Below, piece by piece: positions 1 through 64,000 of a DNA stretch of 64,000 bases. The notes below the pieces were generated by a model. That model made no database searches, had not been told where the DNA came from, and saw nothing but the letters and a program-made list of their open reading frames with translations. The DNA lies in NCBI GenBank assembly GCA_002842695.1, contig PHDT01000007.1, positions 124,001 through 188,000 on the forward strand, in the 5' to 3' direction. A program made the translations under genes and the position numbers. Within the stretch, counting starts at the first letter, position 1. Every line of letters begins with the position of its first letter. The stretch is from Bacteroidetes bacterium HGW-Bacteroidetes-10 (GTDB lineage: Bacteria > Bacteroidota > Bacteroidia > Bacteroidales > UBA932).

Positions 1-200
1 CCAGGTGGTAAAAAAGAAGCCACTGTGTCGCCTGTTTCATTTAAAACAGATGACAACTGAGTAATGGTAAGTGTCTTTTTTTCAATTGTTTTCCAGTCAA
101 AATCTGCAGGGACATCAAGAACTTTCTTGTATGTGTCCTCAGGAAACTTTACACAGGACACTACCAGTATAGATAAAAGTATAAAACTAAACTTTTTCAA
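1..200 (-). CDS. LruC-type lipoprotein, N-terminal part (cut by left edge)
   Basis: The reverse strand opens with TTG at 200 and reads LKKFSFILLSILVVSCVKFPED, a lipoprotein signal peptide with a VVSC lipobox, and is still open at base 1. After the lipid cysteine it carries the CVKFP and FDWKT motifs shared with the two neighbouring LruC proteins. The TTG start is inferred because no ATG lies in frame between it and the stop of the upstream gene, which ends 9 bases away, so the two are probably one transcript. Only about 66 residues are visible and the LruC domain itself lies outside the window, so the family call rests on the N-terminal match. Confidence 0.7.
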   Translation of the reverse strand, partial: MKKFSFILLSILVVSCVKFPEDTYKKVLDVPADFDWKTIEKKTLTITQLSSVLNETGDTVASFLPP

Positions 201-209
201 TAAATGTGA

Positions 210-1418
210 TTAATTAATATAGTTAAAACTTGTTTTAGTATATAACTTTTCCAGATTAATGACTGAGTACCAATTGTAAATATCCTGAGACTCTACCCAT
301 GAAGCAAAATCGGAGTAAGCATCATATATTTTAATGTTTTCAATAGGGTGTCTAACAGACTTGTCGCTCATTATCGCCCAAACCCAATTGTCCGATGCAG
401 ATGTAAAGTCAGTACTACCAGTATGATTAAACAAGCTTAAGTCAAAATATTTAGTTGGTAGTTGTCCCTTAAAATGAACTTCATGCGCCCTGTCTTCAAA
501 CGATGAAAACAGAGAAATATTTACTTTGTTCGCATTATATCCTTCCAGAAAAGTAAACGAAGAGTATTTTATTACCGAGTTCAAAGAAACCGTAGCTGTA
601 AATTTATGAGATGCAACTGATACAGCATCATTATATACATTTACGAACTTTGTGTCAGTTGGCGGATTTATGAAGAAACTTCTGTAATTACCGGTAAATG
701 GAGCTACCTTGTAATCTGCATTTGCCTGATCACTTGGGTTAACAGGATTGAAGTATCCTGATTTTGGGTCAATATTGTAAATTGGTGCAAGGTCTGAATG
801 GTTGTTGAGTATACCAGGTAAAGTCAAACTTTTACGTACAATTTTGCTCACCTCTACGGGCATTCCGGTAAAGTTTGCTCCAAGTCCGATATATGTTTTT
901 GTACTGCCAATAGCTCTGGGTTCTATGTTAAAGTTTATAGCCATAACACGGCCTTTGTTATCCAGATCATATTCAATGTTAAGTCCAAATACGATGTCGT
1001 TCATATCTCTGTCCCCTGAAAACGGGAATAAATCTTCAAACATAACTGTTGCGTACTTGCTTTGAGCAGGAAAAAATATTCTTGTTTTGGTTCCACTAAC
1101 AGGTGTGGAAATAGATTTCGTCGACTCTTCCAAAATTACATTTGATGTTACAACCGTCAAAATACTACCCTTTCCCACATAAAGAGGATACTCTCCTGCA
1201 GGAAGATTCTTGGCAATAGTATCTCCATGCTGATTTAATACAGATGAAGTTGTGCTGAATGATACAATTTTTGTTTCAATTGTTTTCCAGTCGAATGTTT
1301 TCGAAATATTCAAGTCTGAAGTTGATGGGACAATAGTAGTTTCTGGAAACTTAACACATCCAACCGAAATTATTGTAATAAATAAAAAAGCTACTTGCTT
1401 TAAGGTAATGGATTTCAT
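210..1418 (-). CDS. LruC domain lipoprotein (402 aa)
   Basis: This is a secreted lipoprotein with signal peptide residues 1-20, lipobox ending at C21, then CVKFP and an FDWKT motif at 42-46. The LruC-type domain starts near residue 118; ATVMFEDLFPFSGDRDMNDIV at about 123-143 holds the acidic GDRDMND core that resembles a cation-binding loop. LruC proteins are surface lipoproteins of unknown biochemical role in Bacteroidota and Leptospira. It lies directly upstream of the truncated paralogue at the left edge, and a much longer paralogue lies at 2960-5422, so this is a small family cluster. No catalytic motif is seen. The ATG start fits the signal peptide. Confidence 0.8.
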   Translation of the reverse strand: MKSITLKQVAFLFITIISVGCVKFPETTIVPSTSDLNISKTFDWKTIETKIVSFSTTSSVLNQHGDTIAKNLPAGEYPLYVGKGSILTVVTSNVILEESTKSISTPVSGTKTRIFFPAQSKYATVMFEDLFPFSGDRDMNDIVFGLNIEYDLDNKGRVMAINFNIEPRAIGSTKTYIGLGANFTGMPVEVSKIVRKSLTLPGILNNHSDLAPIYNIDPKSGYFNPVNPSDQANADYKVAPFTGNYRSFFINPPTDTKFVNVYNDAVSVASHKFTATVSLNSVIKYSSFTFLEGYNANKVNISLFSSFEDRAHEVHFKGQLPTKYFDLSLFNHTGSTDFTSASDNWVWAIMSDKSVRHPIENIKIYDAYSDFASWVESQDIYNWYSVINLEKLYTKTSFNYIN

Positions 1419-1682
1419 AGCTGTAAAAATAATAAATTCAAATAGTTATACATATTTTTGGAATAACTATAGAACATCCCAATTTTAACAAATATAACAA
1501 TTATTCTATCGTTTTGTTTTTCTTATTATATTATTTGGTATATTAGGATTGATTATTAAGTAATTATTCTGCCAGGGAGTCGATTCTAATTAGTAATAAT
1601 TTGCAATCAAATTTGTCTTTAGAGCAAATAAATATTAGCATATTTTTTTTTAATTTTACACTTAACTAAAAATTTCAATCAT

Positions 1683-2258
1683 ATGAAAAAGTATCTGTTT
1701 CTGTTATTTGTGCTTATACCGGGATTGGCATTAGCACTCGAAAAAGGGGAAGGACAACCTGTTCCTAAAATGAATTTTTACGGGGTTGATTTTACATTAG
1801 TGAAAACTTTTGGCGTAAAAGAGGAGCTTGTCACAGAAACAAAGAAATATCCATATGGAAATTTCTTTGCAAAATATGTAAGAGAGATAGATCAGTCTGC
1901 GGAGCTAAAAAAAATTCAGTTTTCGGCATTTGATAACGTTAATATTGATGAGGCTATCTACAGGGCGAGAATTATGAATGAAGCCGGTATGCCTACCTAT
2001 AACAAAGCCTTCAAGATTGATGATGACGCACTTGTTGCTTTAATTAAGTCATTTAATACAGGAAAAGATACCGGATATGGTGTGATATATGTTGCAGAAC
2101 TTCTTAATAAAGAGGATGGTATTGGAAATTTTATTGCTGTTTGTTTTAATGTGAGAACCAAGAGAATCGTTTTTGCAGACAGAGTCTCAGCAAAGGCTGG
2201 CGGGTTTGGCCTTAGGAATTATTGGGCTTCGCCTTTAGAGAAGTTTTTCAAACTCTAA
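1683..2258 (+). CDS. secreted protein of unknown function (191 aa)
   Basis: I do not recognise this family. Residues 1-18 are a signal peptide (MKKYLFLLFVLIPGLALA) without a lipobox, so the product is probably periplasmic. The mature part is mixed alpha/beta in character, has no repeats and a single cysteine (in IAVCFNV), and contains a run AFKIDDDALVALIKSFN followed by GYGVIYVAELLNKEDG and a strand-like IGNFIAVCFNVRTKRIVFADRV. It starts an operon with the next gene, 12 bases downstream, also secreted and unknown. The upstream 260 bases are A/T-rich and probably hold the promoter, but no clean TAnnTTTG box is evident. Confidence 0.65.
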   Translation: MKKYLFLLFVLIPGLALALEKGEGQPVPKMNFYGVDFTLVKTFGVKEELVTETKKYPYGNFFAKYVREIDQSAELKKIQFSAFDNVNIDEAIYRARIMNEAGMPTYNKAFKIDDDALVALIKSFNTGKDTGYGVIYVAELLNKEDGIGNFIAVCFNVRTKRIVFADRVSAKAGGFGLRNYWASPLEKFFKL

Positions 2259-2270
2259 AAATTTCATATT

Positions 2271-2876
2271 ATGAAAAAGATAATTGGTCTCCTGATGGTG
2301 GCTCTCTTTTCTGTTGCCCTTTACGGACAAAAGACTAAACTCGAGTCGGGTTCGCTTGATTTCATGAAATCAAAACCGGTTGTTAACATTGCGTTTTCGT
2401 ATGACAATACATCCATTGGCAAAATGGCTGAGACAGATTATATCAACAAAAAAGTAACAGAGAAGAACAACAAGTATACTGGAGAGGGAGATGAGTGGAG
2501 AGAACAGTACCTGAATACAAAGACCAATATAAACGAAAAACAGCTGAAAAATCTGTTCGGAATTATTATGAAATCAAAAGGCATTTCCTTAACAGAGAAT
2601 GCAGATGAAGCTGCTTTTGAAATTAAGGTGAATGTAGATTATCTTGAACCAGGTTTCAACGCCGGAGGCTTTGTTAGTAAAGCTGCCTCCATGAATGTTA
2701 CCTGCAGATTCATTGAACGGCTTTCTGGAAATGAAATGGCTAGGGTAATTATTACTAATATTAGCACAGATAGTGACGTTGACGACAACTATTCTGTGGG
2801 GCTTAAGTTAAAAGATTGTTACGGAAAATGCGGGAAAGAACTTGCTCAGATTGTAATTGCCCGTGCAAAACTTTAG
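2271..2876 (+). CDS. secreted protein of unknown function (201 aa)
   Basis: Residues 1-19 form a signal peptide (ending ALYGQ). The mature protein begins with a charged stretch, has a segment SKGISLTENADEAAFEIKVNVDYLEPGF reminiscent of proteins that build an oligomeric beta surface, and ends with a two-cysteine loop DCYGKCGKEL that could be a disulphide or weak metal site. I do not recognise the family. It follows the 191-aa secreted gene by 12 bases and is closed by a strong terminator at 2901-2942, so the two form a self-contained two-gene operon between LruC genes on the other strand. Confidence 0.65.
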   Translation: MKKIIGLLMVALFSVALYGQKTKLESGSLDFMKSKPVVNIAFSYDNTSIGKMAETDYINKKVTEKNNKYTGEGDEWREQYLNTKTNINEKQLKNLFGIIMKSKGISLTENADEAAFEIKVNVDYLEPGFNAGGFVSKAASMNVTCRFIERLSGNEMARVIITNISTDSDVDDNYSVGLKLKDCYGKCGKELAQIVIARAKL

Positions 2877-2900
2877 ATATTAGATTCATTAATATTTTAA

Positions 2901-2942
2901 AAAAAAGAACTGCCAAATGTTAGATGGCAGTTCTTTTTTTTA
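2901..2942 (+). terminator. intrinsic terminator after the two-gene secreted operon
   Basis: An A-run and AGAACTGCCA pair with TGGCAGTTCT followed by a T-run, with a 9-base loop. The flanking A and T runs make it able to work for the convergent LruC gene ending at 2960 as well. Confidence 0.85.
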
Positions 2943-2959
2943 ATGATATTAACTAATTT

Positions 2960-5422
2960 CTAGTTATTATAAATTTTTTGATTATTCCTGTAACCTTCAA
3001 TATCCTTATACCAGTCAGTATATTCAACACCACCAGATGTAGCCCAACTGAAGAATTTTAAGAATGCATTACCAACAGATTCATATTCCTTAGGATAATT
3101 AAATTCTTCCGGAATCATTATTCCCCACATCATCCCATCTACATACTTGTATTTATCTGCTGAGCTAAGTTGGTCTCCTGCAAGCAATGTTGCATCAATC
3201 TTAGTTGTAGGCATGAAAGTAGGAAGGTGAATCTCTTTACTTCTTGAAACATTTGCAGATGTATAAGGAACAATAAAGAAGTTAAACGAATCCATTGAAA
3301 CACTTGCAAGTTCCTGTGGTGTCGTAAATTGCATTATTATAGCACCAGATGGTGTATTAAAATGGATGCCATCAACAGTATTTAATAATATTCCAAATTC
3401 GTCTGTAACAACATCTCTTACATTATTGAATATTGGTATAACGGCTTTGCTTACACCAGATTCTGTGCCGTTAGCAGTAACCGCAAAAGGAACTGTTCCC
3501 GAAATTATCTGACCATTTATGGTGGATATACTTGAGGCAGATATATTGTCAAGCTGGAATGCCGCTGCAATTTCAACTCCACTACCGGCAGCAAGTATTT
3601 TATGATCAAATTTCATACGAGAAACCTTGTTTGAAGAGTTGGTGTAATATGTAACTCTAAAGTTTAGAACCAGGTCGTTCATATCATAGTCACCTTTCCA
3701 TGACCATGTGTCTTCAAATGCAAATGTTCCCCAGGTAGATTCAGATGGGAAATAGGAGACAAATGCAACTGTTGCATCGTTGTCGTCATAGTCCAATGCT
3801 TCAGCTACTCCATCGGCATCATTGTCAACAATAGCAGGAGAAGGTGCTACGATTTGACCCGCAGCGTCGTTACATGTTGATGCAAGTATGTTCTTGGTCT
3901 GAGTTTTTGAAAGTAAGGCAAGGCCATCTGTGAAAAGGCCTTCATATAATTGTCTGCCGTTTGTGCCTGAGCCTTCAGCCATATTTGTGTGAACAAGTTC
4001 AATTCTGCCAGATATTTGTGATCCCGCATACCTTAAATCAGGAATATTGCCTGTGCATTTAAACAGTGAATATGAGTCTGAATTTGAAATTAGTGCCATA
4101 TCCCAGACTGATTCCACATTGCCGGTAAGGAATATACTTCCACCAAACAAATTAATATCTGACATGTTAATTTTTGTGTTCAGTGACTCCCACAACGAAC
4201 CATCGTAAAGATTAGCAACAGAGCCCTGGAGGTCAGTAAGTGCAGTTGAAATGTTGCAGAAATTGTTTGTGGTACCACCACCACTGGTTTTAAAGCTTAT
4301 GGTTGCAATAATTTCATTGTGATTATTTACGACTGTTCCGTTACTCTGATAGTATGTTTCGGTTTTGATAACTCCTCCCAGATCATTTGTTGCACTTGCG
4401 CTTACAGTGATGTCAAATTTCTTTACATCAATACTTCCGTTGTTGAAAAGCCTCGAGTTGTTAGATATTAGTAGTCCTGATGCTTTTTTAGGTACAATGA
4501 TATCTCCTTCGTTGAATAGTGTGCTTGAAGAGTTTACATCAATATTGTTATTAACGGTAAATGTTCCTTTGTTTACCATGTCAGACCCATCAGAAAAATT
4601 AACTATTTTCGATGAGTAAAAACTTCCATTTGGTTCGGTGTAAAAAACTGGTACATCTGCTTCAAAAACTCCGCAAGTCAATCCTCCAACTTCTACACTA
4701 CCACCATCCAGAACAACAATAGACGCTTTATTAAGGCTCATATTGCCAGTCATCTTTAGAGTTCCTTCTACATAAAGTATTGCATGTCCTATGTAGTTAC
4801 CCATATTAACGTTTGCAGTCCTGGTTACCCCGGCCGGAATTAAATAGGATTTGTATAGGTTGCCATGTGCAGAACTTTCACCGGCTAAGAAACCAACAAC
4901 ATTCAAAGTGCTGTTGTTGGATACAACAACATCAAAGTTTGCCGGAACAGGGACTGTTGGAGAGGTAAATGCTGCGTTATGGGCAATATTTGAATTTGAC
5001 TTTGTAACTGAAGCTGCTGTATTAACACTAATGTTTTTTGATGTAATATCAGTTTTAATAAGTGTTCTGCTGCCGTCAGGAAGAATTTCCTGAATATATA
5101 ATGATTGCAGTGACGACGGAAGTGTAAGGTTTACACTAAATGGTGTGCCTGGTCTGGCTGCACCTGAAGATAGCAGTGAGCCATCTTTGAGCATTGGCGA
5201 GGAATATACTTTTATTACCCTGATATAGCTGTCATTAATTCCACTTACCGAATTAACCTGAACATTTAAATTTACATTCTGAACAGTTTTCCAGTCAAAA
5301 TTTTCTGGAATATCTGAAATAACACCCGGATTTGGTTGCGGAAATTTTACGCAACTTGAAATCATAATAAGAGATAGTAGTGCAACTATCAGATATTTAG
5401 AGCGTTTAATTTGTTTTATCAT
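2960..5422 (-). CDS. large LruC domain lipoprotein (820 aa)
   Basis: The lipobox ends at C24 (MISSC) and is followed by CVKFP and FDWKT at 42-46, as in the two smaller neighbours. Residues about 160-500 are rich in N, S, T and G with repeated short strands, suggesting a beta-helix or beta-sandwich region. Around 529-547 is an aspartate-rich stretch, VDNDADGVAEALDYDDND, like a thrombospondin type 3 calcium repeat, leading into the LruC domain with SWKGDYDMNDLV near 573-585. The protein is expected at the cell surface; function unknown. It has about 400 residues more than the 402-aa paralogue, inserted between the shared N-terminus and the LruC domain. Confidence 0.8.
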   Translation of the reverse strand: MIKQIKRSKYLIVALLSLIMISSCVKFPQPNPGVISDIPENFDWKTVQNVNLNVQVNSVSGINDSYIRVIKVYSSPMLKDGSLLSSGAARPGTPFSVNLTLPSSLQSLYIQEILPDGSRTLIKTDITSKNISVNTAASVTKSNSNIAHNAAFTSPTVPVPANFDVVVSNNSTLNVVGFLAGESSAHGNLYKSYLIPAGVTRTANVNMGNYIGHAILYVEGTLKMTGNMSLNKASIVVLDGGSVEVGGLTCGVFEADVPVFYTEPNGSFYSSKIVNFSDGSDMVNKGTFTVNNNIDVNSSSTLFNEGDIIVPKKASGLLISNNSRLFNNGSIDVKKFDITVSASATNDLGGVIKTETYYQSNGTVVNNHNEIIATISFKTSGGGTTNNFCNISTALTDLQGSVANLYDGSLWESLNTKINMSDINLFGGSIFLTGNVESVWDMALISNSDSYSLFKCTGNIPDLRYAGSQISGRIELVHTNMAEGSGTNGRQLYEGLFTDGLALLSKTQTKNILASTCNDAAGQIVAPSPAIVDNDADGVAEALDYDDNDATVAFVSYFPSESTWGTFAFEDTWSWKGDYDMNDLVLNFRVTYYTNSSNKVSRMKFDHKILAAGSGVEIAAAFQLDNISASSISTINGQIISGTVPFAVTANGTESGVSKAVIPIFNNVRDVVTDEFGILLNTVDGIHFNTPSGAIIMQFTTPQELASVSMDSFNFFIVPYTSANVSRSKEIHLPTFMPTTKIDATLLAGDQLSSADKYKYVDGMMWGIMIPEEFNYPKEYESVGNAFLKFFSWATSGGVEYTDWYKDIEGYRNNQKIYNN

Positions 5423-5579
5423 TTTTTGTTTATTAACATTTTATTAACATGCAAATTAAAAGTAAATTCCTTTAATATCCAAATGTTTATTGTGTTAATA
5501 TGAAAAAAATGCACATATAAGAAATTGATTAATAATAGATAAAATCAATTAGTGTGATATTTATTAATGTTTATGAGCA

Positions 5580-6173
5580 TTATTTAATATTAATCCAGTT
5601 AGAAATTATCTCTTTTCCATGGCTTGAGATAATTGATTCAGGATGAAATTGAATACCATAGACAGGTAGTCTTGTGTGATAGAGCGACATAACGACTCCG
5701 GTTTCATTGATACTGCCTGCTTTCAGTTCCGAAGGCAGAGAGGCCGGGTCTACTGCCCATGAGTGGTAAAGTCCGGCTTCGAATTCCTGAAGATTGCCCG
5801 AGCTGTCTCTCATTTTTCCTAAAACAGGGTCATTCTCATCTGTTACAAAAACAGTGCTCTTATGTCCGTGCAGAGGATGCCCCAGATTGTATATCTTACC
5901 TCCGAAATATTCTGCAATTGCCTGGTGTCCGAGGCAGATCCCCAGAATTGAGTGACTATTCCGGCAGTAATCTATTGTCTCCATTAGTCTTCCGGCTTCG
6001 GAAGGAACTCCCGGTCCCGGTGATATAATTATATGGCTGTAGTGAGAGAGCTGCTCAAAACTGATTTTGTCGTTTAATACTATGTCTGCCTCCAGGCTGC
6101 ACGCACTGCGAACCAGGTGGAGCACATTGTAAACGAACGAATCGTAATTGTCTATAAGCAGAATTCTCTTCAT
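5580..6173 (-). CDS. pabA: aminodeoxychorismate/anthranilate synthase glutamine amidotransferase subunit
   Basis: This class I glutamine amidotransferase releases ammonia from glutamine for a chorismate-aminating partner. The sequence begins KRILLIDNYDSFVYN, has the nucleophile loop GICLGHQ with C80, and the catalytic pair H177 and E179 in FHPES. At 197 residues it is the normal length for PabA/TrpG. It faces a divergent pabB-pabC pair 38 bases away, and no trpE lies nearby, so 4-amino-4-deoxychorismate synthesis for folate is the preferred role, though dual use with TrpE cannot be excluded. A TACTTTTG box lies only 5 bases upstream of the start codon, so the mRNA may be leaderless. Confidence 0.88.
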   Translation of the reverse strand: MKRILLIDNYDSFVYNVLHLVRSACSLEADIVLNDKISFEQLSHYSHIIISPGPGVPSEAGRLMETIDYCRNSHSILGICLGHQAIAEYFGGKIYNLGHPLHGHKSTVFVTDENDPVLGKMRDSSGNLQEFEAGLYHSWAVDPASLPSELKAGSINETGVVMSLYHTRLPVYGIQFHPESIISSHGKEIISNWINIK

Positions 6174-6177
6174 AAGG

Positions 6178-6203
6178 CAAAAGTAGATAAATTGCTACAT
6201 TTG
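6178..6203. promoter_or_regulatory. back-to-back promoters for pabA and pabB
   Basis: On the minus strand 6185-6178 reads TACTTTTG (for pabA, start at 6173); on the plus strand 6196-6203 reads TACATTTG (for pabB, start at 6212). Both fit the Bacteroidota -7 consensus TAnnTTTG. Both start codons fall within about 5-8 bases of their box, leaving little or no leader. -33 elements are not clear. Confidence 0.55.
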
Positions 6204-6211
6204 TCATAAAT

Positions 6212-7207
6212 ATGGATAGAATTACAGATATAAGTCGAGCTGTCAGTTTAATGAACAGTCATGGTGCTGCCGGAGAGCCTTTCCTCTTTGCATTCGACTA
6301 TGAACTGTCAGAGGCTCTGTTTATCTCCTCTCCGCTTGACCAGCAAGATGTTCTTTTCCGGATAGGGGAGATATCAAACTGTAATGAACAAATGGTATTA
6401 AATGAGGAAGGAGAGCGGCTTAGCATTGTAAAGAGTGACGAGTACCCTGAGTATAAGCGGAAATTCGACATAATAAGAGATGGACTTATGAGGGGAGACT
6501 CATATCTTGTAAATCTTACATGCAGTACAGAGGTTAGATCCGGCCTCACCCTCAGGGAGATTTTTCTTGCCACTGATTCACCTTTTGGAATCTCTCTTCC
6601 CGGTAGGTTTGTGTCATTCAGCCCGGAGAGATTTGTGAGGATTGAGAATGGAGTCATTTCATGCTGCCCCATGAAGGGGACAATAAGTGCATCGGAGCCC
6701 GGGGCAGAACACAAAATTCTTCACGATTACAAAGAGAGCTGTGAGCATAATACAATTACAGATCTCATAAGGAATGACCTTGGGATGGTCTCGGAAAGAG
6801 TCTGGGTTGAGAGGTTTAAATACATTGACAGGATTAATACAGACAGAGGAGATATTCTACAGGTAAGTTCAGATATCAGGGGTAAGCTTCCGGATGGATG
6901 GCAGGGTAAGCTGGGTAGCCTTATTTTGTCACTGCTTCCTGCCGGTTCAATTTCAGGAGCGCCCAAGCCTTCGACAGTGAGGCTGATTGCCTCTGCCGAA
7001 CAGGAGAGTAGGGGTTTTTATACCGGGATAGCCGGATATTTTGACGGAAAGGTTCTTGATTCGGCGGTGCTCATCAGATTTATTGAAGAGAGAGAGGGCG
7101 GAAAGCTATTCTACCGGAGCGGAGGTGGAATAACAGTCAACAGCAATGCAAGGGATGAGTATGAAGAGATGCTGGCAAAAATCTACCTGCCTCTGGCTAA
7201 AAGATGA
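6212..7207 (+). CDS. pabB: aminodeoxychorismate synthase component I
   Basis: PabB converts chorismate plus ammonia to 4-amino-4-deoxychorismate. Chorismate-binding family signatures are present: HNTITDLIRNDLGMV around residues 178-192 and GSISGAPKPSTVRLI around 247-261, plus GFYTGIAGYFDG near 270. At 331 residues it lacks the long N-terminal extension of TrpE and E. coli PabB, as is usual for the short Bacteroidota form. It is followed 29 bases on by pabC and is divergent from pabA, giving a complete pABA module. The MDRITDISRA start matches the expected N-terminus, and a -7 box sits close upstream. Confidence 0.88.
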   Translation: MDRITDISRAVSLMNSHGAAGEPFLFAFDYELSEALFISSPLDQQDVLFRIGEISNCNEQMVLNEEGERLSIVKSDEYPEYKRKFDIIRDGLMRGDSYLVNLTCSTEVRSGLTLREIFLATDSPFGISLPGRFVSFSPERFVRIENGVISCCPMKGTISASEPGAEHKILHDYKESCEHNTITDLIRNDLGMVSERVWVERFKYIDRINTDRGDILQVSSDIRGKLPDGWQGKLGSLILSLLPAGSISGAPKPSTVRLIASAEQESRGFYTGIAGYFDGKVLDSAVLIRFIEEREGGKLFYRSGGGITVNSNARDEYEEMLAKIYLPLAKR

Positions 7208-7236
7208 ATTTGAATATTATTAGGTAAGTTATCAAA

Positions 7237-7818
7237 ATGAATTTTATAGAGTCCATAAAGGTAGTTGACGGCGTTCCGCAGAACCTGGAGTTGCATGCCG
7301 GGCGGGCCTCCCGCACCATTTATCACCATTTTGGGCTTAAGGGAGGCCTCTCCCTGCAGGAGATCCTGCTCGAGGCCCGCCGCCACCCTCAGGGCCTGTT
7401 CAAAATGCGTATCCTTTATTCAAAAGAGATCATCTCCATAAGCTGCGAAAACTATCAGCCGCGCAATATCAGATCTCTTAAGATTGTTGAGGGCGGAAAT
7501 GTTGAATACAGCTACAAATACGAAGATCGCAGCCTGCTGAGCAGACTTCTGGAGCAGAAAGGAGATTGCGACGATATTCTGATTATAAAAGATGGGTTTA
7601 TAACTGACACCTCATACTCAAATATAGTTATGGGCAGAGATGGAAAATTGTTCACCCCGTCGGCATTTCTGCTCAACGGGGTGAAAAGAGAGTTTTTGCT
7701 AAAGAGTGGTATTATCACTCAGATAGAAATTAAACCTTCCGATATCGCCTTCTACGACAGCATTTATTTGATTAATTCAATGCTTGACCTTTATCAGGTA
7801 GAAAGAGTCGTGTTTTAG
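7237..7818 (+). CDS. pabC: aminotransferase class IV, probable 4-amino-4-deoxychorismate lyase
   Basis: The product is a fold-type IV PLP protein of 193 aa, short for the family. N-terminal NFIESIKVVDGVPQNLELHAGRASRT and the later TDTSYSNIVMGRDGKLFTPS with LLNGVKREFLL correspond to the conserved lyase/BCAT core. Position directly after pabB strongly suggests it completes pABA synthesis by eliminating pyruvate from aminodeoxychorismate. Its compact length is typical of Bacteroidota PabC-like proteins. It ends 2 bases before the convergent CDGSH gene. Confidence 0.8.
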   Translation: MNFIESIKVVDGVPQNLELHAGRASRTIYHHFGLKGGLSLQEILLEARRHPQGLFKMRILYSKEIISISCENYQPRNIRSLKIVEGGNVEYSYKYEDRSLLSRLLEQKGDCDDILIIKDGFITDTSYSNIVMGRDGKLFTPSAFLLNGVKREFLLKSGIITQIEIKPSDIAFYDSIYLINSMLDLYQVERVVF

Positions 7819-7820
7819 TA

Positions 7821-8057
7821 CTAAATTTTATTGTGGCTTCCGTCACAAAAAGGCTTGTTTTCTGAATGCTTGCATCCGCAAAGGTAATGAGTTCCTCCCT
7901 TGTCGGGTTTGAACGCAAGCGGTGTGAATACTCCCCCCTTATGTGATCCGTCGCAGAAAGGCTGATTCTTGCTCTCTCCGCATGCGCACCAGTGATAATT
8001 CTTTCCCTCTTCCAGGTCCACTACATAGGGACCCTTCTTTGCAATTTTAGGTTTCAT
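7821..8057 (-). CDS. dual CDGSH iron-sulfur domain protein
   Basis: This 78-aa protein carries two CDGSH-type 2Fe-2S sites. The first uses C24, C26, C35 and H39 (CACG...FCDGSH); the second uses C60, C62, C71 and H75 (CGC...FCDGSH). Each site matches the C-x-C-...-C-x3-H ligand pattern of the mitoNEET-type family, here as a compact tandem. Such proteins carry redox-active, labile clusters; a specific partner is unknown. It is a short monocistronic gene convergent with pabC. Confidence 0.92.
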
Positions 8058-8121
8058 TTTACACCTCCGCTTTAAGTTGTTGACTTAAAGTTAAAAATAA
8101 ATTTGGTGTAACAACAATTAT

Positions 8122-8682
8122 TTATTTTACAAAGGCCTTACCCATAGGAAGAACAACTTTTCCGGCCAAATCGTTGATAATGATTCCGGCCATCATGTAC
8201 CATGCGCCAAGTGCACAGAATATAAGTTCAAATCCTGCAATCTTGTTGAAGACAGGGTAACCGAAGTGACCAATAACAAGAAGGATGAATCCGCATAACA
8301 GAAGACCAAATGTAATTGCCATAGCCTTATGAACACGAAGTGAGGCAATAAACATGATTACTGTATACAGCGTCCATGCAAGCATAAAGTAACCTACATC
8401 TGAATGACTTGATGCATAGATACCGTAATAGTTAAGCATCCAGATGATTCCAAGGCCAATCCAGAAACTTCCGTAGGCAACAAAAGCACTGTAACCAAAG
8501 TTATTTCCCATTTTTTGCTCCTGAAATCCAGCTATCATCTGAGCCAGACCACCGAAAATTAAGCCCATTGCCACTACCGGACCCAGACCCAGCAGACCGA
8601 TGTTGTGAAACTGCAACAGAAGCGTTGTTAATCCAAAACCTGCAAGTCCTACAACAGCAGGGTTACCCATTTTTTTCTCCAT
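8122..8682 (-). CDS. satP: acetate/succinate channel-type transporter (GPR1/FUN34/YaaH family)
   Basis: This 186-aa inner-membrane protein has about six hydrophobic segments. The family signature NPAVVGLAGFGLTTLLL occupies residues 7-23, and the segment GLAQMIAGFQEQKMGNNFGY near 45-64 also matches. SatP/YaaH proteins move acetate and sometimes succinate, which fits a fermentative anaerobe. It is transcribed away from tlpA; a TATCTTTG box on the minus strand at 8713-8720 is its likely -7 element. Confidence 0.88.
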   Translation of the reverse strand: MEKKMGNPAVVGLAGFGLTTLLLQFHNIGLLGLGPVVAMGLIFGGLAQMIAGFQEQKMGNNFGYSAFVAYGSFWIGLGIIWMLNYYGIYASSHSDVGYFMLAWTLYTVIMFIASLRVHKAMAITFGLLLCGFILLVIGHFGYPVFNKIAGFELIFCALGAWYMMAGIIINDLAGKVVLPMGKAFVK

Positions 8683-8712
8683 TTATCTTTGTTATAAAAA
8701 TTTTTAAGCGCG

Positions 8713-8743
8713 CAAAGATAATTGGAAATAATTAATACTTTTG
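8713..8743. promoter_or_regulatory. divergent -7 boxes for satP and the TlpA gene
   Basis: Minus strand 8720-8713 reads TATCTTTG (satP side) and plus strand 8736-8743 reads TACTTTTG (TlpA side). Both fit TAnnTTTG. No convincing -33 is visible for either. Confidence 0.5.
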
Positions 8744-8777
8744 CTTTGAATGATATTTAACAAAAAAATCTGGTTTT

Positions 8778-9287
8778 ATGAAAAAGATCTTATTGACCGC
8801 AGCATTGATATTTACTGCTTTATTTCTTTCTGCTCAGGAAAAAGATAACGGAAATATCGTTAAGACAGGAGATATGGTTCCTGATTTCAAGGTAAAAATG
8901 TTTGATGGCAAAGAGACAGATATAAAGGCGCTTAAAGGCAAAGTGGTATTAATTAACTTTTGGGCAACCTGGTGCCCTTCTTGTATTCAGGAGCTGGCAG
9001 TTGTTCAGAAGGAGATTATTGACAGATTTGCCGGAAAGGAGTTTGTATTTCTTCCGGTATCAAGAGAGGATGCTTACGAAAAAATTGCCGCCTTCAGAAA
9101 GGCAAGAGGTCACAACTTCCCGATGGGAATGGATACAGACCGGTCTGTCTATTCAAAGTTTGCAAAAATCTCTATCCCCAGAAACTATGTTGTTGACAAG
9201 ACAGGTAAGATTGTCCACATGGATATAGGATATACGCCCGCTCAGTTTAAGGAGATGATTGAGGTAATTGAAAAATTGCTCAAATAA
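8778..9287 (+). CDS. TlpA-family periplasmic thioredoxin-like protein
   Basis: A signal peptide (residues 1-19, ending LSAQ) directs this 169-aa protein to the periplasm. The thioredoxin fold contains FWATWCPSC with redox cysteines C66 and C69, preceded by KGKVVLINFWA, and a cis-proline region KISIPRNYVVD. TlpA/ResA-like proteins reduce or exchange disulphides in exported proteins. It stands alone between satP and the acyl ligase and is followed by a terminator. Confidence 0.88.
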   Translation: MKKILLTAALIFTALFLSAQEKDNGNIVKTGDMVPDFKVKMFDGKETDIKALKGKVVLINFWATWCPSCIQELAVVQKEIIDRFAGKEFVFLPVSREDAYEKIAAFRKARGHNFPMGMDTDRSVYSKFAKISIPRNYVVDKTGKIVHMDIGYTPAQFKEMIEVIEKLLK

Positions 9288-9372
9288 TATCTTCAGATTG
9301 CAGATATAATTACACTATAACCATTATAAAAGTCTACACTTAAAGGTAAATATGTTTACTAAGTGCGAAAAT

Positions 9373-9407
9373 AACAAGCGGGTATATTTACACCCGCTTG
9401 TTTTGTT
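9373..9407 (+). terminator. intrinsic terminator after the TlpA gene
   Basis: AACAAGCGGGT pairs with ACCCGCTTGTT around a short A/T loop and is followed by TTTGTT. It lies about 85 bases past the stop and 60 bases before the acyl ligase start. Confidence 0.8.
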
Positions 9408-9466
9408 ATGTTAAATAATTCTTATATTAGCTGCCTGAAAATGGAGTTAAAACAAAGAAAACATTT

Positions 9467-11005
9467 ATGTTACTACATCAGCAATTCGTAAGGATGGCAA
9501 AGAAAAATGCCTCAAAACTTGCAATAATTGACAAAACATTAAATAAGAAGGTCACCTACTCAAAAGCTCTCATAGGAGCACTTATACTCAGCAAAAAATT
9601 CAAAAAATACGAAGAGGGATTCATAGGGATAATGATCCCCACTTCAGCCGGGAGTGCTCTTGCCACTGTGGGGGCGTTAATGAGCGGGCGCGTTCCTGTT
9701 ATGATCAACTACTCTACCGGAGCTGAGGCAAACGCAAGATATGCTCAGAGTAAATGTAACTTCAGAACTATTATCACTTCAAGGGCTCTTCTGGATAAAA
9801 TCAACTGCCCTGTTGTTGAGGGAATGGTAATGCTTGAGGATATCATGGCAAGCATAACAACAGGTGAGAAACTTAGTGCAGCGTTAAAGTCAAAGCTCCC
9901 TGCCGGGCTGCTGCTTAATATGATTCACAAAGGCAGCGAGGACGAATCGGCAGTGATTCTCTTTACAAGCGGAAGCGAAAAGGACCCCAAGGCCGTTCAG
10001 CTTTCTCACAAAAATATTGCTTCAAACATAGAGAACTTCGGGAACTATGTGAACATATACGATAATGATGTTTTGCTGGCTAACTTAGTCTTCTTCCACG
10101 TATTCGGGCTTACAGTCAACCTGTGGGTGACTTTCTTCTATGGTCTTACTATGGTATGCTATGCAAACCCGCTTGACTTTCAGACAATCTGCAAAATTGC
10201 AAAAGAGGAGAAACCAACAATCATGGTGGGAACACCAAGCTTTTTCTGGGGCTATCTTCACAAATCTGAGCCAGGCGATTTCAAGACACTCCGCATAATG
10301 GTATCCGGTGCAGACAAATGTCCCGACGCTCTCAGAGAGGGATACATGGAAAAGCACGGAGTTACTCTTCTGGAAGGTTATGGTGCAACTGAAACATCAC
10401 CAGTAATCTCTGTAAACACACCTGAGTTTAACAGACCAGGAAGTACCGGACGAGTTATTCCGGGAGTTAAGGTTAAAGTAGAGAATTTTGAAACAGGAGA
10501 GGAGTGTAAGGCAGGTGAGGTTGGCAAGATTATGGTTAAGGGAGATTCTGTTATGAAGGGGTATTACAATGATCCCGACATTACTGCAGAGGCAATTACT
10601 GATGGATGGTACAATACCGGAGATATGGGCTACTTTGATGCCGACAACTATCTGTGGCATGCAGGAAGGTTTAAGAGGTTCGTGAAGATAGGAGGTGAGA
10701 TGGTTTCACTTGTGAAGGTGGAAAACACCCTCGAAAAGCACCTGCCAACGGGAGTTTCCTGCTGTGTTGTTGATGTTGCAGACGAAATGAGGGGCTCTTC
10801 AATTATTGCCACCGTAACAATTGAGGTAAATAAATCTGAAATCCTTAAGAAGATGGGAGACGAGCTTCCAAACATAGCTCTTCCCAAGCACTTCATAGTA
10901 ATAAGGGAGCTTCCTATGATGAGTTCAGGAAAGATTGATTTCAGAAGTGTAACTGCAATTGTCCAGGATATTCTGAACAATCCCGGCAAAGAGAACCTGG
11001 CTTAA
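9467..11005 (+). CDS. AMP-forming acyl-CoA/acyl-ACP synthetase
   Basis: This adenylate-forming enzyme of 512 aa activates a carboxylic acid, probably a fatty acid, as acyl-AMP for transfer to CoA or ACP. The ATP-binding loop ILFTSGSEKDPKAVQLSHKNI is near residues 165-185, GYGATETSPV near 305-314, and YNTGDMGYFD near 383. It resembles the ligase half of Aas-type proteins, but there is no acyltransferase domain, so it probably acts as a stand-alone ligase. Substrate cannot be fixed from sequence. Its stop codon ends exactly one base before the last base of the convergent threonine-synthase-like gene. Confidence 0.82.
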   Translation: MLLHQQFVRMAKKNASKLAIIDKTLNKKVTYSKALIGALILSKKFKKYEEGFIGIMIPTSAGSALATVGALMSGRVPVMINYSTGAEANARYAQSKCNFRTIITSRALLDKINCPVVEGMVMLEDIMASITTGEKLSAALKSKLPAGLLLNMIHKGSEDESAVILFTSGSEKDPKAVQLSHKNIASNIENFGNYVNIYDNDVLLANLVFFHVFGLTVNLWVTFFYGLTMVCYANPLDFQTICKIAKEEKPTIMVGTPSFFWGYLHKSEPGDFKTLRIMVSGADKCPDALREGYMEKHGVTLLEGYGATETSPVISVNTPEFNRPGSTGRVIPGVKVKVENFETGEECKAGEVGKIMVKGDSVMKGYYNDPDITAEAITDGWYNTGDMGYFDADNYLWHAGRFKRFVKIGGEMVSLVKVENTLEKHLPTGVSCCVVDVADEMRGSSIIATVTIEVNKSEILKKMGDELPNIALPKHFIVIRELPMMSSGKIDFRSVTAIVQDILNNPGKENLA

Positions 11006-12112
11006 TCAGACCAGAGATTCAATTTTTGCAGAGGCTTTCAGGCCATGTCCTGTCAGTGAAACAACCACACTCTCGTTTTGCCGGATTTTTCCTGCATACT
11101 GTTTTACAGCAGCAACAGCTGCTGCAGATGTAGGTTCAATGTAGAATCCCTGAGCAAAAGAGAGGCGCAGAGCTTCAACAATTTCTGTATCATCAACAAT
11201 AACAAAGTCTCCGCCGGTCTCCTTTACAGCTTCGATAATCTGTTTAAGCCTCACAGGTCTTGCAATGGCAATCCCTTCTGCAATTGACTGAGATACCGGA
11301 GTACTAAGAGGTCTGCCCTCAGAGAACTCTTTAAGCGGAGCGCAAAGATTACTTTGCACAGCCATAAGTTTTGGCATTTTGTCAATTATGCCTGCATTAA
11401 GCATCTCCTTAAGTCCCAGATACACGCCAAGAAGCTGAGAGCCGCTTCCTACAGGTGTGAAGTAATAATCGGGAACACTCCAGCCCATCTGCTCGGCAAT
11501 CTCGTAAATAACGGTTTTTGTACCGTGAAGGAAAAAGGGATTATATGCATGCGCTGCATAATAGCTCTTTTTAGCACCCTCAATAGCAGCGTTGGCACAA
11601 TCTGTCCTGCTTCCCCCAATAAGGTGTATAGTGGCCCCGTATGCGCGAGCCTGAATACTCTTTGCACTGGAGTTGCCCGCAGGCATATAAATATTTGCCC
11701 TGATTCCTGCCCTTGCGCAATATGCCGCAACAGCACAGGCAGAGTTTCCTGAAGAGTCCTCTACAATTTCATTGATTCCCATCTCGTGGCATTTATGAAT
11801 CATGAGAGCTGCCCCTCTGTCCTTAAAGGAGCCGGAAGGCATGAGATAGTCAAGTTTTCCAAGAACAGGTACGCCCCAGAACTCCATTGGAACAAGGGGA
11901 GTGTAGCCCTCTCTGAATGAAAGTGCCGGATTAATGTTTTCAAGAGGAAGTACCTGACTGTACCTCCACATGCTTTTCTCTTCCGGGAGCCTGCTTCTGT
12001 CCAGAACCGGCATATAATCAAGATCGAGGTAGCTGCCGCATTCGCAGCGCCATACCGGAGTGTCGGCAGGTATCACCTTGCCGCATTCCGGACAGATATA
12101 GTTGAATAGCAT
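11006..12112 (-). CDS. threonine synthase-like PLP enzyme
   Basis: This is a fold-type II PLP enzyme of 368 aa. An N-terminal zinc-ribbon-like segment uses C7, C10, C23 and C25 (CPEC...CEC), and the PLP lysine is K97 in SGSFKDRG. Later VEDSSGNSACAVAAY matches the phosphate/substrate loop. The organisation matches ThrC of the archaeal/Bacillus type, which converts O-phosphohomoserine to threonine; a diaminopropionate-lyase-like or other role is possible. The start codon is 3 bases beyond the stop of the upstream symporter gene, so they are cotranscribed, hinting at an amino-acid substrate shared by transporter and enzyme. Confidence 0.75.
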   Translation of the reverse strand: MLFNYICPECGKVIPADTPVWRCECGSYLDLDYMPVLDRSRLPEEKSMWRYSQVLPLENINPALSFREGYTPLVPMEFWGVPVLGKLDYLMPSGSFKDRGAALMIHKCHEMGINEIVEDSSGNSACAVAAYCARAGIRANIYMPAGNSSAKSIQARAYGATIHLIGGSRTDCANAAIEGAKKSYYAAHAYNPFFLHGTKTVIYEIAEQMGWSVPDYYFTPVGSGSQLLGVYLGLKEMLNAGIIDKMPKLMAVQSNLCAPLKEFSEGRPLSTPVSQSIAEGIAIARPVRLKQIIEAVKETGGDFVIVDDTEIVEALRLSFAQGFYIEPTSAAAVAAVKQYAGKIRQNESVVVSLTGHGLKASAKIESLV

Positions 12113-12115
12113 ATT

Positions 12116-13348
12116 TTAGAGATTAATAGTTTCTCCTTCGCTTTTAGCAACAATTACAGCACCTGTAACATCGCCCCATACATTAACTGCTGAGCGGATC
12201 ATGTCAAGTGGTTGCTGTACAACAAGCACAAGTCCAATGCCCTCAAGAGGCAGACCAACAGCATTAAGCACAACGGCCAGCATTACAAGTCCCGCCAGCG
12301 GGATACCTGCCGAGCCAATGGCTGCAAGAAGGCTTGTGAGAATAATCACAATTTGCTGTACCAGTGTAAGATCAATTCCATATGCCTGTGCAATAAATAT
12401 TGCTGTAACGCTTTCGAAAAGAGCTGTTCCGTTCATATTTACGGTATTGCCCAGTGGCAGGCAGAAGCCTGCTATTTTGCGGGATACTCCGGTCTTCTCC
12501 TGAAGATCCTGCAGGTTTATTGGAAGAGATGCGGCAGATGAGGCCGTCCAGAATGTAGTCATAAGACCTGTTCCTACTTGCTGCATCAGTTTAAACGGAT
12601 TCCTGCGGGTTAGCAGAAGGAAAATTGCAGGCAAAACCCCAAGACCATGTATAAGACAACCGCCGGCGATAATTGCTGCATAGATTCCCAGACTTCCGAA
12701 CATTGTCTGAAGAGCCTCCGTGTTCCCGGCATGAGATCCCACCATTTTTGAGACAACGCCAAAGAGACCAACAGGAGCAAACTTTATTACCAGGAAAGTT
12801 ATTTTAATCATAACCTCATAGAGCCCGTTGAAGAAATCTGTAAGGGAAGTGCGTGACTTCGGAGAAGAGACGGTAATGAAGTAACCAAAAAGAATTGCAA
12901 AGAAGATAACCGGTAACATCTGCCCGTCTGCCATTGCTTTAACTACATTACTTGGTACTATTGAAAGCATCTGGTCCATAAATGAGACCTTTGTAGATGC
13001 AACGCTTGTGATAGTCTCCTGCAACTTGAGGTCAACACCCACGCCCGGCTCAAAAATATTAACCAGCAGAAGTCCGAGTATACAGGCCATTAAGGTTGTA
13101 AGGATATAGTAGGCAAATGTCTTCCCTGCTATACGCCCCAGATCTGTGCTTTCGCCAATGCTGGAAACACCCATAACAAGAGCACTGAATACCAGTGGAA
13201 TCACCACCATCTGCAAGCCCCTTAAAAAAATCTCCCCCAGCCAGTTTGTATATTGTGTGTATTCGTGGCCAAAAATGCCATAAAGAATGCCCAGTAATAT
13301 TCCAATCAGAATTTGCCAAGGCAAGGTGAGCTTAAATTTTTTCCCCAT
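12116..13348 (-). CDS. dicarboxylate/amino acid:cation symporter (SLC1/DAACS type)
   Basis: This 410-aa inner-membrane transporter has about eight transmembrane spans plus re-entrant loops. The serine-rich hairpin TASSAASLPINLQ near residues 270-282 and LPLGNTVNMNGTALFE near 300-315 are DAACS signatures; the second reads NMNGT where classical glutamate carriers have NMDGT. Family members take up glutamate, aspartate, serine or C4-dicarboxylates with sodium or protons. It is the first gene of a pair with the PLP enzyme downstream. Confidence 0.85.
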   Translation of the reverse strand: MGKKFKLTLPWQILIGILLGILYGIFGHEYTQYTNWLGEIFLRGLQMVVIPLVFSALVMGVSSIGESTDLGRIAGKTFAYYILTTLMACILGLLLVNIFEPGVGVDLKLQETITSVASTKVSFMDQMLSIVPSNVVKAMADGQMLPVIFFAILFGYFITVSSPKSRTSLTDFFNGLYEVMIKITFLVIKFAPVGLFGVVSKMVGSHAGNTEALQTMFGSLGIYAAIIAGGCLIHGLGVLPAIFLLLTRRNPFKLMQQVGTGLMTTFWTASSAASLPINLQDLQEKTGVSRKIAGFCLPLGNTVNMNGTALFESVTAIFIAQAYGIDLTLVQQIVIILTSLLAAIGSAGIPLAGLVMLAVVLNAVGLPLEGIGLVLVVQQPLDMIRSAVNVWGDVTGAVIVAKSEGETINL

Positions 13349-13430
13349 AAAAAATGCAGTGATAATGATGAAAACCCTTATTAAAATTGACGTTCGTACA
13401 AATTTATCAATTTTATCGGTTTAATAATCA

Positions 13431-14309
13431 TTAAAAATGCATCAAAATCAAGAAATCTATCAATTTATTTGCTCCTAAAGGATTCAAATGGTCCGGATCT
13501 TCGAAATAGTTGTGATTGTTCCGGAAAGAATCGCTGAAATCGAGCACTCTTATACCATGTGCAGCAAGAACACTGTCTGCCCCGTATGACCTCTCTCCCA
13601 GCTTGTCCAGATATTCACCGGAAAGAGGGAATTTAATCCCTATAAGAGTTATATCGTTCTCTTCGCATGTCTCAATAATATCAACAAGCGACTTCTCAAG
13701 CACATCTGAGTGCCTCTCTGAAGGAAACTGTTCCAGGTACCTCTCCTCAACAAGAACATCCCTTTGCTCTGCATTCATTTGCGGCCACGGAACATCTTTT
13801 ATGCCGATTCTCTCCCCCTTGCCGCTACTTATCAGCTTCCGCCCCTGCTCCGTAAAGAAGTGAGAAATAATCGCCCTAATATTGGGGTCAAAAATTACTA
13901 CATAATACTGAAGCTTGAATTTTGCATAGTCAAGAAGATTGAAATCCCCCTGAGTATACTCATATTTTACAGATTTGTAGTCATTATTTGACTTATCCCT
14001 GTAGGGACTCAGCGTATGGTCGTCCACAGAAATAAAGACTGTGTCCACCTCTTCGTGGTGTATAAGGTAAGTCAGTTTTCTCTCGATGTCTGAATATGAT
14101 TCACTGTGGTATGAGAAATTGGCAACACCAATTCTCTCAGTGAAGTCGTGGAGTTTCCAGCCGTGAGAATCTGCAAGCAGGTAACTGTCGAATTTGTCTG
14201 AGTATTTGTAATACTCCCTGAAGACAAGATCCTTTACAATATAAATTACCAGATTTAAAACTAAAATTATAAGTGCAAATCTATAAGCCGATTTTAAAAT
14301 TTTTTTCAT
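13431..14309 (-). CDS. membrane-anchored SGNH-type hydrolase/acyltransferase, partner of MBOAT
   Basis: A single N-terminal membrane segment (about residues 12-30) is followed by a periplasmic domain. LLADSHG places a likely catalytic serine at S48, and EDPDHLNPLGA near the C-terminus gives a DxxH pair, D271 and H274, the usual SGNH triad layout. It follows the MBOAT gene by 14 bases. In alginate- and peptidoglycan-type O-acetylation systems an MBOAT passes an acyl group across the membrane and an SGNH protein (AlgJ/AlgX/PatB type) places it on a glycan. That role is inferred here from motif and neighbour; the acceptor is unknown. Confidence 0.7.
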   Translation of the reverse strand: MKKILKSAYRFALIILVLNLVIYIVKDLVFREYYKYSDKFDSYLLADSHGWKLHDFTERIGVANFSYHSESYSDIERKLTYLIHHEEVDTVFISVDDHTLSPYRDKSNNDYKSVKYEYTQGDFNLLDYAKFKLQYYVVIFDPNIRAIISHFFTEQGRKLISSGKGERIGIKDVPWPQMNAEQRDVLVEERYLEQFPSERHSDVLEKSLVDIIETCEENDITLIGIKFPLSGEYLDKLGERSYGADSVLAAHGIRVLDFSDSFRNNHNYFEDPDHLNPLGANKLIDFLILMHF

Positions 14310-14323
14310 TTTTCAGTAGATTT

Positions 14324-15778
14324 TTAAAATTGGAAATAGATAAACTCAATGTTGCTGCCAAAATTCCCGAACAGATATATTGACAACAGAATAACTATAT
14401 AGTATGACCAGCGGTATGTTCTCCCGCGGCTTGCTCCCAGTTGCTGAATGGCAAATTGCTGCTCTCTTCCCTTCCATTCGGCAAGAATGAAAATTACAAG
14501 GAGGATAAAAGTGGGCATGGCCTTATGAATTCCCTCAAAGGAGGGAACAGTAAACAGTGAGGCCGAAAAGATTTCAGCCACAATATCTGCAGCTTGCCCG
14601 ATGTTCTCTGCTCTGAAGAAGATCCAGGCAAATACAGTCAGGGTAAAAGTAGTCAGCATCATGAAGAGCTCTTTCACAGAAGGGAATCTCTTCCCGGCCG
14701 CTACAGTCTCAAGGTTGGTTCTGTTCTTTTTTGCCAGCAGCAGAGGCAAAAAATAGAAGGCGTTAAGCGCTCCCCAGGCAAGGTAGGTCCAGTTGGCACC
14801 ATGCCAGAATCCGCTTAATATAAAAATAATGAATGTGTTCCGGACCTTCATCCATATTCCTCCTTTGCTTCCGCCAAGAGGGATGTAAACATAATCCCGG
14901 AACCAGGATGACAGAGAGATGTGCCATCTTCTCCAGAACTCTGCAATATCCCTTGAAAAGTAAGGGAAGGCAAAATTTCTAAGCAACTCTATTCCAAACA
15001 ATCTTGCCGTACCCAGGGCAATATCTGAATATCCTGAGAAGTCTCCGTAAATCTGGAAGGTGAAGAACAGCGCTCCAAGCAGGAGAGTGCTGCCGGACTG
15101 ATCTGCAGAGTTGTTAAATATCAGATTTGCATACTCGGCACAGTTGTCTGCTATCACTATTTTTTTGAAAAGTCCCCAGAGGATTTGCCTGAGACCGTCA
15201 ACTGCCCTTGAATAATCAAACTCTCTGGGCTTTACAATCTGGGGCAGGAGATGGGTTGCCCTTTCAATCGGACCTGCAACCAGCAGCGGGAAGAAACTTA
15301 CAAATACTGAGTAGTTGATGAAGTCTCTCTCAGGCTTGATCCGGTCTTTATAGAGGTCTATAACATATGAGAGTCCATGGAAGGTATAAAAGGATATACC
15401 AACAGGCAGAATGAAATCCAGCATTACCGGATTTGTCTGGACACCCAGCAGGCTCATTCCGTTTGCAAAGGAGTCGGCAAAAAAATTGTAATATTTGAAA
15501 GCTCCAAGGAATCCAAGGTTTATACCAACACTTAACCAAAGCCAGAATCTCTTTTTTCCTGTTCCGGAGGCCTCATGAATTTTTAGGCCTGTGTAGTAAT
15601 CCAGAAATGTAGAGAATACAAGCAGAAACAGAAAACGCCAGTCCCAGCAGGCATAGAAAAAGTAGCTGGAAACGAGCAGAAGTATATTCTGGAGTCTTAA
15701 ATTTTTCTTTGTTGCAAACCAGTACAGGAGAAAAACCACCGGTAAAAAGATTGCAAAAGATACTGAATTAAAGAGCAT
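14324..15778 (-). CDS. MBOAT family O-acyltransferase (AlgI/DltB-like)
   Basis: This polytopic enzyme of about 484 aa transfers an acyl group to the periplasm. The start at 15778 (MLFNSVSFAIFLPVV) is chosen because it matches the usual AlgI N-terminus; an in-frame ATG at 15817 would add 13 unlikely residues. FPYFSRDIAEFWRRWHISLSSWFRDYVYIPLGGS and SGFWHGANWTYLAWG are family signatures, the latter holding the catalytic histidine. It is followed 14 bases on by a membrane-anchored SGNH protein, forming a two-gene polysaccharide or cell-wall O-acylation unit. Confidence 0.88.
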   Translation of the reverse strand: MLFNSVSFAIFLPVVFLLYWFATKKNLRLQNILLLVSSYFFYACWDWRFLFLLVFSTFLDYYTGLKIHEASGTGKKRFWLWLSVGINLGFLGAFKYYNFFADSFANGMSLLGVQTNPVMLDFILPVGISFYTFHGLSYVIDLYKDRIKPERDFINYSVFVSFFPLLVAGPIERATHLLPQIVKPREFDYSRAVDGLRQILWGLFKKIVIADNCAEYANLIFNNSADQSGSTLLLGALFFTFQIYGDFSGYSDIALGTARLFGIELLRNFAFPYFSRDIAEFWRRWHISLSSWFRDYVYIPLGGSKGGIWMKVRNTFIIFILSGFWHGANWTYLAWGALNAFYFLPLLLAKKNRTNLETVAAGKRFPSVKELFMMLTTFTLTVFAWIFFRAENIGQAADIVAEIFSASLFTVPSFEGIHKAMPTFILLVIFILAEWKGREQQFAIQQLGASRGRTYRWSYYIVILLSIYLFGNFGSNIEFIYFQF

Positions 15779-15874
15779 TAGGGTTATTTGTAAGTTAAGA
15801 GCACTATTGGGCGGCAAAATTAAGAATAATTCTCATTAGCAAAGATTTTTTTGCGGAATCAAATTTTTTGTTTT

Positions 15875-15893
15875 TACTTTGCAAATAAAAGTA
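15875..15893. promoter_or_regulatory. operator-like palindrome 1 (TACTTT-N7-AAAGTA)
   Basis: This is a 19-bp inverted repeat overlapping a TTTACTTTG -7-like box, 7 bases before the start of the membrane protein at 15901. The same 6+7+6 arrangement recurs at 16859-16877. It is a candidate site for the winged-helix protein encoded at 16524-16826. Confidence 0.5.
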
Positions 15894-15900
15894 CTTTCAA

Positions 15901-16527
15901 ATGAAAGAAGAAAAGGATTACATTAAGGACATTTCTGAGATTCGTTCAATGATGGAGCGTTCATCGAAGTTTCTCTCTCTTTCCGGTCTGGCAGGAGTTA
16001 TGGCCGGGGTATATGCTTTGGCAGGCGCCTTTATTGCATACAAGGTTTTTGATTTTAACCCGGATGCGATTATGTACTGTGCAGAAGAGTCAGTAAGTTC
16101 AACAGCCAGCCTGACTAATGTAATCTATGTTGCTCTGGCAATATTGATTCTTGCATTAAGTACTGTTGTCTTTCTTTCAGGCAGAAATGCGGGCAGAAAG
16201 GGCGAAAAATTATGGAATCAGACAACCAGGCGGCTTATGACTGATATGGCTGTTCCGCTCGCAGCCGGAGGTATTCTTATTCTTATCCTTATTTCAAAGG
16301 GTATGATTGGGCTGATAGCTCCAGTTTCGCTTATTTTTTATGGACTTGCTCTCTTTAATGCAAGCAAGCTCACTCTTGAAGAGGTAAGGGTACTTGGAAT
16401 TATTCAGGTTGTGCTGGGCCTCGCCGGGGCCTGTTTTGTGGAATATGGCCTGTTAATATGGGCACTTGGATTTGGTGCAGTCAACATTATTTATGGCATT
16501 TACATGCATTACAAGTACGAAAGGTGA
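15901..16527 (+). CDS. multi-pass membrane protein of unknown function
   Basis: The 208-aa protein begins with a charged, cytoplasmic-type segment (KEEKDYIKDISEIRSMMERSSKF) followed by about six hydrophobic spans. I do not recognise a catalytic motif. It overlaps the following winged-helix regulator by GTGA, so the two are translationally coupled. Similar membrane-protein plus winged-helix pairs occur in Bacteroidota next to DUF4153-like proteins, as here, but the job of the locus is not known to me. Confidence 0.7.
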   Translation: MKEEKDYIKDISEIRSMMERSSKFLSLSGLAGVMAGVYALAGAFIAYKVFDFNPDAIMYCAEESVSSTASLTNVIYVALAILILALSTVVFLSGRNAGRKGEKLWNQTTRRLMTDMAVPLAAGGILILILISKGMIGLIAPVSLIFYGLALFNASKLTLEEVRVLGIIQVVLGLAGACFVEYGLLIWALGFGAVNIIYGIYMHYKYER

Positions 16528-16826
16528 AAATTTCAATTGACGGTTTACATAAAGCGTTTGAAAGCAGGATCCGGCTTGGAATAATGTCGGCACTTGCTGT
16601 AAATGATATGCTGGATTTCAATGCACTCAAGGAGTATCTTGATGTGACTGACGGAAATCTTGCCAGCCATATAAAAGCTCTCGAGAAGGAGGAGTTTATT
16701 GGGGTTGAGAAATCGTTTATAGGGAAAAAACCAAACACAAGATACTTTATGACAAAAGAGGGCAAAAGAGCATTCAACAGCCACCTGGCTGCGCTGGAGC
16801 ATTTCCTGAATTCAAGAAAAATATAG
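16524..16826 (+). CDS. winged helix-turn-helix transcriptional regulator
   Basis: The start is GTG at 16524, overlapping the stop of the membrane gene as GTGA, giving a 100-aa protein VKISIDGLHKAFESRIRLGIM. FNALKEYLDVTDGNLASHIKALEKEEFIGVEK is the recognition-helix region and KKPNTRYFMTKEGKRAFNSHLAALE the wing and dimer helix, as in small MarR/PadR-like regulators (compare the DUF2250/winged-helix 34 type). It probably represses its own locus: identical-architecture palindromes TACTTT-N7-AAAGTA lie before the gene pair (15875) and just after this gene (16859), ahead of the next transcription unit. Confidence 0.82.
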   Translation: MKISIDGLHKAFESRIRLGIMSALAVNDMLDFNALKEYLDVTDGNLASHIKALEKEEFIGVEKSFIGKKPNTRYFMTKEGKRAFNSHLAALEHFLNSRKI

Positions 16827-16858
16827 AATTATAATAACGATTAATTTTTTTACCTTTT

Positions 16859-16877
16859 TACTTTGAAAAGCAAAGTA
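16859..16877. promoter_or_regulatory. operator-like palindrome 2 (TACTTTG-N5-CAAAGTA)
   Basis: This 19-bp inverted repeat has perfect 7-bp arms. Its outer 6+7+6 pattern is the same as the palindrome at 15875. It overlaps a -7-like box about 55-70 bases upstream of the gene at 16933, so it could control the second half of the cluster. Confidence 0.5.
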
Positions 16878-16932
16878 CTATTTTTTTCAAAAAACAGATT
16901 ATCAAAACAGAATTTTAAAAAATAAAATCATT

Positions 16933-17277
16933 ATGAAAGAGCAAACCAACACACAAACACAACAGAAACCGGTTCATTCAGGTTCATTAATTAAGAGAAT
17001 GCTGCAGAGCGCAGCAGTTGCACTCTTTTTAATCGCAGCTTTTCTTTTAAGCGCAGACCATGTAAATCCGGAGTGGTCTAAATACTGGATGGTGAAACCA
17101 CTTATTCTCACACCAATGGTAGCCTCTCTGGGCGGAGTACTCTATTATTACCTTGACCACCTGCGTACCGGCAGCACAACAATGAAAATTGTTGCTACAA
17201 TAATGGGCCTTCTGGGTTTCGTATTCTTCCTGTGGATGGGATTTGTACTTGGGTTAAACGGGACATTCTGGAACTAA
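16933..17277 (+). CDS. small membrane protein of unknown function
   Basis: The 114-aa protein has a hydrophilic Q/T-rich N-terminus (MKEQTNTQTQQKP) and three hydrophobic segments at about 26-46, 57-76 and 85-107. I do not recognise the family. It lies between the winged-helix regulator and a DUF4153-like protein, 55 bases before the latter, and downstream of an operator-like palindrome, so it is probably part of the same regulon. Confidence 0.65.
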   Translation: MKEQTNTQTQQKPVHSGSLIKRMLQSAAVALFLIAAFLLSADHVNPEWSKYWMVKPLILTPMVASLGGVLYYYLDHLRTGSTTMKIVATIMGLLGFVFFLWMGFVLGLNGTFWN

Positions 17278-17332
17278 CCAGGCAATCAGAAAATATTTAT
17301 CAGCATTAAGAATGATTTAAACAATAATTACA

Positions 17333-18565
17333 ATGAAAGACGAAATACTGGCATTTCTGAACGACCCGGGACAACTGGAAAAGATGTACAGGTCAAATAA
17401 AACACTCTTCAAAAAGGAGTTTGCTGCTCTCTATCCCGATGTTACAGGAAATCCCGTAGCCGATACCTGGAACGAAAGGCTCAATTTTGAAAGCGAATCT
17501 ATAACCTGGGGCAACGGGCGTGAGCTGCTTATCATTATTGCGGCATCTCTTTTTGCAGGACTGATTGCAAAAATACCTGCAATCTTTGCCCTTGACGAGG
17601 AGTTCTTCTTCCCGCGAAATATTGGATTCATATTCTTCCCAATATTGTCTGCCTACTTCGCATGGAAGAATAACCTGCCTAAAGAGAAAATAGCAGTAAT
17701 CTTCACAGCAATGCTTGCAGGGCTTCTCTTCATCAATACCCGCCCGCTGCCCGAGACTGACACGCTAATTCTGTCATGCATTCACCTTGTCCTATTTTTG
17801 TGGGCAATGACAGGATTTGCTTTTGTGGGCTCACTTAAAGGCAGCAACAAAGGGCGAATGGAGTATCTAAAATACAACGGCGATCTGGTTGTAATGACTA
17901 CCCTTATTGTTATAGCAGGCGGAATAATGAGCGCAGTAACAATTGGCCTCTTTAATCTTATTGGATTTAAAATTGAAGATTTTTACTTTGATTACTTTGG
18001 AATTTTTGGCGTTGCCGCAGCTCCAATTGTTGCAACCTATCTCACGCAAACCAACCCTCAGCTTGTGGGTAAGGTATCTCCCGTTATAGCTAAGATTTTC
18101 AGCCCGCTTGTGCTGGTTATGCTTATGGTTTTTCTTGGAGCTATGATTTTTTCAGGGAAAGATCCCTATAACGACAGAGAGTTCCTTATTATCTTCAATG
18201 CTTTGCTGGTTGGAGTGATGGCATTAATTTTCTTTTCTGCAGCCGAGACCTCAAGAGGCAGCAGGAGTCGTGCAGATATCTGGATTCTTCTTCTGCTTTC
18301 TGTTCTGACTATAGTTGTAAACAGTGTTGCACTATCTGCAATTCTGTTCAGAATCTCCGAGTGGGGTATCACTCCAAACCGTGCTGCTGTTCTGGGAGCA
18401 AATATCCTCATCCTGATAAACCTTATTCTTGTAACAGCCCAGCTATACAAGCACCTGACAAAGAAGACAGACCCCGAAGAGATTGGCAACGCAATTGCCC
18501 GCTACCTTCCGGTTTATGTGATATGGACAGTGATAGTGACCTTTGTTTTCCCGTTTCTGTTTTAA
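17333..18565 (+). CDS. polytopic membrane protein, DUF4153-like
   Basis: The 410-aa protein has a roughly 60-residue cytoplasmic N-terminus (FLNDPGQLEKMYRSNKTLFKKEF) and about ten hydrophobic spans. It resembles the Bacteroidota DUF4153 group by overall shape and by its place behind a small regulator; this is a recollection, not a search result. No transporter or enzyme motif is evident. It ends about 60 bases before an inverted-repeat element. Confidence 0.6.
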   Translation: MKDEILAFLNDPGQLEKMYRSNKTLFKKEFAALYPDVTGNPVADTWNERLNFESESITWGNGRELLIIIAASLFAGLIAKIPAIFALDEEFFFPRNIGFIFFPILSAYFAWKNNLPKEKIAVIFTAMLAGLLFINTRPLPETDTLILSCIHLVLFLWAMTGFAFVGSLKGSNKGRMEYLKYNGDLVVMTTLIVIAGGIMSAVTIGLFNLIGFKIEDFYFDYFGIFGVAAAPIVATYLTQTNPQLVGKVSPVIAKIFSPLVLVMLMVFLGAMIFSGKDPYNDREFLIIFNALLVGVMALIFFSAAETSRGSRSRADIWILLLLSVLTIVVNSVALSAILFRISEWGITPNRAAVLGANILILINLILVTAQLYKHLTKKTDPEEIGNAIARYLPVYVIWTVIVTFVFPFLF

Positions 18566-18588
18566 GCTGACTGCGCCTTGTGCGAGAT

Positions 18589-18627
18589 CCAGGTGCCTGT
18601 GCCAGGTGCCTGCGCCAGGTGTCTGCA
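18589..18627. repeat. three tandem 13-bp repeats
   Basis: Three consecutive 13-mers, CCAGGTGCCTGTG, CCAGGTGCCTGCG and CCAGGTGTCTGCA, abut the left arm of the palindromic element at 18628 without a gap. They differ at one or two positions each. Confidence 0.85.
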
Positions 18628-18731
18628 CCTCAGAGGAAAAGTGTCAAATCATACTACATCAGTTGTTTACAATTTTTAGGTGTTTATTGTAAATTGCTAA
18701 TATTAAGTGATTTGACACTTTTCCTCTGAGG
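18628..18731. repeat. palindromic element B (24-bp perfect inverted repeats, 104 bp)
   Basis: Left arm 18628-18651 starts CCTCAGAGGAAAAGTGTC and is the perfect reverse complement of the right arm 18708-18731. The 56-base core is A/T-rich. It lacks coding sequence and resembles a MITE or long REP unit. It sits between the DUF4153-like gene and the 3' end of the ankyrin gene. Confidence 0.85.
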
Positions 18732-18754
18732 CATTTCTCTCCTGTAGGCGTACT

Positions 18755-20653
18755 TTATTTGAGCACTCTCACATACTTTTCGCCATTCAGAACAAGGTCT
18801 TTGCCTTCAAATCTAAATTCTATAACGGCTCCCATTGAAAGGCTGTTGAAGAGCCAGATTCTGCCGTCCCTTAACTCATAGGTAGAATATCCGCCTCCGT
18901 CAGGAATCCACTGGTTACCCGGAGCTCTTATGCCTTTGCTGTAAGTCCAGTCTTTATTGAAAACAACCCGGGTGGTGAAAACCTGACCCTCGGCCTTCAT
19001 TGTCTTCTCCCATATTCCTACAATGCCGGAGGTAATGTTTGATTTATCCGCTGCCTTGTCATACTTTTTTGCGGGATTGGCACCCTTTGCAAGAAGCAGG
19101 TCGGCAGATTTGGTGCGGCCATATCTTTGTGCCCAGTACAATGCAGTGTTTCCCTCTTTGTCCTCGGCCTCCAGTTTTGCACCCTTTTCAATAAGAATTC
19201 CTAATATATCTGTATATGTGCCGTATCTGTTTCCCAGAGCATTCACTCCTCCGGCAGCATGCATCAGCGCTGTTTTGCCCCAGATATCCTGCAAATTAAC
19301 ATCAGCCCCTTTGCTGATAAGGAATTTTGTCGCCTCCACAGATCCTCCCACTACAGGTATACCTCCCAGGATTACTTTAAGCAGACCTCCTTTTACAGCG
19401 AACATAAGTGCAGTCTCGCCGTTTTTGTTCTGAATATTTAAATCTGCTCCTTTAGCCACGAGTGCCTTTAAGGGTGACATTTTCTGAACCGCATACATAA
19501 GCGGGGTTGTTCCGTTTCCGTCCTGGGCATTAATGTCGGCTCCTTTGTCAAACAGTATTTTGAGTATCTTTTCGCAGTTTTTCTCATTGACATCGGGCTT
19601 CATAAAGTTACTTACAGCTTTATGCAGTGCTGTATAGTTGAAGTTATTCCTCGCATTGACATTGGCTCCCCTGGCAATAAGCAGCTGAACCATTTCCAGC
19701 GAGGAGGTCTCCATCAGAGGGGTATACTTACCGTATTCATCTGTACCGTCAACCAGAGCTCCCTCGTCCAGAAGGTATTTTGCCATAGCAAGCTGATCTG
19801 CTATTACCGCCCAGTGCAGTCCTGCGCTAATAACATCTTTCTTGATTCCCAGCTGTTCTGCCCTTTCAAGAATCAGCTTTGCTGCTTCAATATTGCCCTC
19901 TTTAGCGGCATAATCCAGAGCGTTTGGAGAAGAGGAGAAGGTCGACTGCCTGAACTGAATATTTGCTCCCTTATCGATGAGCAGTTTTACTACCTCTGTG
20001 TATTTGCCGGCAGCAAGCATAAGTGCTGTTTCACCATGCTTGGTTTTGGTATCGATGGTTGCTCCTTTATCAATGAGAATTTTTGCAACCTCTGTATTAT
20101 GCACACCCAGCATTAGGGCTGTGTATCCCATCCTGTTCTGAATATTAATTTTTGCTCCTTTGTCAATGAGTAGTTTTGCACTCTCGGTATAAGTAAAATT
20201 TGGAGCACCCACTGCAAGCATGAGAGCTGTATTTCCGCCACTCTCGTGAAGTTTGCCATCCCAGAGAATCCACTCATCCTGAAGGTCAATCAAAACGTTT
20301 TTATCAAGCAACAACTTAACCATCTCCGGATATTTAACTGCTTTCATCAAAGCAGTATATTTCCACGAACGCTCAGGCTGAGTAAGCATATTCCATTCGT
20401 TTAGCTTGATACCTTTTGCATTTATGAGCAGTTTTGTTACCTCAGGAAACTTACCATCAAGGGAGATTGCCAGTATTGTTTCATTATGAATTTTTGTATT
20501 CGGATTAACCCCTTTTGCAAGCAAAGCCTTTACCTCTTCAATCTCGCCGCGGCTAACCTTCGTTACAATTTCCTGGGCAAGCAAGGTATTACTAAATGCT
20601 GTAAATAGCAGAGAGGTCATAATAATGACACAAGCAAAAAGTGTTTTTTTCAT
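18755..20653 (-). CDS. exported ankyrin-repeat protein
   Basis: The 632-aa protein has a signal peptide (residues 1-26, ending LLAQ) followed by about a dozen ankyrin repeats, recognisable from repeated TALMxAV and LLIDKGAxI/V units through about residue 545. The last 85 residues (GIVGIWEKTMKAEGQVFTTRVVF onward) look like a separate small beta-rich domain ending in FEGKDLVLNGEKYVRVLK. Ankyrin arrays bind proteins; a secreted one in Bacteroidota is probably periplasmic or surface. The exact partner is unknown. It is monocistronic. Confidence 0.85.
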   Translation of the reverse strand: MKKTLFACVIIMTSLLFTAFSNTLLAQEIVTKVSRGEIEEVKALLAKGVNPNTKIHNETILAISLDGKFPEVTKLLINAKGIKLNEWNMLTQPERSWKYTALMKAVKYPEMVKLLLDKNVLIDLQDEWILWDGKLHESGGNTALMLAVGAPNFTYTESAKLLIDKGAKINIQNRMGYTALMLGVHNTEVAKILIDKGATIDTKTKHGETALMLAAGKYTEVVKLLIDKGANIQFRQSTFSSSPNALDYAAKEGNIEAAKLILERAEQLGIKKDVISAGLHWAVIADQLAMAKYLLDEGALVDGTDEYGKYTPLMETSSLEMVQLLIARGANVNARNNFNYTALHKAVSNFMKPDVNEKNCEKILKILFDKGADINAQDGNGTTPLMYAVQKMSPLKALVAKGADLNIQNKNGETALMFAVKGGLLKVILGGIPVVGGSVEATKFLISKGADVNLQDIWGKTALMHAAGGVNALGNRYGTYTDILGILIEKGAKLEAEDKEGNTALYWAQRYGRTKSADLLLAKGANPAKKYDKAADKSNITSGIVGIWEKTMKAEGQVFTTRVVFNKDWTYSKGIRAPGNQWIPDGGGYSTYELRDGRIWLFNSLSMGAVIEFRFEGKDLVLNGEKYVRVLK

Positions 20654-20902
20654 AATTTGTTATTGCTATTAGTGATGTATATACTGTGGATTTGGGTTTT
20701 TCTGCGATGCGTAAATGTAGATAATAATTTGTTTTGTTGCTCCTAATGACTAATAACCAGTTATGTAATGTTAATAAATTTTCAATAACATGGGAATTGT
20801 GTAAGTATTTGCAATAATTCAATAGCATTTAACAACTTTAATCTGGTCACTTTTGTTGTCTAATCATTTAAATTCAAAATGATATAATTAAAGAAGAGAA
20901 AA

Positions 20903-21541
20903 ATGAAAAAACTAATTTTAGTGTTCGCATTTGCAACCTTTATTTTTGGCAACGTGTTTGCCCAAAAGAGCAATGTCGATTTCAGGGAAAAAATATCGTT
21001 TGGTATTAAGGCAGGAGTAAATCTTTCAAATGTATACGATTCACAGGGAGAACAATTTAATGCCGATCCAAAACTAGGTTTGGCAGCAGGTATATTTGTT
21101 GCCCTGCCACTGGGAAAATACTTTGGTGTTCAGCCGGAGATACTTTTTTCGCAAAAAGGTTATAAAGGTACCGGCTCCCTGCTTGGAAGCAACTACAGCT
21201 ATTCCTATACCAGTAACTACATAGATGTTCCTTTGCTGTTAGCATTTAAGCCTGTTTCACTGATAACAATTGTGGCCGGCCCGCAGTACTCGTTCCTGGT
21301 TAAGGATACTTATACCTTTAACAGTGCTCTTATCAATCTCGAGCAGGAAAATGAATTCGAAAATGATAATATTCGCAAGAATACACTATCATTTCTTGGA
21401 GGAGTCGACATCAACCTAAACAGGATTGTTATAGGTACAAGAGTTGGATGGGACCTTCAGGCCAATAAAGGCGACGGAACATCAGAGACTCCACGCTATA
21501 AAAATATCTGGTATCAGGCTACCATCGCATTCAGATTCTAA
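20903..21541 (+). CDS. outer-membrane beta-barrel protein (PorT-like family)
   Basis: The 212-aa protein has a signal peptide (1-20, ending VFAQ) and the pattern SFGIKAGVNLSNVY...LGLAAGIFVALPLGKYFGVQPEILFSQKG that is common to PF13568-type Bacteroidota barrels. It ends in aromatic IAFRF as expected for barrel insertion. Function is unassigned; relatives are often abundant small barrels. It is followed by a strong terminator. Confidence 0.82.
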   Translation: MKKLILVFAFATFIFGNVFAQKSNVDFREKISFGIKAGVNLSNVYDSQGEQFNADPKLGLAAGIFVALPLGKYFGVQPEILFSQKGYKGTGSLLGSNYSYSYTSNYIDVPLLLAFKPVSLITIVAGPQYSFLVKDTYTFNSALINLEQENEFENDNIRKNTLSFLGGVDINLNRIVIGTRVGWDLQANKGDGTSETPRYKNIWYQATIAFRF

Positions 21542-21567
21542 AGAATCCGTTAATTAAATTGATGAAG

Positions 21568-21597
21568 CACCTGCACATTTTGTGCAGGTGTCTTTTT
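21568..21597 (+). terminator. intrinsic terminator after the small barrel gene
   Basis: CACCTGCACA and TGTGCAGGTG form a perfect 10-bp stem with a 3-base loop, followed by TCTTTTTG. It lies 26 bases after the stop. Confidence 0.88.
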
Positions 21598-21626
21598 GTG
21601 TATCTGTTAAAGTTTACCACGTGCAA

Positions 21627-21756
21627 AACTCTGCCAGAGTTTTTAGCAAGTTCTTAAGTATTAGGCTAGAACAAAATTTCAAGAAGGTGTTTTTTCGGCA
21701 TAAAAAAATTGCTATGTCTTGATATTCTGCAAGTTCGTAAAAACTCTGGCAGAGTT
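21627..21756. repeat. palindromic element C (19-bp perfect inverted repeats, 130 bp)
   Basis: Left arm AACTCTGCCAGAGTTTTTA (21627-21645) is the exact reverse complement of 21738-21756. The octamer GCAAGTTC occurs just inside both arms in direct orientation. CTCTGCCAGAG inside each arm is itself a short palindrome. The core is A/T-rich and has no gene. Confidence 0.85.
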
Positions 21757-21798
21757 CAATTGTTTTCCCCAGGGGTAAATGCACGCGGGAAACTTCAG

Positions 21799-21923
21799 AC
21801 ATGTCAGCCTAATTTGCAATGTGTTATATATCAATGTAATGCAATTGCTAATTCTAGATTTTTAATTACCTTCGTATTTGTAAATACCTTTAGGACAGAT
21901 AAATGTAAATTTGGCTGACATGT
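21799..21923. repeat. palindromic element D (20-bp inverted repeats, 125 bp)
   Basis: Left arm ACATGTCAGCCTAATTTGCA (21799-21818) and the right arm 21904-21923 are complementary except for two positions. Its length, 125 bases, equals that of the elements flanking the transposase at 51.3-52.3 kb, though the arms are different. The core is A/T-rich and non-coding. Confidence 0.8.
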
Positions 21924-21926
21924 GTG

Positions 21927-22080
21927 AATTTGTAGCGAGAGCCACGACCGCAGGGAGTGAACAAAAAGCCCTGGCAAGCATGAAGGGCTGATTCTTGTGA
22001 CGATTCGCGGCTTTAGCCGCAAAGCCCCCTCCCGTGGAGGGGGTTGGGGGTGGGTAAGAAATGAATGGGCCGGGGCCCAT
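21927..22080. repeat. series of short perfect hairpins
   Basis: This stretch has no gene. It holds consecutive stems: AGCCCT/AGGGCT (21967-21989), GCGGCTTTAGCCGC (22007-22020), CCCCCTCC-CGT-GGAGGGGG (22025-22043) and ATGGGCC-GG-GGCCCAT (22065-22080). The G/C-rich hairpin with the following GTTGGGGGTGGG resembles an intergenic repeat seen in many bacterial genomes. The terminator at 22081-22120 follows directly. Confidence 0.65.
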
Positions 22081-22120
22081 AAAAAAAGCACCTGCGCATT
22101 ACTGCGCAAGTGCTTTTTTT
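22081..22120 (-). terminator. terminator downstream of the tRNA-Met remnant
   Basis: An A-run plus GCACCTGCGCA pairs with TGCGCAAGTGC plus a T-run (one mismatch), so it can act on either strand. On the minus strand it lies directly after the tRNA-like sequence and the rpsJ side. Confidence 0.8.
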
Positions 22121-22121
22121 G

Positions 22122-22196
22122 TGGGCCCAGCTGGGCTTGAACCAGCGACCCCCTGATTATGAGTCAGGTGCTACTAACCAACTGAGCTAACTGCAA
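22122..22196 (-). pseudogene. damaged tRNA-Met(CAT)
   Basis: The minus strand has a recognisable tRNA with a normal anticodon arm (CCTGA-CTCATAA-TCAGG, anticodon CAT), variable loop and T arm (GCTGG-TTCAAGC-CCAGC) and 3' acceptor strand TGGGCCC. The 5' acceptor strand should be GGGCCCA but the sequence before TAGCTCAG is TTGCAGT, which cannot pair. The D stem has an extra T (TTAGTAGC rather than TTAGAGC). A -7 box TATTTTTG (22201-22194) abuts the body, as if about 20 bases of leader and 5' acceptor were deleted. It is unlikely to yield a working tRNA; an assembly error is an alternative. Confidence 0.7.
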
Positions 22197-22254
22197 AAAT
22201 AGTAAAATTCCGTAAAACCTTAGTATTTATTGCAGTCTTTATCTGGAAAAATCA

Positions 22255-22560
22255 TCAAACTTTAATCTCAACCTCAACACCGCTAGGGAGCTCGAGTTTC
22301 ATCAGAGCGTCTACTGTTTTAGGAGTAGAGCTGTAGATGTCGAGAAGACGGCGGAAAGAGTTAAGCTCAAACTGTTCGCGTGACTTTTTGTTAACAAAGG
22401 TCGAGCGGTTAACGGTGAAAATCTTCTTGTCTGTAGGAAGAGGAATCGGGCCGCTTACAATTGCTCCTGTAGCTTTAACAGTCTTTACAATCTTGTCTGC
22501 AGATTTGTCTACAAGCATGTGATCGTAAGATTTTAGCTTTATTCTTATCTTTTGGCTCAT
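22255..22560 (-). CDS. rpsJ: 30S ribosomal protein S10
   Basis: The 101-aa product starts at [14 protein letters not shown], which matches S10 exactly in position; in-frame codons further upstream lie inside fusA and are rejected. S10 sits in the 30S head and also serves as NusE in antitermination. It follows fusA by 31 bases as the last gene of rpsL-rpsG-fusA-rpsJ. In most Bacteroidales rplC would follow; here a damaged tRNA and a repeat region follow instead, and rplC begins at 53263 on the other strand. Confidence 0.95.
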
Positions 22561-22591
22561 TTTATTTATTATTAACCAATTTATAAATCTA

Positions 22592-24709
22592 TTATTCGTC
22601 TGAATCGTCAAATTTCTTGCCGCCGGCTTTCTCGATAACCTCTTTTGCAAGAGATGCAGGGAGCTCGGTGTAGTGTGAAAACTCCATTGTGCTTGTTGCT
22701 CTGCCGGATGACAGGGTACGAAGCACGGTCACATAACCGAACTGCTCAGAAAGCGGAACTTTGGCTTTGACAATTCTGGCATTACCTTTTGAATCCATGC
22801 TGGTGATTTGTCCGCGGCGCTTGTTAAGGTCACCGATAACATCTCCCATATAATCTTCAGGTGTTACCACCTCAAGAGACATGATAGGCTCCATGATGTA
22901 AGGGTTTGCCTTAGGGCATGACTTACGGAAAGCCTGTCTTGCGCATATTTCGAACGACAGTGCGTCTGAGTCTACAGGGTGGAAAGATCCGTCCTTAAGT
23001 ACAACCTTAACTGCAGGTACTTCATAACCGGCAAGTACACCATTTGCAAGTGCTGCCTTGAAGCCTTTTTCTACAGCCGGTACATACTCTCTTGGAATAT
23101 TTCCGCCTTTAACCTCATCTACGAACTGAAGTCCGGCAACACCTTCGTCTGCAGGACCTATTTCAAATACGATGTCTGCAAATTTACCACGACCACCGGT
23201 CTGCTTTTTGAATACCTCGCGGTGAGAAACTGTAGAGCGGATAGACTCTTTGTAGTTTACCTGAGGTGCTCCCTGGTTAATTTCAACGTTGAATTCTCTT
23301 CTGAGACGGTCAACGATAATCTCCAGGTGAAGCTCGCCCATACCGCTGATAACGGTTTGGCCGGTTTCATGATCTGTACGAACTGTGAATGTAGGGTCCT
23401 CCTCTGAAAGCTTTCCGAGAGCAAGGCCGAGCTTGTCAAGATCCTTCTGGGTCTTTGGCTCAACTGCCAGTCCGATAACCGGATCAGGGAAAGACATAGA
23501 TTCGAGAACTATAGGATGATTTTCTACGCAAACTGTATCACCTGTGCGGAGTTCCTTGAAACCTACCGCTGCGCAGATGTCACCTGCTTCAACAAAATCT
23601 ATTGCATTCTGTTTGTTTGAGTGCATCTGATAAAGCCTTGCCACACGCTCTTTTTTATCTGAACGGGTGTTTAGAATATAAGAGCCTGATTCGAGTTTAC
23701 CTGAATATGCTCTTATAAATGCCAGCCTTCCCACATAAGGGTCGGTTGCAATTTTGAAGACTAGTCCGCAGAATGGTTCGCTTGGTTTTGGTTTGCGAAT
23801 CTCTTCGTTACCGGTGTCCGGATTGATACCTTTGATGGCCTCAATATCCAGCGGTGAAGGAAGATAGCGCATGATAGCGTCAAGCAGGAACTGAACTCCT
23901 TTGTTTTTGAATGAAGATCCGCAAATTGTAGGAACAACGGCCATATCAATTGTAGCCTTTCTCAGGGCCTCAATGATTTCGTCTTCAGAAATTGAATTTG
24001 GATCTTCGAAAAACTTCTCGAGAATTGCGTCATTGTATTCAGCAACAGACTCAACCAGTTTCGCTCTCCACTCTTCAACCTCTGCTGCCATGTTGGCAGG
24101 GACTTCCTTGATCTCGTAGTTTACGAGCTCTTTGCTATCCGCATTGTAATAGTATGCTTTCTGTGAAATAAGGTCAATAATACCTTCAAATTTCTCTTCT
24201 GCTCCAATAGGAAGAACAATTGGAACTGCATGTGCACCCAGCTTGTCGTTCATCTCTTCGATAACGGCAAGGAAGTCTGCTCCTACGCGGTCCATTTTGT
24301 TAACATATGCGAGCTTTGGAACCTTGTACTTGTCTGCCTGACGCCATACGGTTTCAGACTGAGGCTGTACGCGGCCTACTGCACAGAAAGTAGCTACTGT
24401 TCCGTCCAGTACCCTGAGAGAACGCTCAACCTCCACTGTAAAGTCTACGTGACCCGGAGTGTCGATGAGGTTTATCTGGTATTGATTTCCATCATAATTC
24501 CAAAAAGCGGTGGTTGCAGCAGATGTGATAGTGATACCACGCTCTTGCTCCTGTACCATCCAGTCCATTGTTGCGGCACCTTCGTGAACTTCTCCAATTT
24601 TATGGGTCTTACCCGTATAATACAGGATACGTTCAGAAGTAGTAGTCTTACCAGCATCGATATGTGCCATGATGCCGATATTCCTTGTGTATTTTAAATC
24701 TCTTGCCAT
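22592..24709 (-). CDS. fusA: translation elongation factor G
   Basis: EF-G is the GTPase that translocates tRNA and mRNA on the ribosome. The 705-aa sequence opens [28 protein letters not shown] (G1), with DTPGHVDF (G3) and NKMDRVGAD (G4), followed by domains II-V; the C-terminus is typical. Gap to rpsG is 20 bases. Full length and intact. Confidence 0.97.
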
Positions 24710-24729
24710 TATTCTTTATTACTCCTCTA

Positions 24730-25206
24730 CTAGAAACGGAAGTGAGCGAAAGCCTTGTTGGCTTCAGCCATTTTGTGCATATCTTCTTTTCTCTTATATG
24801 CACCACCTTCGTTATTGTAAGCGGCCATAGTCTCAGCAGCAAGCTTCTCTGCCATTGAATGGGCTGAGCGTTTGCGTGAGTACTGAATCATATTTTTGAT
24901 CGAGAGTGAAACTTTTCTTTCGGGACGTACCTCAGTTGGAACCTGGAAGTTTGCACCACCAACCCTGCGAGATTTAACCTCAACTTGTGGTGTGATGTTT
25001 TCAAGTGCTTTTTTCCAAATTTCCAAAGGAGCCTTGTCAGAATCTTTCATCTTCTCGCCAATAATATCCATAGCATCATAAAAAATGCCATAGGCAATAC
25101 TCTTCTTTCCCTCGTACATCAGGTTGTTCACGAATTGAGTTACCAAAACATCGTGAAACTTTGGGTCAGGAAGCAGAATCCTCTTTTTAGGCTTCGTTTT
25201 TCTCAT
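24730..25206 (-). CDS. rpsG: 30S ribosomal protein S7
   Basis: This is a primary 16S rRNA-binding protein of the 30S head. The 158-aa sequence starts [17 protein letters not shown] and contains [28 protein letters not shown], diagnostic for S7. It lies between rpsL (25 bases upstream) and fusA in the usual str-operon order. Intact. Confidence 0.97.
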
Positions 25207-25231
25207 TTGATTCTCTTAATAATTTAGTTTT

Positions 25232-25636
25232 TTACTTTTTCTTAGCCGGAGCTGCAGCAGCGCCTTTCTTAGGCCTCTTTGCACCGTAGAGCGAGCGACT
25301 TTGTCTGCGTCCCTCAACACCTGCTGTGTCAAGCGCACCGCGAAGGATGTGGTAGCGAACACCCGGAAGGTCTTTAACACGACCGCCGCGTACAAGCACA
25401 ATTGAGTGCTCCTGGAGGTTGTGGCCTTCTCCCGGTATGTAAGCGTTGATTTCCTTCTGGTTAGTCAAGCGAACACGGGCAACTTTTCGCATAGCCGAGT
25501 TTGGTTTCTTTGGAGTAGTTGTGTACACGCGAACACAAACACCACGCCTTTGAGGACATGCGTCCAGTGCGCGAGACTTACTCTGCTCCACTATCACCGT
25601 ACGGCCTTTGCGTACTAATTGTTGAATTGTTGGCAT
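25232..25636 (-). CDS. rpsL: 30S ribosomal protein S12
   Basis: S12 lines the decoding centre. The 134-aa sequence starts [12 protein letters not shown] and has the conserved [18 protein letters not shown] and [29 protein letters not shown], including the PNSA loop where streptomycin resistance maps. The A/K-rich tail AAAAPAKKK is usual in Bacteroidota. First gene of the str operon with a consensus promoter upstream. Confidence 0.97.
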
Positions 25637-25687
25637 AATTAATTGTTAATCTTTACTTTATGTAATTACGTTATATAAAACGGGTTG

Positions 25688-25718
25688 CAAAGATAAGGTA
25701 TATTTTCCGAAATGCAAA
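25688..25718 (-). promoter_or_regulatory. promoter of rpsL-rpsG-fusA-rpsJ
   Basis: Minus strand: TTTG (25718-25715), 19 bases, then TATCTTTG (25695-25688), followed by CAACCC at the likely transcript start. It matches the Bacteroidota -33/-7 consensus exactly. Confidence 0.8.
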
Positions 25719-25752
25719 CAACTTATCAACATTTTTTGTGGAAAAATAGGGC

Positions 25753-25760
25753 TATATTTG
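25753..25760 (+). promoter_or_regulatory. -7 box of rocD-ctlX
   Basis: TATATTTG fits TAnnTTTG and lies 20 bases before the rocD start. A -33 at the right distance is not seen. Confidence 0.5.
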
Positions 25761-25780
25761 TTGGATAATCTAACATTATT

Positions 25781-27010
25781 ATGAAAATTTCGCAAAAAGC
25801 AGCTGCTTACATCAGTCAGGAGGAGAAATACGGAGCACATAACTACCATCCGCTGGAAGTTGTTCTGTCAAGAGGAGAGGGAGCTTTTGTCTGGGATGTT
25901 GACGGTAAAAGGTATTTCGATTTTCTCTCTGCCTACTCTGCAGTAAACCAGGGACATTGCCATCCAAAAATTGTTGGTGCATTAAAAGATCAGGCCGAGA
26001 AAATCTGTCTTACATCAAGAGCATTTTATAATGATTGTCTTGGCCCGTATGAGGAGTTTATTCATAACTATTTCGGTTACGATAAAGTACTTCCCATGAA
26101 CTCAGGAGCAGAGGCTGTTGAGACAGCATTCAAGCTTGCGAGACGCTGGGGTTATGTAAAGAAGAATATACCCGAAAATCAGGCAGTTATAGTTGGCTGC
26201 GAAGGTAATTTTCACGGAAGAACCATAAGCATTGTTTCACTTTCAACAGATCCAGATTCATACGCTCAATATGGCCCGTTTACTCCGGGTCTTGTGAAAA
26301 TTCCATATAACGACGTTAAGGCACTTGAGCAGGTTCTTGAGCAAAACTCCGCAAACATTGCCGCCTTCCTTGTTGAGCCAATTCAGGGTGAAGCAGGTGT
26401 ATTTGTACCAGACGCAGGCTACCTGAAGGCATGCTTCGATTTGTGTAAAAAGCACAATGTTCTGTTCATTGCAGACGAGGTTCAGACAGGTATTGCCCGT
26501 ACAGGTAAAATGCTCTGCTGCGACCATGAAGGAATACGCCCGGATGTAGTGATACTGGGTAAAGCAATATCAGGAGGAGTACTTCCGGTATCGGCCGTTC
26601 TGGCAGATGATGAGATTATGCTGACTATTAAACCGGGCGAGCACGGTTCCACCTTTGGCGGATTCCCTCTCGCATGCCGCGTTGCAACTGCCGCGCTGGA
26701 GGTTGTTACAGAGGAGAAGCTGGTTGAGAAAGCTGAATCCCTTGGAAAAATTTTCAGGGAGGAGATGGGAAATGTTAAGTCACCTTTCATTGAGCTCATA
26801 AGGGGTAAAGGTCTGCTTAACGCAATAGTGGTTAAACCACATAATGGCAAAGAGGCCTGGGATGTATGCGAAAGAATGGCAGAAAACGGACTCATCGCAA
26901 AACCTACTCATAAACATATCATTCGCTTCGCACCGCCGCTCGTAATTACAGAAGAGCAGCTAAGAGAGGCGATAGCAATAATTGTCAAATCATTCAAAGA
27001 GCTCGAATAA
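25781..27010 (+). CDS. rocD: ornithine aminotransferase
   Basis: This class III PLP aminotransferase moves the delta-amino group of ornithine to 2-oxoglutarate, giving glutamate-5-semialdehyde. The 409-aa sequence has [67 protein letters not shown] and the PLP-lysine region [18 protein letters not shown] and YSAVNQGH favour OAT over acetylornithine aminotransferase. It is followed 9 bases later by ctlX, whose product probably supplies ornithine. Confidence 0.93.
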
Positions 27011-27019
27011 CTTCAGGAT

Positions 27020-27931
27020 ATGCAGACAACATCAAGGATTTTAATGGTAAGGCCGGTGAAATTCGGCTTCAATGAACAGACTGCTGTAAACAACTCTTTT
27101 CAGAGAAGAGGTCTGGAGCTTTCAGCACAGGAGATGGCTCTTGCAGAGTTCGACAATTTTGTACAGCTGCTAAAGGCGAGCGGAGTAGATGTTACAGTGG
27201 TGGAGGATACCCCTGAACCCCATACCCCGGATTCAATTTTCCCCAATAACTGGTTTTCAACCCACGAATCGGGAGAGCTTGTGCTCTACCCAATGTGCGC
27301 TCCAAACAGAAGACTGGAGAGAAAAGAGGCAGTCCTTAAAGCAATAAATGAGATAGGGCACAATGGCAAGATGAAGCGAATAGTTGACCTTACCTCCTGG
27401 GAAGAGAAAAATCTCTTTCTTGAAGGGACAGGCAGTCTTATACTTGACCGCCCAAATAAAATGGCTTTCGTATGCCGCTCTCCAAGAAGCGACGAAAAGG
27501 TGCTGGAGAGGTTTTGCGAAGAGCTGGATTACGAATACTTCATTTTTGATGCTACAGACAACAACGGCTCGCTTATTTACCACACAAATGTGATGATGTG
27601 CATAGGCGAAAAATTTGTGGTAGCCTGTCTTGACTCAATCAGGAATATCGAGGAGAGAGAAAACTTCATAGGATTTGTTGAAGATTGCGATAAGGAGCTT
27701 GTCGAGATTTCAATGGAGCAGATGGAAAATTTTGCAGGGAACATGCTTCAGCTTCGCGGAAAGGGCGGCGAGCCTCTGCTTATTATGTCTGCTACTGCAA
27801 AGAGATCACTCACTGCAGAGCAGCTGGCAACACTCTCATCTTATTGCAGGATTATCGCTCCGGAACTGGAATCAATAGAGACTAACGGCGGCGGCTCTGC
27901 CCGCTGCATGATTGCAGAGATATATTTTTAG
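27020..27931 (+). CDS. ctlX: citrulline utilisation hydrolase (CtlX-type amidinotransferase fold)
   Basis: The 303-aa protein belongs to the pentein (arginine deiminase/DDAH) fold. TPDSIFPNNWFSTHESGELVLYPM near 69-93, EGTGSLILDR, NGSLIYHTNVMMCIG and the C-terminal GGGSARCM with nucleophile C296 are the conserved elements. Relatives named CtlX are linked to citrulline breakdown to ornithine, and the gene directly follows rocD, supporting that use. The exact reaction is not proven from sequence. Confidence 0.8.
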   Translation: MQTTSRILMVRPVKFGFNEQTAVNNSFQRRGLELSAQEMALAEFDNFVQLLKASGVDVTVVEDTPEPHTPDSIFPNNWFSTHESGELVLYPMCAPNRRLERKEAVLKAINEIGHNGKMKRIVDLTSWEEKNLFLEGTGSLILDRPNKMAFVCRSPRSDEKVLERFCEELDYEYFIFDATDNNGSLIYHTNVMMCIGEKFVVACLDSIRNIEERENFIGFVEDCDKELVEISMEQMENFAGNMLQLRGKGGEPLLIMSATAKRSLTAEQLATLSSYCRIIAPELESIETNGGGSARCMIAEIYF

Positions 27932-27965
27932 CGGACAGATTCAGCATTGATTAAGGAGTAACCTT

Positions 27966-29924
27966 TTAATTGTCGTCCTCCTTGAGGTAACCACTTCTGT
28001 ATGCAGCCAGCAGCCTGGTCAGATCCTCAATCTGACGCATTAATTCTGCGCCTATATCTGTATCCCTTACCAGTCTGCGCTTATTGCTAAACTCCAGTAC
28101 CGTGGTTACTGATATGATGTCGTGCCCCTCTTCAATTGCCCTCTTTGCAGACTCAAATGGTTCATGCTGAACAAGCATCAGCCCGTGAGAATTGTATATA
28201 AGCGTATACCCTGCTATGCCTGTTTCAGGCTGATATGCTTTTGAGTAGCCTCCGTCAATAACCAGCAATTTTCCTTCTGCCTTGATTGGAGATTCTCCCT
28301 TTCCTGTTTTTACAGGTATGTGACCATTAATGATATGGGATACCTTTGAGTCTTCAACTCCAAACTCCTGAAGAATCATTTCGCAGATCTCGCGGCTGTT
28401 CTTAAGCTGGTAGTAGTGTCCCTTTTTCTCTTTGTGAGTCTCCTTTTCTGCAATGAAGTATCTCTCGAATGTGGTCATTCTGTCCTTGTCGAAAGGCGGA
28501 GAAGACGGGCCGCACCACAAATACCATATAAAGTCGGTCGCATACTGCTTCTCCCGCTTTTTCTCCTCAAAATATGCCTGTCTGATTATCTGGTCTACCT
28601 TGTCAAATAGAGCCCTGCCTGAATATTCAATACCCCTTATGCTGACTTTTTTGAAAGTGCCATCTTCATTAAGCGGCACAGAGCCGTGATAAAGAAGGTT
28701 TGAATTCTTTACCAGATAGAGTGAGCCGTTTGCATAAATGCAGCGCATATGCTTGCGGAGCTTTTCACTGTGGGTAAAGTAGTGCTTCATTATATCCATC
28801 ACCTCGCGCTCGTCATCCGTAAGCAAATATGGATTTGAAGGATCAATTGTAGGGAAGAAGTTATCACGAAGCAGATACTCCTTTCCCTCCAGAATTATTG
28901 TACCCTTTTTAAAATCAATTTTATGAAGAAGTTTTCTCTCCTCCATATTAAACTCAGGGTTGCGGTTAATAACCTCTCCTTCCAGCTTGAACTGAATGAT
29001 TGCTATCGCTTTGTGCATCTGTGAAACCAGCTTCATATGCTTCTGCTTTACCGGTTCATCCTCCCGTGCTTTAGGCTTGAAGAGATTGCAGGCATCTTCG
29101 CCATAAACCTCCATTGCAAAGGTGGCAAGAGGAAGCAGGTTGATTCCGTACCCATCCTCGAGTGTTGAGAGATTTCCGTAACGAAGGCTCATCCTCAGAA
29201 CATTTGCTATGCAGGCTTCACTGCCGGAGGCAGCTCCCATCCAGACAAGGTCATGGTTGCCCCACTGAATGTCAAAACTATGATAATCGCACAAAAGATC
29301 CATGATAATATGGGCTCCCGGACCTCTGTCGTAAATGTCACCTACAATATGAAGGTGGTCAATTGTGAGCCTCTGAATAATCCGGCTCATGGCAACTATA
29401 AAGTTCTCTGCCCTGCCGGTGGTCACTATGGTGGAGATGATAGCATGAACATAATCCAGTTTATTTGGATCAGTTTTGAATTCATGAAGAAGCTCCTGAA
29501 TAATGTATGAGAATTCGGCAGGAAGAGCCTTTCTCACTTTTGATCTTGTATATTTTGAAGATACATTGCTAAGCACGCTGAGCAGCTGCAGAAGCACCAT
29601 TCTGTACCAGTCTTCAATTTCCTTCTCCCTGGCCTTGATAACCTTAAGCTTCTCCTCCGGATAGTAAATAAGTGTGCAGAGTTCTCTTTTCTCCCACTCC
29701 CTGAGCCGGTGACCAAATATATCCTCCACCTTTTTTCTGATTACACCCGATGCATTTTTGAGAACATGCTGGAAAGCTTCATGCTCTCCGTGAATGTCGG
29801 TTAGAAAATGCTCAGTCCCCTTAGGGAGGTTAAGAATTGCTTCAAGATTTATTATCTCTGTGCTTGCCGCAGAAATTGTCGGAAAGCTTTTTGACAGCAG
29901 TTGCAGGTATTTTAAATCCCTCAT
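27966..29924 (-). CDS. fbp: fructose-1,6-bisphosphatase class III
   Basis: This gluconeogenic phosphatase of 652 aa is a metallophosphoesterase of the class III family found in Firmicutes and Bacteroidota. Motifs include FLTDIHGEHEAFQHVLKNA, HIVGDIYDRGPGAH, IQWGNHDLVWMGAASGS and INGHIPVKTGKGESP. It begins 5 bases after the end of the hybrid histidine kinase gene upstream and is probably cotranscribed with it. Length is normal. Confidence 0.95.
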   Translation of the reverse strand: MRDLKYLQLLSKSFPTISAASTEIINLEAILNLPKGTEHFLTDIHGEHEAFQHVLKNASGVIRKKVEDIFGHRLREWEKRELCTLIYYPEEKLKVIKAREKEIEDWYRMVLLQLLSVLSNVSSKYTRSKVRKALPAEFSYIIQELLHEFKTDPNKLDYVHAIISTIVTTGRAENFIVAMSRIIQRLTIDHLHIVGDIYDRGPGAHIIMDLLCDYHSFDIQWGNHDLVWMGAASGSEACIANVLRMSLRYGNLSTLEDGYGINLLPLATFAMEVYGEDACNLFKPKAREDEPVKQKHMKLVSQMHKAIAIIQFKLEGEVINRNPEFNMEERKLLHKIDFKKGTIILEGKEYLLRDNFFPTIDPSNPYLLTDDEREVMDIMKHYFTHSEKLRKHMRCIYANGSLYLVKNSNLLYHGSVPLNEDGTFKKVSIRGIEYSGRALFDKVDQIIRQAYFEEKKREKQYATDFIWYLWCGPSSPPFDKDRMTTFERYFIAEKETHKEKKGHYYQLKNSREICEMILQEFGVEDSKVSHIINGHIPVKTGKGESPIKAEGKLLVIDGGYSKAYQPETGIAGYTLIYNSHGLMLVQHEPFESAKRAIEEGHDIISVTTVLEFSNKRRLVRDTDIGAELMRQIEDLTRLLAAYRSGYLKEDDN

Positions 29925-29929
29925 TAAAG

Positions 29930-32900
29930 TTATCTGTTTAAGTATTTTTCAATTACCGAAAGCATAAGAGTTGACTTTACCGGTTTGGTAAGCACTTCAT
30001 TGCACCCGGCTTCAATTGCCTCAAGGTGATCAGATTCAAACGCATTTGCTGTTAGAGCTATTACCGGAATATCGTTAGGGATTTTCCTGATCTCTTTAGT
30101 TGCAGTGAGCCCGTCCATAACAGGCATCTTTATATCCATCAGAATAATGTCAGGATTGAATTCCTTCAGATATGACAGAGCCTGCTCACCATTAACAGCT
30201 CTGAGTACCTCGTATTTTTTAGACAGGATAATATCCACAAGCATAAAGTTGCTGTCAAGGTCTTCGGTTACTAATATCTTTTTCCTGTCTGATTCATTTT
30301 TTGCTGCTCTGCTGAAGCTCTCGTCAGAGAAAAAAAGAGGGCCACCTGGCGCATGAGGAGAGTTATCTTCTGCAGCAGCTACTCTTGTTTCAATATCGTA
30401 AGGTATGGTATAATGGAAAGAGCTACCTTTTCCCATAACAGATTCAACCCAGATTTTCCCGCCGAATTTTTCAACAATTGCTTTACAGATAGAGAGTCCC
30501 AGACCCGTACCTTTCTCGTGCTCATCAGTCTTATAAAACCGGCTGAAGATATTCTCAAGAGCCTCTTCCGGAATACCCTTCCCGGTGTCGCTAACAACAA
30601 CCTCTACCCAATCCTTCCGGAAACTATATTCAATTTTAATCTCTCCCTTCTCGGTGAATTTCAATGCATTACTCACCAGATTGCTGATTATTTGTCTGTT
30701 TCTGACAATATCTGCGCAAATATCCCTTTTCTCCTGGGGCTTGACAGTAATAATCTTTACATCTTTCTTAAGATTAAGCCTGCTTACATCTGCAATTTGT
30801 TCAATCTGAGACCCCAGGTCAAATCTTGTGAACTCAAATACCATACTGTTGGATTCAATCCTTGAGATGTCGAGTATATCACTTATGAGAGTCATAAGAG
30901 TCTTTGAGTTGCTGTTAATAATTGAAGAAAACTCTGCCTTCTCTTCAGCTGAATATGATGGGTCAGAGATAAGGTTTGCAAAGCCAACAATTCCGTTAAG
31001 TGGAGTTCTAATCTCATGACTCATATTGGAGAGAAATGAGCTCTTGAGTCTGTCGCTCTCTTCTGCTTTAAGTTTTGCTTCCAGCAACTCATATTCCCGT
31101 TTCTTAAGAGCATCAATATTAATATCCATTCCGTAAAGAAAGCGCGTTTCGCCGCCCATTGAACGGGCAGATGAGTATACAATTCCTCGTCTTTCCCACC
31201 ACTCCCAATTTCCGTCGTTATTGATTGAAAGACGATATTCAACTGTAAAGCTTTTTGTCTGCTGCAGTTTTAGTTTCTCGTATGACAATGCAAGCTTGTC
31301 ACGGTCGTCAGGGTGAACTATGTCCAGAAAATTTTTGTGAGTGACAAATTTATTTCCTGAGGAGCCAAAGATGTTTTCGTAGTTTTCAACCACAACAAAT
31401 TGCTTGGTGTTGGTATTGTAGAACCAGATGAAAGATTTTGCAGATTCAAGCGCAAGCTGCAGATACCTCTTCTGTTTGATAAAGTCAGTGACATCCCTCA
31501 TAACCAGTACAACCTGACTTACATTGCCCACGGGGTCAAGAACAGGGGTTATGTTTCCTGCAATATATCTCGACTCTCTCTCTCTGTAATCAATTCGGGT
31601 ATTTTCCGGGATGCGGAGAGACTCCTTTCTCTCTGCCGCCTCCACAATGAGATTGCGAATACTTTCGTTTTCTTCGCTCTGACTTGTGTTGAATACTTCG
31701 TGGAACTTCTTCCCGATCATCCCTCTTTTGTATTCGGATAGTTCCTGAGCTGCATAGTTTGCATCAATTATTGAAAAATCAGGGGAGAAAGAAATTACCC
31801 CCTCTTTCATAACTGATAGGGTGTTGTTCAAAAGATCTTTTCTGCGTATATTCTCCTTGGTGAGCCTCATTAGTTCCTTGTTTAACATCCTGTAGCGGAA
31901 ATGATAGACAGCAAATACCATAAAGGATGTAAGCAGTAAAAGGATGAAAGCAAGAAACAGCTGGACCTCTGTGCGATAATCGTCATAAAGACTTGGAGGT
32001 TTATTTAGGATAGTTGCACCCTTAGGCAACTTGTCGCCCGAGATGTTCCACTTCCTGAGCTTTGAAAAATCAAAAGAGAGATTGTAATTGCTTAAAGTAT
32101 CCCTGATTAATTTTCCGGGATTGTCAAGGAGCCACTGAGCCTTCTCTGCTATTGCATATCCCTGGTCCCAGCTCGAAACCGTATAACCGCCTATAACTCC
32201 GGTGCCCATCATCAGGTTTTGAATCCCAAAAACAGGTATGTTTTCGATTCTTGAAAGAAATGGATAGCTGATATTTTTGAATTTGTAATTACCAACCGTA
32301 TCTGTCATCCATGAAGATAATATGGCAAATGAGTTGAGAGGCATGGAATTAATCTTCTTAATGAATTCGCCAAATTCAAGCCCTTTTGGGGAGAGAAATT
32401 CAAAATTTACATGATTGTCAATCTTATCTGTGATTCTCTTTGCATATTCTGCCTCCCTCTCCCCATACTGAGTATCGTCAGAAATAAAAAGAATCTTAGA
32501 TGTATTTGGAAAAAGCTCCATTCCAAGTTCAATATTCTCCTGAACAGGGATTGTCGATAAGACATATGAAACATCTTTTCTAAGTTCACCTCCAACTCCT
32601 TCAAGTTTTATGCAAAGCACAGGAGGAAGGTTGCCATGAGTTCCGTCCATTGACATAATGAGGTCAAGAGCATCTATATCTGTGGCAAGAATGAGGTCTA
32701 TGCCGCTCATCCTGTATGCCCGCCATGAGTTGTTGAGCATGTTGAGCATCTCCTCTCTGTTCCTGTCTCCGTTTCCGTTCAGAAACATAGATGTAATGCG
32801 TGTCTGGGTTTTCTTTCCGGAGTGATAACTCGAGAACCCGGAGGTAATCTCCCGGAGTCTTTCATTGCTTCTCTCCTTAGAATAGATTATCAGAATCCGC

Positions 32901-33016
32901 TTACTCACAGACATGGAATCTGTACCGGCAATATCTGCTGCATTCTGAGCATAAGCAGACGATACCTGTATGCAAGCCATGAAAAAAATCAGGATGGGCA
33001 GTAATAGTTTTTGCAT
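29930..33016 (-). CDS. hybrid sensor histidine kinase with ABC-type substrate-binding sensor domain
   Basis: The start at 33016 (MQKLLLPILIFFMACIQ) gives a signal peptide; an upstream ATG at 33055 would lie inside the -7 box. In order: a periplasmic domain like ABC substrate-binding proteins (roughly 45-350), a membrane span (about 365-385), two PAS-type domains, HisKA with SHEIRTP (H at about 667 from this start), HATPase with DTGKGIPEEA and GTGLGLSICKAIVEKFGG, and a C-terminal receiver with ILMDIKMPVMDG. It senses an unknown ligand outside the membrane and phosphorylates its own receiver; no separate response regulator lies next to it. fbp follows 5 bases on. Confidence 0.9.
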   Translation of the reverse strand: MQKLLLPILIFFMACIQVSSAYAQNAADIAGTDSMSVSKRILIIYSKERSNERLREITSGFSSYHSGKKTQTRITSMFLNGNGDRNREEMLNMLNNSWRAYRMSGIDLILATDIDALDLIMSMDGTHGNLPPVLCIKLEGVGGELRKDVSYVLSTIPVQENIELGMELFPNTSKILFISDDTQYGEREAEYAKRITDKIDNHVNFEFLSPKGLEFGEFIKKINSMPLNSFAILSSWMTDTVGNYKFKNISYPFLSRIENIPVFGIQNLMMGTGVIGGYTVSSWDQGYAIAEKAQWLLDNPGKLIRDTLSNYNLSFDFSKLRKWNISGDKLPKGATILNKPPSLYDDYRTEVQLFLAFILLLLTSFMVFAVYHFRYRMLNKELMRLTKENIRRKDLLNNTLSVMKEGVISFSPDFSIIDANYAAQELSEYKRGMIGKKFHEVFNTSQSEENESIRNLIVEAAERKESLRIPENTRIDYRERESRYIAGNITPVLDPVGNVSQVVLVMRDVTDFIKQKRYLQLALESAKSFIWFYNTNTKQFVVVENYENIFGSSGNKFVTHKNFLDIVHPDDRDKLALSYEKLKLQQTKSFTVEYRLSINNDGNWEWWERRGIVYSSARSMGGETRFLYGMDINIDALKKREYELLEAKLKAEESDRLKSSFLSNMSHEIRTPLNGIVGFANLISDPSYSAEEKAEFSSIINSNSKTLMTLISDILDISRIESNSMVFEFTRFDLGSQIEQIADVSRLNLKKDVKIITVKPQEKRDICADIVRNRQIISNLVSNALKFTEKGEIKIEYSFRKDWVEVVVSDTGKGIPEEALENIFSRFYKTDEHEKGTGLGLSICKAIVEKFGGKIWVESVMGKGSSFHYTIPYDIETRVAAAEDNSPHAPGGPLFFSDESFSRAAKNESDRKKILVTEDLDSNFMLVDIILSKKYEVLRAVNGEQALSYLKEFNPDIILMDIKMPVMDGLTATKEIRKIPNDIPVIALTANAFESDHLEAIEAGCNEVLTKPVKSTLMLSVIEKYLNR

Positions 33017-33052
33017 AGGTCGTCCGGTTGGTTTGTACGATGTTAGAATAAT

Positions 33053-33060
33053 CAAAGTTA
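33053..33060 (-). promoter_or_regulatory. -7 box of the hybrid kinase-fbp unit
   Basis: The minus strand reads TAACTTTG, matching TAnnTTTG. It supports translation from 33016 rather than 33055. Confidence 0.5.
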
Positions 33061-33085
33061 ATAAAAATTACTTGAGAACTTTTCC

Positions 33086-33093
33086 TAAATTTG
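33086..33093 (+). promoter_or_regulatory. -7 box of sodB
   Basis: TAAATTTG matches TAnnTTTG and lies 33 bases before the sodB start. The -33 is unclear. Confidence 0.45.
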
Positions 33094-33126
33094 TTACATC
33101 ATCACCATTATTAATATCTAATAATT

Positions 33127-33702
33127 ATGAAATTCGAATTACCAAAGCTGGCTTACGAGGCAAACGCCCTTGAACCGGCAATCAGCAGCCAGACAATTGC
33201 CTTTCACTACGGGAAACACCATCAGGCGTATGTAAATAACCTTAACGCCATGGTTGTTGGAACTCCTTTTGAGAATATGGGTCTGGAGGATATTATCAGA
33301 AAGTCAGAAGGCGGCATTTTCAATAACGCTGCACAGGTTTGGAATCACACATTCTACTTTAACTGCTTTACTCCTGGAGGAGCAGGAGAACCTTCAGAAG
33401 ATCTGCTTGAAGCCATTGAAGAGACATGGGATTCATTCGAGAATTTCAAGAAAGAGTTTAATACCGCAGCCGCCACGCTGTTTGGCTCAGGCTGGGCATG
33501 GCTGGTTAAAGACAAAGATGGCAGACTCTCAATTATCAAGGAGAGTAATGCCGGAACACCTCTCACCAAAAACCTTGAGCCTGTTCTTACATTTGATGTG
33601 TGGGAACATGCATACTATCTGGATTATCAGAACAGGAGAGCAGACTACCTTGAGGCTCTGTGGAAAATTATCGACTGGGAGGCAGTAAACGCAAGATATT
33701 AG
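33127..33702 (+). CDS. sodB: superoxide dismutase (Fe/Mn type)
   Basis: This cytoplasmic enzyme converts superoxide to oxygen and hydrogen peroxide. The 191-aa sequence has the metal ligands in IAFHYGKHHQAYVNNLN, AQVWNHTFYFNC, and DVWEHAYYLDYQNRRADYLE. GSGWAWLV and the FTPGGAGEPS region are typical for iron or cambialistic enzymes of Bacteroidales. Monocistronic with a terminator shared with the convergent MATE gene. Confidence 0.95.
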   Translation: MKFELPKLAYEANALEPAISSQTIAFHYGKHHQAYVNNLNAMVVGTPFENMGLEDIIRKSEGGIFNNAAQVWNHTFYFNCFTPGGAGEPSEDLLEAIEETWDSFENFKKEFNTAAATLFGSGWAWLVKDKDGRLSIIKESNAGTPLTKNLEPVLTFDVWEHAYYLDYQNRRADYLEALWKIIDWEAVNARY

Positions 33703-33722
33703 ACCTCTCTTCTTTGAGAAAA

Positions 33723-35030
33723 TCAGGAGGTTGCCGGTATTTTTCCGGTAACCTCTTTTTTTGCAAATATCGTCATGAGAACACTTCTTACAATAAGGTG
33801 CATTGCATAAGCAAGGTAGAGCGCCTGTATTCCAATAATGCTCTCTGTAATGTAGAATGTTGCGAAGAATGCAATAGCAGATGCTATCATGACATTTCGG
33901 ATTGCAGAAGCAGCTGTTGCTCCAATGTAAATTCCATCCCACATAAAAGCAATACAACTTATCAGAGGAATTATGAGCAGCCACGGAAGGAATGGGGCAG
34001 AAGCTGCAATTACTTCGCTGTTATTTGTAAGCAGGCGGATTATTGGTTCACCGGCTGCTACATAAGCTAATGTGGAGAGGGCCGCAACTATAAATGTCCA
34101 GAAGAAGAGCCCTTTAATTGCCTTCTTTAGTGAAGGGAGGTCTCTCGCACCAATGTACCTTCCTGTTAGAGCCTCTCCTGCATAGGCAAACCCGTCTACC
34201 AGATATGAGTATAAAAGCATAAGCTTCATCATGATGGTGCTTACTGCAAGCAGTTCGTCGCCGTACCTTGCAGAGAGACTGGTAAAGCCTGAATAGATAA
34301 GCAGCAGACTTGTAGATCTGATAAAAAGATTGCCGTTGAGAATAAAGAAATTCTTCATCTCCTTAAGCTTAAGACTCGCTTTGACATTTATATAATGAAA
34401 CAGTTTTCTGTAATATACGGTAAGAAGAATAAGGGCGGTGAAAAGTCCTGCATACTGTGCAGCAACAGTTCCCAGGGCAATTCCTGAGATGCCCATTCCC
34501 AGTGTTATAGCAAAAAGAAGGCTTAGCAGCAGGTTGAGTACGTTTATCAGGATATCAGTTACCATAGGACTGATTGTGTTCTGCATACCAATAAACCACC
34601 CCTTGAATGCAAAAAGGGAAAGTGTAGCGGGTGCAGCCCAGATTCTTATAAAGAAATATTCTCTGGCCATCCTCTCAACATCGGGGGAGCATTCAACAAT
34701 TGAGAACGCTGCCGTAATGTAAACATATTGAATTGCCATAATTGCCAGAGCTGCTGCAAGGGCTGTCCCCACAGCCTGAACCAGTACCTTAATGCTGTCC
34801 CGGAAGTCTCGCCTCCCGTATGCCTGGGCAGCATATCCGCCTGTTCCAACCCGCAGAAAGCCCATGTTCCAGTAGAGAAGGTCAAAAAGCATGGTTCCAA
34901 TTGCAATACCTCCAATTGAGGCTGCGTCGCCAAGCCTTCCGGCAATGGCAAGATCTACCATACCAACGAGCGGAACCGTAATATTTGCAAGGATACTTGG
35001 AGTCGCAAGCCTGAGGATTTTTCTGTTCAT
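33723..35030 (-). CDS. MATE family efflux transporter
   Basis: The 435-aa inner-membrane protein has twelve hydrophobic spans in two similar halves. LRLATPSILANITVPLVGMVDLAIAGRLGD at the N-terminus is the usual MATE opening, and a second related segment begins near residue 225. It resembles the DinF-like branch. Substrate is unknown; MATE proteins export cationic drugs or metabolites with sodium or protons. It begins 3 bases after rsgA ends, so the pair is cotranscribed. Confidence 0.9.
   Translation of the reverse strand: MNRKILRLATPSILANITVPLVGMVDLAIAGRLGDAASIGGIAIGTMLFDLLYWNMGFLRVGTGGYAAQAYGRRDFRDSIKVLVQAVGTALAAALAIMAIQYVYITAAFSIVECSPDVERMAREYFFIRIWAAPATLSLFAFKGWFIGMQNTISPMVTDILINVLNLLLSLLFAITLGMGISGIALGTVAAQYAGLFTALILLTVYYRKLFHYINVKASLKLKEMKNFFILNGNLFIRSTSLLLIYSGFTSLSARYGDELLAVSTIMMKLMLLYSYLVDGFAYAGEALTGRYIGARDLPSLKKAIKGLFFWTFIVAALSTLAYVAAGEPIIRLLTNNSEVIAASAPFLPWLLIIPLISCIAFMWDGIYIGATAASAIRNVMIASAIAFFATFYITESIIGIQALYLAYAMHLIVRSVLMTIFAKKEVTGKIPATS
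33727..33762 (+). terminator. terminator between sodB and the MATE gene
   Basis: GAGGTTGCCGG and CCGGTAACCTC pair (one mismatch) before a T-run. The structure overlaps the last codons of the convergent MATE gene. Confidence 0.8.
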
Positions 35031-35033
35031 AGG

Positions 35034-35972
35034 CTACCTGTATTTCTCCTCCTCTTCGAGCATTCCAAGATAAGATATGTATCTGTCTGCCGATATTCTT
35101 CCATCCTCAACAGCCTCCTTGACTGCGCACCCGGGTTCGTGAGTATGTGTGCAAGGAGCAAATCTGCAGTTATCGGATATCCGGAGCATTTCAGGAAAGT
35201 AGTGGCTTAACTCCTCCTTTGCCATTTCAATTAACCCGAATCCCTTTATGCCAGGCGTATCGATTATGAATCCGCCTGTAGCGAGAGGGTGCATCTCATA
35301 AAATGTAGTGGTGTGTTTACCCTGCTGATGGTAGTCAGAAATCTCACCTGTACGCAGCACCAGTTTACTGTCCAGGGCGTTTATCAGAGAAGATTTTCCA
35401 ACACCTGACTGTCCGGAAAAGAGAGTCACCTTTCCGTTACACTCCTCTCTGAGCAGATTCAGGTTATAACCCGTATGTGCCGAGATTTCAATAATTTCGT
35501 AGCCGGCGCCTTCATAAATCTCCTTAAACCCGGCAAGCATCTCTGTGTAATTCTCGTCAATCAGGTCAAATTTATTGAGAATTAGTTTGACAGGAACCCT
35601 GTATGCCTCGCATGTGACAAGAAACCTGTCAATGAAGGCACTCTTGGTTTCAGGAAAATCAAGAGTGACAATCAGAAATGCAATGTCAATGTTAGAGGCA
35701 ATGATATGTGCCTCTCGCGACAGATTTGTGGACTTTCTTATAATATAATTCCTTCTGGGATGGATTGCGGTAATCATTCCCTTCCCTTCGTCTCCGGGGT
35801 CATAATCCACAATGTCTCCAACAGCCAGGGGATTTGTAGTCCGCGAATCCTTCATCCGCAGCCTTCCCCTTACAACGCATGTTACCGGATCCCATACGGG
35901 AAGCGGACTCACCAAATAGTGGCTGCCGGTGTGTTTCACTACCGTAGCTGTCTCTTGCCTGTTCTTTTCCAC
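35034..35972 (-). CDS. rsgA: ribosome small-subunit-dependent GTPase A
   Basis: RsgA checks late 30S maturation. The 312-aa protein has an OB-fold N-terminus, circularly permuted GTPase motifs (LNKFDLID G4, FSGQSGVGKSSLIN G1, DTPGIKGFGL G3) and a zinc knuckle CRFAPCTHTHEPGCAV near the C-terminus. The start codon is GTG at 35972, only about 7 bases past a TATATTCG box, so the mRNA is probably leaderless or nearly so. It precedes the MATE gene and is divergent from the prenyl synthase. Confidence 0.93.
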   Translation of the reverse strand: MEKNRQETATVVKHTGSHYLVSPLPVWDPVTCVVRGRLRMKDSRTTNPLAVGDIVDYDPGDEGKGMITAIHPRRNYIIRKSTNLSREAHIIASNIDIAFLIVTLDFPETKSAFIDRFLVTCEAYRVPVKLILNKFDLIDENYTEMLAGFKEIYEGAGYEIIEISAHTGYNLNLLREECNGKVTLFSGQSGVGKSSLINALDSKLVLRTGEISDYHQQGKHTTTFYEMHPLATGGFIIDTPGIKGFGLIEMAKEELSHYFPEMLRISDNCRFAPCTHTHEPGCAVKEAVEDGRISADRYISYLGMLEEEEKYR

Positions 35973-36019
35973 GGGTGCGAATATACGAATTTGTATAAAA
36001 AAGGTTTAACTTCGCACCC
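35973..36019. promoter_or_regulatory. mirror-image promoters between rsgA and the prenyl synthase
   Basis: GGGTGCGAA (35973-35981) and TTCGCACCC (36011-36019) form a perfect 9-bp inverted repeat. On each strand TTCGCACCC is preceded by TAta or TAac, giving TATATTCG (minus) and TAACTTCG (plus) as -7 boxes. Confidence 0.55.
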
Positions 36020-36026
36020 ACATTAA

Positions 36027-37016
36027 ATGCAAAACAAGATGTTTACAATAGGAGAAATTGATTCTATAGTTGAAAAGGGACTGCGGACTCTCGACTGGAA
36101 ACAGGAGCCCGGAGAGCTTTATGAGCCAATAGAATATCTGATATCAATAGGTGGAAAAAGACTTCGTCCCAGGATGGCTGTTCTGTGTCACTCCCTCTTT
36201 AACGATAAAATTGACAATTCCATTCTTTACCCCGCTCTTGCGCTGGAAATCTTTCATGGTTTCACCCTCATTCACGACGATATCATGGACGGGGCATCTC
36301 TAAGAAGAAGTCAGCCTACAGTGCACAAAAAGTGGAACAACAACATTGCAATTCTCTCCGGAGATGTGATGTGCATTAAGTCATATCAGTTACTTACGCA
36401 TGCACCTGAAGCAAAACTCAGAGAGGTAATGAACATATTTACCGACACTGCAGCCAAGGTCTGCGAAGGACAGCAATTTGACATGAATTATGAATCGCTG
36501 CCGGTAATCACTACAGAGGAGTATCTGAGAATGATTGGCCTTAAAACCGCAGTTCTCATTGCATGCTCTGCAAAGATTGGTGCAGTAACCGGAGGAGCAA
36601 CTCCTGCCACTGCAGATGCAATATACAATTATGCATATAAACTTGGACTCGCATTTCAGATTAAGGACGATCTCCTGGACAGTTTTGGAGAGACAGAGGT
36701 CTTTGGCAAGGCAATAGGCGGGGATATAATGAGTAATAAGAAGACGTGGCTGCTGGTAGAGAGTCTTAGGAGAGCAACCGGAGAAGATATGAAGGCATTG
36801 CAGGATTTGCTTGCTGCCAGCAACCCAGAACCGGAGGTCAAAATAGCAGCTATGCGTGCCCTTTATGAAAAACTGGGAGTGAAAGAGGCCGCAGACAGGG
36901 CAATCTGTATTCTTCACAATGAGGCCGAAAAGGCACTTGACTCTGCATCTCTCAGGGACGATCAGAGATCTCAGCTCTCTGATTTTGCCAAATCCCTTTT
37001 GAACCGGGAGAAGTAA
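36027..37016 (+). CDS. polyprenyl/geranylgeranyl-type diphosphate synthase
   Basis: This 329-aa chain-elongating prenyltransferase condenses IPP with an allylic diphosphate. The first aspartate-rich motif is DDIMD at 84-88 (HDDIMDGASLRRSQPTVH) and the second is KDDLLDSFG near 213-221; GGKRLRPRM binds IPP. The residues ahead of the first motif are F/H-G-F-T-L-I-H, giving no firm product length; farnesyl- or geranylgeranyl-diphosphate is likely. It leads an operon with the U32 peptidase gene 11 bases on. Confidence 0.88.
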   Translation: MQNKMFTIGEIDSIVEKGLRTLDWKQEPGELYEPIEYLISIGGKRLRPRMAVLCHSLFNDKIDNSILYPALALEIFHGFTLIHDDIMDGASLRRSQPTVHKKWNNNIAILSGDVMCIKSYQLLTHAPEAKLREVMNIFTDTAAKVCEGQQFDMNYESLPVITTEEYLRMIGLKTAVLIACSAKIGAVTGGATPATADAIYNYAYKLGLAFQIKDDLLDSFGETEVFGKAIGGDIMSNKKTWLLVESLRRATGEDMKALQDLLAASNPEPEVKIAAMRALYEKLGVKEAADRAICILHNEAEKALDSASLRDDQRSQLSDFAKSLLNREK

Positions 37017-37027
37017 AATCTGTTATT

Positions 37028-38302
37028 ATGTCTATGAATTCAAACATTGAGATAATGGCTCCTGCAGGCAATTTCGAAAGCCTGCATGCAGCAATACAAG
37101 GCGGTGCAAATTCTGTCTATTTTGGAGTGGGCAATCTGAATATGCGCTCCCACTCTGCCAACAACTTTACTGCCGACTCTCTTGAAGAGATTGTACAGAT
37201 TTGCAGTAAAGCAGGAGTAAAATCATATCTGACACTCAACATAGTTATTTATGACGAGGATATCCCTGCAATGAGGGACGCCATAGACAAGGCAGTTGAG
37301 GCGGGCGTTTCTGCAATCATAGCTTCGGATATGGCTGTTATTCTGTATGCAAGGGAGAGGGGAATGGAGGTACATATTTCTACTCAGCTAAATGTGTCTA
37401 ACATTCTGAGTCTTAAATATCATGCGCAATTTGCGGATGTTGTGGTACTGGCAAGAGAACTTACTCTTCATCAGATTAAGGAGATATATGACACTATTGA
37501 AAGAGAGCAGATAAAAGGACCTTCCGGAGAGCTTGTAAGACTTGAGCTTTTCTGCCATGGAGCACTCTGTATGGCCGTTTCCGGTAAGTGTTACCTGAGC
37601 CTTCATGAGTACAATGCATCTGCAAACAGAGGCAGCTGCTACCAGATTTGCAGACGCTCATACGAAGTTAAGGACAAGGAGACAGGCAATACACTGGAGA
37701 TTGATAATAAATATATTATGTCTCCCAAGGATCTCTCAACGATTCTTTTTATTGACAAGATAATTGAGTCCGGAATAAGAGTCTTTAAGATTGAGGGACG
37801 TGCAAGATCTGCCGATTATGTAAAGAGGGTAACCTCTGCATACAGGGAGGCTGCAAATGCAGCAACCGAAGGGCGGTATACTCCCGAACTGGCTAAAGAG
37901 CTGGAGGGTAGGGTTTCTGAGGTATTTAACCGCGGGTTCTGGGATGGCTACTATCAGGGAGCAAAGCTTGGCGAATGGAGCGAGGTATACGGTAATAAGG
38001 CTACTAAGAAAAAGAGATATGTGGGCAAGGTGACAAACTTTTTTGCAAACTTATCAGTTGCAGAAGTGCTGATTGAAACGGGAGAGATTAACCTGGGTGA
38101 CGATATTCTCATCATGGGACCTTCAACAGGAGTTGTCGAACAAAGAGTTGATGAAATCCGCACAGATCTTCAGCCTGCAGAGAGAGCTGTCAAGGGAGAG
38201 TATTGTTCTATTCCGGTGGCAAAGGGAACCAGACTTCGCAGATCTGACAAGATTTATCTTTGGGAAGATTCTTCTTCCCCGGAAAAACATCCGCTCCATT
38301 AA
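37028..38302 (+). CDS. peptidase U32 family protein (TrhP/YegQ-like)
   Basis: The 424-aa protein has the U32 signature ELFCHGALCMAVSGKCYLSLHEYNASANRGSCYQICR near 177-214, with several cysteines that may bind a cluster. EIMAPAGNFESLHAAIQGGANSVYFG is the typical start. Members such as TrhP take part in tRNA wobble uridine hydroxylation; others act on ubiquinone or collagen-type substrates. The tRNA role is the closest guess, not proven. A PNPOx-like gene follows, as yhbP lies near U32 genes in E. coli. Confidence 0.85.
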   Translation: MSMNSNIEIMAPAGNFESLHAAIQGGANSVYFGVGNLNMRSHSANNFTADSLEEIVQICSKAGVKSYLTLNIVIYDEDIPAMRDAIDKAVEAGVSAIIASDMAVILYARERGMEVHISTQLNVSNILSLKYHAQFADVVVLARELTLHQIKEIYDTIEREQIKGPSGELVRLELFCHGALCMAVSGKCYLSLHEYNASANRGSCYQICRRSYEVKDKETGNTLEIDNKYIMSPKDLSTILFIDKIIESGIRVFKIEGRARSADYVKRVTSAYREAANAATEGRYTPELAKELEGRVSEVFNRGFWDGYYQGAKLGEWSEVYGNKATKKKRYVGKVTNFFANLSVAEVLIETGEINLGDDILIMGPSTGVVEQRVDEIRTDLQPAERAVKGEYCSIPVAKGTRLRRSDKIYLWEDSSSPEKHPLH

Positions 38303-38326
38303 TTATTATCATTACTCACTAAAGGA

Positions 38327-38785
38327 ATGGACGATCTGGAAGGAAAAGATAATTTCAAAAGGGGGGATCTCCCCGCAAACATGGTTAAGTTTATAGGAGA
38401 ACACCATCTTCTGACCCTCGCCGCAACTGACGGAGATGACCTCTGGTGCTCGCACGCATTCTATGTTTACCTTGAAGAGGAGAATGCTTTTTTGATTACC
38501 TCAGAAGAGAGAACCAGGCATATAAGGCTTGCATCGAAAGATGGCATTGTGGCGGGTGCAATCGCACTGGAGACCAAAAGGGTGGGAGAGATTCGAGGAA
38601 TTCAGTTCCGGTCGTCACTTGAGCGTTGTGACGATTCGATTTTTGGAGCATACAAGCTTAAATATCTCAGGAAATATCCCTATGCAATATTCAAGGGAGG
38701 CGATCTTTGGCTCCTTAAGCTTAAAGAGGCAAAATACACAGATAACCGCCTTGGATTCGGAAAAAAAATAAAGTGGAGCATTTGA
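38327..38785 (+). CDS. pyridoxamine 5'-phosphate oxidase-like flavin protein (YhbP-type)
   Basis: The 152-aa protein has the split-barrel pattern LTLAATDGDDLWCSHAFYVYLEEENAFLITSEERTRH and later IRGIQFRSSLER, as in YhbP-like FMN/heme split barrels. A downstream methionine at about residue 19 (MVKFIGEHH) is an alternative start. It is third in an operon with the prenyl synthase and the U32 peptidase, and its stop lies inside the terminator loop. Confidence 0.75.
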   Translation: MDDLEGKDNFKRGDLPANMVKFIGEHHLLTLAATDGDDLWCSHAFYVYLEEENAFLITSEERTRHIRLASKDGIVAGAIALETKRVGEIRGIQFRSSLERCDDSIFGAYKLKYLRKYPYAIFKGGDLWLLKLKEAKYTDNRLGFGKKIKWSI

Positions 38786-38798
38786 GCTCCACTTTTTA
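38770..38798. terminator. bidirectional terminator between the PNPOx-like gene and metK
   Basis: AAGTGGAGC and GCTCCACTT pair around a 6-base loop, with A- and T-runs outside. The TGA of the plus-strand gene is in the loop. Confidence 0.8.
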
Positions 38799-38857
38799 TT
38801 TGAAATCTGCCGGCAACCTTGTGCCCGAACTAAGTTTTTCCTTTTGGGGATATATAT

Positions 38858-40108
38858 CTAGAGGCCGAATGCCTTTTTAACATCTTCAACTGCATCAAGT
38901 TTTTCCCAAGCGAAAAACTCAACCTGCTTCTTTACTGAAACTCCGTTCTCAATAAGTTCAACCTCCTTTGTAAAGGGATCCCTTCCCATGTGACCGTAAG
39001 CAGCGGTTGCCTCGTATATAGGATATTTCAGTTTGAACCTCTCAATGATTTTTGCAGGACGAAGGTCAAAAATCTCCTGAATTTTAAGTGCAATTTCGCC
39101 ATCTGTAAATTTCCGGGCAGTTCCGTATGTATTCACGAATACACTAACCGGTTTTGCAACTCCAATCGCATAGGCAAGCTGAACCAGAACCTCTTTTGCA
39201 ACACCGGCTGCAACAAGGTTTTTGGCAATGTATCTTGCGGCGTATGCAGCAGAGCGGTCTACCTTGCTCGGGTCTTTACCCGAAAAAGCTCCTCCGCCGT
39301 GTGCACCCTTGCCACCATATGTGTCAACTATGATTTTACGTCCGGTAAGTCCGGTATCTCCGTGAGGACCACCAATTACGAACTTGCCTGTAGGATTTAC
39401 GTGGAGTATGTAGTCTCCCTTAAACAGATTTTGTGTGTATTCAGGAAGTCTTGCAATTAGTCTCGGGATAAGAATGTTTCTGACATCTTCCTTTATTTTG
39501 TCCTGCATTGCCTTTTCGTTGATATCGAACTCATCATGCTGAGTTGAGATAACGATAGTGTGTACTCTCAGAGGGGTATTATTGTCGTCATACTCAATTG
39601 TAAACTGAGACTTGGAATCGGGACGCAGATAGAGCATCTCTTTGCCCTCTCTGCGGATCTTTGCCAGCTCTATGAGAGCAATATGAGACAGAGTAAGCGG
39701 AAGAGGCATTAACTCCTCAGTGTCTGTACAGGCATATCCAAACATCATTCCCTGATCTCCGGCACCCTGATCATCCTTAACTGCAACCTCAACCCCACGG
39801 TTTATATCAGGCGACTGTTCGTGAATAGCAGATAAAATTCCGCAGGAGTTTCCGTCAAACATGTATTCGGCCTTGGTATATCCAATGCGGTTTATAACTC
39901 TCCTTGCGACCTGCTGAATGTCAACATAAGCTTCTGAGTGAATTTCACCTCCAACAACCACAAGCCCCGTGCTTACGAAAGTTTCGCATGCAACCTTGGA
40001 GTTGCTGTCCTGTCTTATGAATTCATCAAGTATAGCATCCGAAATCTGATCGGCAACTTTATCGGGATGGCCCTCAGATACCGATTCTGAAGTAAATAAA
40101 TATGACAT
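38858..40108 (-). CDS. metK: S-adenosylmethionine synthetase
   Basis: MetK makes SAM from methionine and ATP. The 416-aa protein starts [27 protein letters not shown], has [34 protein letters not shown] and [23 protein letters not shown], all catalytic or nucleotide-binding signatures. It is somewhat longer than the 380-aa E. coli enzyme, through insertions usual in Bacteroidota. Expression is probably controlled by the SAM-II-like leader at 40234-40286 and the terminator at 40184-40230. Confidence 0.97.
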
Positions 40109-40183
40109 AACTTTAAATTAAAATAAGTTTAATAATAACACTTCTTATGTGAAAGTGTTCTCCTGCCATTTACCTTGCTATCT

Positions 40184-40230
40184 GAAAAAAGACAGTCATC
40201 AGATGATTTTTGATTATATAACCGACTGTC
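40184..40230 (-). terminator. leader terminator of metK
   Basis: On the minus strand GACAGTC (40230-40224) pairs with GACTGTC (40197-40191) and is followed by TTTTTTC. It lies between the aptamer-like element and the metK start, about 75 bases before the latter, as expected for a transcriptional riboswitch. Confidence 0.6.
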
Positions 40231-40233
40231 AAT

Positions 40234-40286
40234 AAGATCGTTTTAGCATTTTTTTGTGTGGTTGCAAGCAGTCAAATTTTTCCACA
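40234..40286 (-). ncRNA. SAM-II-type riboswitch aptamer upstream of metK
   Basis: Minus strand 40286-40257 gives a P1 stem TGTGG/CCACA around a loop AAAAATTTGACTGCTTGCAA, followed by an A-run and ATGCTAAAACG. The landmarks AUUU-RAC-G-UUGCAA in the loop and GCUAAAA after P1 match the SAM-II (metA) core, which is known from alphaproteobacteria and Bacteroidota. The transcript start predicted from the -7 box at 40296-40303 falls just 5' of P1. The 3' pseudoknot partner is not certain: the loop GACTG could pair with CAGTC at 40229-40225. Confidence 0.7.
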
Positions 40287-40295
40287 TTCCGGGTG

Positions 40296-40303
40296 CAAAG
40301 GTA
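40296..40303 (-). promoter_or_regulatory. -7 box of metK
   Basis: The minus strand reads TACCTTTG followed by CACCCGG, matching the TAnnTTTGCA-CCC style of other housekeeping promoters in the window. Confidence 0.6.
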
Positions 40304-40358
40304 AAAAAATTAAATAAATAAAAAAATGGTTACAGAAATGTTAAATATTCGAAATTTA

Positions 40359-40391
40359 TTGCCATTTTTATAACTGATTTTCCTAATTTTG
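40359..40391 (+). promoter_or_regulatory. promoter of the TonB-type receptor gene
   Basis: TTG (40359-40361) and TAATTTTG (40384-40391) are about 22 bases apart. The start codon lies 34 bases further on. The 315 bases between metK and this gene hold only this promoter and the metK leader. Confidence 0.6.
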
Positions 40392-40424
40392 CGACACAAA
40401 CTCAAACAACTTATCTAAATATCT

Positions 40425-43400
40425 ATGAAACAAACACTTAAGCAATTTGCCTTAATGGCCCTGAGCATGTTTGTTGCCTTTGCATCTTATGCACAGGTTA
40501 CAACATCTTCCATGAGCGGAAGAGTTTCAGAGGCTGACGGATCTCCTGTACCGGGAGCAACTGTGATTGCCGTGCACACACCTTCGGGAACACAGTACTA
40601 TTCGATGACCGACAATGCAGGTAACTACCGCATACAGAACATGCGTGTTGGTGGACCATATGCAGTTGAGGTATCGTTCCTCGGCTTCGGATCGGTTAAA
40701 GCAGGTAATATTACTCTCAAACTGGGAGAGAACTTTGTTCAGAATGCAGTTCTTACCGAGCAGGCTGTTAGCCTCAGCGAGGTTGTGGTTTCTGCAGGTG
40801 TAACAAATCCAATTCTAAACAGCGACCGTACAGGTGCCTCTATGAACATCAGCTCAAGAGAGATTAACAATCTCCCTTCAATCAGCCGCAGTATCACAGA
40901 CTTCACCCGTATGACTCCACAGTCAAACGGAACATCGTTTGCAGGTCGTGACGGACGTTTCAACACAGTAACCATTGACGGTGCTGCGTTCAACAACAAC
41001 TTCGGTCTCTCAAGCAACGCTCTTCCGGGTGGTACAGCTCAGCCGGTTTCTCTCGATGCTATCGAAGAGGTGTCGGTTAACATCGCACCTTATGATGTGC
41101 GCCAGTCTTCATTTACAGGTGCTGCTATCAACGCAGTGACAAAGAGTGGTGACAACAACTGGAAAGCTTCAGTTTACACTTACCTGAGACCTAAATTCTT
41201 CACCGGCGAAAAAGTTGGTGAGTCTATTGTTAAAGGTGCCCGTGACAGGGAGTCTCAAATGTATGGTATTACTGTTGGTGGCCCAATCATCAAAAACAAA
41301 CTCTTCTTCTTTGTGAGCGGTGAGTTTGAAAAAGAGACATCTCCAAGCGGTGCATGGGAACCAAGCACAAACGGAGTTGTTGACCTTACCAACAAGATTT
41401 CACGTACAACAATTACTGACCTTGAGAGAGCAAAAACACACCTGATGAACACCTACGGATATGATCCGGGCGAATATCAGAACTTCTCTGCTTTCCCTTC
41501 ACAGAACTACAAAATTCTTGCACGTATTGACTGGAACATTGCAAAGAACCACAAGTTCGTTGCAAGATACAACAGACTCAGAAACACATCTACAAATCTT
41601 ACAAATGCGACTTCAGGACCTTCAGGAGTTCCAAGATCTAACTACGGTCGTGTATCTGACAAATCTATTTCATTCTCAAACGCGTTCTACGGTAACGAAA
41701 ATGCAATTGACGCTTTCGCAGCTGAATTAAACAGTACATTCGGTTCTAAAGTTGCAAACAAGTTCCTGGTTTCATACACTGCAACCACAGATCCTAAGAG
41801 AACTTCAAACAGTGCTCTGTTCCCATTCGTGGACATCTACAAAGATGGTGATCCATACATGTCTTTCGGTTATGAGCTTTTCACATACAAGAATCAGGTA
41901 TTGAACAACACATTCTCAGTAACAGACAACCTGTCAATTAACCTTGACAAGCACACAATTACTGCAGGTCTTTCATACAACAATATTTTTGTAAACAACT
42001 CATATATCCGTGAAGGAACAAGCTACTACAGATACGCTTCACTTGACGATTTCATCAATAACGCAAAACCAACAGCCTTTGGTATAACTTACGGATACGA
42101 AGGCCAGGATATTGAGGGTGTTAAGATGAGCTTTGGTCTGGCAAGTGCGTATGTTCAGGATGAGTGGCAAATTAACAAGGATTTCAAACTTACCTATGGT
42201 GTTCGCGCTGAGCTTCCTTTATATCATAACAAACTTGTTGATAACCCTGCAGTATCTGCAATGGATTTCAACGGTTATACCATGAAACTCGGCGAATGGC
42301 CAAACAGCAAAATTCAGATTAACCCACGAGTTGGTTTTAACTGGGACGTTAAGGGCGACAGAAGTATTCAGGTTCGCGGAGGTACAGGTATCTTCTCAGG
42401 TGTGCTTCCTTTCGTATGGTTTACAAACCAGCCTACAGCTTCTGGTACTGTTCAGAGTCCTGAAATTGGCCTTACAGCTGCAAAGCTTCCTGCAGATTTC
42501 AGATTTAACCCAGATTTCAAACAGCAGGTTGCCAACTATCCTACTTTGTTCCCTCCTACAATGAGCTCTACACTTGCTTCAGGTGCTTCTCTTGCAGAGG
42601 TAAACAAAGATTTCAAGATGCCTCAGATCTGGAGATCTAATATCGCAGGTGACTTCGAACTTCCGGGTAACATGATCTTCACACTTGAAGCTCTTTACTC
42701 AAAAGATATTAATGCTATTGTTCAGAAAAATGTAAACCTTCCTGACGCTAACAGAGTATTCTCAGGTCCGGACAAACGTGCATACTGGGTTGGAAACAAA
42801 GTAAACAGCAATGTTTCTTCTGCAATGGTTCTTGACAACACTTCAAAAGGTTATCAGGCATTCGTTACTGCACAACTTGTAAAGAACTTCCAGTACGGAT
42901 TCTCAGGTATGCTTGCATACACTTTCAACGTATCTAAAGATGTATCGTCAAATCCTGGTTCTTCTGCATACTCTGCATGGACCAGCAACCTTGACGCTTT
43001 CAATCTTAACGATCCGCAACTTAGCTACTCTAACTTCTCAGTTCCTCACAGAGTTATTGGTTCAATTTCTTACAGAATAGAATATGCAAAACATTTTGCT
43101 ACTTCAATCTCGCTGTACTATAACGGATCAGCAACAGGTCGTTCGTCATTTGCTTATTCAAATGACATGACCGGTGACGGAGCTGTTTCAGACCTTATCT
43201 ATATCCCTAACAACAAATATGAACTAACATTTGTAGATGTTGTTTCAGGTGGCAATGTAGTTATGTCTGCTGCAGATCAGAGAGACAAATTCTATGAGTA
43301 TGTTATTAACGATCCATACCTGAAGAAACATCAGGGTGAATATGCCGAGAGATTTGGTGCCGTTAACTCATGGAGAAACCGCTGGGATGTTAAAGTACTC

Positions 43401-43700
43401 CAGGATGTATTCTCAGATTTCGGAAGAGATCATCGCTACACCCTTCAGTTGAGTCTTGATATCGTAAATGCAGCAAACCTTCTAAGTAAGAACTGGGGTA
43501 TTTACAAGAGATCAGGTCTTTCAAACCAGTATGGTGTTATCATGCCTTTGACTTACAAAGGTGTTAACCCTGGTGGAGAACCTACTTATACTCTTAATGC
43601 TAAGAATTTTGAGGATTTTGATGCAAAGAACCAGATGATTAACCAGGTAAACACAGGTAGTACCTGGGGAATGCAACTTGGTATACGTCTGATTTTCTAA
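40425..43700 (+). CDS. TonB-dependent receptor-like outer-membrane barrel (Oar type)
   Basis: The 1091-aa protein has a signal peptide (1-23, ending SYAQ), an N-terminal carboxypeptidase-regulatory-like beta sandwich (about 27-110; MSGRVSEADGSPVPGATVIAV), a plug-like region (GASMNISSREINNLPSISRSITDFTRMTPQ) and a large barrel ending in GIRLIF. It resembles the Oar family rather than SusC, and no SusD gene follows. Codons are strongly biased to C/T-ending forms, in line with high expression. The ligand is unknown. It is monocistronic with a terminator. Confidence 0.85.
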   Translation: MKQTLKQFALMALSMFVAFASYAQVTTSSMSGRVSEADGSPVPGATVIAVHTPSGTQYYSMTDNAGNYRIQNMRVGGPYAVEVSFLGFGSVKAGNITLKLGENFVQNAVLTEQAVSLSEVVVSAGVTNPILNSDRTGASMNISSREINNLPSISRSITDFTRMTPQSNGTSFAGRDGRFNTVTIDGAAFNNNFGLSSNALPGGTAQPVSLDAIEEVSVNIAPYDVRQSSFTGAAINAVTKSGDNNWKASVYTYLRPKFFTGEKVGESIVKGARDRESQMYGITVGGPIIKNKLFFFVSGEFEKETSPSGAWEPSTNGVVDLTNKISRTTITDLERAKTHLMNTYGYDPGEYQNFSAFPSQNYKILARIDWNIAKNHKFVARYNRLRNTSTNLTNATSGPSGVPRSNYGRVSDKSISFSNAFYGNENAIDAFAAELNSTFGSKVANKFLVSYTATTDPKRTSNSALFPFVDIYKDGDPYMSFGYELFTYKNQVLNNTFSVTDNLSINLDKHTITAGLSYNNIFVNNSYIREGTSYYRYASLDDFINNAKPTAFGITYGYEGQDIEGVKMSFGLASAYVQDEWQINKDFKLTYGVRAELPLYHNKLVDNPAVSAMDFNGYTMKLGEWPNSKIQINPRVGFNWDVKGDRSIQVRGGTGIFSGVLPFVWFTNQPTASGTVQSPEIGLTAAKLPADFRFNPDFKQQVANYPTLFPPTMSSTLASGASLAEVNKDFKMPQIWRSNIAGDFELPGNMIFTLEALYSKDINAIVQKNVNLPDANRVFSGPDKRAYWVGNKVNSNVSSAMVLDNTSKGYQAFVTAQLVKNFQYGFSGMLAYTFNVSKDVSSNPGSSAYSAWTSNLDAFNLNDPQLSYSNFSVPHRVIGSISYRIEYAKHFATSISLYYNGSATGRSSFAYSNDMTGDGAVSDLIYIPNNKYELTFVDVVSGGNVVMSAADQRDKFYEYVINDPYLKKHQGEYAERFGAVNSWRNRWDVKVLQDVFSDFGRDHRYTLQLSLDIVNAANLLSKNWGIYKRSGLSNQYGVIMPLTYKGVNPGGEPTYTLNAKNFEDFDAKNQMINQVNTGSTWGMQLGIRLIF

Positions 43701-43720
43701 GATATTATACAGTTGATTTG

Positions 43721-43757
43721 GCAGGGCTGCTCTTTAAGAGCGGCCCTGTTTTTTTTT
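43721..43757 (+). terminator. terminator after the TonB-type receptor
   Basis: CAGGGC-T-GCTCTT pairs with AAGAGC-G-GCCCTG, followed by a run of nine or more T. Confidence 0.88.
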
Positions 43758-43802
43758 ATTTAATGCATTTAATTTTATTAACTTTGTTAAAGGAGGGACG
43801 GA

Positions 43803-44174
43803 ATGATGCAAAGGAGCGACAGAGGTGAAACCGGAAGAATTGGAGAGCGGGAGGCCGAAAGATTTCTTCACAAGGAGGGATTGAAAACGCTGGACAAGAA
43901 CTGGAGAGCGGGTCACCGTGAGATAGACCTTATCATGGAGGGGGTGGATGGTATCCATTTCGTTGAGGTCAGAACACTTAGAGTACCCAATATTCATGAA
44001 CCTTTTGAAAGCATCACAAGAAAAAAGCAAATGCTGCTAATGTCAGCGGCAAGAGCCTATCTTGCTTCCCGCAGGTTGTACAATGAGGCTATATTTGACA
44101 TAGTTTCTGTTGTGCTCAATGGCGATAAGGCAGAAATTCAATACTTTCCGGATGCCTTCTCTCCCGACTGGTAG
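43803..44174 (+). CDS. yraN: YraN/UPF0102 family endonuclease-like protein
   Basis: The 123-aa protein has a restriction-endonuclease-like fold: TGRIGEREAERFLHKEGLKTLDKNWRAGHREIDLIME with the catalytic-type E/D and HFVEVRTL, where most relatives read VEVKTR. The lysine of the E-x-K motif is thus arginine here. Biochemical role is unsettled in the family. It comes 34 bases before manC. Confidence 0.85.
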   Translation: MMQRSDRGETGRIGEREAERFLHKEGLKTLDKNWRAGHREIDLIMEGVDGIHFVEVRTLRVPNIHEPFESITRKKQMLLMSAARAYLASRRLYNEAIFDIVSVVLNGDKAEIQYFPDAFSPDW

Positions 44175-44208
44175 AAGAGATACATATATATAAAAAATAT
44201 TAAGTAAG

Positions 44209-45303
44209 ATGAACAGGAACCACTATTGTATAATCATGGCCGGAGGAATAGGCAGCAGATTCTGGCCGGTGAGCAGAAATGCCAGACCCAAACAGTTTCT
44301 GGACATACTGGGGTTGGGCAAGACCTTTCTTCAGCAGACATTCGAGAGGTTTTCCAAGATTATGCCCGTTGAAAATATTCTTGTTGTTACTTCTTCTCTC
44401 TACAAGGACCTGGTACAGGAGCAAATTCCGCAGGTACTTGAAGAAAACATACTTCTTGAACCATACAGAAGAAATACTGCTCCTTGCGTAGCCTATGCAA
44501 CATATAAACTTCTTGAGAAGAATCCGCGGGCATCTGTTGTTGTAGCTCCTTCTGATCATCTGATTATGAATGACGATGTTTTTCTGGAGACTATAAACAA
44601 CGCGCTGGATTACGCAGACAAGCATAATGTTCTCCTCACCCTGGGAATCAATCCAACCAGGCCGGAAACAGCATACGGATATATTCAGGCCAATAAAAAC
44701 AGTCATGTAAGCATCAGCGGAAACATTGCATACTCTGTAAAGACATTTACGGAGAAACCAAATGAGGAGCTTGCAGAGGTCTTTGTAAAATCAGGAGAGT
44801 TTCTCTGGAATTCAGGTATTTTTATCTGGAACCTGCAGGCAATTAAGACAGAACTTGAGATGCATCAGGAGGGTATTTCCTCACTTTTTGGAAAAGGGAA
44901 AGGGATTTACTACACTCCTGCAGAGGAGAGCTTTATCAAGAGCGTTTACGAGGATTGTACCAGTATTTCCATTGACTACGGGATCATGGAAAAGACAGAA
45001 AAGGCAATTGTATATCCGGCCTCCTTCGGGTGGTCAGATCTGGGCACATGGGAGTCGCTTTATGTCCAGGCAGACAAGGATGAGAAGGGCAATCACATTG
45101 TTGGCAAAGATACACTGGTGAGCGATGTGGATGAGTGCGTAATTGTCTCTCAGGAGAAGGAGAAACTGGTTGTAGTTAGCGGGCTCTCAGGTTATATGGT
45201 AATCAATACAGACGATGTGCTGCTGGTATGCCCGAGGGACGAATCGGCATTTAAAAGCATCCTTACGGACCTTCCGCTAAACGAATTCATGAAATTTCAA
45301 TAA
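44209..45303 (+). CDS. manC: mannose-1-phosphate guanylyltransferase
   Basis: The enzyme makes GDP-mannose for polysaccharides and lipopolysaccharide. The 364-aa sequence has the nucleotidyltransferase signature MAGGIGSRFWPVSRNARPKQF near 10-30, EPYRRNTAPCVAYA, VAPSDHLI, FTEKPN and SIDYGIMEKTEK. It lacks the C-terminal isomerase domain of bifunctional forms. It lies between yraN and arcA (8 bases before the latter). Confidence 0.93.
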   Translation: MNRNHYCIIMAGGIGSRFWPVSRNARPKQFLDILGLGKTFLQQTFERFSKIMPVENILVVTSSLYKDLVQEQIPQVLEENILLEPYRRNTAPCVAYATYKLLEKNPRASVVVAPSDHLIMNDDVFLETINNALDYADKHNVLLTLGINPTRPETAYGYIQANKNSHVSISGNIAYSVKTFTEKPNEELAEVFVKSGEFLWNSGIFIWNLQAIKTELEMHQEGISSLFGKGKGIYYTPAEESFIKSVYEDCTSISIDYGIMEKTEKAIVYPASFGWSDLGTWESLYVQADKDEKGNHIVGKDTLVSDVDECVIVSQEKEKLVVVSGLSGYMVINTDDVLLVCPRDESAFKSILTDLPLNEFMKFQ

Positions 45304-45311
45304 ACCAATAT

Positions 45312-46589
45312 ATGGCAAACTCACCTTTAAAAATTGAGGTACAGTCAGAAATAGGAAAACTTGAGGCAGTTCTTCTTCACTCTCCAGGAGCGGAGGTGGA
45401 GAATATGACTCCAAGACATGCGCAGAGGGCACTGTACAGTGACATTCTCAACCTCTCGATTGCACAAAAGGAGTACGAGCAGGTATCGGGTGTTCTCAAT
45501 AAAGTAGCTAAGACTTATCAGATTAAAGAGCTTCTGGTTAAGATTCTGGATAATCATCAGGAGAGGGAATCTCTGGTTGGAAAGGTATGTGTAACTGAGA
45601 ATGTGACAGATTATTTCGAATATCTGATGGAGATGTCTTCGAAGAATCTTGCAAATGCCCTTATTGAGGGGCTTCCTGCAAAAATCAACACTCTCACCGC
45701 ATACCTCAAGGACGATTATTATGCTCTTCTTCCGTTGTATAATTTTTATTTTACAAGGGATGCGGCTGTGTCAATAGGAAACAGGGCTCTCATTTGTAAA
45801 ATGGCGAGCAAGGTTAGGATGAGAGAGTCGCTCATCACAGAGGCAATTTTCAGAAACCCTCAGTTTTTTGATTGTGAAGTTGTGAATGCTCATGACTTTC
45901 AGCCAGGTAATGAAGAGATATTTATGGAGGGGGGTGACATTCTAATTGCCAGGGAAGATATTCTTATTGTGGGCAATGGTATGCGTACCAGCAGTCTTGG
46001 AATAGACATGCTCATTAACAGACTCTGCAAATCTGCCGGGCCTGACAAATGGAATGTCATAGTTCAGCAGCTGCCGGATTCTCCGGAATCATTTATCCAT
46101 CTTGATATGGTATTCACTCTTCTGGATGTGGATAAGGCAATGGTTTTTGAGCCTCTTATCCTTAATGACAACCAGTACCAGACAGTTCATATGACTATAG
46201 AGGGTGGCCGGGTTTCCAAAATTAAATCGGTTAACAATATCCCTTCTGTTCTCAGGAAACTGGGCATGGAGGTTGAGCCAATTATCTGCGGCGGATATGC
46301 AGATGAATGGAATCAGGAGAGAGAGCAGTGGCACAGCGGAGCTAACTTCTTTGCAATTGCTCCGGGGAAGGTTATGTCTTATGCCAGGAATGTTCACACT
46401 CTCAATGAGATGAATAAAATGGGATTTGAGATTATTACTGCATGGGATGTAATTAACGGAAAGAAGGACCTCGCTAAAACAGGAAACTGTGTGATTACAA
46501 TTGATGGTTCTGAACTTCCACGCGGCGGCGGCGGCGCAAGGTGCATGACAATGCCTCTTCACAGGTCTGCAGTAAACTGGTCTAAATAG
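45312..46589 (+). CDS. arcA: arginine deiminase
   Basis: ArcA hydrolyses arginine to citrulline and ammonia. The 425-aa pentein-fold protein has SEIGKLEAVLLHSPGAEVENMTP, FTRDAAVSIGN, EGGDILI, HLDMVFTLLD and the nucleophile C411 in GGGGARCM. No arcB or arcC lies next to it. The rocD-ctlX pair at 25.8-27.9 kb may use the citrulline it makes. Confidence 0.93.
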   Translation: MANSPLKIEVQSEIGKLEAVLLHSPGAEVENMTPRHAQRALYSDILNLSIAQKEYEQVSGVLNKVAKTYQIKELLVKILDNHQERESLVGKVCVTENVTDYFEYLMEMSSKNLANALIEGLPAKINTLTAYLKDDYYALLPLYNFYFTRDAAVSIGNRALICKMASKVRMRESLITEAIFRNPQFFDCEVVNAHDFQPGNEEIFMEGGDILIAREDILIVGNGMRTSSLGIDMLINRLCKSAGPDKWNVIVQQLPDSPESFIHLDMVFTLLDVDKAMVFEPLILNDNQYQTVHMTIEGGRVSKIKSVNNIPSVLRKLGMEVEPIICGGYADEWNQEREQWHSGANFFAIAPGKVMSYARNVHTLNEMNKMGFEIITAWDVINGKKDLAKTGNCVITIDGSELPRGGGGARCMTMPLHRSAVNWSK

Positions 46590-46622
46590 CATTCGATTAA
46601 ATATTTAATCCCTTATACAGAA

Positions 46623-49600
46623 ATGAAAAAGTCTCTATTGTTACTGGTTTCTCTTGCAGCCGGTATCTCTGCCTATGCAGAAAATGTAGTATTTGCTTCA
46701 AAACCTGCGCTTGCGCCAGATGCTTCCGAGATCTATTTCTCATGGTCGGGTGATATATTCCGGGTTCCTTCAAAAGGGGGGCTGGCACTGCGAATGGTAT
46801 CTATGAGCGGAATAGAGTCCAATCCAAAGGTCTCTCCTGATGGGAAATACCTTGCTTTCTCCTCTAACGAGACAGGAAACAATAATGTATATGTTGTGCC
46901 TGTGGCAGGCGGGGCAGTCGTTCAGCTTACATTTCATGATGGCTCTGATGTGCCTGTTTCATGGTCTCCTGATTCAAAGCGAATCTATTTTGAGTCCAGC
47001 AGATATAACAGTATCAGCATTTATTCTGTGCCTGCTGAGGGAGGGACGCCATCAAGACTGTTTCCAAACTACTTTAATACAGTTGCGGCACTTGTGGAAA
47101 ATCCGGTGAACGGGGATTTGTATTTCACGGAATCGGCAGAGAGTTTCAGGTTTGCGACCAGAAAGGGATACAGGGGCGAACATAATGCAAACATAATAGC
47201 CTGGAATCCGGCTAAAAAGGAGTACCGGGAGGTGACAACTTATCCGGGACGCGACCTATGGCCAATGACTGATTCAAAGGGAAATCTCTACTATGTATCG
47301 GATGAAAAAAACGGTGAGGCAAATCTGGTAAAGCAGGTGGGAGACAAAAGGGAGTGGCTTACAAATTTTGACGAGTCGCTTCAGTATCCTTCAATAAGTT
47401 ATGATGGTTCTAAAATTGTCTTTATAAAGGGCTACAAGTTGTTTCTGTATGATGTAAAGAGCGGCAAAAGCTTTCAGCCTTCTGTAGATGTCGCAGACAG
47501 CAAGGGAAGCAATGACTCTTTCTTTAAGGTTGAGGTGCCTTCAGATGCTGCTGTATCTCCGGACGGAAAAAAACTTGCATTTTCATTCAGAGGACTGCTC
47601 TTCGTAAGTGATGCAAAGGGTAAGTTCGCTAAAATGGTGAATACTCCGCAGAGCGAAAAGGTAGACGAGATTGTATGGGCACAGGATAATAAAACTCTTT
47701 ACTATACCAGAACAAATAAGGGATATTACAATATTTTCAAACAGAGGGCAGATATTGCCGGTGAGGAGAAGGCGGTTTATGTTGCTTCGGAGAGCGCAAG
47801 GAGCCTTACCTCTTCAAGAAAGGGCGGGCTGACTGCCTTTATTAGCGGCTCCAGAAAGGTTATGGTGCTCAATATGGAGAGTGACAAGGCCGAGAAAATC
47901 TCTGAGCAGGAGTTCTGGGCATTTCAGGGTTACAGCCTGAGCTTTTCGCATGACGATAAATATCTTGCCTTTTCTGCAGTTAATATGTTTGACAGAGATA
48001 TTTTCGTTTACTCTTTCGGAGAGAAAAAGGTTCTTAATCTGACAAATTCCGCAACATTTGAGGATGATCCTCAATTCTCTCCGGACGGCAAGTCTATGTA
48101 CCTTATAACAAACAGAACATCTCCAAGCTTTCCGCGGGGTGCTGAATTCTCTCTTTACAAGGTGGGTCTGGAAAAGGTTCCTGCTCCTTTTGAGGGGGAT
48201 GAGTATGACAAACTATTTGGAAATAAATCGGCATCGAAGGATTCGGCTGTTGCAATAGACAGAAACTACCTGCAGAGACGCTTTACTAAGATTGTTGTTA
48301 GAGGAACTCAGAACTCTCCCTATATCCATTCAGCAAAAGATAAGACCTACCTTCTCTACTCCTCAAACCACGAGGGCGAAGGGGCCCTTTATGTACAGGA
48401 GCTTAAGGAGTGGGACCAGAAGCCGGCACAGAAGGTGAAGGGCATTGCAAATGCAGGAAAATACATCTCAAACGGCAAGGATCTGTTTGTTCTTGGGAGG
48501 GGTGGCCTATTTAAAATTGATGCTTCCGGTGCATCTGCAACCAAGGTGGAGTTTGAGGAGACGTTTGCGAAAAATATCGGGGCTGAGTTTAACCAGATGT
48601 TTTATGAGGTTTGGGCGACTCTTGAGCAGAATTTCTATGACCAGAAGTTTCACGGAGTTAACTGGAAGGCCAAAAGGGAATATTATGAGTCATTCCTGCC
48701 TTACGCAAAGAGCAGGGACGATCTGAGGATACTTTTAAATGATATGCTGAATGAGCTTAATTCATCCCATATGGGATTCAGCACATTCGGAAAGGATGAG
48801 GAGACTCCGGTAAGGAATTCTACAATGGAGACCGGAATTTTATTCAGGAATGATAATCCTTATATCGTTGACAGAATTGTTTTTGGTTCTAAGGCAGATT
48901 TTAGCGGGAATCCGGTTAAACCGGGTGACAGGCTGGTTGCAGTTAATGGTGTAAGAGTTAGTTCTGCTGCAAACAGAGAATCTTATTTTGTTTCGCCGGC
49001 CAGCAGCAGGGAGGTTACTCTGAGGTTTGCGGGTTCCGCGGCTGAAGAATTTGATGTTCGTTTGCATACAATCTCTTCTGGCGAACTGAGAAGTCTTCTC
49101 TACACTGAATGGGAGGACGGAAACAGAGCGGCAGTGGAAAAACTTGGAGGAGGCAAGATTGCCTATGTGCATATGAGGGATATGGGCAACGGCTCACTTG
49201 AGAATTTTCTCATTGATATGAATACCTATGCTGTTCACAAGGACGCTCTTATTCTGGACCTGAGGTTTAATAATGGTGGTAATGTACATAAGGAGGTTCT
49301 TGATTTTCTGTCGCAAAAACAGCATTTCAAATGGAAATTCAGGGACGGGTCACTTGCTTCCCATCCTAATGTAACACCTTCTGACAAACCTATTGTAGTT
49401 CTCATTAACGAAAGGAGCCTGAGTGATGCCGAGGTTACATCCAATGCTATAAAGGCTCTCTCAATTGCTAAACTTGTGGGAACTGAAACATACAGATGGA
49501 TAATCTTCACTTCCGGAGTTGGTCTTGTAGATGGATCTTCTGTACGCCTTCCGGCCTGGGGTTGCTACACACTTGACGGCAAGGATATGGAGTTTTCAGG

Positions 49601-49700
49601 AGTCGCACCGGATATATATGTGAAGAACACTTTCCGTGACAGACTTGAGTCAAAAGACCCTCAATTGGAGAGAGCAATAAAAGAATTATTACCTTTGTAG
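46623..49700 (+). CDS. tricorn-like S41 family protease with beta-propeller
   Basis: The 1025-aa exported protein has a signal peptide (1-19), a TolB/WD-type beta-propeller region (about 25-560; repeated FSPDGK and SPDSKRIYF units), a helical core, a PDZ domain (about 715-800; RNDNPYIVDRIVFG), and an S41 catalytic domain with NERSLSDAEVTSNAIK near 935, holding the serine nucleophile. Tricorn homologues cut peptides in the periplasm in Bacteroidota. The length is normal for the family. Confidence 0.88.
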   Translation: MKKSLLLLVSLAAGISAYAENVVFASKPALAPDASEIYFSWSGDIFRVPSKGGLALRMVSMSGIESNPKVSPDGKYLAFSSNETGNNNVYVVPVAGGAVVQLTFHDGSDVPVSWSPDSKRIYFESSRYNSISIYSVPAEGGTPSRLFPNYFNTVAALVENPVNGDLYFTESAESFRFATRKGYRGEHNANIIAWNPAKKEYREVTTYPGRDLWPMTDSKGNLYYVSDEKNGEANLVKQVGDKREWLTNFDESLQYPSISYDGSKIVFIKGYKLFLYDVKSGKSFQPSVDVADSKGSNDSFFKVEVPSDAAVSPDGKKLAFSFRGLLFVSDAKGKFAKMVNTPQSEKVDEIVWAQDNKTLYYTRTNKGYYNIFKQRADIAGEEKAVYVASESARSLTSSRKGGLTAFISGSRKVMVLNMESDKAEKISEQEFWAFQGYSLSFSHDDKYLAFSAVNMFDRDIFVYSFGEKKVLNLTNSATFEDDPQFSPDGKSMYLITNRTSPSFPRGAEFSLYKVGLEKVPAPFEGDEYDKLFGNKSASKDSAVAIDRNYLQRRFTKIVVRGTQNSPYIHSAKDKTYLLYSSNHEGEGALYVQELKEWDQKPAQKVKGIANAGKYISNGKDLFVLGRGGLFKIDASGASATKVEFEETFAKNIGAEFNQMFYEVWATLEQNFYDQKFHGVNWKAKREYYESFLPYAKSRDDLRILLNDMLNELNSSHMGFSTFGKDEETPVRNSTMETGILFRNDNPYIVDRIVFGSKADFSGNPVKPGDRLVAVNGVRVSSAANRESYFVSPASSREVTLRFAGSAAEEFDVRLHTISSGELRSLLYTEWEDGNRAAVEKLGGGKIAYVHMRDMGNGSLENFLIDMNTYAVHKDALILDLRFNNGGNVHKEVLDFLSQKQHFKWKFRDGSLASHPNVTPSDKPIVVLINERSLSDAEVTSNAIKALSIAKLVGTETYRWIIFTSGVGLVDGSSVRLPAWGCYTLDGKDMEFSGVAPDIYVKNTFRDRLESKDPQLERAIKELLPL

Positions 49701-49731
49701 CTCGGTAAATTTTACTGAAGTTCAAAAAGAA

Positions 49732-50763
49732 TTGGAAATGAGAGAAAAAATTGAACAACTCCTTGCAGAGGTAGAGCAGCTTGCTGCCAAAAAAGAGCAG
49801 GAGATAGAGGAGATAAGGGTCCGCCTGCTTGGAAAAAAGGGAACTATTACTCAACTTTTTGATGAGTTCCGCGATGTACTGCCAGAGCAGAAAAGAGAGC
49901 TTGGACAGGTTCTGAACACACTCAAGGTAGCCGCTACCAAAAAGATTGACGAACTTCGCACAATTCTCGATGAGAGCATGGATGCAGACGAGCCTCAGTA
50001 TGACCTCACCAAGCCTGGCGACAGACTAGATCTTGGCGGGCGTCATCCAATATCTGTTACCAAGGCAGAGATTCTCTCGATTTTTAATAAATATGGATAC
50101 GATCTGGCCGAAGGCCCGGAGATTGAAGATGACTGGCATGTGTTTGGTGCTCTGAATTTCCCGCCTGAACACCCTGCCCGCGACATGCAGGATACCTTCT
50201 TTATAACAGAGGGTGAGAATCCGGTGCTGCTCAGGACTCACACGAGTTCTGCCCAGGTGCGCGCCATGGAGACAATGAAGCTCCCCATAAGAATAGTTTG
50301 TCCGGGACGCGTATTCAGAAACGAAGCAATATCGGCCCGTGCGCACTGCATCTTCCACCAGGTAGAGGGGCTCTATATAGACAAAAACGTATCATTCGCA
50401 GACCTCAAGCAGGCAGTTCTTCTCTTCGCCCGCGAAATGTTTGGCGAACAGGCCCAGATAAGACTCAGGCCATCATACTTCCCGTTCACCGAGCCAAGCG
50501 CAGAGGTAGACGTAAGCTGCAACATCTGCGGCGGCAAAGGATGTAATATCTGTAAAGGAACAGGCTGGCTCGAGATTATGGGCTGCGGGATGGTAGATCC
50601 AAATGTCCTGGAGGCAAACGGCATCGACAGCAAAGTATACACCGGCTTCGCATTCGGCATGGGAGTTGAGCGCATCGCCATGCTCAAGTGGCAGGTCAAA
50701 GACCTTCGTCACTACTTCGAGAACGACATCAGATTCCTCAGGGAGTTTGATACAGTGGTGTAG
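49732..50763 (+). CDS. pheS: phenylalanyl-tRNA synthetase alpha subunit
   Basis: The catalytic class II subunit pairs with PheT, which is not in the window. The 343-aa sequence has an N-terminal coiled coil, FNKYGYDLAEGPEIEDDWHVFGALNFPPEHPARDMQDTFF (motif 2 region) and FAFGMGVERIAMLKWQV (motif 3). A start at 49738 (MREKIEQLL) is equally possible. Intact. Confidence 0.97.
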   Translation: MEMREKIEQLLAEVEQLAAKKEQEIEEIRVRLLGKKGTITQLFDEFRDVLPEQKRELGQVLNTLKVAATKKIDELRTILDESMDADEPQYDLTKPGDRLDLGGRHPISVTKAEILSIFNKYGYDLAEGPEIEDDWHVFGALNFPPEHPARDMQDTFFITEGENPVLLRTHTSSAQVRAMETMKLPIRIVCPGRVFRNEAISARAHCIFHQVEGLYIDKNVSFADLKQAVLLFAREMFGEQAQIRLRPSYFPFTEPSAEVDVSCNICGGKGCNICKGTGWLEIMGCGMVDPNVLEANGIDSKVYTGFAFGMGVERIAMLKWQVKDLRHYFENDIRFLREFDTVV

Positions 50764-50852
50764 GCTCGCTTAGATATTTGAAATTATGATTTAGAATTTT
50801 ACAATGTTTTTGAAAAATTGACCACAAAATTTTAAAAACAGCGTAAGATTTT

Positions 50853-50883
50853 TTTGGAGCATGTGAAATTATTATTACTTTTG
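50853..50883 (+). promoter_or_regulatory. promoter of tRNA-Gly and tRNA-Leu
   Basis: TTTG (50853-50856), 19 bases, TACTTTTG (50876-50883), then CAGTCCC and the tRNA body 12 bases later. It matches the -33/-7 consensus. Confidence 0.75.
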
Positions 50884-50895
50884 CAGTCCCAAAAC

Positions 50896-50968
50896 GCGGA
50901 AATAGCTCAGTTGGTAGAGCATAACCTTGCCAAGGTTAGGGTCGCGAGTTCGAGTCTCGTTTTCCGCT
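50896..50968 (+). tRNA. tRNA-Gly(GCC)
   Basis: Cloverleaf: acceptor GCGGAAA/TTTCCGC, D arm GCTC/GAGC, anticodon loop TTGCCAA (anticodon GCC), T arm GCGAG-TTCGAGT-CTCGT (the closing G-T is a wobble), discriminator T. CCA is not encoded. It is intact. Confidence 0.95.
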
Positions 50969-50977
50969 CTACATGAG

Positions 50978-51008
50978 AAAGGCCTCTCCGCACAGGAAGG
51001 CCTTTTTT
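50978..51008 (+). terminator. terminator after tRNA-Gly
   Basis: AAAGGCCT and AGGCCTTT flank a loop and are followed by a T-run. It ends 9 bases before tRNA-Leu. Confidence 0.65.
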
Positions 51009-51017
51009 CATGGTTGG

Positions 51018-51103
51018 GCTCGGGTGGTGGAATAGGTAGACACGCAGGACTTAAAATCCTGTGGGCAGAAATGTCCGTACGGGTTCGATTCCCGTCCCGA
51101 GCA
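51018..51103 (+). tRNA. tRNA-Leu(TAA)
   Basis: The acceptor GCTCGGG/CCCGAGC, long variable arm, anticodon loop with TAA (ACTTAAAAT) and T arm ACGGG-TTCGATT-CCCGT identify a leucine tRNA of 86 bases. Discriminator A; CCA is not encoded. Confidence 0.95.
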
Positions 51104-51115
51104 CAAATGATCACC

Positions 51116-51146
51116 AAAAGGCCTCAGAAATGAGGTCTTTTTTTTT
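51116..51146 (+). terminator. terminator after tRNA-Leu
   Basis: AAAGGCCTCA pairs with TGAGGTCTTT around a GAAA loop with one G-T pair; a nine-base T-run follows. Confidence 0.8.
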
Positions 51147-51227
51147 GCATGGTGGCGAGCGGCGGGGCTAAGAGCCGGGCCAGGTGAGGGCCGGGGAGAG
51201 ACAGGTGGCCCCGGGGGCGAAACGCGT

Positions 51228-51352
51228 CTGCGCCGCAATTTCTGTTAACGCGCAGAAAGACAGCAATATACAAATGAGAAACTTTGCAAAAGTAATAGTT
51301 TGTGTTTTATAAGTGATAGTAATACAATGAGTTAACAGAGATTGCGGCGCAG
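51228..51352. repeat. palindromic element A1 (22-bp inverted repeats, 125 bp)
   Basis: The arms 51228-51249 (beginning CTGCGCCGCAATTTCTGTT) and 51331-51352 are complementary with one mismatch. The 81-base core is A/T-rich and about 80% like that of element A2, in the same orientation. Its right arm supplies the last six codons and stop of the transposase gene. Confidence 0.9.
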
Positions 51353-52252
51353 AACACCTCTTACATACTCATAATTCTCGTTAAAAATTTGTGCAATTTG
51401 ATAATGTGTAGCACCTGTTGCTCGCTTTAATTTTACAATACACTGCTCAAGCTCCACTTTATCAAGTGCATACATATTTCTCCCGTCAAGTATCTTTTTC
51501 AGATGAGTCAGTATTTCATGAGTAGGCATCCGGGATCTTGATGTGAATGGTGCGCCTGCCGGAGCGGAGGTTTTTTTTATGGCTGATTCAGCCTTATGGC
51601 TTTTAATAAACCCGGCTATTGCCAAATCGAGCTCTTTTCGAGTGGTAAAATGACTGTATATAAATGAGGTGTCAATGTCAATGTATTTTCTGATACTGCA
51701 TTTTTGGTGATACATTAAATTATAGGAACTCCACTCATATTCCTCTGCCCGCGAACATATATCGGCATTTACCGGATTAGACAAAATGTAGAGGATGCTG
51801 TTCAGACGCCACTCATCGCTATACTTGCAAAAGCTTTTGAAAGGAGTTCTAAAAAGTTTGTCTGATAGAGAGTATTTCTTGTTGTACCAATATGAATATC
51901 CGTGTAAAAGGCGACGAACGAACTCGGTTACACAGGATGTTATAATTTGCAGGTGTATATGGTTGTCCATAATTACAAATGCTTCAATTATGGTGTCAAA
52001 TTGTTCGCTGACCTTTTTGCAACGCTTAAGAAATTCGATTTTGTCTTCATTATCTAGGAAGATAACCTTGCGGCAGTTGCCACGAATACATACATGCAGA
52101 TTCCCTGACTGAATGCGCCCCTGGCGCTGAGGTGCAGAATTGCTCTCACGTTTTGATTTTGTTTCTCTCGCTTCCATCTTTCTCACTATTTTTTCAAATG
52201 TAGGAAAAGTTTGGAACAAAGGAAAAATCTGCGCCGCAATTTCTGTTAACAT
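51332..52252 (-). CDS. REP-associated tyrosine transposase (RAYT, Y1/HUH fold)
   Basis: The protein is a TnpA_REP-type HUH nuclease. The metal site HUH is HIH at residues 98-100 (IMDNHIHLQI), and the probable nucleophile is Y119 in GYSYWYNKKY. LYILSNPVNADICSRAEEYEWSSY (about 144-167) is the RAYT signature, and the C-terminal ATGATHYQIAQIFNENYEYVRGVLRR looks like a DNA-binding helix-turn-helix. From ATG at 52252 the frame runs through arm A2 (LTEIAAQ) and ends in arm A1 (LRRNLC-stop). An internal start at 52177 (MEARETKS) is possible and would drop the arm-encoded residues. Flanked by two 125-bp palindromic units. Confidence 0.88.
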   Translation of the reverse strand: MLTEIAAQIFPLFQTFPTFEKIVRKMEARETKSKRESNSAPQRQGRIQSGNLHVCIRGNCRKVIFLDNEDKIEFLKRCKKVSEQFDTIIEAFVIMDNHIHLQIITSCVTEFVRRLLHGYSYWYNKKYSLSDKLFRTPFKSFCKYSDEWRLNSILYILSNPVNADICSRAEEYEWSSYNLMYHQKCSIRKYIDIDTSFIYSHFTTRKELDLAIAGFIKSHKAESAIKKTSAPAGAPFTSRSRMPTHEILTHLKKILDGRNMYALDKVELEQCIVKLKRATGATHYQIAQIFNENYEYVRGVLRRNLC

Positions 52253-52353
52253 TCAGAAAAAGAGCAATATACAAAACGCAAACTTTCAAAAAGCAAAAGT
52301 TTCTGTTTCATAAGTAATAGTAATACAATTAGTTAACAGAAATTGCGGCGCAG
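52229..52353. repeat. palindromic element A2 (22-bp perfect inverted repeats, 125 bp)
   Basis: Arms 52229-52250 and 52332-52353 are perfect reverse complements (CTGCGCCGCAATTTCTGTT...). It has the same length and orientation as A1, 1001 bases away start to start. Its core may hold the transposase promoter, but the best candidate (TATATTG) is a weak -7 match. Confidence 0.9.
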
Positions 52354-52387
52354 TCAACTGCCAGCCCCACTTGGCTCAGGCGGCGTT

Positions 52388-52418
52388 TTTGGGCAGACGT
52401 CTCTTTTTCTTACCTTTG
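52388..52418 (+). promoter_or_regulatory. promoter of marC
   Basis: TTTG (52388-52391), 19 bases, TACCTTTG (52411-52418). The start codon at 52433 lies 14 bases further on. The promoter lies 35 bases outside element A2. Confidence 0.75.
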
Positions 52419-52432
52419 CAAAAATTATCATT

Positions 52433-53011
52433 ATGGGTTTCAACATCAAAGAGGTTTTTAGTGCATTCATTGTAATGTTTGCAGTGATTGATATTTTGGG
52501 ATCGACTCCTATTATTATAGGGATGAAGGAGAAGAAAAAGAGCTTCAGCCCATTAAATGCAGCTGTAATCTCATTTGCCATTCTGGTAGCCTTCCTGTTT
52601 CTGGGACAGGCGATGCTGGGCCTTTTTGGGGTGGATATCTCATCTTTTGCGGTGGCTGGTGCGCTTGTGCTGCTGGTGCTTGCAATTGAGATGATTTTTG
52701 GCGTGCAGATTTTCAAGGATGATGGTCCGTCTGATTCGGCTACAATTGTGCCGATTGTTTTCCCTCTTATTGCCGGCGCAGCCTCCTTTACCACACTGCT
52801 TTCGCTAAGGGCAGAATATGCCGTGCTTAATATAATCATTGCGCTCTTCCTTAATATTGTAGTTGTCTATCTGGTGCTAAACAACCTTGACTTCATCTCC
52901 CGCAAGATGGGAAAAGGGGGAATCTATGTTATGAGGAAGTTTTTTGGTATAATTCTGCTCGCCATCGCTGTTAAGCTGATTGTCTCGAATCTTCATACCC
53001 TTTTAACGTAA
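52433..53011 (+). CDS. MarC/UPF0056 family membrane protein
   Basis: The start at 52433 (MGFNIKEVFSAFIVMFAVIDILGS) is taken because it follows a consensus promoter and matches MarC N-termini; an earlier in-frame ATG lies in element A2. The protein is about 192 aa with six hydrophobic spans and the family segment MFAVIDILGSTPIIIGM. MarC was once linked to antibiotic resistance; its function is still unclear. Confidence 0.88.
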   Translation: MGFNIKEVFSAFIVMFAVIDILGSTPIIIGMKEKKKSFSPLNAAVISFAILVAFLFLGQAMLGLFGVDISSFAVAGALVLLVLAIEMIFGVQIFKDDGPSDSATIVPIVFPLIAGAASFTTLLSLRAEYAVLNIIIALFLNIVVVYLVLNNLDFISRKMGKGGIYVMRKFFGIILLAIAVKLIVSNLHTLLT

Positions 53012-53172
53012 TATTTCTGTAAATATACTTAAAGAGTCTGCGGTTAAAGGAGAACTTTTGATGATGATTCCGGGAAAACAGTCAGGGAAATCTCTCTGAA
53101 TGGGGTGATATTCGCATGAGTTTTCGACACAAAAAATTTGTGGATATCTTGTTGATATATCGCGTTTAGCTA

Positions 53173-53202
53173 TTGCATTTATAAGTTTTTATTGTATCTT
53201 TG
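53173..53202 (+). promoter_or_regulatory. promoter of the rplC operon
   Basis: TTG (53173-53175), 19 bases, TATCTTTG (53195-53202), then CAGCCCGC. It gives the downstream half of the ribosomal operon its own start. The 148 bases between marC and this promoter show no gene. Confidence 0.75.
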
Positions 53203-53205
53203 CAG

Positions 53206-53224
53206 CCCGCAAATTTTGTGCGGG
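53206..53224 (+). other. 5' leader hairpin of the rplC mRNA
   Basis: CCCGCA pairs with TGCGGG over a 7-base loop. It is positioned at or beside the predicted transcript start, 38 bases before the rplC start. Confidence 0.5.
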
Positions 53225-53262
53225 GTTTATTAATTATTTATAAAACACCAAATTAACAACCA

Positions 53263-53889
53263 ATGCCTGGATTAATTGGAAGGAAAATCGGAATGACATC
53301 CGTTTTCGGTGCCGATGGAAAAAACATTCCATGCACCGTTATTGAGGCTGGTCCGTGTGTTGTTACGCAAATTCGTACAGAAGAGAATGATGGTTATGCC
53401 GCTGTACAACTTGCCTATGACGAAAAGAAAGAAAAACACACCAGCGGAGGCCTGATGGGCCACTTTAAAAAGGCAAATACCACACCTAAGCGAAAACTCG
53501 TGGAGTTCTCAAACGACTTCCTGAAAGAGTTTCAGCTAGGTGACACAATCACCGTTTCAGATGTATTTCACGATCAGATGGAATGGGTTGACGTAACAGG
53601 AATTTCTAAAGGTAAAGGATTCCAGGGTGTTGTGAAACGCCATGGTTTCGCAGGAGTTGGCGGCGCCACTCACGGACAGCACAACAGACTTCGTGCTCCG
53701 GGATCAATGGGTGCCTCATCTTGGCCTTCTAGGGTATTTAAAGGAAAAAGATTGGCCGGCCGTATGGGTGGCGATCAGGTTAAAATTTTGAACCTCAGAA
53801 TTATCAAGGTCATCCCTGAAAATAATCTGCTTCTTGTAAAAGGATCTATTCCTGGTGCAAAAGGTTCTTATGTAATAGTGGAGGAATAA
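53263..53889 (+). CDS. rplC: 50S ribosomal protein L3
   Basis: L3 is an early assembly protein at the peptidyl-transferase end of 23S rRNA. The 208-aa sequence starts [15 protein letters not shown] and has [54 protein letters not shown]. Intact. First gene of this half of the S10 operon; rpsJ, which usually precedes it, lies at 22.3 kb on the other strand. Confidence 0.97.
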
Positions 53890-53895
53890 GCGTCT

Positions 53896-54528
53896 ATGGA
53901 ATTATCAGTTTATAAAATAGATGGAACAGAGTCAGGAAAGAAAGTGACTCTTGATTCCGGCATCTTTGGCATTGAGCCAAACGATCACGCTATTTATCTT
54001 GATGTTAAGCAATATCTTGCAAATCAGCGTCAGGGTACCCATAAAACTAAAGAGAAATGGGAAGTAGCCTACAGCACAAAGAAGATTGTACGTCAAAAAG
54101 GTTCAGGCGGAGCACGCCACGGCAGCATTAAGTCACCTACATTTGTAGGAGGCGGAAGAGCTTTCGGACCACAACCACGCGACTACAGCTTTAAGCTCAA
54201 TAAAAAACTCAAACAACTTGCACGTTTTTCTGCACTTTCATATAAAGTAAAAGATAGCGCACTTACAATTGTTGAGTCTTTCACAATGGAAGGACCTAGA
54301 ACAAAAGAGATAATTAAAATCGTTAAAAACCTTAAGGTTAACGACAGAAAACTTCTCTTCGTACTTCCCGAAAATTCAGAAAATATTTACTTGTCTTCAC
54401 GCAACCTGCAAAACATTAAGGTAATTTCTGTGAATGAAATCAACACATATGACCTTGTTAACTCAACAAGCGTTATCTTCGTTGACGGCGTTCAGGATAT
54501 ACTGCAGGCACAGTATGGACGCAATTAA
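53896..54528 (+). CDS. rplD: 50S ribosomal protein L4
   Basis: L4 binds 23S rRNA near the exit tunnel. The 210-aa sequence has the conserved GTHKTKEKWEVAYSTKKIVRQKGSGGARHGSIKSPTFVGGG loop that reaches the tunnel. It starts 6 bases after rplC and is intact. Confidence 0.96.
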   Translation: MELSVYKIDGTESGKKVTLDSGIFGIEPNDHAIYLDVKQYLANQRQGTHKTKEKWEVAYSTKKIVRQKGSGGARHGSIKSPTFVGGGRAFGPQPRDYSFKLNKKLKQLARFSALSYKVKDSALTIVESFTMEGPRTKEIIKIVKNLKVNDRKLLFVLPENSENIYLSSRNLQNIKVISVNEINTYDLVNSTSVIFVDGVQDILQAQYGRN

Positions 54529-54539
54529 ACCGTATCGAA

Positions 54540-54830
54540 ATGGGAATATTAATTAAGCCTATAGTAACAGAAAAGATGACGATTCAAGGCGAAAAGTTGA
54601 ATCGTTACGGTTTTGAGGTTGACCGCTCTGCCAACAAAATTGAGATCAAGGTAGCGGTTGAGGAGATGTATGGTGTTAAAGTATTGAACGTTAATACGGT
54701 TAACTACCACGGAAAACGCAAGAGCCGCTTCACAAAGGCGGGATTGTTGTCAGGACGTGCAAACCACTTTAAAAAGGCGTTTGTAACTCTGGCTGGTGAA
54801 GATAAGATAGATTTCTACAGTAACATTTAA
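54540..54830 (+). CDS. rplW: 50S ribosomal protein L23
   Basis: L23 sits at the tunnel exit and docks trigger factor. The 96-aa sequence starts [14 protein letters not shown] and has [34 protein letters not shown]. It is 11 bases after rplD and intact. Confidence 0.96.
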
Positions 54831-54835
54831 ACTCT

Positions 54836-55660
54836 ATGGCAATACGCAAATTTAAACCGGCTACCCCCGGTACAAGACATAAAGCAATAAGCGCATTTGA
54901 CGAGATTACATGTACTACTCCTGAGAAATCACTTTTGCAGCCGCTCCGCAAGTCGGGAGGTCGCAATGGCCAGGGTAAAATGACAATGCGTTATATTGGA
55001 GGCGGACACAAAAGAATGTATCGTGTAATCGACTTTCTGCGTGATAAAGATCAGTACACCGCTACAGTAAAGACTATTGAATACGATCCGAACAGAAGTG
55101 CTCGTATCGCTTTGGTAGTATATGGAGATGGAGAAAAGCGCTATATTTTGGCTCCTTACGGAATTAAAGTTGGCCAGGTGATTGCATCAGGACCCGGAGT
55201 TGCTCCGGAGATTGGCAACACTCTTCCTCTGTCAGAAATTCCACTAGGTACACTAGTTCACAACATCGAGCTTCGTCCCGGACAGGGTGCAGCTATGGCA
55301 AGAAGTGCAGGAGCATATGCTCAGCTTCTCGCCCGCGAAGGTGTTCATGCAATCCTTAAGCTCCCTTCAGGTGAGACAAGGATGGTGCTTGTAGCATGCC
55401 GCGCAACTGTTGGAACAGTATCAAATCCAGATCATAACTTGGAGTCGGATGGAAAAGCCGGTCGCAAGCGCTGGATGGGCCGCAGACCACGTACTCGTGG
55501 TGTCGTGATGAATCCGGTCGATCACCCGATGGGTGGTGGTGAAGGAAGAGCATCCGGCGGACACCCTCGCTCTAGAAAAGGGCTTCCAGCTAAAGGTTAC
55601 AAGACACGTAACCCTAAGAAGACGACCAAGAAATTCATTATTGAAAGAAGGAAAAAATAA
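54836..55660 (+). CDS. rplB: 50S ribosomal protein L2
   Basis: L2 is a core 23S-binding protein needed for peptidyl transfer. The 274-aa sequence has [30 protein letters not shown] and the essential [20 protein letters not shown] near the C-terminus. It is 5 bases after rplW and intact. Confidence 0.97.
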
Positions 55661-55681
55661 CGGAATTAAACTGATTAGAGT

Positions 55682-55945
55682 ATGAGTCGTTCATTAAAAA
55701 AAGGTCCTTATATTCAGGCTGTTCTCGAGAAAAGAGTACTTGCCATGAATGAAGCAGGCAAAAAAGAGGTAATCAAGACCTGGTCAAGAGCCAGCATGAT
55801 TTCTCCCGACTTTGTGGGACACACCATTGCAGTTCACAACGGAAACAAGTTTATTCCGGTATATGTAACCGAGAACATGGTTGGTCACAAGCTCGGCGAG
55901 TTCGCACCGACAAGAACCTTCAAAGGTCACTCGGGTAATCGCTAA
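55682..55945 (+). CDS. rpsS: 30S ribosomal protein S19
   Basis: The 87-aa protein starts [15 protein letters not shown] and has [54 protein letters not shown]19 sits in the 30S head. Intact and in normal order. Confidence 0.97.
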
Positions 55946-55972
55946 TTAATTAATGTGTAAAAAATCACAATA

Positions 55973-56395
55973 ATGGGAGCCAGAAAAAGAGAATCTGCCG
56001 AAAGGCATAAAGAAATAAGGAAACAGACAGCTGTCGCAAAGCTGAATGATGTTCCTACCTCACCCAGAAAGATGCGCCTTGTGGCAGACATCATCAGGGG
56101 TGTAGAGGTGAACCGCGCTTTGGATATATTGAAATATACCAAAAAGGAAGCATCTGTTCGTTTGGAAACACTTCTTCGTTCTGCAATTGCAAACTGGGAA
56201 GCTAAAAATGAAGCAGATCGCAAAGAGTTAGAAAACGGAAATATCTGCGTTCAGTCAATTATGGTTGGACAAGGCCGTTCACTCAAGCGTATCAGAACAG
56301 CACCGCAAGGTCGCGCTGCAAGAATCCGCAAGCGTTCGAACCACGTTACAATCGTGCTTGGCAAGAAAGTTAAAACCGTAAAAGAGGAGCAATAA
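55973..56395 (+). CDS. rplV: 50S ribosomal protein L22
   Basis: The 140-aa protein has [28 protein letters not shown] and [36 protein letters not shown], the extended loop entering the exit tunnel. Its stop is one base before the rpsC start codon. Intact. Confidence 0.95.
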
Positions 56396-56396
56396 G

Positions 56397-57121
56397 ATGG
56401 GACAAAAGACAAATCCTATATCAAACCGACTTGGTATTATCCGTGGCTGGCGCTTTCAAAGATTGTAATTGAGAGAACCCTTAAGCTTATCACTGTAACT
56501 ATCCACACTGCACGTCCGGGAATTATCATCGGTAAAGGCGGTCAGGAGGTTGACAAGCTTAAAGAGGAGCTCAAGAAGATTTCGAACAAAGAGGTTCAGA
56601 TTAACATTTACGAGGTTAAAAGACCTGAGCTTGATGCAAATATTGTTGCAAACAATATCGCCCGTCAGGTAGAAGGACGCGTATCTTATCGCCGTGCGAT
56701 CAAGATGGCAATGGCCTCTACAATGAGAATGGGAGCAGAAGGTATTAAAGTACTCATCAGCGGTCGTCTGGGCGGAGCCGAGATGGCGAGAAGAGAACTA
56801 TATAAAGAGGGAAGAACTCCGCTTCACACTTTCCGTGCCGATATCGACTATGCACATGCAGAAGCCCACACAAAAGTAGGCGTTCTGGGAGTGAAAGTAT
56901 GGATCTGCAACGGTGAAGTCTATGGCAAAAGAGACCTTTCTCCTAACGTTGGTATGGCTGCGAACGCTTCAGGCGCTCAGGGCGGACAACAGGGCGGAAG
57001 AGGCGAACGTCGCGGTGGTGGCGATCGCAGAGGCCGTGGAGGTGATGCAAGAGGTGGCAGAGGTCGCTCAAACAACTCACGTGGCGGTTCACGCCCGCAG
57101 AGAGAGACAAGCGAAAACTAG
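56397..57121 (+). pseudogene. rpsC: 30S ribosomal protein S3 with frameshifting internal deletion
   Basis: The gene starts normally (ATG at 56397, [18 protein letters not shown] through 56450) and then reads RFQRL-stop. The next frame, from CTT at 56453, resumes S3 at [16 protein letters not shown], keeps the KH loop [14 protein letters not shown], the [23 protein letters not shown] core and a G/R-rich tail to 57121. Compared with typical Bacteroidales S3, about 31 residues plus one base (about 94 bases; the DSNWYGG... to ...ARLAKA part) are missing. S3 is essential, so either a second intact copy exists or the assembly is wrong here. The usual next gene rplP is absent; a terminator follows. 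Confidence 0.9.
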
Positions 57122-57139
57122 TTCACTCCTAGCTCAAAT

Positions 57140-57176
57140 AAAAAAGGCTGACCAAATTTTGGTCAGCCTTTTTTTT
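57140..57176 (+). terminator. terminator after rpsC
   Basis: AAAAAGGCTGACCAAA and TTTGGTCAGCCTTTTT form a perfect long stem followed by a T-run, 18 bases past the rpsC stop. It ends the ribosomal operon at rpsC. Confidence 0.9.
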
Positions 57177-57241
57177 ATCCTGCTGTATAAATCTTCAAAC
57201 GAAAAATCAGAATTCAAAAGGAGAATTATCTTCCCGGGATA

Positions 57242-58927
57242 TTATCGCCTGGGAATTGTGAAGAAGAAGGTTGAACCTACGCCAGGAACACTTTCAAGCC
57301 AGATCTTTCCGCCCAGTTCCTCAACGTATGCTTTCGAAATTGAGAGCCCCAGACCTGCTCCCTCATAATTCCTTGAGATATTCATGTCTGCCTGTATAAA
57401 GCGTCCAAAAACTGCCTCCTGTCTCTCTTTTGGAATACCTATCCCGGTATCTGACACATAGAACAGAAGATTGTCCTCATTAAGTGAGTAGCCAAACATG
57501 ATTGACCCTTCATGAGTATATTTTGAAGCATTCTTTACAAGATTGATAAGTATTGCATAGAGCTTATCTCTGTCAGTCAGGATCTCAGCTTCGTCATCAA
57601 GTCCTTTTTTGTAATTAAATTCAAGATTTTTACCCTCAATTTCGTGACGGAAAAATTCATAAATATGGTCGGTAAGCTCATTGATTCTCACCTTTGAAAG
57701 GTGAATCTTAATCTGCCCTGCATCAATGATTGAGATATTAATCAAGTCATTAATAATATTGAGCATCCTGTTCCCGCTCTCTTCAATCATCTTAAGATAT
57801 GACTGTCTGTCCTCTTCTGTAAGCCCCGGTTCTGTGAGCAGCGCGGCAAAACCCATAATACCATTCATTGGAGTACGAATCTCATGGCTCATATTTGCCA
57901 GGAATGCCGATTTAAGTTTATCCGACTCCTCCGCCATCTTTTTGGCAGCAATTAGCTCCTCTGTCTGCCTGAAGTGGTCCGAAAGCAGAAGCCCAACTTT
58001 ACAATATTCAAGAGAAGTAGTCTTTAAGTTTTTCAGCCCGGCTCCATCTTCTGTTTCAATATATCTGGTTACAAGGTTGAGCGGTTTGGTTACCCATTTT
58101 ACAACCACATACATAAAAAGGCCCAGAATTACCAGAAGGCTCGCTGATAACAACAAAACAATATTGAGGGTGCTCTCTCTGTACCTCTTAAGAAGATTGC
58201 TTTCTCTGAGGAATTTAATTTTTGCCACAGGTTCTTTATCCCAGCCAGGCAGGTTGTGAGCAGATACAATTGAGTATGCTCCTGCAGCTCCTGTACTGTC
58301 GGAAACCGGTATGAGGCTTACCTGGGTGCCACTGAGAGTGGAGAGTTCAGATAAAAGAGCATCGTCCCATTTTTTTGAAACAAACAGATAGCCCGCATCA
58401 GGTGTCTCATTGTGAAGAGGGTCAGAAGTAGGGTGGACAGATGCCCCGTATACTCTGTACAAACCATGAGGAGTATTTACGAAAAAGGTAATAAGGGCAC
58501 TGTCTCTAAAAAGAGAGAATACAGAATCGGGGATAATTGAAGAGACTGCCTCAGAATCTGATGAGGCTTCGTGAATTAGCAAGTTTTCGGCGTTATAAAC
58601 AGCTACATAGTCAAGTCTGAAGGAGGTAATGATTGTTGTAATATTATCCTCAAACCACTGAGGATCTCTCTTTTCTACCGATGTCACAAGTTCATCCCAG
58701 TATGTGTAGTCCCATGCTACCTGACTCATTGAGCGCCCCATGAGCTTTATAAGAGCAACGCTCTCCTGATCCAGCTGATTTTTATTACCCTCAAGTATCA
58801 GGTCGTACTCTCTTGATTTCATTGCCGATACCACAAAGGTCACAATTGTGACAAAGGCAACCACAATTATGAGCAGACCTCCGAATACCGAATAAATACT
58901 ATACTTCTTTTTCATTCCAAAATTCAA
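57242..58927 (-). CDS. CHASE4-type sensor histidine kinase
   Basis: The 561-aa protein has two membrane spans (about 14-36 and 256-278) that bracket an extracytoplasmic CHASE4-like domain with SQVAWDYTYWDELV near 64-77. HisKA carries H348 in SHEIRTPMNG; the HATPase region has DTGIGIPKERQEAVFGRF and GAGLGLSISKAYVEELGGKIW. There is no receiver domain and no adjacent regulator gene. Its start overlaps the stop of the porin-like gene as ATGA, so translation is coupled. A start at the fifth codon (MKKKYSIYSVF) is also possible. Confidence 0.88.
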   Translation of the reverse strand: MNFGMKKKYSIYSVFGGLLIIVVAFVTIVTFVVSAMKSREYDLILEGNKNQLDQESVALIKLMGRSMSQVAWDYTYWDELVTSVEKRDPQWFEDNITTIITSFRLDYVAVYNAENLLIHEASSDSEAVSSIIPDSVFSLFRDSALITFFVNTPHGLYRVYGASVHPTSDPLHNETPDAGYLFVSKKWDDALLSELSTLSGTQVSLIPVSDSTGAAGAYSIVSAHNLPGWDKEPVAKIKFLRESNLLKRYRESTLNIVLLLSASLLVILGLFMYVVVKWVTKPLNLVTRYIETEDGAGLKNLKTTSLEYCKVGLLLSDHFRQTEELIAAKKMAEESDKLKSAFLANMSHEIRTPMNGIMGFAALLTEPGLTEEDRQSYLKMIEESGNRMLNIINDLINISIIDAGQIKIHLSKVRINELTDHIYEFFRHEIEGKNLEFNYKKGLDDEAEILTDRDKLYAILINLVKNASKYTHEGSIMFGYSLNEDNLLFYVSDTGIGIPKERQEAVFGRFIQADMNISRNYEGAGLGLSISKAYVEELGGKIWLESVPGVGSTFFFTIPRR

Positions 58928-59646
58928 TTATTGTAAAGGCTGATACCTACCGTAAAAAAAATATTTTTGGCAGAAGGGTTGGCAATCAAACTTAACAAAA
59001 GATCAAGTGTTAATTTTTCAGATACAGCAAGCGGCTGGGTATATGTAACACCCAGATTTACAAACCCGGGTTTTTCTGCATAGTAGCTGCCTTTTGCCTG
59101 ATACCCGGCATTGAACATAATCTGAGAGTTGTTCACGGGTAATATATACTGCAGTTCAAGATAAATACTTCTGGTGGGGTCTGCACCGTAAAAGAGCCAG
59201 CCGCCGGTGAGACTCAGGGGAAGCTTTTCGCCTCCGGAAATAGTAACAAGACCTTCAATCAGATGTCCTGTTGTCTCCATGTTAAAATCTGTGAAACCTC
59301 CAAAATTTGATTTACTCCACGACCAGTAGTCCCACAATTCAAAAGTAACAGGTCCAATTGATTTGCCCAGATATAAGTTGATTTCATTATCACCTTCTCC
59401 GGATATTCTGTATGAACCATAATATCCAAGTGTAAAATTTCTGTAAGTAGCAGAGAGGCCTGGCTGGAAAACCGGTTTATGTCCCATATCAAGACCTCTC
59501 CAGATATAGCTGCTATAAATGTCAGCATTTGCAGATAAAACTAACTTGTTCTCAGTTTGAGACTGAGCACGGGAATTTAAACTGAAGATTAGTAAGGAGA
59601 GCAGGACTAATAACGAGTATGTGGAACCATGCCTATGCTTGTACAT
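58924..59646 (-). CDS. porin-like outer-membrane protein (TorF-type)
   Basis: The start at 59646 (MYKHRHGSTYSLLVLLSLL) gives a normal signal peptide ending SRAQ; a GTG at 59682 would add 12 residues close to the -7 box. The mature protein begins ANADIYSSYIWRGLDMGHKPVFQPGLSATYRNFTLGYYGSYRISG, a pattern like TorF putative porins, with alternating strands to the end and SLYNN at the C-terminus. It overlaps the following kinase gene by 4 bases. The solute is unknown; co-translation with a sensor kinase is suggestive. Confidence 0.65.
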   Translation of the reverse strand: MYKHRHGSTYSLLVLLSLLIFSLNSRAQSQTENKLVLSANADIYSSYIWRGLDMGHKPVFQPGLSATYRNFTLGYYGSYRISGEGDNEINLYLGKSIGPVTFELWDYWSWSKSNFGGFTDFNMETTGHLIEGLVTISGGEKLPLSLTGGWLFYGADPTRSIYLELQYILPVNNSQIMFNAGYQAKGSYYAEKPGFVNLGVTYTQPLAVSEKLTLDLLLSLIANPSAKNIFFTVGISLYNN

Positions 59647-59699
59647 CAGAGATTGTGATGATAATTGGTTATTCTCTCGCACCGGTGTCTTTTCACCTG

Positions 59700-59707
59700 C
59701 AAATGTA
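59700..59707 (-). promoter_or_regulatory. -7 box of the porin-like/kinase unit
   Basis: The minus strand reads TACATTTG followed by CAGG. It fits TAnnTTTG; the -33 is not clear. Confidence 0.5.
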
Positions 59708-59730
59708 GCAATAATTATACTAGTTTTTTG

Positions 59731-59738
59731 TACTTTTG
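59731..59738 (+). promoter_or_regulatory. -7 box of the serine hydrolase gene
   Basis: TACTTTTG fits TAnnTTTG, 25 bases before the start codon. It is divergent from the porin-like gene's box at 59700-59707. Confidence 0.5.
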
Positions 59739-59762
59739 CTTAACACTTAACCCCCGTTTACC

Positions 59763-60959
59763 ATGAAAAAAATCTTATTGTCACTTGTCCTGTTTTTTGC
59801 TTCTGCAGCACTTGTTGCTCAGCCACTTTTGAAAGTTACTCCGGAGCAGGCAGGAATGGATTCCAGGCGACTTTCAAACGCAGACAGAATTATAAATGAA
59901 TCAATTGCCAAAGGCGAAGTGCCCGGAGCAGTACTGGCTGTTGTAAGAGACGGCAAACTTGCATACCTGAAAGCATACGGAAATAAATCTGTTTATCCCG
60001 ATACTGTAAAGATGACAGTTAATACTGTGTTTGACCTTGCATCCGTAAGCAAACCTGTGGGTACTGCTGTTGCTTTTATGCAGCTGGTAGAGCAGGGACG
60101 AATCCGCCTTACAGACAATGTATCTATGTATATCCCTGGTTTCAAGCCATGGGTTGATTCAGCTTCAGGCAGAAAAATTGATATCAGAGTTGTTGACCTT
60201 TTGACTCACTCATCCGGTCTGCCTCCTTATGCTCCGGTTGCAACAATAGTAGAGAAAAGCGGAGCTCCTAATCCGGTTGCCCTTATGGAGTGGATTGCAA
60301 ACTGCAAAAGAGATTTCAAGCCTACAACCCGCTTCCAGTACAGCTGCCTTAACTTTGTTACACTCCAGAACATTCTGCAGAATGTTACAGGAATGAAGCT
60401 TATGGACTACTCAAAAAAGAATGTTTTTGATGTTCTGGGAATGAAAAACACTACATATAATCCAACCGGCGAAATCCTTAAACTTGTTGCCCCTACAGAA
60501 AAACAAAAAGATGGTTCAGTATTGCTTGGCCGTGTTCACGATCCAATAGCAAACGTACTAAACGACGGCAACTCAGGAAATGCAGGTGTTTTCTCAAACG
60601 CAGAGGATCTGGCAATTCTTGCTGCTGCACTTATGAACGGAGGAGAGTACAACGGAAGGAGAGTTCTTGGAAAACTTACAGTAGAGACCATGATTACAGT
60701 TCCTGAAGGAGTGAAAGAGCTTGGCCGCTCACTTGGATGGGACAACTACTCATCATACGCCTCAAACAACGGAAACCTTTTCCACCCGGTAAAAACTTTC
60801 GGACACACAGGCTACACAGGAACATCTCTTATCATTGACCCGGTTTCAAAGACTGCAGTTATTCTTCTGGCACACAGGGTTCACCCTGCAGATGTGGGAA
60901 GCGTGGTACGCCTTCGTGCACTGGTAGCAAACGCCGTTGCCGGATCTGTAGTTAAATAA
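59763..60959 (+). CDS. beta-lactamase-fold serine hydrolase
   Basis: The 398-aa exported enzyme (signal peptide 1-20, ending LVAQ) has SVSK at 94-97 (LASVSKPVGTAV), the YxN element YSCLN near 195, and HTGYTGTS near 342, the three class C/penicillin-binding motifs. Such proteins act as D-aminopeptidases, esterases or cell-wall hydrolases; a resistance role is not implied. Monocistronic, followed 32 bases on by the acetyltransferase. Confidence 0.88.
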   Translation: MKKILLSLVLFFASAALVAQPLLKVTPEQAGMDSRRLSNADRIINESIAKGEVPGAVLAVVRDGKLAYLKAYGNKSVYPDTVKMTVNTVFDLASVSKPVGTAVAFMQLVEQGRIRLTDNVSMYIPGFKPWVDSASGRKIDIRVVDLLTHSSGLPPYAPVATIVEKSGAPNPVALMEWIANCKRDFKPTTRFQYSCLNFVTLQNILQNVTGMKLMDYSKKNVFDVLGMKNTTYNPTGEILKLVAPTEKQKDGSVLLGRVHDPIANVLNDGNSGNAGVFSNAEDLAILAAALMNGGEYNGRRVLGKLTVETMITVPEGVKELGRSLGWDNYSSYASNNGNLFHPVKTFGHTGYTGTSLIIDPVSKTAVILLAHRVHPADVGSVVRLRALVANAVAGSVVK

Positions 60960-60991
60960 GGACTCCGGACTATTCACATAACCAAACCTGC

Positions 60992-62176
60992 ATGACACTA
61001 ACCATTAGGGAGGTAAAAACAAAAAGAGAGCTTAAAGCTTTCATTTCCTTCCCCGAAAAACTATACAAGAACAACCCTAACTGGGTACACGCTCTTTGGA
61101 TAGACGAATACGACACTCTTCTCAAGGATAAAAATCCGGCATTCGAATTTTGTGATGCCTGGTATTTTGTAGCCGAGAGGGATGGAAAGGTAGTGGGCAG
61201 GGTTGCAGCAATCATAAACAATAATGCCAACCGGGACTGGAACGAAAGGAACATGCGTTTTGGATGGCTCGATTTTATTGACGACTTCGAGGTCTCCTCT
61301 GCCCTCATGGGAAAGGTAGAGGAGCTTGCCTCAGAAAAGGGACTAACAGCCATTCACGGGCCGTTCGGCTTTACAGATATGGACAGGGAGGGAATGCTTG
61401 TGGAGGGATTTGAGCATATGGGCTCTTTTACGACACTGTACAATTTCCCTTACTACATGGAACATCTGGAGAGGATGGGTTACGAGAAGGATGCAGACTG
61501 GCACCAGAGAATATTCGATGTCCCTGAATCTGTGCCCGAAAAGCTGAAACAATATTCAAGAATTATCCGTCAGAAATATGGAGTGCGTGTTCTTATACCT
61601 GAATCCAGGAAGCAGCTCAAGGGATATGCAACCGGACTCTTTCAGGCTCTCAACAAAGCGTTTGTACCGCTTTACGGATTTACACCAATTTCTGACAAAC
61701 AGATAAATGTCTACATAAATCAGTTTATCTCAATGATAAATTTTGATCTGGTTTGTCTGGTTCTGAACGAGGAGGAGAAAGTTGTTGCTTTTGCCGTAAC
61801 TATGCCCAGCCTCTCTGCAGCGCTTCGCAAAGCAAAAGGCAGACTTTTCCCTTTTGGATTCTACCACATACTGAAGGCTCTTAAAAACTTTGAGACTGTT
61901 GACATGCTAATGATAGGAATTGTTCCGGAGTATCAGAATAAGGGACTGAATGCGGTCATATTCGACCACATCAATACGAATTTTCTAAAACTGGGAGTTA
62001 AACGGGTTATTGCAAACCCGCAGCTTGAGACAAACAGGGCGGTTCAGAGTATTTTTGACTACTATGAAGGCCACCCTTACAAAACCCGGAGATGCTACAT
62101 CAAAAGGTCTGCCAGTGCTATTGATACAGCTGCCTCAACTATTACCGGAACCCTTAGTGCAAAACAGGTGTCGTGA
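60992..62176 (+). CDS. GNAT-like N-acetyltransferase
   Basis: The 394-aa protein has MIGIVPEYQNKGLNAVIFDHIN near 307-328, a GNAT acetyl-CoA-binding pattern, and an N-terminal half FEHMGSFTTLYNFPYYMEHLERMGYEKDADWHQ. It resembles a Bacteroidota family with no assigned substrate. The last 27 codons run antisense into aroC: the two stop codons cross over by 82 bases (62095-62176). Confidence 0.75.
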   Translation: MTLTIREVKTKRELKAFISFPEKLYKNNPNWVHALWIDEYDTLLKDKNPAFEFCDAWYFVAERDGKVVGRVAAIINNNANRDWNERNMRFGWLDFIDDFEVSSALMGKVEELASEKGLTAIHGPFGFTDMDREGMLVEGFEHMGSFTTLYNFPYYMEHLERMGYEKDADWHQRIFDVPESVPEKLKQYSRIIRQKYGVRVLIPESRKQLKGYATGLFQALNKAFVPLYGFTPISDKQINVYINQFISMINFDLVCLVLNEEEKVVAFAVTMPSLSAALRKAKGRLFPFGFYHILKALKNFETVDMLMIGIVPEYQNKGLNAVIFDHINTNFLKLGVKRVIANPQLETNRAVQSIFDYYEGHPYKTRRCYIKRSASAIDTAASTITGTLSAKQVS

Positions 62177-63057
62177 CGTCCCTCTGCGCGCAGCTCCTCT
62201 ACCTCTCCGCTGTAGAAATTAAATGTATGCTGTGGTACAGAGATGCTTGATGTTGGTTTTACGGCTACCCTGAAGAGCAATTCATTCCCGTTTGAAATAC
62301 CCCCGTTGATTCCGCCAGACCCATTCTTAAGGGTCTTTCCGGTTTCGTCTGCTATTGGGTCGTTATGCTGAGAGCCTTTCATTTTTGAGGCGGCAAATCC
62401 GTCTCCGAATTCAATTCCCCTTATTCCGGGGATAGCAAAAACAATGTGAGAAATAACCGATTCCAGTGAATCAAAGAATGGTTCTCCAATTCCTACCGGC
62501 ATCTCGCTTGCACGGCATTCAATTATTCCGCCCAGCGAATCTCCTGCCTCTGCGGCCTTTGCCAGAGCATCATCCCATGGATTGAATCCGCCTATCTCTG
62601 AAATCTTTGCAACAACAGAGACCGGTTCAATTATTTTCTTTGCAATTACTCCTGCAGCAACCAGACCAATTGTCACTCTTCCGGAGTGGTGTCCTCCTCC
62701 GCGAAGGTCGGCATATCCGTTATGTCTGCGGGTTGCTGTAAAATCTGCATGTCCGGGACGCGGATGGCTTTCGAACTTTTCATAGTCCGACGGCCGGGTG
62801 TTGTTATTCATGAACGTCATACATATGGGCGAGCCGGTTGTGTGACCATTGAATACACCGCTCACAATTGTAACAACATCTGCCTCCTTTCTTGGAGTTG
62901 TTCCTGAAGCTCCGCTTCTGCGGCGCGACATATCTTCAGTAAAATCGTCAGGTGAGAGAGGTATTCCGCCCGGCACTCCGTCAACAACAATACCTATCTG
63001 CGGACCGTGTGATTCTCCAAAGATTGAGATTCTGAATTTATTTCCGAACCTGTTCAT
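62095..63057 (-). CDS. aroC: chorismate synthase
   Basis: AroC makes chorismate from EPSP with reduced FMN. The 320-aa sequence has the GESHGPQIGIVVDGVPGGIPLS opening, RPGHADFTATRRHNGYADLRGGGHHSGRVT and GSQHNDPI, and ends ...VIVEAAVSIALADLLM as chorismate synthases do. It is somewhat shorter than the usual 350 residues. Its start overlaps the stop of aroA as ATGA, so the two are coupled; it supplies chorismate to pabABC. Confidence 0.95.
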   Translation of the reverse strand: MNRFGNKFRISIFGESHGPQIGIVVDGVPGGIPLSPDDFTEDMSRRRSGASGTTPRKEADVVTIVSGVFNGHTTGSPICMTFMNNNTRPSDYEKFESHPRPGHADFTATRRHNGYADLRGGGHHSGRVTIGLVAAGVIAKKIIEPVSVVAKISEIGGFNPWDDALAKAAEAGDSLGGIIECRASEMPVGIGEPFFDSLESVISHIVFAIPGIRGIEFGDGFAASKMKGSQHNDPIADETGKTLKNGSGGINGGISNGNELLFRVAVKPTSSISVPQHTFNFYSGEVEELRAEGRHDTCFALRVPVIVEAAVSIALADLLM

Positions 63058-64000
63058 TTTTTGAAGTTGTTAAGGAATCCGGGGTACGATTTAGAGATAC
63101 ACTCCATGTTATCGATATGGAGAGGCTCTTTAATCTTAAGAGCGGCAATACAAAGTGCCATCGCAATGCGGTGGTCCCCGTGGCTGTTGCAGTAGCCGCC
63201 GTGAAGTTCGCGGCCGCCGCGGATAATCATGTAATCTCCGTCAATTTCAATATCGGCGCCAAGTCGGGTAAACTCGGTATAAAGTGTCTCGGCCCTGTTG
63301 CTCTCCTTGTTGTAGAGCCTGCTTACACCCTTGATGCGGCTTTCGCCTTCGCAGTTGATTGCAAGTACAACAAGAGGCGGGAAGAGATCGGGAGAGTCAG
63401 TGGCATCTACCTCGAAGGCGTTAAGCGGGCCCTTTCCTCCCCTTATTTCAACTTTTCCTGAGCAGCTGTCCTCATCTTCCGGGTTGTCGCGGAATGCGCA
63501 AGGGACATCTCCGCACATAATAAGATACTTAGGCCCCTCTGTTACCTCCATCTCAACTCCTGCCAAACGGAGTATGTCGAGTATCTTTTCGTCTGCCTGA
63601 GAGGAGTTGATTGCAAGATTCTTTACGGTGACATTGCCGGATATGGCAGCTCCCGTAAGCATCAGGGCTGCAGAGCTCCAGTCTCCCTGTATCTGATAGA
63701 AGATTTTTTTGCGGTATCTCTGTCTTCCGGGGATAACAAACTGAGAGTAATTGTTATTGGTAATTTTGACATTAAAATCGCGCAGGGTCTTTAATGTCAA
63801 ATCTATATATGGCTTGCTTGTTGGGTGCTCCAGCTCTATTTTGCTCGATTCGGGACAAAGCGGGAGAGCCATTAAAAGGCCGGAAACAAGTTGCGAACCT
63901 CCCTTACCAGAGAGCTGAATGTTGCTGCCTTTAATTTCACCAGTAATTTTTGCAGGGAGGTAATTGTCTGTGGATTCAAAATTAAGTCCTATCTTTTCAA
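63054..64000 (-). CDS. aroA: EPSP synthase, 5' end cut by the right edge
   Basis: 3-phosphoshikimate 1-carboxyvinyltransferase, shikimate pathway step six. The frame is open to base 64000; visible parts include QLSGKGGSQLVSGLLMALPL, GDWSSAALMLTGAAI, DATDSPDLFPPLVVLAINCEGESRIKGVSRLYNKESNRA and GDHRIAMALCIAAL, all diagnostic. The start lies outside the window. Overlaps aroC by 4 bases. Confidence 0.95.
   Translation of the reverse strand, partial: EKIGLNFESTDNYLPAKITGEIKGSNIQLSGKGGSQLVSGLLMALPLCPESSKIELEHPTSKPYIDLTLKTLRDFNVKITNNNYSQFVIPGRQRYRKKIFYQIQGDWSSAALMLTGAAISGNVTVKNLAINSSQADEKILDILRLAGVEMEVTEGPKYLIMCGDVPCAFRDNPEDEDSCSGKVEIRGGKGPLNAFEVDATDSPDLFPPLVVLAINCEGESRIKGVSRLYNKESNRAETLYTEFTRLGADIEIDGDYMIIRGGRELHGGYCNSHGDHRIAMALCIAALKIKEPLHIDNMECISKSYPGFLNNFKK

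Follow-up and report, generated by a model that had tools for sequence, protein, structure and literature searches.

Paired REPIN-like units and RAYT genes in a Bacteroidales genome

What are the two palindromic units that enclose a RAYT gene in the genome of Bacteroidetes bacterium HGW-Bacteroidetes-10, and how are they related to the gene between them? REPs and RAYTs are best described from proteobacteria. The window, i.e. the whole stretch of 64,000 nucleotides that was analysed, contains unit A1 at 51228..51352 (+), 3' (downstream) of the RAYT gene, and unit A2 at 52229..52353 (+), 5' (upstream) of the gene and in the same orientation as A1. Two direct units of 125 bp had been proposed by the first-pass annotation, and both were confirmed (86% identical to each other overall). 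Their 22-bp inverted arms, namely the left (51228..51249, +) and right (51331..51352, -) arms of A1 and the left (52229..52250, +) and right (52332..52353, -) arms of A2, were likewise found: the arm occurs four times in the window, three times exactly and once, in the A1 right arm, with one mismatch, and no match arose in 100 shuffles. With 24 nt trimmed off each end, the cores, described as about 80% alike, were 82% identical when compared directly and 53% when one was inverted. An Rfam search returned, besides two tRNAs, nothing but matches far under the gathering scores.

We searched the source genome (G000; 2.41 Mb in 42 contigs, 93.5% complete) by blast and scanned the stretches around the matches for arms. 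This gave 22 full copies (19 of 125 bp and three of 124 bp) and five half copies with one arm each, so the units do belong to a repeat family that is dispersed without the transposase, as had been expected. A covariance model built from the 22 copies recovered those 22, as it should, and nothing else above 51 bits among the 150 of 2653 candidates scored. When the copies of this family (family 1) are aligned, the arms are almost invariant and 19 columns per side drift; the exact centre is taken up by a 19-bp stem that closes a 5-nt loop. This second stem, common to the dispersed copies, had been overlooked in the first-pass annotation, and it is weak at the locus itself: in the region that corresponds to it (alignment columns 42-84), A1 (51269..51311) keeps 12 and A2 (52270..52312) 14 of the 19 standard pairs, which places them among the three copies with the weakest central stem. 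Among the other 20 copies, 19 keep 16-19 standard pairs and one keeps 14. Some of the stem pairs covary, e.g. columns 49 and 77 (C-G in 12, G-C in seven and A-U in one of the 22 copies), and the covariation score of the whole structure was 0.103 against 0.074 in shuffles, a value that none of 500 shuffles reached and that fell to 0.052 at most in slid registers. By the number of double-change pairs (134/500 shuffles) and of pair types (82/500), the family-1 stem was not beyond shuffles, so the evidence from covariation is mixed and depends on the measure.

The gene for the RAYT (Y1/HUH REP-associated tyrosine transposase) lies on the minus strand (51332..52177, -) and encodes 281 aa from the ATG at 52177, including the motifs MDNHIH and YILSNP and a helical C-terminal part. 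Its stop codon sits within the right arm of A1. The open frame as a whole spans 51332-52252, with a further ATG at 52252 on the edge of the A2 left arm; we judge the ATG at 52177 to be the likelier start. As the frame stays open into A2 (52177-52252), the A2 left arm would encode LTEIAAQ after the ATG at 52252.

All 27 aligned RAYT sequences, the window protein included, matched Pfam Y1_Tnp and NCBIfam REP_Tyr_transpos, the window protein scoring 36 bits against the curated NCBIfam cut-off of 80, and the HUH histidines and the tyrosine were invariant in 27/27. The best fold match of the AlphaFold2 model (mean pLDDT 87) was the E. coli TnpA_REP structure 4er8_A, a complex with a REP hairpin (Z 16.1, rmsd 2.9, 150 aligned residues; Foldseek E 1.4e-6), ahead of the IS200-type transposases (Z 10.9 and lower). 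The predicted likeness covers residues 15-193 and the catalytic motifs, at 13% identity over the aligned part. Relative to TnpA_REP, the model has about 85 more C-terminal residues, predicted to be mostly helical. We discounted fold matches beyond Y1/HUH proteins, e.g. Thg1 and ribosomal S6 (Z <8), because these folds are widespread. Sequence searches of the PDB gave nothing with the single protein, only 4er8 at E 0.65 with a profile, and chance-level matches with the C-terminal part. Among the 27 sequences, no Pfam match to Bac_DnaA_C, HTH_23 or HTH_28 was found at E<=0.05; one matched HTH_58 at 0.019. The RAYTs are under purifying selection: dN/dS of RAYT pairs was 0.115, 0.09, 0.075 and 0.05 (the last with a dS of 2.7), while a near-identical pair gave 0.25 on very few changes and two further pairs were saturated.

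The source genome holds four RAYT loci besides that of the window, one of them a split gene. All five lie between two units, and the arms at each locus differ from those at the other four. Units of families 2-5 are also dispersed in the genome, in copy numbers that are lower bounds (40 of 101 candidates scored). Three of these families are represented elsewhere in the window, by a family-4 unit at 21627..21756 (RAYT locus at G000:C29:9490, the split gene), a family-2 unit at 21799..21923 (G000:C29:18281) and a 106-bp family-5 unit at 18627..18732 (G000:C19:44320). At G000:C31:9952-10076 (L029) and G000:C31:9854-9987, a family-4 unit abuts half a family-1 unit without the left arm, an arrangement that looks as if one family had inserted into an arm of another.

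Unit lengths were surveyed in 304 kb of G000 DNA, i.e. the window and stretches mostly fetched for bearing units, allowing 60-250 bp. Family 1 had the lengths given above (mean core identity between copies of equal length, 62%), family 2 had 11 units of 125 bp (53%), family 3 seven of 138 bp (78%), family 4 ten of 130 bp and two of 129 bp (58%), and family 5 eight of 106 bp (46%). Altogether, 55 of 60 units had the modal length of their family and five were one base shorter. A simple Poisson estimate, which assumes independent lineages and takes the flank indel rate from the sister-species comparison, makes so many modal lengths unlikely, with p 0.03 in family 3 and between 0.002 and 2e-5 in the other families. 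The cores of families 1 and 3 folded strongly beyond shuffles (mean z -4.9 and -7.5), whereas those of families 2, 4 and 5 did not (z -0.3, 0.4 and -0.2). Since the length of these three families is near-invariant all the same, length is kept without core pairing. The central stem of family 1 (and of family 3) is an added, conserved feature. A preference for helical phasing was also considered, because at least 62 units among the matches listed measured 123-125 bp (56) or 135-136 bp (six), with none between. We dropped it because the search model had been built on units of 124-125 bp and other lengths exist: the scan of RAYT loci in the genus gave, e.g., 102, 106, 111, 115, 117, 120, 122 and 146 bp.

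These features were compared with parts of the published accounts of known systems. In one of them, a REPIN is a pair of REPs in inverted orientation whose spacer has a set length (PMC3116915). The first-pass annotation had set the 125-bp unit against classical REPs of 20-40 bases; this contrast fails, since an inverted pair of REPs at a set spacing is just such a REPIN (PMC3116915). With the REPIN-RAYT system (Bertels and Rainey 2011, PMC3116915), the system described here shares a pair of inverted arms held a set distance apart, copies outside genes, single arms left as remnants, a cognate RAYT beside units, co-evolution and possibly compensatory spacer changes, for which the evidence in family 1 is mixed. 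It differs from the published description in that the arms (19-23 nt as defined here, in units of 106-138 bp) lack GT[AG]G, which neither strand of the five arms contains, in that three of five families have no core hairpin and keep length rather than core pairing, and in that five RAYT loci and five families share one 2.4-Mb genome (PMC3116915). As far as the parts compared go, the Bacteroidales units and RAYTs behave as the REPINs of PMC3116915, PMC8049555 and PMC8266576. What they lack of the classical REPIN-RAYT marks is the GT[AG]G foot, and in this they resemble TIRtrons (PMC3733652).

We consider A1 and A2 to be probable members of a REPIN-type family, that is, small non-autonomous elements with two inverted REP-like arms a fixed distance apart that are recognised and, rarely, spread in trans by the RAYT. 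The enzyme would bind the arms of the single-stranded folded unit, or act on two bound sites on duplex DNA, cut the outer unit ends by its catalytic tyrosine (Tyr129 of the 280-residue translation used) and then move or copy the unit; the arm sequence would confer specificity, with the spacer as a ruler. Recognition by the RAYT, cutting, unit movement and any host function are all inferred.

The length data also allow for a stricter version, to which we give a rather low probability. According to this version, each unit is a 'ruler' with two sites, whose arms the RAYT would need at an exact distance while being indifferent to the core. Some families would have added a separately selected central stem, and the cell would keep the five pairs, most often where genes converge, as domesticated features of its chromosome and not as parasites. 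If true, this would be a spacing-read Y1 recognition that is absent from the REP literature surveyed.

Other known RAYT-like systems share part of these features. The TIRYT/TIRtron systems combine RAYT-like genes with flanking repeats that have no relation to GTAG REPs (Di Nocera and co-workers 2013, PMC3733652). Like the units described here, some TIRtron repeats are self-complementary and in some genomes dispersed as dimers. By contrast, GGGGWSAS, shared by the majority of published TIRs, is not in the family-1 arm, and a fixed spacer length, a central stem and families in Bacteroidales are features of our units that do not appear in the part of the TIRtron account compared (PMC3733652). Among the TnpA_Y1 subclasses (Quentin 2018, PMC6006769), the RAYT resembles 2.1, 2.2 and 2.6 in its downstream SS, and 2.1 in its long C-terminal extension and in an F replacing the conserved W. 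Its tyrosine motif YIL.NP agrees with that printed for 2.7 and differs from the printed 2.1 motifs. The spacing from HUH to Tyr is 57, against 82 in subclass 2.6, 88 in 2.4 and 110 in 2.3, and fits 2.1, but this spacing is common to most subclasses (PMC6006769). By printed motifs and spacing, none of the subclasses agrees in every mark, and the assignment is uncertain. According to the parts of that study considered, no REP-like sequences were found beside subclass 2.1 genes, whereas the Bacteroidetes genes of subclass 2.6 have atypical flanking structures with copies elsewhere (PMC6006769). The earlier claim that such units had not been described in Bacteroidota thus holds for this unit type within the literature searched, but not for flanking repeats in general, which are known for RAYT subclass 2.6, nor for MITEs, which occur in other Bacteroidota judging by paper titles. 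No paper on RAYT-linked doublets in Bacteroidales was among the literature matches listed, in a search that mostly covered papers outside subscription.

Comparison with the sister-species genome G010 showed that units are stable at shared sites. Ten of the 11 G010 unit sites are common to G000, with one of these matched by a single flank. In ten orthologous pairs, arms (427/440) and central stem (366/379) were 97% identical. Identity was lower in the hairpin loop (33/47) and came to 81-83% in the internal loops (308/380) and the flanks (1076/1291). The loops between arms and stem drift like the flanks. The higher likeness of arms and stem implies that they are either constrained or homogenised between copies; exchange between copies could thus also account for the conservation of the arms. 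Indels were not significantly rarer in the cores of orthologous copies (three in 806 sites) than in the flanks (17 in 2030 sites; p 0.22). At two more sites, G010 retains one arm or part of an arm only, the decay expected of REP singlets.

The position of the units relative to genes suggested that they might instead be host elements kept at gene ends, as bidirectional terminators, for mRNA 3' protection or for chromosome structuring, with the RAYT as a regulator or relic. Of 60 units, 51 lie between crude ORF calls, three inside one and six at contig or stretch edges. Units were found in 25/40 convergent intergenic regions versus 18/101 others (p 5e-7), a count that relies on crude ORF calls in DNA mostly chosen for holding units. 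In family 1 the distance from unit to stop codon is often 0-30 bp, or the arm itself supplies the codon. The conservation of arms and central stem in place fits this explanation as well. However, a terminator has no need of five arm families linked to five RAYT loci, families 2, 4 and 5 have no core hairpin, and the placement may merely reflect surviving insertions, so we regard this explanation as improbable. The flanks of units in L038, L031, L042 and others also carry another short G+C-rich repeat of the GCGCGCGCAGCGCTGCACC type, which means that several kinds of repeat share these gene-end islands. At one site (L143:1-250 / L043:1900-4017), the unit borders the 5' end of the neighbouring gene in G010 and its 3' end in G000, an arrangement that inversion of the gene, or misjoining of contigs at repeats, might produce.

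If the units depend on the RAYT, the two should occur together, and relatives were checked for both, as the first-pass annotation had proposed. Among the 25 genomes of the genus, G000 included, 24 had a unit match (E<=0.1), of which three (G012, G020 and G021) were weak (E 0.015-0.057), and 22 had a RAYT match (E<=1e-5). The three without a RAYT match were G002, with no unit match, G020, with its one weak unit match, and G010, with 11 full units. Copies without any RAYT had been named as evidence against a mobile family; G010 says nothing on this point, because the genome is 82% complete and the contig concerned breaks off within the first of the tRNA genes next to the RAYT locus. Across 119 genomes of the family, a RAYT (E<=1e-10) was found in 14/15 unit-positive (E<=1e-5, with a unit model tuned to family 1) versus 48/104 unit-negative genomes (Fisher p 5e-4). 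Eight of these 15 belong to the genus of the window and the seven others had weak matches (E 7e-8 to 9e-6); in the six of seven matched loci beyond the genus that were scanned for arms (all except L174), no strong palindrome was found at the match, nor did the scan of one outgroup RAYT locus give any.

We examined 33 loci from the 51 RAYT matches in the genus. At least one unit lay near the RAYT in 22 of them, on both sides in 14 (L092 and L104 atypical), and at 11 no such unit was found, also by a looser scan. Arm similarity correlated with RAYT identity (Spearman 0.47; 0/5000 permutations, a test that relatedness inflates) over 23 loci with units, i.e. the 22 and L049. In G017, two RAYTs are flanked on both sides by short hairpins that resemble the central stem, with outer arms weak or absent (L089:1387-1430 and 2395-2438; L104:1294-1380 and 2281-2391). 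A further doublet-like family, with an arm starting CCTAGTAGGATTCGTGCAA, was seen in G010 (L139:1980-2110); none was among the G000 matches listed (40 of 101 candidates scored). Against the reading as a REPIN-type family stand the absence of GT[AG]G, the 11 of 33 RAYT loci without a unit and the G010 units without a detected RAYT. The same holds for the lack of any observed transposition or clean empty site, the non-significant indel comparison, the two covariation measures that stayed within shuffles and the weakness of the unit matches beyond the genus.

The RAYT of the window is found at the same locus, between two tRNA genes and a MarC-like membrane protein gene, in six of 25 genus genomes (G000, G004, G007, G009, G011 and G023), and the RAYTs there are 37-51% identical to that of the window. 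In ten other genomes of the genus, 2 to 251 bp separate the tRNA match from the gene match, too little to accommodate a RAYT. G004, G007, G009 and G023 have arms at the locus that are unlike those in the window, and in G011 no unit was found there. The first-pass annotation had spoken of a MITE carried by a RAYT. Of this description, the small dispersed units stand, but they resemble REP doublets, and 'carried' does not fit a RAYT that stays at an old locus common to several species while the units are scattered; with its locus fixed, the RAYT would act in trans. The gene looks domesticated and itself no longer mobile.

The same data bear on the possibility that unit, RAYT and unit form a composite self-moving element similar to IS200/IS605, with the solo units as its remnants. 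In 11 of 13 loci the two units that flank a RAYT have the same orientation, like the ends of IS200-type elements; six of these cases are clear, and one locus has a clearly inverted pair. Of 14 loci with a 3' unit, 13 have the start of that unit in the range from 19 bp within the RAYT match to 60 bp past it. However, each family has one RAYT locus, against 22 full family-1 units in G000, and a locus common to six species with diverged RAYTs indicates persistence, not movement, which makes a composite element very unlikely.

No transposition event was seen in the genomes compared. The joined flanks of eight of ten prepared G000 sites were searched in ten genomes; four of these genomes gave a match, and no clean empty site was found. 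At two sites G010 lacks the unit, but the right flanks are unrelated, and at one the unit is absent with flanks not aligning up to the junction. One G010 unit is missing at the corresponding place in G000, where the flanks have again diverged.

That the units are ordinary MITEs of a DDE transposase, lying next to RAYTs by coincidence, we hardly believe. The 22-bp terminal inverted repeats and the small size would suit such elements, and a 4-bp repeat (one mismatch allowed) flanks five of the 22 copies versus 1.8 expected (21/2000 shuffles), an excess at one of nine lengths tried and uncorrected. The remaining eight lengths between 2 and 10 bp showed no excess in the 22 copies, so that there is no clear target-site duplication of the kind seen with a DDE-type MITE, and all five RAYT loci of G000 lie between cognate units. 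An invertible promoter, in which a site-specific recombinase cuts at inverted repeats on either side of a promoter core, would match the A/T-rich core between inverted arms and the string TAnnTTTG on the minus strand of A1 (which we take to be the Bacteroidota -7 motif), but was set aside as extremely unlikely because the core is little conserved apart from the central stem and the units lie mostly between convergent genes rather than upstream of genes.

Read as a REPIN-type family, the units and RAYTs described here look like a new version of the known REPIN-RAYT system, with five RAYT loci in a single Bacteroidales genome and, at each of them, a separate unit family without the GT[AG]G foot. 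The 2011 REPIN paper, in the part compared, names length and hairpin together as critical features of the spacer (PMC3116915); near-invariant spacing over drifting cores, even without a core hairpin, separates the two. The unit sites and the RAYT locus common to sister species form a natural series on how a Y1 enzyme reads its repeat, which also bears on what sets the distance between the arms and why cells retain RAYT-unit pairs.
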